From the NCBI GenBank assembly GCA_031256905.1, contig JAIRPY010000050.1, forward strand, positions 1 to 32,125: a stretch of 32,125 nucleotides of DNA. Reading direction: 5' to 3'. Within the stretch, counting starts at the first letter, position 1, and each line of letters opens with the position of its first letter. The notes beneath the pieces were generated by a model. That model made no database searches. It saw only the letters and a program-made list of their open reading frames with translations, and had not been told where the DNA came from. This DNA is from Spirochaetaceae bacterium. GTDB lineage: Bacteria; Spirochaetota; Spirochaetia; Treponematales; Breznakiellaceae. Shown in pieces: positions 1 to 32,125 of the stretch. The position numbers and the translations under genes are program-made.

Positions 1-86
1 TGCGAATGAAGAAGGCGGGTAAGGCTTTTCGCGATCTTTTGCAAAACTTCCGCAGAAGCCTGCAAAACTTCCGCAAAAGCATATAG
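1..86 (+). CDS. Possible 3' end of a CDS entering the window (...MKKAGKAFRDLLQNFRRSLQNFRKSI*)
   Basis: Open frame from the window edge to TAG at 84-86; contains a 7-aa duplication (LQNFRRS/LQNFRKS). Too short to be certain it is coding. Confidence 0.3.
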   Translation, partial: RMKKAGKAFRDLLQNFRRSLQNFRKSI

Positions 87-170
87 TAGCCCCTTGAATC
101 AATATCCCCAAAACCGGCGCCTTAGACGCAATGTCGGCTGAATTGGTAAAAAATACTTTATATTGATGTA

Positions 171-199
171 TTGACATAAATAAATACATCTGAGATAAT
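171..199 (+). promoter_or_regulatory. Predicted sigma70-type promoter, TTGACA-N17-GATAAT, overlapping an inverted repeat
   Basis: TTGACA 171-176, 17-nt spacer, GATAAT 194-199. Inverted repeat GATGTATT (165-172) / AATACATC (183-190). Confidence 0.6.
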
Positions 200-318
200 T
201 TTGGAGAATAATAATTTAATAGCAATAATGTAAAGTAGGCATCGTATAATAAGATTATGTGCTTCGCCGCCTACGGTGAGTTTGGACTACGCTATACTTT
301 CCGTTTTTTAGAGAATTT

Positions 319-792
319 ATGAAAAGGATTCTTATAAAACTGCCTGCGATTTTTATACTTTTGGGAATATGGGTTCTCTCGTCCCAAAGGGTCCTTCCTC
401 AGCCCAAAGGAATTTTAGGGTTTGACAAGGTTCAGCATCTGCTTGCATACCTGGTTCTTACCCTTGCGTTTGGAGGATGGACTTCCCGGAAAAGCTGGAA
501 AACCCGGACTCTGCTTACTGCTCTGGGGGTTATGGGGGCGGCATCGGTTTATGGCGCGGTCGATGAGGCCCATCAGTTTTTTGTGCCGGGCCGGGACTGC
601 AATGTTTGGGACTGGCTGGCGGATACCCTCGGCGGAGTAGTCGGATCTGCGATGCTGGTCCTGGCGAATCGGCGACTACTCGTGAAGTCTGAGCCATTGG
701 GAAAGCTCTTTGAGGTGACTGCCGATAAATACCGCTCCGTACCCGGTAACAATACACCCAATGGTCAGCCCCACGGGAAGCAGAAAGGATGA
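319..792 (+). CDS. VanZ-like family membrane protein
   Basis: 157 aa; multiple TM segments and VanZ-like pattern (DKVQHLLAYLVLT...VDEAHQFFVPGRDCNVWDWLADTLGG). Confidence 0.8.
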   Translation: MKRILIKLPAIFILLGIWVLSSQRVLPQPKGILGFDKVQHLLAYLVLTLAFGGWTSRKSWKTRTLLTALGVMGAASVYGAVDEAHQFFVPGRDCNVWDWLADTLGGVVGSAMLVLANRRLLVKSEPLGKLFEVTADKYRSVPGNNTPNGQPHGKQKG

Positions 793-1149
793 ACCCTGGG
801 ATGCCGCAATTTTAATAAAGTCAAAGCCGAAAAATACCGTGGACAGCGAGAATAAAATAACACAGCCGGTGATCACCCAACTGCGGAACGAAACTCCCCG
901 AGTCGGTTCCCCCTCTCCGCAATAACCTTCTTCTGCGTAGATTTTTTCCATGATAGGACCTTCAAAATTCGGGGATTCCGGGAAAAAATCGGTTTCCCGA
1001 CTGCGGCGGAGCTGTTCCAGAAGCCGCAATTCCTCGGCGCAACGTCGGCAGAAAAGAATGTGCAGTTCCACCTGGAGCCTGAACCCAAGAGAAAGGGGTT
1101 TTTCTCCCAAAGCGTCGTACACTTTGTCCATCATACTGCGGCAATTCAT
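676..1149 (-). CDS. Anti-sigma factor with a zinc-binding zf-HC2/ZAS-type domain
   Basis: HILFCRRC (HxxxCxxC) motif, central and C-terminal TM segments, ATGA overlap with the upstream ECF sigma gene. Confidence 0.75.
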   Translation of the reverse strand: MNCRSMMDKVYDALGEKPLSLGFRLQVELHILFCRRCAEELRLLEQLRRSRETDFFPESPNFEGPIMEKIYAEEGYCGEGEPTRGVSFRSWVITGCVILFSLSTVFFGFDFIKIAASQGSSFLLPVGLTIGCIVTGYGAVFIGSHLKELSQWLRLHE

Positions 1150-1706
1150 GCAAGGCCTCCCTCAGCAAGATCTTCTAGTTTTTCTCGAAGCAGTTTTTTT
1201 GCCCGAAAAACATGGGATTTAATAGTATTCACCGGATAGCCGGTAATAGCTTCAATTTCCTGATAGGATCTATCATAAAAGAAAAAAAGGTCCACGCATA
1301 TCCGGTACCGGTCCGGCAGACCCCGGACCGCTACCCCTACCGCTTCCCGCAGAGCCGCGCGCAAAAGAAGCCGTTCCGGGGTATCCCCGTCCTGCACTGT
1401 TTCGTCTTCTGCGAAACTCAGGTATTCTTTTCTGCGGTTTACGCTGTTTACTGCGGTATTGTAAGCGATTGTGTAGAGCCATGTGGAAAATCGGGACCGC
1501 CCCTCAAATCGGGGGAGGTTGCGGTACACTTTCAGGAACACTTCCTGCGTAAAGTCCGAAGCATCTTCAGAATTATGGAAGAAACTCATACCCATCCCAT
1601 ATACAATTTTTTGATACCGGTTCACGAGGAGCCGGAACAATTCTTTGTGTCCCGAGACGACCTCTGCGACGATCATCAGATCGTCATAATCGTCTCCCCT
1701 ATTCAT
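1146..1706 (-). CDS. ECF-type RNA polymerase sigma factor
   Basis: Region 2 (DASDFTQEVFLKVYRNLPRFEGRSRFSTWLYTIAYNTAVNSVNRRK) and region 4 (RSYQEIEAITGYPVNTIKSHVFRAKKLLREKL). Confidence 0.92.
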   Translation of the reverse strand: MNRGDDYDDLMIVAEVVSGHKELFRLLVNRYQKIVYGMGMSFFHNSEDASDFTQEVFLKVYRNLPRFEGRSRFSTWLYTIAYNTAVNSVNRRKEYLSFAEDETVQDGDTPERLLLRAALREAVGVAVRGLPDRYRICVDLFFFYDRSYQEIEAITGYPVNTIKSHVFRAKKLLREKLEDLAEGGLA

Positions 1707-2044
1707 GAACCTCGGTCGCCCCGCTTTATCCCGTAAAAGGCCAAAAGGCCGATTCCCATAGCCAGCGGGATGATCCCGCCTAAGAGTCCAAAGCCGGCTC
1801 CTACGGCCAGGGCGAGAAAGATGGTCAGCCCGGCGCCCACACTGACGAGTAACAATCCCGCCAGCAGACTAAAAGTCATAAGATCAAACCGAGGTTTCGT
1901 ATATTGCCCCGCCTGAATAAGCAGAGTTTTACGCCGATGATCCCAGAGGAGGTAAAAAAACACCACCACCGATCCCATCAGGATGCCCAGATTAGGAATA
2001 ATCGCAATAATGACCTGAGCGGCCGTCGAATGTTGTTGCTCCAA
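1703..2044 (-). CDS. Small membrane protein, first gene of the sigma/anti-sigma operon
   Basis: 113 aa with several hydrophobic helices; 4-nt overlap with the sigma gene. Confidence 0.7.
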   Translation of the reverse strand: MEQQHSTAAQVIIAIIPNLGILMGSVVVFFYLLWDHRRKTLLIQAGQYTKPRFDLMTFSLLAGLLLVSVGAGLTIFLALAVGAGFGLLGGIIPLAMGIGLLAFYGIKRGDRGS

Positions 2045-2146
2045 TCGGAAGCTCCTTGTTTTCAGTATAGCCCAAAGCTTGTTCCTTTGCCAGTCTCCTG
2101 CTGAATTTAGAAAAAGACAGACGGGGAAAATATTGCGATTTCTTGT

Positions 2147-3001
2147 TTGAAAGAGTATGCTGAAAGTATGACCTTATCTGAGCGAAATAGTATCTTCAAA
2201 GCCGGACTTCTTTTGCCGGTGTTTGCCCTGATTGGCGTGGGGGTTACGTCCTTTTTAATAATTCCTACGTATCCGTCGGTGGCTGACGAAGCGGTACGGC
2301 GGTCTTCCGGGCTGATTCAGAGTCTGATTGCCCGGTTTTTCAAGCCGAATCCCTATGTGCCGTTTATATCGATAGCTTGCGCTGTTCTTTATGCTTTTGC
2401 CGCGTTGGTTATTATTTATCGTTATTTTGAAAAAACCCAATCTCCTGAAATTCTCTACATCGCTTTTTTCGTGATTTCCTTTGCTCTGGAAGCCACTCGA
2501 ATTATGGCGCCTCTGAAACTGAAATATGAACTGCCCAGCGTATATCTCATTATGGCGTCCCGGGCCCTTATTTTCGGGCGTTATTTCGGTATTTTCTCGC
2601 TTTTTGCCGCCAGCGTATATGCCGCGGGACTTGATATACAGCAACAACGGTACATTGTTTTTGTTATTGTTCTGCTTACTCTGGTGCTTACCTTAGGCGT
2701 GCCTATCGACGGTCTTGTCTGGGATTCCAGTCTTTGTATGATAAGCGGTTATACGACGATGTTTACCATTGTGGAAGCAGGTTTTGTGTTGATAACTCTC
2801 GCGGGTTTTTTTATTTCCGCGTATTCCCGAGGAGTTAAAGAATATATTTTTATCGGTCTTGGGGCGTTTTTAGTTATCCTGGGACGGGATATTTTGTTCA
2901 GCGCGGATACATGGATAACGCCTTTTCCGGCCCTGCTGATTCTTGCTGTGGGGACGTGGTTTATCTGTACCCGTCTGCATCAAGTATATCTTTGGTTTTA
3001 G
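2147..3001 (+). CDS. Polytopic membrane protein, unknown function (start may be ATG at 2168)
   Basis: 284 aa, about 7-8 hydrophobic segments; ends immediately before ispH. Confidence 0.7.
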   Translation: MKEYAESMTLSERNSIFKAGLLLPVFALIGVGVTSFLIIPTYPSVADEAVRRSSGLIQSLIARFFKPNPYVPFISIACAVLYAFAALVIIYRYFEKTQSPEILYIAFFVISFALEATRIMAPLKLKYELPSVYLIMASRALIFGRYFGIFSLFAASVYAAGLDIQQQRYIVFVIVLLTLVLTLGVPIDGLVWDSSLCMISGYTTMFTIVEAGFVLITLAGFFISAYSRGVKEYIFIGLGAFLVILGRDILFSADTWITPFPALLILAVGTWFICTRLHQVYLWF

Positions 3002-3003
3002 CT

Positions 3004-3885
3004 ATGCAGGTAATAAGAGCTTCGGTGTTGGGTTTCTGCATGGGAGTGCGCCGAGCAGTAGAACTGGCCTATCGGGAAGCCGGCGGCGGCGGAAAAATTT
3101 ATACCCTCGGTTCGCTTATTCATAATCCTTATGTGTCCGTTTCTTTAAGGAATCAGGGAATAGGGATTCTGAAGGAAGAGGAGCTTCCCCCGGATTTACA
3201 AGGCGCGACGGTTATTATTCGCGCGCATGGAATTACGCCGGCTTTGGAAGGCGCCTTAGTCCGCCGGGGGGCCCGGTTGGCGGATGCTACGTGTCCTAAA
3301 GTTAAGTCCGGGCAGATGAAAGCTCGGGCCCTTACCGAAGGGGGGTATCGCATCTTCTTAGCCGGAGAAGCCCAGCATGGCGAAGTTATCGGCCTCTGCG
3401 GGTATGCGCCGGACTGTCTTGTGGTTGGGAATCCATGGGAAGCGAAAGCTCAGGCAGAAAAACTTTCTTCTCAAGGCAGGAAAGTGAAAACCGCTCTGCT
3501 GGGGCAGACCACGATTTCCTCTGAAGAATATCAAAGCATCGCCGCAGAGATTCAAAGGTATTTTCCTGATTTAGAGATAATCGATACGATCTGCCAAGCT
3601 ACCAAAGAAAGACAGAGGGCCCTTACAAGGCTCTGCGATGCGGCAGATGCTGTAGTAATAGTCGGCGGGAAAGAATCGGCAAACACCCGGCGGCTTCTTG
3701 CGATTGCTCAAGCGCGCAGTAAACCTGCTTGGCTTGTGGAATCTGTCGGCGATATTCCTGCGGATATCGATGCATACTCGACAGTAGGACTGTCCGCAGG
3801 AGCATCAACGCCGGATAATTTAATTACCCTAATCGAAAGGGCCTTAATAAGCCATTGCGAGCGTCCTGTCGGCGATACGGGATAA
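3004..3885 (+). CDS. ispH: 4-hydroxy-3-methylbut-2-enyl diphosphate reductase (IspH/LytB)
   Basis: SVLGFCMGVRRAVELA, GSLIHNP, IIRAHG, DATCPKV, IDTICQATKERQ. Start reassigned from 2911 to ATG 3004, which removes the overlap with the upstream gene. Confidence 0.95.
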   Translation: MQVIRASVLGFCMGVRRAVELAYREAGGGGKIYTLGSLIHNPYVSVSLRNQGIGILKEEELPPDLQGATVIIRAHGITPALEGALVRRGARLADATCPKVKSGQMKARALTEGGYRIFLAGEAQHGEVIGLCGYAPDCLVVGNPWEAKAQAEKLSSQGRKVKTALLGQTTISSEEYQSIAAEIQRYFPDLEIIDTICQATKERQRALTRLCDAADAVVIVGGKESANTRRLLAIAQARSKPAWLVESVGDIPADIDAYSTVGLSAGASTPDNLITLIERALISHCERPVGDTG

Positions 3886-4545
3886 TACTCTCGTGTCATG
3901 AGAAACCAGCAGTATTGCGGTATGATAAATTTCCCGTATCTGCTGAAGCAAACGTAATACTTCTGATTCGCTTCGCATATCCAGCGCGGTAGTCGGTTCG
4001 TCAGCTATGAGAAGGGCAGGATGATGCACAAGAGCCATGGCGATTATTACCCGCTGGCCCATACCTCCGGACAGCTCAAAAGGATACATACGCAAAATAT
4101 TTCGCGGCTTATTAAATAACACTTTATCAAGCATATCTTCTGCCATTGCCAGACATTCCTGTTTTGATGTTTTCGGATTATGACTGCGGATTGTTTCGAT
4201 GAACTGACTGCCGATAGTCCAAGAATGATTGAGAGCCTGCACAGGATTCTGAAAAATCAGAGATATTGTTTTTCCCCGTAGTTTTTGCCATTCCTTTTCG
4301 GAAAGACGCAGTAAATCTAACGAAGTTCCCGATTGGGGTGAAAATGTTATCTCCCCGGAATGAACAAATCCCGGATATTCCAGCATACCTAAAAGAGCGG
4401 TACAAAGCACTGTTTTACCGCATCCGGAGGGACCTATAACCGCTAAAATCTCATTTTGTTCTAAATATAAAAACAGTTCTTTTACCGGTTCGATATACCC
4501 TTCGGAAACCGGAAACCGGATGCTCAGATTCGCTACTTTCAGCAT
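3844..4545 (-). CDS. ABC transporter ATP-binding protein, NikD/DppD type
   Basis: Walker A GPSGCGKT, signature LSGGMGQR, Walker B LLIADEPT, H-loop SHD. Start reassigned to internal ATG (4545) preceded by AAGGA. C-terminus appears short. Confidence 0.88.
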   Translation of the reverse strand: MLKVANLSIRFPVSEGYIEPVKELFLYLEQNEILAVIGPSGCGKTVLCTALLGMLEYPGFVHSGEITFSPQSGTSLDLLRLSEKEWQKLRGKTISLIFQNPVQALNHSWTIGSQFIETIRSHNPKTSKQECLAMAEDMLDKVLFNKPRNILRMYPFELSGGMGQRVIIAMALVHHPALLIADEPTTALDMRSESEVLRLLQQIREIYHTAILLVSHDTRVLSRIADRTLAMAY

Positions 4546-4555
4546 GAAACGTTCC

Positions 4556-5440
4556 TTAAAACGGATTATGGCATCGCGCCCAATGCCCGGCGCCGATGAT
4601 AATCTCTGCCGGTTCATCTTTGCACAGCGATACTGCCTGCGGACACTGAAGCCGAAATGCGCATCCTCTGTCGGCTATACCGAAATTTGTTCCGGTTTTT
4701 ACGTTTTTTTTCTCCGGCTCGAATATATGTTCAAAAAGAGAACGAGTGTACGGATGCACAGCGGAATGGATGTTTTTAGAATCAAGACGCTCAACAATAC
4801 TGCCGGCAAACAGGACGTACAATCGCCGGCTTATCCGCGTACAAAGTGCAAGATCATGGGATATAAAAAGAATCCCAAAAGGACGATGCTCGCCTATAGC
4901 AATAAGTAAACGCAGAATATGTTCCTGCGTATCCGTATCAAGCCCGGATAGAGGTTCATCGCACAAAAGGTAATCAGGATTCACCGCTAAGGCCCGGGCT
5001 ATCGCAACGCGCTGACGCTGTCCTCCTGAAATTTCATGAGGATACCTGCGGGATATATCAAACCGTAAATCAACGGATTCAAGAAGCTCCTGAATCCGTT
5101 CAGATTTTTTCATTCTTGAAATATAATTATCAAGAGGTTCTTTTAATATATTATAAACCGTCATTCGAGGATCGAGAGAACCGTTTGAATCTTGAAAAAT
5201 AATTTGCACCTGTTTCCAAAATTTTTTTACATTTAAATGAGATACTGAAGTTTCTCCGTCAAGCGTTATCGTACCGGCGTCGGGCGGGATCAAACGGCAT
5301 ATCATTCGGGCAAGCGTAGATTTCCCCGAACCGGTTTCGCCGACCAAGCCGACAGTTTCGCCTTGTTCTATCGCTATACTGACGTTCTTCACCGCTTTAG
5401 TTTCTCTGTATGTTTTCCAAAGTTCTTTTCCTAAAAGCAT
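4556..5440 (-). CDS. ABC transporter ATP-binding protein, NikE/DppF type
   Basis: Walker A GETGSGKS, ISGGQRQR, LLCDEPLSGLD; C-terminal oligo_HPY-like Cys motif (RGCAFRLQCPQAVSLC...ARCHNPF). Confidence 0.9.
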   Translation of the reverse strand: MLLGKELWKTYRETKAVKNVSIAIEQGETVGLVGETGSGKSTLARMICRLIPPDAGTITLDGETSVSHLNVKKFWKQVQIIFQDSNGSLDPRMTVYNILKEPLDNYISRMKKSERIQELLESVDLRFDISRRYPHEISGGQRQRVAIARALAVNPDYLLCDEPLSGLDTDTQEHILRLLIAIGEHRPFGILFISHDLALCTRISRRLYVLFAGSIVERLDSKNIHSAVHPYTRSLFEHIFEPEKKNVKTGTNFGIADRGCAFRLQCPQAVSLCKDEPAEIIIGAGHWARCHNPF

Positions 5441-6300
5441 GATCTCGTTCCTTTTCGCGCGGTTTTGCGGATTCCCAGATGGCTTATCCGAGGATTAAGC
5501 GCGTCCTGCAAAGCTTCGCCGATACATTGAAAACAAGTTGTTGCAAGTATGACGCCGGCGATAGTAATTATAAGCATCCAGGGATTTACCTGCATATACG
5601 CCCTCGCTTCGGTCAGAATCGCGCCCCATTCCGGGTACGGCGGTTTCACGCCAAACCCGATGAAAGACAGCGAAGATATGCTGATAATAATCGATGAAAT
5701 ATTAAGCGTACCGAAAATAAGCATATTAGGAAGAATATGCGGCAAAATGTGAATCCGCATAATTTTAAAACTGCCGCTACCGGAAACGCGAGCGGCAGTG
5801 ACAAATTCTTTTTCCCGCAGAGTTTGGGTCATGCTTCTAACAATTCTGGCAGGTTCAACCCAATACACCAAAATCATAGCGATCATTAAATTTTTTAGTC
5901 CTGCTCCCAAAAGCGGCGCAATTACCAAAGCAAGAATAATACTTGGGAACGCAAGCAGTATATCTATTATCATTACAGTAATATTATCCGCCGGGCCTCC
6001 AGAGTAGCCTGCGGTAAGGCCAATTAAAATTCCTAAAAACAGAACTGCTGTTTCAACAATCAAGGCTGATCCTAAAGTAGTTTTACATCCGGCGATAAAT
6101 CGGGATAAAATACATCGGCCCAAATCATCAGTGCCGAAAGGATACTCTTTGCTTGGCGGCGCAAGAATGTGCGATATATTGATTTTTAGGGGATCATGCG
6201 GCGTCAGCGCGGGACTAAACAGAATAAGCAATATAAAACATAATGCTATGACGCTTCCGATTATAAATAAAGGATTATGAATTAATTTTTTTAACACCAT
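5431..6300 (-). CDS. ABC transporter permease, NikC/DppC type
   Basis: FGTDDLGRCILSRFIAG and EAA-loop-like EFVTAARVSGSGSFKIMRIHILPHILPN. Confidence 0.9.
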   Translation of the reverse strand: MVLKKLIHNPLFIIGSVIALCFILLILFSPALTPHDPLKINISHILAPPSKEYPFGTDDLGRCILSRFIAGCKTTLGSALIVETAVLFLGILIGLTAGYSGGPADNITVMIIDILLAFPSIILALVIAPLLGAGLKNLMIAMILVYWVEPARIVRSMTQTLREKEFVTAARVSGSGSFKIMRIHILPHILPNMLIFGTLNISSIIISISSLSFIGFGVKPPYPEWGAILTEARAYMQVNPWMLIITIAGVILATTCFQCIGEALQDALNPRISHLGIRKTARKGTRSCF

Positions 6301-7219
6301 TTCTGCTCGCAGGATAAAGCGCGCCGCACATCAAATCAGATGCAAGATTAAGGCCTGCAAAAAGAAACGCAAACAGCAGTACGCATCCCTGCACGACGGC
6401 GTAATCTCTCCGCATAACTGCATCGATAAAATATTTACCTACTCCGGGATAGCTGAACACTTTTTCTACTACCGCCGAACCCCCCAGCATTAAGGCCAAA
6501 CTCATACCTAATGAAGTAACAATCGGTATGAGGGCATTTTTCGCCGCGGATCGCACAAGTCCCGACAGTTTTACTCCCCTTGCTCGGGCGCATCGGATAT
6601 ATTCTTTAGCAAATTCTTCCAGAAATGCTCCTCGGATGAAGCGCGTATAATACGCAATAGAACCTATAGCTATCGTTAGACCGGGAAGAATACGATGCGC
6701 CGGCGTTCCCGCTCCGAAAGAAGGGAGCCATTTGAGATGAACACTGAAAAACAGTATCAAGATCAGTCCTAAACAAAAAGAAGGAATCGACATCATCACA
6801 ATTATAAACAACCGCAGAAATCCGTCTAAAAATCTGCTTTGATATATTGCGCAAAGAATCCCTAGGGGAAATGCAAATACCGGTATCGACAGGATCACCG
6901 GGAAAGCAAGCGTAACAGTCCTGCGGAAATGCAGAATCAGTTCCCTGAGTACCGGTTCTCCGGTCTGAAGCGAAATCCCCAGATCAAGCCGCAATACATC
7001 CCTAAGCCACAGCAAATACTGTATCGGAATTGGACGGTTAAGTCCCAGTTCTTCCCGTATCGATGCTAATCTTTCTTTAGATAAATCCAGGCCTAAATCC
7101 TGTAAATGGATATAAGCGGCGTCTCCGGGGGCAATCCGTATCAAGAAAAACACTAATACTGTCACGCCGAAAAATACCGCAACACATTGCGATAGTCTTT
7201 GTATCATGTAATTTTTCAT
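6275..7219 (-). CDS. ABC transporter permease, NikB/DppB type
   Basis: Typical N-terminus (QRLSQCVAVFFGVTVLVFFLIRIAPGD) and EYIRCARARGVKLSGLVRSAAKNALIPIVTSLG. Confidence 0.9.
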   Translation of the reverse strand: MKNYMIQRLSQCVAVFFGVTVLVFFLIRIAPGDAAYIHLQDLGLDLSKERLASIREELGLNRPIPIQYLLWLRDVLRLDLGISLQTGEPVLRELILHFRRTVTLAFPVILSIPVFAFPLGILCAIYQSRFLDGFLRLFIIVMMSIPSFCLGLILILFFSVHLKWLPSFGAGTPAHRILPGLTIAIGSIAYYTRFIRGAFLEEFAKEYIRCARARGVKLSGLVRSAAKNALIPIVTSLGMSLALMLGGSAVVEKVFSYPGVGKYFIDAVMRRDYAVVQGCVLLFAFLFAGLNLASDLMCGALYPASRNGVKKINS

Positions 7220-7226
7220 TTTTTAT

Positions 7227-7261
7227 AAAAACAAAAAACCCTTCATGAGTTTTTCGTTTTT
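7227..7261 (-). promoter_or_regulatory. 13-bp RNA hairpin between substrate-binding protein and permease genes
   Basis: mRNA sense: AAAAACGAAAAAC / GTTTTTTGTTTTT with one G-U pair and a 9-nt loop. Confidence 0.5.
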
Positions 7262-7272
7262 GTTTCCTTTTT

Positions 7273-8820
7273 TTATTCGATAACCGCGTCTTTTAAGGCT
7301 CTATTGATATGCCAGCATCCGGAAGAAATATCAAAATTTTTAATATTACTCTTTGCGAGACGAACACTGTTTCTGTGGTATACCACGAGGGTCGGAGCGT
7401 TGTCGATAATCTCTTTCTGAATCTTCCAGTGCAGTTCTCGGCGTTTTTCAGCATCCATCGTTACCGACAATTCATTGATCAGGCTGTCCAGAACAGGAGA
7501 AGTATAGAGATGATAATAACTTTCAGAATGCCAATATCCCCGGCGGTAATTGAAGGACGGATCATCTGTGGGAATGAAGGACTGACCAGTCATGATCATA
7601 TCATAATTTTTGTTTTCTTGAAGATCATCCATTGCCGCGCTTTCCACAGGATTAAGGTCGAGGACTATTCCGGCGGCTTTAAGTCCGTCCTGCATGGCTT
7701 GCGCGAGAAGGGCGTCTTCGGAGTTTGCGGCGTTATAGGTCAGAGTGACCGCTAGACGTTGTCCATTTTTTACTCTGACGCCGTCGTTTCCGGGAATCCA
7801 TCCATTTTGGTCTAAGAGGGTTTTAGCGCGGTTTATATCATAAATCGGATTTTTCGCCTGGGGATTCACCAGATCGCCGTACGCGGGAGAAAAAAATCCC
7901 GATGGCGGAGACGCCAGACCGGGGAGCAGATTGGTAACGATACTCTGCAAATCCAAAGCGTGACTTATCGCTTGTCTGACAGCAATACTGTCGAGAGGAG
8001 CGCGGTTTATATTGTAGAAAATCACCTCTGATGTATTTTGTATTTTTTTGATAATTTGAAACCGCCTGTCTCCTGCGAGACGTTTAACCGCGGGCAGGGA
8101 CTGATAGCCGCTCATCATATCGATTTCGCCGGATTCCAGCGCGGAAGCTCTGGCTTGGGGATCGGTGATGACCTTGAACGTAATTTTTCTGATATTTGGC
8201 TTGCCTCCCCAAAAATCGTCGTTGGCTTCAAACACAAACTCTGCGTCCCGTTCCCATCTTACTAGTTTGTACGGTCCCGATCCTATGGCTTTTGAAATGC
8301 CGCCGTCCGGCAGAATTACTTTCGGACTTACCATGCTCATCATAGTCCGGGCTAAATTGGAACTGAGATTGTACGTTGGCTGTTTCATGTGAAATATCAA
8401 AGTGTACTCATTGGGCGTCTCGATACGATCTGTGTCGCTTAGTCCCGGGTATCCATCGAGGCGTTTAAAGTTCGCCAGCGCGGCTTGAGCGTTCCAGGGT
8501 TCTCCGTCGTGAAATATCACATTTTTCCGTAGAAAAAACGTCCATGTGAGTCCGTCCCGGCTCATCTCCCAAGATTCCGCAAGCCCCGGCGACTGCTTGA
8601 AATTTGAATCCATCTCAACTAAGCCGTTGTACACGAGGATTTGAGCGTCGTCCAGCATCCCATTAGCGGGATCGATGTTTTGCAAATCAAACTGATCCCC
8701 GATGATCAATTCCTGAACCCGAGAAACGTTTCTCGACGCATCGCTGTTTTGCCTGCGGGGGCTTCCATAGCACAATACCGTCACAGACAGCGCAGTCATA
8801 AGCAATATCGCTTTTTTCAT
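7273..8820 (-). CDS. ABC transporter substrate-binding protein, family 5 (nickel/peptide type), probable lipoprotein
   Basis: Signal peptide with possible spirochaetal lipobox (SVTVLC); SBP_bac_5 patterns (LAESWEMSRDGLTWTFFLRKNVIFHDGEPWNAQ; GSGPYKLVRWERD). Confidence 0.9.
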   Translation of the reverse strand: MKKAILLMTALSVTVLCYGSPRRQNSDASRNVSRVQELIIGDQFDLQNIDPANGMLDDAQILVYNGLVEMDSNFKQSPGLAESWEMSRDGLTWTFFLRKNVIFHDGEPWNAQAALANFKRLDGYPGLSDTDRIETPNEYTLIFHMKQPTYNLSSNLARTMMSMVSPKVILPDGGISKAIGSGPYKLVRWERDAEFVFEANDDFWGGKPNIRKITFKVITDPQARASALESGEIDMMSGYQSLPAVKRLAGDRRFQIIKKIQNTSEVIFYNINRAPLDSIAVRQAISHALDLQSIVTNLLPGLASPPSGFFSPAYGDLVNPQAKNPIYDINRAKTLLDQNGWIPGNDGVRVKNGQRLAVTLTYNAANSEDALLAQAMQDGLKAAGIVLDLNPVESAAMDDLQENKNYDMIMTGQSFIPTDDPSFNYRRGYWHSESYYHLYTSPVLDSLINELSVTMDAEKRRELHWKIQKEIIDNAPTLVVYHRNSVRLAKSNIKNFDISSGCWHINRALKDAVIE

Positions 8821-9035
8821 ATCATCTCCTTACTTTATTTCGGACCATTCATTGACCGCCTGCCATTCCGCATGAATTCATTTCATGCTTCTAAATTTAA
8901 AATAGAATAGAAAAAAAATCAATAGTAAAGAAGTATAGTAAATTTTAAAAATAAAATTTATTTTAGTTTTAAACAGTATAAGTATTTTGTGAAAAAGATA
9001 TTGCTGATAATTAAAAAATATGCTATATTTTTGAT

Positions 9036-9986
9036 ATGAGCTTTTTATCGAAATTTCAACCCTTTTTTATTATTATTTCGACATTAATCGGCATATTTTT
9101 GGGAAAAATGATGCCCGATCTGGAGCGATACGCGGCACAGGGCATCGAAGTTTTTCTGGTAGGAATGCTTTTCTTTGTTTTTCTGAATGTTGAATTAAAA
9201 GAAATTTTAAAATCTTTTTCAGATGCGCGTTTTGCGGTTTCAGCGTTACTGCTTAATTTCATTGTTACTCCGCTCTTTGCTTTTGGTTTATCCCGTATAT
9301 TTTTTACGGATCAGATGGATGCCCAAATTGGTTTTATAATGTTATTAGTTACCCCATGTACCGATTGGTATTTGGTTTTTACTGGCGCCGCAAAGGGCAA
9401 TGTTCTGCTGGGAGCTTCAATTCTGCCGTTAAATCTGCTTCTGCAAATTATATTATTACCGGTATATTTACTTTTGTTTATGGGAACAAATATTTCTTTT
9501 GGAAGTATTTCGATTATGCGCGGACTTTTGTTTGTTTTAATATTACCTCTTGCCGCCGCGTATGCGGTAAAATTTATTTACGGTAAAACCCTTGGAGCAT
9601 TACTGAAAAAAGCCGACGATATTCAATGCGTATTGCTCTGTTTTGCTATAGTTTCAATGTTTGCATCCCAAGGATCGGCATTGCTTGGCAATATCGGGAT
9701 ATTTATAACATTACTGCCTGCGTTAGTATTGTTTTTCGGGATTATTTTTTGTCTTTCGTTACTATTAGGAACATTGCTAAAACTGCCTTTTAAGAACATA
9801 ATACCCCTTGTTTTTACCACATCTGCAAGAAATTCTCCAGTTGCGCTTGCGATAGCGGCGGCAACCTTTCCGATGAGACCGACGATAGCGTTGGTATTAG
9901 TTATCGGTCCGTTAATTGAACTGCCCGCGCTTGCAATTCAATCGATGCTCTTAAAATCGATGCTCTTAAAAAAGAGCAGAAAGTAA
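9036..9986 (+). CDS. ACR3/bile acid:sodium symporter-like transporter
   Basis: About 10 hydrophobic segments; LVTPCTDWYLVFTGAAKGN and TTSARNSPVALAIA resemble the ACR3-like BASS family. Confidence 0.75.
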   Translation: MSFLSKFQPFFIIISTLIGIFLGKMMPDLERYAAQGIEVFLVGMLFFVFLNVELKEILKSFSDARFAVSALLLNFIVTPLFAFGLSRIFFTDQMDAQIGFIMLLVTPCTDWYLVFTGAAKGNVLLGASILPLNLLLQIILLPVYLLLFMGTNISFGSISIMRGLLFVLILPLAAAYAVKFIYGKTLGALLKKADDIQCVLLCFAIVSMFASQGSALLGNIGIFITLLPALVLFFGIIFCLSLLLGTLLKLPFKNIIPLVFTTSARNSPVALAIAAATFPMRPTIALVLVIGPLIELPALAIQSMLLKSMLLKKSRK

Positions 9987-10024
9987 TCTATTGTTTTTTG
10001 CTATGCGTTGTGTTATATAGGTAT

Positions 10025-10699
10025 ATGATGAAATATATATTATTATGTTTGCTGACATCGAATCTGCACGGATTAGCCCTTACCGGCGGGGAACTAGGAG
10101 TTACCTTTGAACCTAAGTTGAATCGGACCTTTTATACCGGAGTGGATTTTACGATTTTCGGTTCTGTTATTGTAGATTCTTGTTTTACCGCCAGAGGCGG
10201 CGCGGAATTGGGCACAGCCGGAGGAGTATTAAATATGGACGCTTTTGCCAAAGCCGAGTATACGTTTCCCCTCAAAATACCGCTGAGTATTAGTTTTCGC
10301 TATGTCTACAACGCTCTGCCGGAATATAAAACGTATATGCAGGCGTTGTCGCCTATGTTCGCCCTAAAAGGCAGATGGATTGGCACAGCGATAGGTCCGG
10401 TGTGGCGTTTCTCGACGTTCAAAAAAGAAACGATTATTAGGGAATCTATTTTTGCGTTTTCGTTATACCTTAACGTCTATGATACAGCGAAAGGACGCAT
10501 CGGATTTGAATGCGCGAATTATACCGATTTCTCGTCAGGAAATATGGGAGCCTATTCGCTTAAAATCTACAGCTTACTGCGAATTACCGAGGGTTGTTCT
10601 TTTATAAACGACGTGACTTTTTACCAAACCGGCAGTGTCGGCTTTTCAGCGCAACTGTACGGCATTACTTACCGAGGAGGAATATTACTCACATGGTAG
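10025..10699 (+). CDS. Putative exported/outer-membrane beta-barrel protein
   Basis: Signal peptide-like N-terminus, alternating amphipathic segments, C-terminal aromatic residue (GITYRGGILLTW*). Start at 10025 or 10028 rather than 9998. Confidence 0.55.
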   Translation: MMKYILLCLLTSNLHGLALTGGELGVTFEPKLNRTFYTGVDFTIFGSVIVDSCFTARGGAELGTAGGVLNMDAFAKAEYTFPLKIPLSISFRYVYNALPEYKTYMQALSPMFALKGRWIGTAIGPVWRFSTFKKETIIRESIFAFSLYLNVYDTAKGRIGFECANYTDFSSGNMGAYSLKIYSLLRITEGCSFINDVTFYQTGSVGFSAQLYGITYRGGILLTW

Positions 10700-11511
10700 T
10701 TTTATGGATACTGTTACTGTTTTCGCTGTCATCTTGTTCAGTAGATATTTTTGGTTTTTTCGCGTCAAGCGATCAGGATGTCAGACTGAAAGATAAAAAT
10801 ACTTTTCACATGGTTACGGATCGAAATATCTCTAATCTTGGAGATTCTTACGAGTTTCTTGTAACCACCGATACTCATATCGATAAAGGCGATGCCCACG
10901 GGCTTGAAAGGCTGACGCAGGTTATTGGAAACGCCAAATTCGTTGTGGTGCTTGGAGATGTCACCCAAAATGGAAGCGAAGAAGATGTACGAACATTCAA
11001 GCGCATTGCCGAAAATTTTGGCGTTCCCTGTTATCCGGTTATCGGAAATCATGACGTGTATTTCAACAACTGGCATAACTGGCGGGATATTATCGGTTCT
11101 ACGTCCTACCGGATTGACGGGTTTTCAGGCAATGTATCCGCCGGTAACGCGCATACCACGCTGTTTATTCTTGATACCGCTAACGCTTCAGTCGGAAATG
11201 ATCAGCTTGATTGGCTTGGGAATGAACTAAGAAGCGCAGGAAATCATGTGTTTATCTTTACGCATACAAATTTATTTGTAGAAGGCATTACCGAAATTCA
11301 ACAGCTCACGGATATTCGGGAACGCGCGCGAATTATGTCTCTGCTGGACGGACGTTGCGACGCTCTGTTTACCGGGCATCTGCATAGACGGATTATTAAA
11401 ACTATCGGATCGGTTCACTACATTACGATTGAAGATTTTAAAAGCCATAAAACGTACTGCCGGGTTCGAGTGTCTCAGACAGGCATAACGTATACCTTTG
11501 AGACCTTGTAA
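10693..11511 (+). CDS. Metallophosphoesterase, probable lipoprotein
   Basis: TTDTHIDKGD, VLGDVTQNG, VIGNHDVYF, FTHTN, FTGHLHR are calcineurin-like phosphoesterase motifs; N-terminus MVVLWILLLFSLSSCS. Start reassigned to ATG 10693. Confidence 0.88.
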   Translation: MVVLWILLLFSLSSCSVDIFGFFASSDQDVRLKDKNTFHMVTDRNISNLGDSYEFLVTTDTHIDKGDAHGLERLTQVIGNAKFVVVLGDVTQNGSEEDVRTFKRIAENFGVPCYPVIGNHDVYFNNWHNWRDIIGSTSYRIDGFSGNVSAGNAHTTLFILDTANASVGNDQLDWLGNELRSAGNHVFIFTHTNLFVEGITEIQQLTDIRERARIMSLLDGRCDALFTGHLHRRIIKTIGSVHYITIEDFKSHKTYCRVRVSQTGITYTFETL

Positions 11512-11514
11512 TGA

Positions 11515-12873
11515 CTACTGCGGATTTCCCATTAACCTTCTGACAGCTTCATTGCTTTGTTTGAGCTGTTCGACTTGTTGCTGAAGGCTTGCATTTTGGC
11601 TACGCAGAGTAGCAAGTTCGCTGTCATTTGGCGGAATCTGCGTTTGTTGGTTCCGCAAGTCGGTAAGGGTTTTTTGGATGTTCGCATTTTGGTTTCGCAG
11701 TTCGGTGACAGCCTGCTGAAGATTCGCGTTTTGGCTACGCAGATCGCTGATTACGCTGTCCCGGGTGCCGATGTTCTGTTGAACCGTAGAGCTTTGGTTT
11801 CGCAGTTCAACGGCCGTCTGCTGAAGATTAGCGTTCTGGCTACGCAGATCCGCATTCTGAGTGCGTAAATCTGCAAGCGTCATGTCCCGAGCTGTGATAG
11901 ATTGTCTGAACGTTTCATTTTGATTTCTCAACTCTTTGATTGTGTTTTCATGGGCGATTATCGTTTGTTGGAGATTCGTGTTTTGGGATCGCAAAGCCGT
12001 AACGCTTTGCTGATTATTCGCGCTTTGGGATCGCAGAGTCCCAATCTGCTGTTGCAAAGATGAATTTTGGGATCGCAAAGTTGTAACCGACTGCTGTAAA
12101 TTAGTGTTCTGATTTCTCAACGCGGTAAGGCGTTCTTCATAATCTGGAGGCGTTGATTCCGGATTCCCGGAACGCCCCGAAAGATCAAAAATAGTCCGAT
12201 CCCGATTCGCAAGGGTCTGTTCCAGCAGAGTATTTTGTTCCCGAAGGTCTGCGATAATATCCGAATACTCCTGCTGTATAGCCTCAATTCGGGATGGATC
12301 TAGGGAATCAGCCGGCGACGCAGTAATACTGTCAGTTCCCCATAAACCGCTCCCAATCACTTCTGCAAGTATATCGACAGAGGCGAGATAAACTTCTTTC
12401 TGAGACCCCAGTTCTGAAGCTTTGAGTAATTCCCGCATCGCCAGCACCGTATCAACGGCCTCGCTGAACCGGCCTTCCTTGATTTGCCGGCCGGCGGCGG
12501 TATAAAAACCGATCAACTCGCTTTCGATTAAGGCAGATCGCTCCCATTCTCCGGGGGAAATGTAGGAGGATCCCCAGTACTGCGAAACAGTTTCACCTTC
12601 GGATTCCGCCGGGGAATCAAAGAAAAAAAACAGAAACGCTCCGCTCCCCAAAAGCAAAAGCGCGGAAACTGCCGCGAGAATCGGAAACAGGACGCCTCGT
12701 TTTTTAGCGTACCCTTTTAAATCAGTCTGATCGGGCCTACACCGGTACTGTCCGGCTAGGTCCTCGATTTCCGTGAGGATGTCTTTCTGTTCAGTTTCAG
12801 GAATACCGCAGGATGTATCCAGCGCAATGCTTGAAACTATATCGTCTTCGTCATACAGTTTTCGTACCGCCAT
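11515..12873 (-). CDS. Membrane-anchored protein with a long repeat coiled-coil domain
   Basis: One TM (about residues 61-85), then a degenerate 14-aa repeat LRSQNANLQQxVTxLRNQN. Confidence 0.8.
   Translation of the reverse strand: MAVRKLYDEDDIVSSIALDTSCGIPETEQKDILTEIEDLAGQYRCRPDQTDLKGYAKKRGVLFPILAAVSALLLLGSGAFLFFFFDSPAESEGETVSQYWGSSYISPGEWERSALIESELIGFYTAAGRQIKEGRFSEAVDTVLAMRELLKASELGSQKEVYLASVDILAEVIGSGLWGTDSITASPADSLDPSRIEAIQQEYSDIIADLREQNTLLEQTLANRDRTIFDLSGRSGNPESTPPDYEERLTALRNQNTNLQQSVTTLRSQNSSLQQQIGTLRSQSANNQQSVTALRSQNTNLQQTIIAHENTIKELRNQNETFRQSITARDMTLADLRTQNADLRSQNANLQQTAVELRNQSSTVQQNIGTRDSVISDLRSQNANLQQAVTELRNQNANIQKTLTDLRNQQTQIPPNDSELATLRSQNASLQQQVEQLKQSNEAVRRLMGNPQ
11530..12123 (-). 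repeat. Intragenic degenerate ~42-bp (14-aa) tandem repeat region
   Basis: Recurrent TTGGCTACGCAGA / TTGGTTTCGCAGTTC / TTGGGATCGCAAAG segments on the + strand. Confidence 0.8.
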
Positions 12874-12882
12874 ATTTTGTTC

Positions 12883-14805
12883 CTACTTGGAGAGTTCTAT
12901 GCTTTCGATTTCCCGATCCGCCAGCCGCAAGCCTCCGGCTTTGAGTCCCCGGACGCTGAAATCTTCGGCGTTAAACGTTTCTTTTAAAACCTTCATCCGG
13001 GGTTTCTGCGCGTAATGAGCGATGAAAGAAAACTCCCGCCGGTCATCCGCATGAAGCACCTCTGCGCCTTCAGGCGCAAGGGAATATTCTTTGTTCATGA
13101 TCCAACCTTCGATAATACAGCGTTTAATGCAGGGATAGCCGGTTTCAGGCTCTTTGTATATAATCGTAAACACGGTATTGGCCATGGCTTCTTTATCGGC
13201 AATTTTTATAAACCAGGCACCGGGACCGATAAACATTTTTTCGCTGACGTCCGCGACAGAATAGGTCCCGTCATGCCGGAGCGTAAAGATGCGATCAAAC
13301 TGCGAAACCGCCTCCGCGACCGCGCCGACGACGCTGGTTCCCAAGTAACCGGTAGCCGAATCATACTTGAGCGGAAGATCGCGTTTGACAACTTCTTTCG
13401 CCGCAACTTTCTCAAAAGCTCCGACGATAGTTTTCCGCCGACCCTGGCCGAATTCTTCGGAAGAACGCACCTTTTCAATGACGCTGTCCAGAAACGCGAT
13501 GCCGTAATCGGTAATATTTTTGAGATGTCCGTTTATCGTTTTGATCCGGCTTTGCATCGCTTTCATTTCGGCTTTTGCTTTGGTAATATCGTACAGCGAA
13601 AGCCGCCGAATCGGAATTTTTAAAAGATGATCGACATCCTCTTTCTGCACACCCTGAGTTCCGGCTTCTTTACGGTAGGGCAGGAATCCCTGGATAATCG
13701 CTTTTTCTACCGTTTCCGGGGTTTTCATTTTTTCGATGACCTTGTATAAACCGTCTTCGATAAAAATCCGTTCCAGATTGCGGAACCGGAATTTGTTTTG
13801 CAGTTCCTTTTTTTCAAATTCCAACTCTTTGGTAAGCAGATCGAGGAGCTGTTGCGCGTGATGCTGAATCACTTCGGTAACTGTCATCGATGCAGGAAGG
13901 TTGTCCCGAATGACCAACAGGTTCACCGAAATAGACTGTTCGCATTCGGTAAAGGCAAACAGGGCGTCCACAGTTTCCTGAGAGTACACTCCGCGAGCAA
14001 GCCGAATCTCGATCTCCACCTTTTCGGTAGTGAAATCGTTAATCGACTGAATTTTTATCCGTCCCGCTTTCGCCGCGGTTTCGATGCTGTTGATGAGACT
14101 CTCCGTAGTAGAACCATACGGCAGTTCCCGAATTACAATCCGCTTGGGATCAGAGGTGTCGAGTTTCGCCCGTACCAGCACTCGGCCGGTACCGTCTTTG
14201 TAATCCGACACGTCAACCTGTCCGCCGGTGGGAAAGTCGGGATAAAGCGTGAAGGTTTTGCCCTCAAGACAAGCCTTTTCCGCGGTAAGGGTTTCGATAA
14301 TATTATGGGGCAAAATCTTGGTTGACATACCCACCGCGATGCCTTCCGCGCCCATCACAAGCACAACGGGAATCTTCGCGGGAAACACAACCGGTTCGCG
14401 ATTGCGTCCGTCATAGGAATCGGCCATAAGAGTCAGTTTCGGATTATAAAATATATCTTTTGCCAGAGATGTCGCTCTGCACTCGATATACCGGGACGCC
14501 GCGGCTTCATCGCCGGTAAAGATGTTGCCGAAATTCCCCTGCCGGTCGATGAAAAATTCCTTGTTCGCCAACACCACCAAAGCCGAACCAATCGAGGCAT
14601 CGCCATGGGGGTGATATTTCATACAATGTCCCACCACATTAGCGACTTTGTGAAACTTCCCGTCATCCATTTCAAAAAGGGAATGAAGAATCCGCCGCTG
14701 TACCGGTTTCAGCCCGTCTTCAAGGTCGGGAATCGCCCGATCCTTGATAACATACGAAGCATATTCAAGAAAATTCCGGTCAAACAGTTTCGTTATGTAC
14801 GCCAT
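12883..14805 (-). CDS. parC: Type IIA DNA topoisomerase subunit A (ParC-like, without GyrA C-terminal pinwheel)
   Basis: MAYITKLFDRNFLEYASYVIKDRAIPDLEDGLKPVQRRIL, HPHGDASIGSAL, GNFGNIFTGDEAAASRYIECR (catalytic Tyr). About 640 aa. Start reassigned to ATG 14805. Confidence 0.85.
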   Translation of the reverse strand: MAYITKLFDRNFLEYASYVIKDRAIPDLEDGLKPVQRRILHSLFEMDDGKFHKVANVVGHCMKYHPHGDASIGSALVVLANKEFFIDRQGNFGNIFTGDEAAASRYIECRATSLAKDIFYNPKLTLMADSYDGRNREPVVFPAKIPVVLVMGAEGIAVGMSTKILPHNIIETLTAEKACLEGKTFTLYPDFPTGGQVDVSDYKDGTGRVLVRAKLDTSDPKRIVIRELPYGSTTESLINSIETAAKAGRIKIQSINDFTTEKVEIEIRLARGVYSQETVDALFAFTECEQSISVNLLVIRDNLPASMTVTEVIQHHAQQLLDLLTKELEFEKKELQNKFRFRNLERIFIEDGLYKVIEKMKTPETVEKAIIQGFLPYRKEAGTQGVQKEDVDHLLKIPIRRLSLYDITKAKAEMKAMQSRIKTINGHLKNITDYGIAFLDSVIEKVRSSEEFGQGRRKTIVGAFEKVAAKEVVKRDLPLKYDSATGYLGTSVVGAVAEAVSQFDRIFTLRHDGTYSVADVSEKMFIGPGAWFIKIADKEAMANTVFTIIYKEPETGYPCIKRCIIEGWIMNKEYSLAPEGAEVLHADDRREFSFIAHYAQKPRMKVLKETFNAEDFSVRGLKAGGLRLADREIESIELSK

Positions 14806-14815
14806 AGTAAAATCG

Positions 14816-14844
14816 ATTATATAAAAAAAATAAATCTTGTACAA
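14816..14844 (-). promoter_or_regulatory. Predicted promoter of topoisomerase gene (TTGTAC-N17-TATAAT) with a palindrome over the -35
   Basis: Minus-strand TATAAT at 14821-14816, TTGTAC at 14844-14839; CTTGTACAAG palindrome 14836-14845. Confidence 0.55.
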
Positions 14845-14954
14845 GTTTTTTCTCTTTTTTTAGAAAAAAATTTATAGAGAAAAAGTATACGGCTTTCCAG
14901 AAAAAACCTTGAAAACTTTTCAGAAAAAAAAGATTAAAAAAATAAGGAATAGTA

Positions 14955-14983
14955 TTTACAAAAAAAGTGTAGTATAGTATTAT
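14955..14983 (+). promoter_or_regulatory. Predicted sigma70-type promoter TTTACA-N17-TATTAT
   Basis: TTTACA 14955-14960, TATTAT 14978-14983. Confidence 0.6.
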
Positions 14984-15107
14984 ACAAAGAAGATAGTGTT
15001 CTAACAAAGCAGATGCCGCTCTAAAAACAAACAGGTATACTGCGCCAAAGAGACATCATCGAAAAACAGAGCGAATACGCGCTCTAAACACAGAAAAGAG
15101 GTTCATA

Positions 15108-15566
15108 ATGGCAAAGAAAACACTGGTATTACCGGGAGACGCGCTAAAAGAAAAAATTAAGGAATATAATATTCCCATAAGCGCGCTTTCCAGCGACATC
15201 AGAATCAGCGTGTCTGCGGTACGGCAGATAACCACTAACCGTGGACGAATCAGTCTGCACATCGCCCGGCGGCTGGCAAAGTATTTTTCCGACACTACCG
15301 TAGAGTATTGGATGAACATCCAAACCGCTTACGATATCGCGGAACTAGATCATGACCCGGAATTCACGGAAGCTTTCAAGAAAATCCCTAAAGCGAAAAA
15401 AATACCCGCCGCCCCAGCCAAAAAAGCCCCGGAAAAACCGCCAAAAAAAGACGCCAAAAAAAGGACGCCGAAAACCGTCACTCCCCCGGACGACGCCCCA
15501 GCTAAACCCGCCCGGAAACCCAGAACGAAAAAACAGCCGGAAAAACAGGAACAAACCGAAGCCTAA
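15108..15566 (+). CDS. HigA-like XRE/HTH DNA-binding protein with Lys/Pro/Ala-rich histone-H1-like C-terminal tail
   Basis: N-terminal ~90 aa matches the HigA antitoxin pattern (LPGDALKEKIKEYNIPISALSSDIRISVSAVRQITTNRGRISLHIARRLAKYFSDTTVEYWMNIQTAYDIAEL); tail KKIPAAPAKKAPEKPPKKDAKKRTPK... Confidence 0.8.
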   Translation: MAKKTLVLPGDALKEKIKEYNIPISALSSDIRISVSAVRQITTNRGRISLHIARRLAKYFSDTTVEYWMNIQTAYDIAELDHDPEFTEAFKKIPKAKKIPAAPAKKAPEKPPKKDAKKRTPKTVTPPDDAPAKPARKPRTKKQPEKQEQTEA

Positions 15567-15582
15567 ACCCAATATAGGCTCA

Positions 15583-15612
15583 AACGAAAGCCCGGAAACC
15601 CCGGCTTTCGTT
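15583..15612. terminator. Bidirectional terminator-like hairpin between convergent HTH and MerR genes
   Basis: AACGAAAGCC / GGCTTTCGTT, 10-bp stem with 10-nt loop; abuts the MerR stop codon. Confidence 0.6.
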
Positions 15613-15982
15613 ACCTCCCGGCTCGTTCATATTCTTTCGTAAAATGATCGATTTTGCATATCACTTTTTCAAGATGCCGGTACATCTCTCTAATCTGCTG
15701 TTCCACATACTTTTTGTGTTTTCGAAGCATATCACATCGAGCTTTCAGAGTGCTTTCCCCGGCAACGCTCAAATCCACAAAACCCTTGATCTGCTTGATA
15801 GACATCCCCGTATTCTTGAGACAGCAAACCAGCTCAAGCCATTCAAGATCCTGCTCCGAATACCGGCGCGCTCCATTCCGGCTTCGGGCGACTCCGGGCA
15901 GTAAACCCTCGCTCTCGTAATACCGCAGTACGTGGGGCGGCAACGCGGTCTTCTCCGATACTTCCTTGATGGTAAAAGACAT
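15611..15982 (-). CDS. MerR-family transcriptional regulator
   Basis: FTIKEVSEKTALPPHVLRYYESEGLLPGVARSRNGARRYSEQDLEWLELVCCLKNTGMSIKQIK. Confidence 0.92.
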   Translation of the reverse strand: MSFTIKEVSEKTALPPHVLRYYESEGLLPGVARSRNGARRYSEQDLEWLELVCCLKNTGMSIKQIKGFVDLSVAGESTLKARCDMLRKHKKYVEQQIREMYRHLEKVICKIDHFTKEYERAGR

Positions 15983-16005
15983 TTTTTCTCCTTTTTTAAA
16001 ATATA

Positions 16006-17355
16006 TTAAAACACTTTGAAAGAACGAATTTCCGCGGCCAAGTAAAAAGAACCCGTCCCTAATATAGGAAGATTTTTCGCCACGGCCAGCTCTACCGCCC
16101 GATCAACCGCCGCGGCCGTCTCCGGAATGCAAATAATTTCCGGGCCGATTCCTAACGTGCCAGCGGTTTCCCGAAATACATCGTACACCCCTTGAGGAAC
16201 GCTGATCTTATACGTTCCGGGGGTAGTTATGATGATATGCTTAAACCGAGGAATCAACGCCTGCGCCATAGCGCGCGCGTCTTTGCCGACCGCGCACCCA
16301 AACAAGAGAACTCCTCCGGCGCCGTACAATCGGGAAAAGGTCTCTCCGCAGGCTTCCGCGCTACAGGCGGTGTGGGCTCCGTCTACGATTAAAACCGGAA
16401 AGTCTAACACCCGCTCGAATCGGGCCGGCAGACTGAATCTCCCAAGCCCTTCTGTCACAGCCTGATCCGGCAGGTCCGGAAATGCGATCTTAGCCGTAAC
16501 CGCCGCAAGTCCGGCGTTTTTCGCTTGGATGCTCCCGATCATCGGGGTTTTTAAGTCCTTTAAGGGCTGGGGAAAAACCGGGGAACTCAGGCAAAAGTAC
16601 GTCCCTTCCGGGGTAACTTCAAGATCCCGAATCTCCGCAAATTCAGGAAGATAGTACAACGGCGCGCCTTGGGAAGCCGCAACGGTTCTGAAGACCTCCA
16701 AGGCTTCATCGGTCTGTTCCGCCAAAATTAAAGGTCGGCCCGGTTTGATAATCCCCGCCTTTTCTCGTGCTATTTTTCCCAAAGTGTTTCCCAGAAACTC
16801 GGTGTGTTCCAGCTCGATAAGCGTAATCGCCGATACCAAGGGATCCACAATGTTGGTGGCGTCCCATCGGCCTCCCAAACCGGTTTCGATGCACATCGCA
16901 TCGCAGGCGCCTCGGCGGGCGCAGAGAAAAAAAAACAAAGTCAGCAGTTCAAAAAAACCGGCGGATATATCGTCCGGCGAGAGGGCAGGCCTGCGCCGCA
17001 ACGCTTTTTCCGCAGACTGCAGTTCTTTGCCGGCCTCAACATACACCGATTCATCGAAGAAAGCGTCTCCGCAGGTAATTCGTTCCCGGTACTCGATGAC
17101 ATGGGGCGAAGTATACCTCCCGGGCCGAAACCCCCCGGCTTCCAATATTCCGGCGGCCATGCCGGTCACCGAACCTTTCCCCTTAGACCCCGCGACGTGA
17201 ATAACCGGCGCGGCCCTTTCGGGATGGCCCGCCAGCCGAGCAAGAGTCTCCATGCGGTCCAAACGCAGACTCGTCGTAAACTGATCCCCGATAAACCGGC
17301 CCAGCCAAGTAAACACATCCTGTGAAGAAGACAGTAACGGTTCTTCTTGTTCCAT
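16006..17355 (-). CDS. folC: Folylpolyglutamate synthase/dihydrofolate synthase
   Basis: VIHVAGSKGKGSVTGMAAGIL, TSPHVIEYRERI, CIETGLGGRWDATNI, IAREKAGIIKPGRP, VDGAH. Confidence 0.92.
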   Translation of the reverse strand: MEQEEPLLSSSQDVFTWLGRFIGDQFTTSLRLDRMETLARLAGHPERAAPVIHVAGSKGKGSVTGMAAGILEAGGFRPGRYTSPHVIEYRERITCGDAFFDESVYVEAGKELQSAEKALRRRPALSPDDISAGFFELLTLFFFLCARRGACDAMCIETGLGGRWDATNIVDPLVSAITLIELEHTEFLGNTLGKIAREKAGIIKPGRPLILAEQTDEALEVFRTVAASQGAPLYYLPEFAEIRDLEVTPEGTYFCLSSPVFPQPLKDLKTPMIGSIQAKNAGLAAVTAKIAFPDLPDQAVTEGLGRFSLPARFERVLDFPVLIVDGAHTACSAEACGETFSRLYGAGGVLLFGCAVGKDARAMAQALIPRFKHIIITTPGTYKISVPQGVYDVFRETAGTLGIGPEIICIPETAAAVDRAVELAVAKNLPILGTGSFYLAAEIRSFKVF

Positions 17356-17501
17356 ACTTTTGTATTCTGCATAACAAGCCTAAAAAGTCAAGTATTGCTA
17401 AACCCAAGGCCTTCTTCTTTTTAAATCGGTATTTTCTTTTCTAAAAATTTAAAAAAACCTGTCTTTTGCTTAAAAAGATCCTCGCCCCTAATATTAAAAC
17501 C

Positions 17502-17530
17502 TTGACTTGCTATAGGTTAGCTTTTACACT
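17502..17530 (+). promoter_or_regulatory. Predicted promoter TTGACT-N17-TACACT for the GH3 gene
   Basis: Hexamers at 17502-17507 and 17525-17530, upstream of ATG 17548. Confidence 0.45.
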
Positions 17531-17547
17531 TACAGCAAGGAGAAATT

Positions 17548-19956
17548 ATGAAGAAATATATCGCGGCGGCCGCCGCCCTAGGTGTGTTTTTGAGTTCCTG
17601 CGCGGGCTCAAAGGCCTCCAAAGAACTCAAAAAATATGCGGAACAAGAAATCAACACCGACGGGACGATCCACATCGTCGTAACCAACCCCAACGGAGGA
17701 CCCTCTCTGGGATACGCAAAAAACAGCGGCCTTAAACTGCTGGCGGCGGATCAGGGCGAATTCACCTACGCTTTTAAAGATATGAATAATAACGGCCTCC
17801 TCGACGACTGGGAAGATTGGCGGAATCCCAGCGACAAACGGGCGGAATCTTTGGCGAAAGAGCTGACCAAAGACGAAATCGCCGGGTTAATGCTCTTCAG
17901 TTCCCATGAACAGGCGCCGGAAGAAGGTTTAACCGAAACGCAGAAAAACTATCTCAAAAACGATAACCTCCGGAATGTCCTGAACGCCGGAGGTAATAAC
18001 GTTCCCGCCGCGGTTTCCTGGAATAACGCGATGCAAGCCTATGTAGAAGGGCTTTTGCTGGAAGGGCAAAAAGCGATTCCCGTAAACTTCAGCTCGGACC
18101 CTCGAAGCATCGCCGGCTCGGACGCCCAGTATAACGCCGGGGGCGATGATATTTCCCGATGGCCCTCGAATTTAGGCATCGCCGCAACCTTCGATCCCCA
18201 GGTTATGCAGAAATTTGCCCGGATCGCCGCAGAAGAATACCGGGGCATGGGCATCGCGACCGCTCTGGGTCCCCAGATTGAACTGGCCACCGACCCCCGA
18301 TGGTTACGCTTCGACGGCACCTTCGGCGAAAATACCCAACTGGCAGTCGATATGACTAAAGCCTACGTTGACGGTTCTCAGTCCAGTATCGTCAACGGCA
18401 AAGACATCGGGTGGGGGCCCACATCGATTAACGCCATGATCAAACATTTCCCCGGAGACGGCGTCGGCGAAGGCGGCCGGGAATCCCACACCGAAAGCGG
18501 CAAATACGCCGTGTACCCGGGCAATAATTTCCAAGAGCATTTAAAGCCCTTCATCGACGGCGGTCTTACCTTGAACGGCCCCACCCAAAAAGCCGCGTCA
18601 ATGATGATTTCTTACTCCGTTGCCATCGGACCGGACGGCAAACCGTTATTCGGAGTCAATAAAGCCTCGGCCTATGATAAAGCGAAAATCGACATCCTCC
18701 GCAAAGACAACTACGAAGGAGTCCTCTGCACCGACTGGGCGGTCACCAGCGCGGTTACGGATCCAAACAACGCCTTGGGTTTAGGCATGGCCTATGGCAT
18801 GGAAAATGAAAGTATCGCCCGGCGGCATTACGAAGTCTTAGTCAGCGGCATCGATATGTTCGGAGGCAACAACGATAAAAAACCGGTTCTGGAAGCCTAC
18901 GATATTTGGGAATCCGAATTTCAGGCGGGAAACCTGCCCATTTCCGCAGAAGAACGATTCCGAAAGTCCGGGCAACGCCTAGTTACGCTGTTTTTCAACG
19001 TCGGTTTGTTTGAAAATCCCTATCTTTCCCTCGAAGAATCCCGCAAAGTTGTCGGCAGTCAAGATAAACGGGACGCCGGGTATCAGACTCAACTCGATTC
19101 CATCGTCCTGCTGAAAAACAAAAATAAAACAATAAAAAAAGCGGATGTTCTGAAGGATTATAAAAATAAAACCGTGTATATTCCAAGTTCGATTCGGTAC
19201 GGTTTTGCCAGCGTATTCAGCCCTGCTCAAAACGTCAGCGATCCTACTATGGATGTCGAAATTGCCAAACTGTATTTTAAAGAAGTTTTGACGGATACGC
19301 CCATTACCGACTCTTCCGGCAAAGTGACCGGCTTTAAAGCTCCGGATGTCTCAAAAGCTGATATAGTAATCGTCGGCATGATGAGTCCCGATAATGGCAA
19401 CAACTTCAGCAAAGCAGGCTTAAAAGACGGTAAGTTTTATCCTCTGTCTCTGCAATACGGACAGTATACAGCGAATGGTCCCAACGTGCGCCGGACTTCT
19501 CTCAGCGGGGATATTTCAAGCGACGGCTCGAAACAGAACCGCAGTTACTTCGGCGAGAAATCCCAGATAGGCAACGAGTACGATTTGACTGCAGTATTGA
19601 ACGCCCGGAAAGCCATCGACGCAACCGGTAAAAATATTCCCTTACTCGTGGCTTTGAAAGCGAAAAATCCAGTGATTGTCAGCGAATTTGAAGCCCAAAC
19701 AGACGCGATAGTAACCGGTTTTTCGGTAAGCGATCAGGCCTATTTCGACATCTTGCTGGGCAAACAGGAACCCAAAGGCTTACTTCCCATGCAGTTCCCC
19801 AAGGATATGGCAACCGTTGAAGCTCAAAAAGAAGACGTTGGACAAGACCTCACGCCGTACACCGATACCGCAGGAAATGTCTACGATTTCGGCTACGGCT
19901 TAAACTACAAGGGCGTCATTTCCGACGGCCGCACTAAAAAGTACGCTGGACGCTAA
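17548..19956 (+). CDS. Glycoside hydrolase family 3 protein (beta-glucosidase-like), lipoprotein
   Basis: Lipobox FLSSC; GH3 patterns (LTKDEIAGLMLFSS, AMIKHFPGDG, GVLCTDWAV with candidate nucleophile Asp, C-terminal domain ending YDFGYGLNY). Confidence 0.88.
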   Translation: MKKYIAAAAALGVFLSSCAGSKASKELKKYAEQEINTDGTIHIVVTNPNGGPSLGYAKNSGLKLLAADQGEFTYAFKDMNNNGLLDDWEDWRNPSDKRAESLAKELTKDEIAGLMLFSSHEQAPEEGLTETQKNYLKNDNLRNVLNAGGNNVPAAVSWNNAMQAYVEGLLLEGQKAIPVNFSSDPRSIAGSDAQYNAGGDDISRWPSNLGIAATFDPQVMQKFARIAAEEYRGMGIATALGPQIELATDPRWLRFDGTFGENTQLAVDMTKAYVDGSQSSIVNGKDIGWGPTSINAMIKHFPGDGVGEGGRESHTESGKYAVYPGNNFQEHLKPFIDGGLTLNGPTQKAASMMISYSVAIGPDGKPLFGVNKASAYDKAKIDILRKDNYEGVLCTDWAVTSAVTDPNNALGLGMAYGMENESIARRHYEVLVSGIDMFGGNNDKKPVLEAYDIWESEFQAGNLPISAEERFRKSGQRLVTLFFNVGLFENPYLSLEESRKVVGSQDKRDAGYQTQLDSIVLLKNKNKTIKKADVLKDYKNKTVYIPSSIRYGFASVFSPAQNVSDPTMDVEIAKLYFKEVLTDTPITDSSGKVTGFKAPDVSKADIVIVGMMSPDNGNNFSKAGLKDGKFYPLSLQYGQYTANGPNVRRTSLSGDISSDGSKQNRSYFGEKSQIGNEYDLTAVLNARKAIDATGKNIPLLVALKAKNPVIVSEFEAQTDAIVTGFSVSDQAYFDILLGKQEPKGLLPMQFPKDMATVEAQKEDVGQDLTPYTDTAGNVYDFGYGLNYKGVISDGRTKKYAGR

Positions 19957-19973
19957 ACGCCGAAACTCGGCAT

Positions 19974-20007
19974 CCCCCCGCATGGAAGCTGAAACACGCC
20001 AGGGGGG
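19974..20007. terminator. GC-rich stem-loop between convergent GH3 and SprA-related-like genes
   Basis: CCCCCC(gca)TGG ... CCA GGGGGG. No strong T-run. Confidence 0.35.
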
Positions 20008-20026
20008 TTAAAGCCAGGGGGCAAAT

Positions 20027-20500
20027 TTATGCGTAGAAATCGATAAGTCCCCGAGGCGCATCTTGAACGGCGGCGGTTACGGTACGGGTTGAACCCCCGG
20101 CAATATACACTCGGCCGCATTCGGGGCAAATTCCTGTTTTAAGCCGCACGGTTTGGCTTATTATTTTCCGGTTTTCCTGATCCGCCTTCATTTGTTCCCG
20201 AGAAACGTGTTCCCCTTCATGCGCGGCAATCACTCCTGCCGCTTGTCCCGGACTGATGCGCGTCGGGGACTGAAAACTAACCGAAGGATCATCGGACCCG
20301 TCTTGGTACTTGCGGTTTTTGCAGGTTTCACATTCTTGGGGTCCATACGCCGGATCCGCCGAACTTCGAGTATAGGCTTGCCGGGCTTCCGGCGAAATTG
20401 TCACCCTATAAGCCGGACCAAAGGAATCGGCCCTAGGACTTGCCTTCTGAGTATAGGCCTCAGCTCTGGGCATCCGGGCAGATACGTTTTGTATAGTCAT
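20027..20500 (-). CDS. SprA-related-like protein, putative metal-binding (HEGEH plus two CxxC)
   Basis: ECETCKNRKYQDGSDDPSVSFQSP, VIAAHEGEHV (HExxH), GICPECGRVYIAGG. Confidence 0.6.
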   Translation of the reverse strand: MTIQNVSARMPRAEAYTQKASPRADSFGPAYRVTISPEARQAYTRSSADPAYGPQECETCKNRKYQDGSDDPSVSFQSPTRISPGQAAGVIAAHEGEHVSREQMKADQENRKIISQTVRLKTGICPECGRVYIAGGSTRTVTAAVQDAPRGLIDFYA

Positions 20501-20541
20501 ACTGCAATTCTAAAAGGATCGCAACGGAAGATCAATTTTTT

Positions 20542-21543
20542 TCACTGTTTTGTAATGAGAAGGGTGTACTTTCCAAGGCCGCTGTACTGCCGGACATGAA
20601 TCTGATACAGCTCTCCGGCGGACAGCCCGCTCAGAGCGATGCCCCGGCCTGGGCCGACTCCGGCGGTGTATTGCAGGAGGGACCCGGCGCGGTCAAACGC
20701 GTAGAGGCTTATCCGCATGGCTTCGGGCAGATGGGACAGCTCAAACCGGTATCGGCCGTCCGAGGGGGCGGTAAAAAGGTATACATTCTGTTGGTCGGTG
20801 TATTGCATACTATCAGCTATGATGTCAAGCCCTATATCGACCGGTTCTTTCTGCCGTCCAATGATAAACGTATACGTCCCGAAACCGGTATGCTGTCCGA
20901 CGTGAATTTCGCACATTTCCCCGGCGGACAGCCCCTTCAAGGTAAGGCCGTGACCGTTGCCGACTCCGGTGATATACCGCAGAGATTCGCCTTCGGCGTT
21001 GAACGCGCCGATGTTTACCCGCATATTTTTCAGGTTTCCCACTTCGAACCGGTAATTGCCGTCCAGGGGCGCGGTAAAAAGGTACACGTTCCGCTGATCC
21101 GTGTACTGCATACTATCGTTGATATCGGTGGCGGCGGATGTGTCAGCGGGTTCTTTTTGATGTCCAATGATAAGGGTATACGCGCTGAAACCGGTATGCT
21201 GTCCGACTTGAATACGGTACGTTTTTCCGGCGGTTAAGCCGTTGAGGGTCGCGCCGTTTTGCCGGCCGACGCCGGCGGCGGAAGCGATGATTTCGCCGGC
21301 GCTGTCAAAGGCCGCGACGTTTACTCGGACGTTTTGTTTTAGTTCGGTTATTTCGAATCGATAGAGTCCGTCTCTGGAGGGGGTAAAAAGGAAGGAATTA
21401 AGACGTCTATCCGCTGAAATCATCCCTCGAAGGACATCTATTTTTGCGTTTGGTACGGTTATTTCCGCATTGGTCAGGGGCGGGACCGGTATATCAGGGT
21501 ATGCGAAGGAAGAAACGATAAGGATAAAGCAGAAGTATTTCAT
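20542..21543 (-). CDS. Exported protein with three ~100-aa repeats (PPC-like beta domains)
   Basis: Signal peptide; repeats begin at FLFTPSRDG, YLFTAPLDG and YLFTAPSDG, spaced 103 and 101 aa. Confidence 0.75.
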   Translation of the reverse strand: MKYFCFILIVSSFAYPDIPVPPLTNAEITVPNAKIDVLRGMISADRRLNSFLFTPSRDGLYRFEITELKQNVRVNVAAFDSAGEIIASAAGVGRQNGATLNGLTAGKTYRIQVGQHTGFSAYTLIIGHQKEPADTSAATDINDSMQYTDQRNVYLFTAPLDGNYRFEVGNLKNMRVNIGAFNAEGESLRYITGVGNGHGLTLKGLSAGEMCEIHVGQHTGFGTYTFIIGRQKEPVDIGLDIIADSMQYTDQQNVYLFTAPSDGRYRFELSHLPEAMRISLYAFDRAGSLLQYTAGVGPGRGIALSGLSAGELYQIHVRQYSGLGKYTLLITKQ

Positions 21544-21616
21544 GCTGAGTATATCGGCATTTTTTTCGGCCCGGGCAAGAGATGTCCCGGGCCGGCGGAA
21601 GTCTCCTTGGCTGGGG

Positions 21617-21997
21617 TTACTGGCAGGGCTGTTTGTCTGCTACGTAATCGGCAAACATACGAGCGATGGCTGGGGCTTGTTCTCCCCAGACTTGTTCATC
21701 GGTGGTCTGTTGTTCTAAGAATTTGCGGATGATAGACTGGAAATCTTGGCTGGTCAGCTCGGCGGTTCCTAATCGTCTATTATTTCGGTAGGTGATAATA
21801 TCGTAAATATCTTCTATTATATATTGGGCGCAAATTTCTATGTAATGTTTTGTATACACATTGGTTACGATCATAATTTTGCCGTAATTGCGGGATTCAA
21901 AATGCACCTGCAAACGTTTTCCCATGAGGGTATCGGCGGAAGCCAGCATCGGGATAATGATCATGAGGATCATACTGAAAGCAAAACGTTTATCCAT
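21617..21997 (-). CDS. Small exported protein, unknown function
   Basis: MDKRFAFSMILMIIIPMLASADT signal peptide; start reassigned to ATG 21997 preceded by AAGGAG. Confidence 0.65.
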   Translation of the reverse strand: MDKRFAFSMILMIIIPMLASADTLMGKRLQVHFESRNYGKIMIVTNVYTKHYIEICAQYIIEDIYDIITYRNNRRLGTAELTSQDFQSIIRKFLEQQTTDEQVWGEQAPAIARMFADYVADKQPCQ

Positions 21998-22137
21998 GAG
22001 ATTCTCCTTAATAAGGAAATATAGCACAGGATTATGATTTTTGCAACAATTTTTCCGTAAAGTTACCTCCGGGGACGCGAAAAAAAGAAATTCCCCTTGA
22101 GGAGAAGAGCCAAAAAGTTTTATAGTAAAGAAGAATC

Positions 22138-23016
22138 ATGAAAAAAAGGCTTTTGCTGAGTATTGGGCTTGTCCTTGCCCTGGGAATAGGAGGTTTTTTT
22201 GCCCGAAGTCCGGCGGTGGTGGTAACTGATTCGGCTTTCGACGTTTTGTATGGTCCAGACCGGACTCGGCGGAAGGTTGGGGCCGCCTCGTTGAAGTTAT
22301 TCCGCCGGGTTAGGCCTGTGCCGGTAGCCGATAACGCCGATCCGGATATGGTCGCTTTTGCGGTTGAGGAAGCTGAAGCTGATCCCTATTGCATAATATT
22401 TCCCTATCGGTATAATGAAGGGGCGGAGGCATATGCGGAACGGCATCCTTCGGCGAGGGTTTTCGTTTTAGGGGACCGGCATACTGGGGACCGAACGGAA
22501 GGAGCGGAAGGAGCGGTTTTTGTTGAGACTGATTGGAAGACCGATCTGTACCGGGCTGGGTTATGCGCTGGAAGTCTTGCCCTATCCGGGGAGGATGGAG
22601 AGGTGCTGTTTTTTCAGACTCCGATTCTTTCTGATGAAGGGCAGGAGCTGTTTGAGCGGGGGCTTCGGGATCGGGGCGTAGAAAAACCGCCTAAATACCT
22701 GAGTGTAAGCCAAGAATATTCCGATAATAAAAACGTGGCCTGTGCTGTGGTGGGCGGCCGGGCGGAGGCGTTTTTTGAGCAGAATCTCGGCGCGCCGGTA
22801 GTGTTATTTTCGTGGGTTGATCCGGCCTTGACTGGGGATTCCGTGAAAGTGCTGTTTGATGATTCCCCTTGGGCGTTAGTTTCGAGGGTAGTTCAGTTGA
22901 TACCTGGGAAAGAGCGGATGCAGAGCATCCCTTCTGATGTTGTGGTCCTGGGGAGGAGGATACTAGAACGGGGGCTTGTAGGAGATTTAAAAAAAACGAG
23001 GGAAAATAATATATAA
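22138..23016 (+). CDS. Exported protein with possible periplasmic-binding/BMP-like fold
   Basis: N-terminal signal anchor; alternating strand/helix pattern (YCIIFPYRYNEGAEAYAERHPSARVFVLGD). Family call is weak. Confidence 0.5.
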   Translation: MKKRLLLSIGLVLALGIGGFFARSPAVVVTDSAFDVLYGPDRTRRKVGAASLKLFRRVRPVPVADNADPDMVAFAVEEAEADPYCIIFPYRYNEGAEAYAERHPSARVFVLGDRHTGDRTEGAEGAVFVETDWKTDLYRAGLCAGSLALSGEDGEVLFFQTPILSDEGQELFERGLRDRGVEKPPKYLSVSQEYSDNKNVACAVVGGRAEAFFEQNLGAPVVLFSWVDPALTGDSVKVLFDDSPWALVSRVVQLIPGKERMQSIPSDVVVLGRRILERGLVGDLKKTRENNI

Positions 23017-23042
23017 AAAATACTATAAACTTGAAAAGGGGT

Positions 23043-23071
23043 TTGACAAAGATTTAATAAATAGGTATACT
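23043..23071 (+). promoter_or_regulatory. Strong sigma70-type promoter TTGACA-N17-TATACT upstream of flaA-like pair
   Basis: TTGACA 23043-23048; TATACT 23066-23071. Confidence 0.7.
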
Positions 23072-23113
23072 AATATTGATCTTAGTTCCCAACGTTTAGA
23101 AAAGGAGTATGGG

Positions 23114-23884
23114 ATGAAACAAAGTAGTTTCAGGGCTACATGCTTAATTATTATGGCATGCATAGCAGTATTATCAGCATTTGGTGATGAACGGACGATT
23201 GTTCTTGAAACCAAGGTAGTGGAGACCTTCGATAATACCGACGGCGACGATGGTTCCAAGTATGATTGGCGCCTGGAGGCAAGCAAATTCGCTACCAAGA
23301 CCAAAGACGCGGATGGAAACGTCACCGATTCGTGGCCCAAAGTTGCCTATATTGATGCCTGGCCTGAGCAGTTTTTCCGCAGTACGGAAGACACCAGCGC
23401 GCTGAAAAGTTTGGGCATTTGGGGCAAATTCGACCGCCGGGGATATAACTGGATCGACGTGTATCCGGTTGAGAAGGGAGGCGACGAGAATGCCGGGGCC
23501 GTCACTATCCCGATGGTAGGCCGCCTTCAGTACATCGACTTATGGGTATGGGGGTCTAACCTTCGGTACAGTATCGAGGCGTATTTCCGGGATTATAACG
23601 GAATCATGTACGTCATTGGTCTGGGGAGCATTAATCATACCGGGTGGAAAAACCTGAGAGCCCCGGTTCCCGCCAGTATCCCCCAAGCCAAAACGGTTCT
23701 TCCCAAATTCGCGGCCCTTGATTTTGTCAAATTCCGCATCTGGACAGAACCGACTGAACGGGTAGATAATTTCTATGTCTATCTGGATCATTTCAAAGTT
23801 CTAACCGATACCTTTGAAACGCCTTTTGACGGAGACAAACTCGAAGATCCCGCAAAAGTGGACGAACTGTGGGGAGGCAAATAA
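23114..23884 (+). CDS. Flagellar filament outer layer (sheath) protein FlaA-like
   Basis: Signal peptide; ETKVVETFDNTDGDDGSKYDWRLEASKF, LGIWGKFDRRGYNWIDVYP, FYVYLDHFKVLTDTFE resemble spirochaetal FlaA. Confidence 0.85.
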   Translation: MKQSSFRATCLIIMACIAVLSAFGDERTIVLETKVVETFDNTDGDDGSKYDWRLEASKFATKTKDADGNVTDSWPKVAYIDAWPEQFFRSTEDTSALKSLGIWGKFDRRGYNWIDVYPVEKGGDENAGAVTIPMVGRLQYIDLWVWGSNLRYSIEAYFRDYNGIMYVIGLGSINHTGWKNLRAPVPASIPQAKTVLPKFAALDFVKFRIWTEPTERVDNFYVYLDHFKVLTDTFETPFDGDKLEDPAKVDELWGGK

Positions 23885-24616
23885 ATGAAACGCTATATTG
23901 CTATTGCCTTAGGTCTCCTTGTGGGCGGGGCGACATTCGCCCAGACCGATCCGAACCGTATTGGTATCGATACCGCCCAGCAGAATCTCCAAGAGATTTC
24001 TATCGATAAGTTTGAGCATGACAGTTATTGGCGGGGGTCCATCTCCCCGGACGACGGCTTCATCAACGTCAGACTGTTCGAAGGAAGCCCGGCGACTTAC
24101 GATGAGAACGAGAACCCCAATGGGAAAAAACCTATCGAAGCGGAAGAAGGTCTCAACCGTCCCGATACCCAAGTCCTGGGCGTAAGAGTTGATTTTCTCC
24201 ACCGGGGAAATGTCAGCTTCTATCTCTATCCCCGACGGCCTATTCCCATCGAGGGCATCACCAAAACCATTTCCGTATGGGCCGTAGGAAGAAACTTCAA
24301 CCATACCCTCAAAATCCTCGTGCAGGATTTCTTCGGACGCCAGTTCGAACTTGAGGTTGGAAAACTCAACTTCCAGGGCTGGAAAAAGCTGACCGTCGCC
24401 ATTCCGCCTCAGCCCCTCATGGGCAAATCCGGAATCGTCCAGCGGGATTATCACTACAATAATCAACTGGGCATCAAGGTTATCGGATTCAAAGTTGACT
24501 GCGATCCCTCAGAAACCGCCGGAACCTATTACCTGTATCTGGACGACCTCCGGGCAGTTACCGACCTCTTCGCAGAGAATAACCGGGACCCGGACGACAT
24601 GGCGGACGCATGGTAG
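23885..24616 (+). CDS. Flagellar filament outer layer (sheath) protein FlaA-like, second paralogue
   Basis: Signal peptide; LGVRVDFLHRGNVSFYLYPRRPIPIEGITKTISVWAVGRNFNHTLKILVQDFFGR, YYLYLDDLRAVTDLFAE; adjacent to first paralogue. Confidence 0.85.
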   Translation: MKRYIAIALGLLVGGATFAQTDPNRIGIDTAQQNLQEISIDKFEHDSYWRGSISPDDGFINVRLFEGSPATYDENENPNGKKPIEAEEGLNRPDTQVLGVRVDFLHRGNVSFYLYPRRPIPIEGITKTISVWAVGRNFNHTLKILVQDFFGRQFELEVGKLNFQGWKKLTVAIPPQPLMGKSGIVQRDYHYNNQLGIKVIGFKVDCDPSETAGTYYLYLDDLRAVTDLFAENNRDPDDMADAW

Positions 24617-24661
24617 AATCGTCTAAAGTCCGCTAAAACCGGACTCAGACTTAACAAACGG

Positions 24662-24690
24662 AAGGGAGAGGGTAAAACCTCTCCTTTTTT
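24662..24690 (+). terminator. Rho-independent terminator after the FlaA pair
   Basis: GGAGAGG-GTAAAA-CCTCTCC followed by TTTTTT. Confidence 0.8.
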
Positions 24691-24710
24691 ATATTTTTAC
24701 TTAGGTATCC

Positions 24711-25634
24711 ATGGACTTTGTTCATACCCCGGTACTGCCGGAAGAGACCATCCAATTACTCGGTCCCCGCCGAAACGGAGAATGTATGGTGGACGCCACT
24801 TTGGGAGAAGGGGGACACAGCTTTGCTTTTCTGTCCCGATTCCCAGACCTCAAAATCATCGGCATCGACGCGGACCGGGAAATACAGAACATCGCCAGGG
24901 AACGCCTGAAACCTTTTGGGGACCGCATTTCCTTCTATACCGGATGGTCCCAAGACTTTTTTTCCAAACCCCCGCCGGAAACCGCCCCGGCAGATACCAT
25001 TCTCATAGACCTCGGAATCAGCCAGTACCACTACCAGAAAGGCCGCCGAGGCTTCAGCTTCACCCAAGATGAACCCCTCGATATGCGGCTCAACCCCGAG
25101 GCCGGTCCTTCCGCGGCAGACTTACTCGACAGGCTTTCCGAGCGGGAATTGGCCGACCTCATCTACGCCAACAGCGATGAAGGCTACTCCCGGCGCATCG
25201 CCCGGCGCATTAAAGCCCAAGGACGCATCCGCAGTTCCGCGGTTTTGGCGGATCTTGTGTTTCAGGCCGTGCCGCCGGCCTACCGCCGGGGTCCCCGGCA
25301 TCCCGCGACGAAAACTTTTCTCGCCCTTCGCATCGCGGTAAACCGGGAGCTTGAGGGCCTCCCATCGCTCTTGGAAAGGGCCCTCGCTTTCCTCAAACCC
25401 GGGGGGCGGATGGGAGTCATCACTTTTCATTCATTAGAAGATAGAATCGTTAAAAATTTTTTCCGGGAGCAGGGGAAAAATACCCCGGATGCGCCGATAT
25501 ATAAAGAAGGGATAGTCAATCTTCTCGGCAGAAAGGGCTTTGCGCCGGGGATCGAGGAAGTCCGAAATAATCCATCCTCCCGAAGCGCCAGATTAAGGGT
25601 TGTGGAGAAAAATGTGCGTAAGGAAAGGCAATGA
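24711..25634 (+). CDS. rsmH: 16S rRNA (cytosine(1402)-N(4))-methyltransferase
   Basis: HTPVLPEETIQLL, VDATLGEGGHSFAFL, IDLGISQYHY, FHSLEDRIVKNFF. Confidence 0.95.
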   Translation: MDFVHTPVLPEETIQLLGPRRNGECMVDATLGEGGHSFAFLSRFPDLKIIGIDADREIQNIARERLKPFGDRISFYTGWSQDFFSKPPPETAPADTILIDLGISQYHYQKGRRGFSFTQDEPLDMRLNPEAGPSAADLLDRLSERELADLIYANSDEGYSRRIARRIKAQGRIRSSAVLADLVFQAVPPAYRRGPRHPATKTFLALRIAVNRELEGLPSLLERALAFLKPGGRMGVITFHSLEDRIVKNFFREQGKNTPDAPIYKEGIVNLLGRKGFAPGIEEVRNNPSSRSARLRVVEKNVRKERQ

Positions 25635-25921
25635 AAAGGCGGCTCATACTTTTATATTTTTTTGCCTTGACTATACCCTTTTTGTTAGGTATTACCGCCT
25701 GGCAATCCTCCCGATACGCGGCTCTGGAACGGGAAATCCAGAACCTCGAAGATGAGCAGGAAGTATGGATTGAAAGCAATAAACGTCTCATTGCAGGAAT
25801 TGCGGTGCTTTCGTCGCCGGAACGGATTGAAAAAATAGCCCGAGAAGAATTAGGATTATCGAAAATCCGCCCCGAGGATGTACTGCAAATTCGAATCGAC
25901 CGGGAAAGGAGAAAACCCTAA
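25631..25921 (+). CDS. FtsL-like cell-division protein
   Basis: Single N-terminal TM and coiled-coil (ALEREIQNLEDEQEVWIESNKRLIAGIAVLSSPERIEKIAREELGL), located between rsmH and murF. Confidence 0.7.
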   Translation: MKRRLILLYFFALTIPFLLGITAWQSSRYAALEREIQNLEDEQEVWIESNKRLIAGIAVLSSPERIEKIAREELGLSKIRPEDVLQIRIDRERRKP

Positions 25922-27303
25922 TGCTACTTACCGACCTTGCAAAAGCTGTAGGCGGGTACTGCCAGGTCTTTCGGGACCAGCCCGGAACGTTTTCTTCCGT
26001 AAGCGTCGATTCCCGGACCCTGGAGCCGGGAGGACTCTTCGCCGCGCTGATCGGATCAGAACGGGACGGGCACCGGTTCGCGGAAGAAGCCTTCGCAAAA
26101 GGGGCCTCCGGGATTCTGGTTGCCCGTTCCCGGTGGGAAGACCCAACCTTCGAGCTTGAAAAAACCGCCCTAAGGCATCGGGGCGTTGTCATCGTTACAG
26201 ATAATACCTTGCAGGCTTTGCAGGCTGGGGCGGCCTATTATCTGAGTACCTTCCCGGAGTTACTGAAAATCGGCATTACCGGCTCTTCCGGGAAAACCAC
26301 CGTGAAAGAAATCGCCCGAGGCATGCTTAATCAGGAAAGAAAAACATTCGCCAACCCGGGCAACCTAAATTCCGAAACCGGTCTTCCCCTCGCGGCGTTT
26401 ATGGTTCGTCCCTTCCATGAAGCGGGAATTTTTGAACTCGGCATGAATCGTCCCGGGGAAATAGAGGAGATTACTCAAGTGCTGAAACCGCATATCGCGC
26501 TTATTACCAATATTGGATCCGCTCACATTGGTTTTTTCGGCAGTAAACAAAAGATTGGAGAGGAAAAAAAGCGGGTCTTTTCTCAATATACCGGCTCGGA
26601 AATCGCGCTCATACCGGAGGATGAGCCTTTTGGGGATTTCCTCGCTGAAGGCGTCCGGGGAAAGGTCGTCCGGTACGGTTTTTCTATGCCGGAACTGGGA
26701 CCCCTGTCAAACCTCGGCGCGGAGGGCTGGAAAATCGTCTGGGAGGGCCTCAGCGCGGAGTTCAGACTTCCGGGGATGCACAACCTACGCAACGCCCTTG
26801 GGGCCGCGGCCATCGCCAAAGAAGCCGGAGCAAGCCCGGAGGCGATCCGGGAAGGACTGAGGGCCGCGCGCAGTATCTTCGGCAGAAGCGAAATCCTAGG
26901 AGGACGGATAACCCTGATTCGGGACTGCTACAACGCCAATCCCGAATCAACCGCCGCGGCCATCGCTATGTGCGATGCTTTGGACGTCCGGGGCCGGCGG
27001 GTTTATGTTATCGGATCCATGCTGGAACTGGGAGACGCCTCCGCCGAAGCCCATGCCGCCCTGGGACGCAGACTGGAGTCCTCAAAGGCGGACCTGATCT
27101 GCCTTTTCGGGGAGGAAACTTTGCCGGCCGAGGCGGTTCTGCGTAGCTCCTCCCGAATTCCCTATTTCCACACTAACAATAAGGAAGTTTTATCGGCTTA
27201 TCTTACGAATTGGATGCAGACCGGAGATACGGTTCTCTTGAAAGGCTCTCGGGGTTGCGCCTTAGAGGGGCTTACCGATGTCCTTCTGCCGGGAGGGTGT
27301 TAG
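25921..27303 (+). CDS. murF: UDP-N-acetylmuramoyl-tripeptide--D-alanyl-D-alanine ligase
   Basis: VSVDSRTLEPGGLFAALIGSERDGHRF, GITGSSGKTTVKE, NPGNLNSETGLPL, DCYNANPES. Confidence 0.95.
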   Translation: MLLTDLAKAVGGYCQVFRDQPGTFSSVSVDSRTLEPGGLFAALIGSERDGHRFAEEAFAKGASGILVARSRWEDPTFELEKTALRHRGVVIVTDNTLQALQAGAAYYLSTFPELLKIGITGSSGKTTVKEIARGMLNQERKTFANPGNLNSETGLPLAAFMVRPFHEAGIFELGMNRPGEIEEITQVLKPHIALITNIGSAHIGFFGSKQKIGEEKKRVFSQYTGSEIALIPEDEPFGDFLAEGVRGKVVRYGFSMPELGPLSNLGAEGWKIVWEGLSAEFRLPGMHNLRNALGAAAIAKEAGASPEAIREGLRAARSIFGRSEILGGRITLIRDCYNANPESTAAAIAMCDALDVRGRRVYVIGSMLELGDASAEAHAALGRRLESSKADLICLFGEETLPAEAVLRSSSRIPYFHTNNKEVLSAYLTNWMQTGDTVLLKGSRGCALEGLTDVLLPGGC

Positions 27304-28383
27304 GTGTTTCTTGAATTTCTCTATCCTCTGACTAATTACTTTTCGCCCTTTAATGTGTTTCAGTACCTTTCGTTTCGGGGGGCCTATGCCGCGCTGACTA
27401 CTCTGCTTATCTGCTATATCTTGGGACCGGTTATTATCGAGGCTCTGCGGAAACTCAAGATAGGGCAAGCGATTCGGGAGGAAGGACCGGAAACGCACCT
27501 GAAAAAGAGCGGGACCCCAACTATGGGAGGAGTGTTAATCATCTTTTCGGTGATGTTTTCGATGCTCCTTTGGCAAGATTTGGGAAACAGCAAGGTCTGG
27601 CTCACTTTGGAAGCCTTTATTGCCCTGGGTATTATCGGCTTTATTGATGATTACCTCAAGGTCAGCAAGCGTAACTCGGACGGACTGCCGGCTTGGGCGA
27701 AACTTATCGGGCAGTTTGCTGTGGCCCTTGGGGTTATGCTGTACCTTTACGTTACCGGCGGCGAGGGTAGCACGGTTTTGTATGTGCCTTTTTTAAAAAA
27801 TCCGGTTATTGATTTGGGGGTTTTCTGGATTCCTTTTGGGACCTTGCTGATTGTGGGGGAGTCCAACGCGGTGAATTTTTCCGATGGCTTAGACGGACTG
27901 GCGGGAGGACTGCTCCTGCTGGTATTTATCGCTTTGGCTATTCTCACCTATCTAACCGGCAGAGCTGATTATTCCGAATACCTGAACATCCCTTACATTC
28001 CCGGCGCCGGAGAATTGACGGTTTTCTGTCTTGCGGTGGTGGGGGCCTGCATCGGGTTTTTGTGGTTTAACGCGCATCCTGCGGAAGTGTTTATGGGCGA
28101 TGTGGGAAGCCTGCCGATGGGCGGAGTGATAGCAGTTATCTCGCTGATTATCAAGAAAGAAATTTTGACCCTGATTATCGGCGGGGTCTTTGTGTTGGAA
28201 ATTGCTTCGGTGATGATTCAGGTGATGTTTTTCAAACTGCGGAAAAAACGGGTTTTCAAAATGGCGCCGATTCACCATCATTTTGAGCTGTCTGGATGGA
28301 AAGAAACGAAAGTGGTCATTCGTTTTTGGATTTTGGGCGGCCTGTTCGCCATCATCGCTCTTTCCACACTAAAGATACAATAG
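27304..28383 (+). CDS. mraY: Phospho-N-acetylmuramoyl-pentapeptide-transferase (GTG start)
   Basis: KKSGTPTMGGVLI, FIDDYLKV, NAVNFSDGLDGLAGG, FNAHPAEVFMGDVGSL, HHHFELSGWKE. Confidence 0.96.
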   Translation: MFLEFLYPLTNYFSPFNVFQYLSFRGAYAALTTLLICYILGPVIIEALRKLKIGQAIREEGPETHLKKSGTPTMGGVLIIFSVMFSMLLWQDLGNSKVWLTLEAFIALGIIGFIDDYLKVSKRNSDGLPAWAKLIGQFAVALGVMLYLYVTGGEGSTVLYVPFLKNPVIDLGVFWIPFGTLLIVGESNAVNFSDGLDGLAGGLLLLVFIALAILTYLTGRADYSEYLNIPYIPGAGELTVFCLAVVGACIGFLWFNAHPAEVFMGDVGSLPMGGVIAVISLIIKKEILTLIIGGVFVLEIASVMIQVMFFKLRKKRVFKMAPIHHHFELSGWKETKVVIRFWILGGLFAIIALSTLKIQ

Positions 28384-28407
28384 TATACTAGGCCGGGAGC
28401 GCGCAAA

Positions 28408-29604
28408 ATGTACGGGTTCAATGTTGAAAAAGCGGGAAATAGATTCCAAGGCGATCACATCCTCGGGGCGAGTATTTTTTTTCTCCTTGGGCTTGGGGCG
28501 GTGACGCTGTATTCTTCGTCCTATGTCTATGCGGAACGGTTTTTCGGCAACGGCTTATACCTTATATCCCGTCAGATTGTTTTTTTATGCCTAGGGTTGT
28601 TTCTGTTTTTTATTATTTCCCGCATAAACCTCGATGCCGCCCGGCGGTGGTCTCTGCCGGGAGTGTTTGTAGTGGGAACGGCGTTCCTTTGCGTTCTGCC
28701 CCTCCTGCCGGTGGTGGGCGTAACCCGAAATGGCGCGTCCCGATGGTTTCGCATCGGGTCCGAGACGTTTCAGCCTTCCGAGCTGGTCAAACTCGTTCTG
28801 CCCCTATATCTCGCCCACATTTTCGATAAAAAGCAGGACCAGATCAATTCTTTAGTGAAAGGAATTCTGCCTCCGGCTTTTGTTACCGGGGTATTCATCG
28901 TCCTGATTGCGTTGCAGAATAATTTTTCTACGGCCGCGTTTATTGCGACGAATGCAATTTTTGTGTTTTATCTTGCCGGAGTGAAACGGCGGTATTTTCT
29001 CAGCGGTTTGTTTATTTTTCTGCCTTTTGCGGTTTTGCTGGTTTTGACGAAGGAGCATAGGTTTCGCCGATTAATCAGCTACCTCAACCCGAACTGGGAT
29101 CCCCATGGCGCGGGTTATCAGGTGCGGGCGTCGATTATGACCATCGCTTCCGGGGGCTTTTGGGGGAAAGGTGTAGGGCATGGGGTTCGCAAGGTTTCGA
29201 GTGTGCCGGAAATTCAATCGGACTTTATTTTTTCGGCTTTTGCCGAAGAAGCGGGTTTTTTGGGAATCCTTTTATTTTTTTCCCTGTTTGCGGTATTTGT
29301 GATTCGGGGATATCGGGCGTCCCTGCGGGCGGAGGATCTGTACCGCAAGCTCTTGGCCTTCGGGCTGGTGACGGAAATTTTTTCCCAGACTCTGATTAAT
29401 ATCGCGGTAGTTTCCGGGTCCGTTCCGGCGACCGGCATTCCTCTGCCGTTTTTTTCGGCCGGAGGGTCATCCCTTTTGACGACTCTCATTGCTTCGGGCA
29501 TTATCGTCAACATTTCCCGATCCCGAGGGGAAACCGGGACCTTCGGTTCAGAAGACGCGCCGTTCCCGCGCCGGCCGGACCCGTGGTACGACCCTGAGGT
29601 CTAA
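28408..29604 (+). CDS. ftsW: SEDS-family peptidoglycan glycosyltransferase/cell division protein
   Basis: NGASRWFRIGSETFQPSELVKL, IQSDFIFSAFAEEAG, GIPLPFFSAGGSSLL. Confidence 0.95.
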   Translation: MYGFNVEKAGNRFQGDHILGASIFFLLGLGAVTLYSSSYVYAERFFGNGLYLISRQIVFLCLGLFLFFIISRINLDAARRWSLPGVFVVGTAFLCVLPLLPVVGVTRNGASRWFRIGSETFQPSELVKLVLPLYLAHIFDKKQDQINSLVKGILPPAFVTGVFIVLIALQNNFSTAAFIATNAIFVFYLAGVKRRYFLSGLFIFLPFAVLLVLTKEHRFRRLISYLNPNWDPHGAGYQVRASIMTIASGGFWGKGVGHGVRKVSSVPEIQSDFIFSAFAEEAGFLGILLFFSLFAVFVIRGYRASLRAEDLYRKLLAFGLVTEIFSQTLINIAVVSGSVPATGIPLPFFSAGGSSLLTTLIASGIIVNISRSRGETGTFGSEDAPFPRRPDPWYDPEV

Positions 29605-29605
29605 T

Positions 29606-30544
29606 ATGTCTTTTTTTTCTTTTTCTAACCCTTCTTTTCCCCCTAAAAAAGATTCTTTAAACAGCTTTAGAAAAGAAAAAAAATCTTTTAAAATGGAAGA
29701 TTTTACTAAAAGACAAGAAACGGCGGATCGCAAGTCTCCCTTTGAGAAAAAAATTGAAAAAAAAGAAAAAACCGGGATTGAAAAGGCTTTAAAGCTGGTT
29801 ATCTGCATTGCGGTTATTATTCTTGTGGGAGAATTGGCGATGTTGTTGCTGATAAATCCCTGTCTGCCCCTCTCGAAGGTGGAGGTGGCGGGGATGCCGG
29901 ACTTAGACAAGAAGGTGGTGCTTGAAACCGCCGGAATTACCGATAAAACATCATACATCACGGTGAATCCCCGGACCCTGGAGCGAAGGCTGAAAACCCT
30001 TTTGGAAGTGGAATCCGCAAAAGTGACCAAGCGGTTTCCGGATTCGGTGCGGATAAGCCTGGAACCCCGGGCCGCTATAGCGATGTCTTTCGGAATGATC
30101 GAGGGCAAAGCCTATCCGTTTTTTTTTGACAAACAGGGCCTGGTGTTTATGGTTGGGAATGGGGACCGCAAAAAGCCGGCGCCCCTTTCTATACCGATTA
30201 TTTCCGGGGTCTTAGGAGACGCGCCGTTTTTGGGGATGCGCCTTCCCGGAGTGTTTGCAGGACTGTTGGCGAATCTTGAGCTTCTGCGGCAGACTTCCCC
30301 GGAACTGCTGGCGGCGATTTCCGAGGTTCAGGTTAGCCGAAATGTGTACGATGGATACGATTTGATTCTCTATCCGGTCCACAATCGGGTAAAAGTCCGC
30401 ATCGGAACGGAACTAAACGAACAAATGCTTCGCTACATTATGCTGGTGCTTGACGTGTGCGCGTCCCGGGGCGCGAAAATTGAGGAGATCGATTTCAGGA
30501 CCGGCACCGCATCGTATACTATAAAGGAGGCCTCTTCTGGCTAA
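29606..30544 (+). CDS. ftsQ: Cell division protein FtsQ/DivIB (POTRA domain)
   Basis: Lys-rich N-terminus, one TM, POTRA pattern (LPLSKVEVAGMPDLDKKVVLETAGITDKTSYITVNPRTLERRLKTLLEVESAKVTKRFPDSVRISLEPR). Start reassigned to ATG 29606, removing the long overlap with ftsW. Confidence 0.88.
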   Translation: MSFFSFSNPSFPPKKDSLNSFRKEKKSFKMEDFTKRQETADRKSPFEKKIEKKEKTGIEKALKLVICIAVIILVGELAMLLLINPCLPLSKVEVAGMPDLDKKVVLETAGITDKTSYITVNPRTLERRLKTLLEVESAKVTKRFPDSVRISLEPRAAIAMSFGMIEGKAYPFFFDKQGLVFMVGNGDRKKPAPLSIPIISGVLGDAPFLGMRLPGVFAGLLANLELLRQTSPELLAAISEVQVSRNVYDGYDLILYPVHNRVKVRIGTELNEQMLRYIMLVLDVCASRGAKIEEIDFRTGTASYTIKEASSG

Positions 30545-31796
30545 CGAAGGATTAGTTGTCGGTCTCGATATAGGCACGACTAAAGTCTGCGCCGTAATCG
30601 GCGAGCGCAATGAAAACGGATTACTGGAAATTACCGGCGTCGGAGTATGTCCATCCACAGGACTGCGGAAAGGCGTGGTGGTGAATATCGAGGCTACCCT
30701 CCAGTCAATAGCCGCCGCTATCGAAGCCGCGGAACGAATGAGCGGACAGGAAGCGCGTTCCTGCTGGACCGGCATCGGGGGAAACCACATCGACGGCATC
30801 AATTCGAGGGGCGTCGTGGCGGTTACCGGCAAAAACCGGGAAGACATCCGGGAAATAGGCCATGACGACGTCGCCCGGGTCCTCGAAGCCGCCAGAGCGG
30901 TGGTAATCCCCATGGACCGGCAGGTTCTGGAAGTCATCCCCCAAAGCTACATCGTCGACGATCAGCGCAGTATCCAAGACCCCTTGAATATGATCGGAGT
31001 GCGCCTCGAAGCGGAAGTGCATATCATCACCTGTTCGGTCACCAGCGCGCAAAACCTGATCAAGTGCGTCAATCGGGCGGGTTTCATCGTGAACGACCTG
31101 ATTCTTCAGTCCATCGCCGCCAGCCGATCCGTTTTAACCCCGGAAGAAAAGGAAATCGGCGTCGCCCTGATCGACCTCGGAGGGGGCACAACGGACGTGC
31201 TGGTCTACGCGGACGGCGCGCCTTACTCAAATATTACGGTCCCGGCCGGGGGGAGTTTAATCACCAGCGATATATCGAAACTCAAAAACATCTCCTTTGA
31301 AACCGCAGAACGCATCAAACTCGAAACCGGATGTTGTTGGGAAGCTCTTTTTCGGGAAGATGATTTCATTGATGTGCCGGGGGTCGGCGGCAGACCGCCC
31401 ATGCAGATACCTCGTTCTCAACTAATGGCGATAATCCGCCCCAGAATGGAAGAAATTTTCAAAATGGTAAAGGATAAAATGGACAAAATTTCTCTTTCCC
31501 GTCCCCTCGGAGGAGGCGTGGTGATCACCGGGGGCGGGGCGCAACTCCTCGGAGTCGCGGAACTCGCGCATTACATTTTCGGTTTGCCGGTACGGATCGG
31601 CGTGCCGATTTCCGTCGGAGGGCTGGTTGAAGAATATCGTAATCCGATGTATGCTACCGCGGTAGGCCTGGTGCTTGAAGGCAATGATAGGGAACAAAAA
31701 ACCGCCCCCCGGGGACCAGAAGTTCACATCAGCGAAAAAAATGAGCCCGGTCCGTTCCGCAGGTTTTTTAATTGGGTTAAAACCGAATTTTTTTAG
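30537..31796 (+). CDS. ftsA: Cell division protein FtsA, predicted CTG start
   Basis: Frame open from 30525; ANEGLVVGLDIGTTKVCAVIG (phosphate-1 motif), ALIDLGGGTTDVLVY, GGVVITGGGAQL, C-terminal amphipathic helix FRRFFNWVKTEFF. AAGGAGG at 30524-30530 lies 6 nt before CTG. Confidence 0.93.
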   Translation: MANEGLVVGLDIGTTKVCAVIGERNENGLLEITGVGVCPSTGLRKGVVVNIEATLQSIAAAIEAAERMSGQEARSCWTGIGGNHIDGINSRGVVAVTGKNREDIREIGHDDVARVLEAARAVVIPMDRQVLEVIPQSYIVDDQRSIQDPLNMIGVRLEAEVHIITCSVTSAQNLIKCVNRAGFIVNDLILQSIAASRSVLTPEEKEIGVALIDLGGGTTDVLVYADGAPYSNITVPAGGSLITSDISKLKNISFETAERIKLETGCCWEALFREDDFIDVPGVGGRPPMQIPRSQLMAIIRPRMEEIFKMVKDKMDKISLSRPLGGGVVITGGGAQLLGVAELAHYIFGLPVRIGVPISVGGLVEEYRNPMYATAVGLVLEGNDREQKTAPRGPEVHISEKNEPGPFRRFFNWVKTEFF

Positions 31797-31937
31797 CTTT
31801 TCCTATAGACTTTTTTTTAATAAGGTCTACACTATAAAGGTATTCTTTTTTAAAAAAGATGCAATATTTTCTTAAAAAAAAGGGTTTTAAAGTTTTTTAA
31901 TAAAAACTTTTTAGAAAAAAAGAATTTGGGAGGGAAT

Positions 31938-32125
31938 ATGACCCTGATGAATGTGGAAGTCCACGATGACCGGCTTATGGGACCCAGTCCGGCGGTTATC
32001 AAAGTGATCGGCACCGGCGGGGGCGGTTGCAACGCGGTAAACCGTATGATCGCCTGCGGTTTGCAGGGCGTAGAATTTATTGTGGTGAATACCGATGTGC
32101 AGGACCTCAATAAATGCAAGGCGAA
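31938..32125 (+). CDS. ftsZ: Cell division protein FtsZ, 5' portion (truncated by window end)
   Basis: ATG 31938 after [70 protein letters not shown]. Confidence 0.95.

Follow-up and report, generated by a model that had tools for sequence, protein, structure and literature searches.

A HigA-type protein with a histone H1-like basic tail, encoded without HigB in a family of spirochaetes

We analysed a window of 32,125 nucleotides from a Spirochaetaceae bacterium (contig JAIRPY010000050.1, positions 1 to 32,125). At positions 15108-15566 (+ strand) it encodes a 152-aa protein that belongs, by profile and by fold, to the HigA protein family. It is not a HigBA toxin-antitoxin system, since we searched for the partner gene that defines one and it is absent. 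The architecture, a HigA core followed by a basic tail, is conserved family-wide, lacks HigB and has a distinct, conserved recognition helix. Judging from these sequence features, the protein is probably a solitary regulator, derived from HigA, that binds DNA as a dimer and carries a disordered DNA-binding arm resembling histone H1 and AT-hooks.

The core and the tail

Residues 1-97 (15108..15398, + strand) comprise a HigA-type HTH core and a linker helix. The NCBIfam model TIGR02607 matched residues 7-82 with 52.3 bits (cut-off 47.7) and was also matched by all 26 members of alignment A1 (E <= 0.01); the Pfam HTH_3 match was barely above threshold. An alignment-based AF2 model was confident over the core (pLDDT block means 85 or more, residues 11-80) and contained six helices there (9-20, 24-31, 35-42, 50-59, 65-81 and 84-91). 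The best PDB matches by sequence were GraA, YbaQ and Pseudomonas aeruginosa HigA, and the same three proteins topped a Foldseek search of the PDB with the model (TMt 0.70-0.87). These matches bear out the initial annotation, which had read the first ~90 aa as a HigA antitoxin-type HTH.

The third of these helices, residues 35-42 (VSAVRQIT; 15210..15233, + strand), is the recognition helix, with the signature S34-x-S36-A37-x-R39-Q40. In a column comparison of 88 tailed homologues with 31 tail-less HigAs, SxSAxRQI was conserved in the tailed proteins versus TRISEI in the HigB-linked ones, and the arginine of the G-K-R turn, found in 94% of tail-less HigAs, was lost from the tailed group. Conservation of the recognition helix among the tailed HigAs argues for a specific DNA site.

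Beyond residue 97 the protein continues as a K/P/A-rich, basic tail of 55 aa (residues 98-152; 15399..15563, + strand), which holds 17 K/R, 7 D/E, 12 P and 9 A and includes a block, RKPRTKK, that the alignment of the genus shows to be conserved. It was modelled with low confidence as unstructured and is probably disordered. A tail of K/P/A repeats had been proposed at ~60 aa, close to the length found. Core and tail meet at a junction motif, I-P-K-A-K-K (residues 93-98; 15384..15401, + strand), seen in alignments A1 and A3, with I93, A96, K97 and K98 invariant in A3. Tail conservation resides in composition and in short blocks (the IPKAKK junction, RKPRxKK and KRGRKP) rather than in exact sequence.

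AT-hook-like motifs are enriched in the tails: 29 of the 88 contain RKPR and 29 contain GR(K)P, where shuffled tails gave about 2.5-2.8, although kinship inflates such counts. Within genera, the core had pN/pS values of 0.16-0.28 and the tail values of 0.29-0.66; the closer genera weigh most, since the window's genus is close to saturation at synonymous sites. Selection on the tail is purifying, relaxed but real. An artefact or a frameshift was ruled out as the source of the tail by its pN/pS below 1 and its recurrence in 88 homologues, and that recurrence likewise means that the tailed architecture is not due to chance. In composition and motifs, the protein combines a DNA-binding domain with a basic H1-like tail, as nucleoid-associated proteins do, and we infer that the tail itself binds DNA. 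Some tailed homologues (L038, L050, L146 and L150) have tails of 125-160 aa with a long acidic end, a basic-then-acidic arrangement reminiscent of HMG proteins.

Homologues and the missing HigB

We searched relatives, the family and the phylum for homologues with protein and profile queries. Within the same family, 92 of the 150 genomes and 42 of the 57 genera sampled gave matches, of which a minority were tail-less; the fetched loci comprised the 88 tailed and 31 tail-less homologues. Tails measured 26-160 aa (median 54), with a net charge of -1 to +28 (median +13). All tailed homologues fell in one spirochaete family, while loci retrieved outside it in a 393-genome survey of the phylum were tail-less (95-106 aa). 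A scan with closer rows returned 15 named loci from Treponema or Spirochaetaceae MAGs. The family is most likely Breznakiellaceae, to which most termite-gut spirochaetes belong (PMC13067680). Tailed cores grouped together in a core tree, where the tailed and tail-less labels required 2 changes versus 27 in shuffles; this tree is based on 97 columns and its fine branching is unsure. Some family genomes lack the gene, several of them incomplete and some near-complete. A phage or plasmid origin was rejected, with matches restricted to the HigA core, at ~31-34% identity and at most 57% query coverage.

In a HigBA system the toxin gene adjoins that of HigA, normally on its upstream side. HigB was found within 600 bp of 0 of 88 tailed homologues versus 25 of 31 tail-less HigAs collected in the same way. 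The HigB model behind these counts started from three HigB genes of tail-less loci before it was widened, and is therefore partly trained on the positive class. An independent Pfam HigB survey agreed: HigBs lay beside tail-less HigAs, where the neighbour was retrieved, or on other contigs, and none was present on any covered contig of the tailed genes. In the window's own genome (73% complete), PF05015 detected no HigB near the gene or elsewhere. This extends to distant loci the earlier observation that no HigB-like ORF flanks the gene, which holds, the flanks being parC, a MerR-type regulator and folC. There is good support for the proposal behind that observation, that an antitoxin fold was recruited to make a DNA-binding protein that lacks a toxin and has a conserved basic tail: we looked for higB beside the gene in relatives and for an absent or frameshifted tail in close homologues, and neither search told against it. 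The roles suggested along with it, nucleoid-associated protein or global regulator, are plausible.

Genomic setting and transcription signals

On re-reading the sequence, the ORF, its coordinates and the residues originally quoted matched exactly. The gene is divergent from parC (topoisomerase IV subunit A) and convergent with the gene for the MerR-type regulator, beyond which lies folC. Two congeneric genomes (G003 and G001) retain both the parC and the MerR neighbour, and another, G004, retains the parC side, so that across four species of this genus the gene holds a fixed position next to parC. Among shared neighbours outside this genus, no consistent operon was found. Also adjoining parC in the window, positions 11515-12873 encode a 452-aa protein that contains a transmembrane-like stretch as well as coiled-coil repeats of a degenerate 'LRSQNANLQQ' pattern. 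The length of this protein ranges from 452 to 727 aa among congeners.

The gene had been credited with its own promoter and a hairpin terminator. A promoter match, TTTACA-17 nt-TATTAT (14955..14983, + strand), is indeed present in a region conserved in the genus alignment. It is followed by a ribosome-binding site, AAAAGAGG (15094..15101, + strand), 6 nt before the ATG; AAGGAG-type sites are enriched upstream of the homologues. The 5' leader between them (14986-15093) has ~65 extra bases compared with three congeneric genomes. The terminator stands only in part: a strong hairpin (15583..15612, strand unassigned; -17.8 kcal/mol, z = -4.75) lies between the convergent genes and has no T run. A ~60 bp block (GGACTAGTAATAT...AAGATAGTATTATATA...TTCTATGATC) is strongly conserved 5' of the gene at loci L115-L119, L121 and L034, from seven species of one genus.

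A de novo search for operators yielded one candidate for autoregulation, GTATAGTATTATAC (14972..14985, strand unassigned), which overlaps the -10 box. Tailed genes of three genera carry its shared core, TAGTATTA, upstream and near the -10 box (10 forward matches versus 0.2 expected). We consider TAGTATTA a candidate operator of the tailed genes, which could be merely a conserved -10 box.

Function and comparison with known systems

We favour a solitary regulator over a nucleoid-associated protein, another role for the tail or an orphan antitoxin, on the strength of the conserved recognition helix, the tail and the precedents of the HigA2 arm and the HupB tail. Such a regulator of transcription would have descended from a HigA antitoxin. 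Its core would form a HigA-type HTH dimer, as expected from its HigA homologues, and would recognise a specific palindromic site. Its own promoter is probably among the targets, so that the gene may be autoregulated. The lysine/proline/alanine tail would remain disordered and add largely non-specific DNA contact, through charge and AT-hook-like RKPR/GRKP contacts, increasing affinity and residence time and possibly bending or bridging DNA. Counted against the solitary regulator are the variability of the tails, which span 26-160 aa and net charges of -1 to +28 and in a few cases end in acidic stretches, and the absence of the gene from some genomes of the family, several of them incomplete.

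An abundant nucleoid-associated protein, binding mostly without sequence specificity, with the HTH as a dimeric anchor and a tail that compacts or bridges DNA like HupB or histone H1, is a less likely explanation. The tail does resemble H1 and the PAKK/KAAK repeats of HupB in composition, the transcription unit stands alone and several homologues can occur at unrelated loci of one genome, with four in G024 and three each in G432 and G440 (L038, L040, L041, L050, L120, L132, L158, L133 and L151). Such multiplicity is more in keeping with a regulator or a role in chromatin than with an addiction module. However, the recognition helix is conserved, as sequence-specific binding predicts, some near-complete family genomes do without the gene, and HU-family proteins are already encoded in the window's own genome, which also rules out replacement of a missing HU. 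Somewhat speculatively, the antitoxin of an addiction module may have become a family-specific, sometimes multi-copy chromatin protein of termite-gut spirochaetes, in which a HigA dimer carrying an H1/HMGA-like tail would combine site recognition with organisation of the nucleoid.

Basic low-complexity tails can bind RNA as well, and the tail might act in binding RNA or ribosomes, in contacts with protein partners or in turnover, with the core an ordinary local repressor. The faster evolution of the tail would agree with this, as would the lysine-rich C-terminus of Porphyromonas gingivalis Fur, which was important in vivo although promoter binding in vitro did not depend on it (PMC6613475). 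We regard such a role as improbable given the enrichment of AT-hook-like motifs and the fusion of the tail to a DNA-binding core in every homologue. Least probable is an orphan antitoxin or toxin-antitoxin remnant that counteracts a HigB encoded elsewhere or some other toxin: HigA ancestry is clear, HigBs occur in some relatives and the window's own genome is incomplete, but HigB is absent near all 88 tailed genes and from that genome, wherever the survey retrieved a HigA next to a HigB it was tail-less, and purifying selection across many genera, together with the absence of HigB, rules out a remnant or decaying gene.

The tailed HigA offers a broadly sampled, clean example of how an antitoxin parted from its toxin, acquired a chromatin-type tail and persisted for long enough to spread across a bacterial family. 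That new global regulators or nucleoid proteins arise from the antitoxins of toxin-antitoxin systems thereby becomes a directly testable idea, with the tail-less, HigB-linked HigAs of the same family as natural controls. In the literature searched, which covered few subscription journals and is weak evidence in this respect, we found no description of the tailed HigA, its restriction to one family or its consistent separation from HigB.

HigA antitoxins (TIGR02607), such as P. aeruginosa HigA, Pseudomonas putida GraA and Coxiella burnetii HigA, share the fold and are ~30% identical in the HTH core, whereas the tailed protein has no HigB, its own promoter, a C-terminal basic tail and another recognition-helix signature. 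Escherichia coli YbaQ is a stand-alone protein. This HigA/VapI-type protein (PDB 2eby), among the best PDB matches, has the HigA-fold HTH in common but, unlike the tailed protein, no long basic tail. Vibrio cholerae HigA2 is likewise a HigA with a disordered arm that strengthens DNA binding, raising operator affinity about 16-fold and being required for repression (PMC11006873); that arm, however, is N-terminal, toxin-binding and sequence-sensitive, whereas the arm described here is toxin-free, resembles H1 and lies at the C-terminus. Mycobacterial HupB and Streptomyces HupS also consist of a DNA-binding domain and a long K/A/P-type H1-like tail (PMC5676037, PMC11229371), which HupB requires for nucleoid association (PMC5676037), but their core is an HU fold without sequence specificity rather than a HigA HTH. 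Lysine-rich C-termini have similarly been added to the DNA-binding proteins Streptomyces topoisomerase I (lysine repeats; PMC7398561) and P. gingivalis Fur (PMC6613475), whose cores are unrelated. Each half of the protein is known, from the tails of HupB and HupS and from the disordered arm of HigA2.
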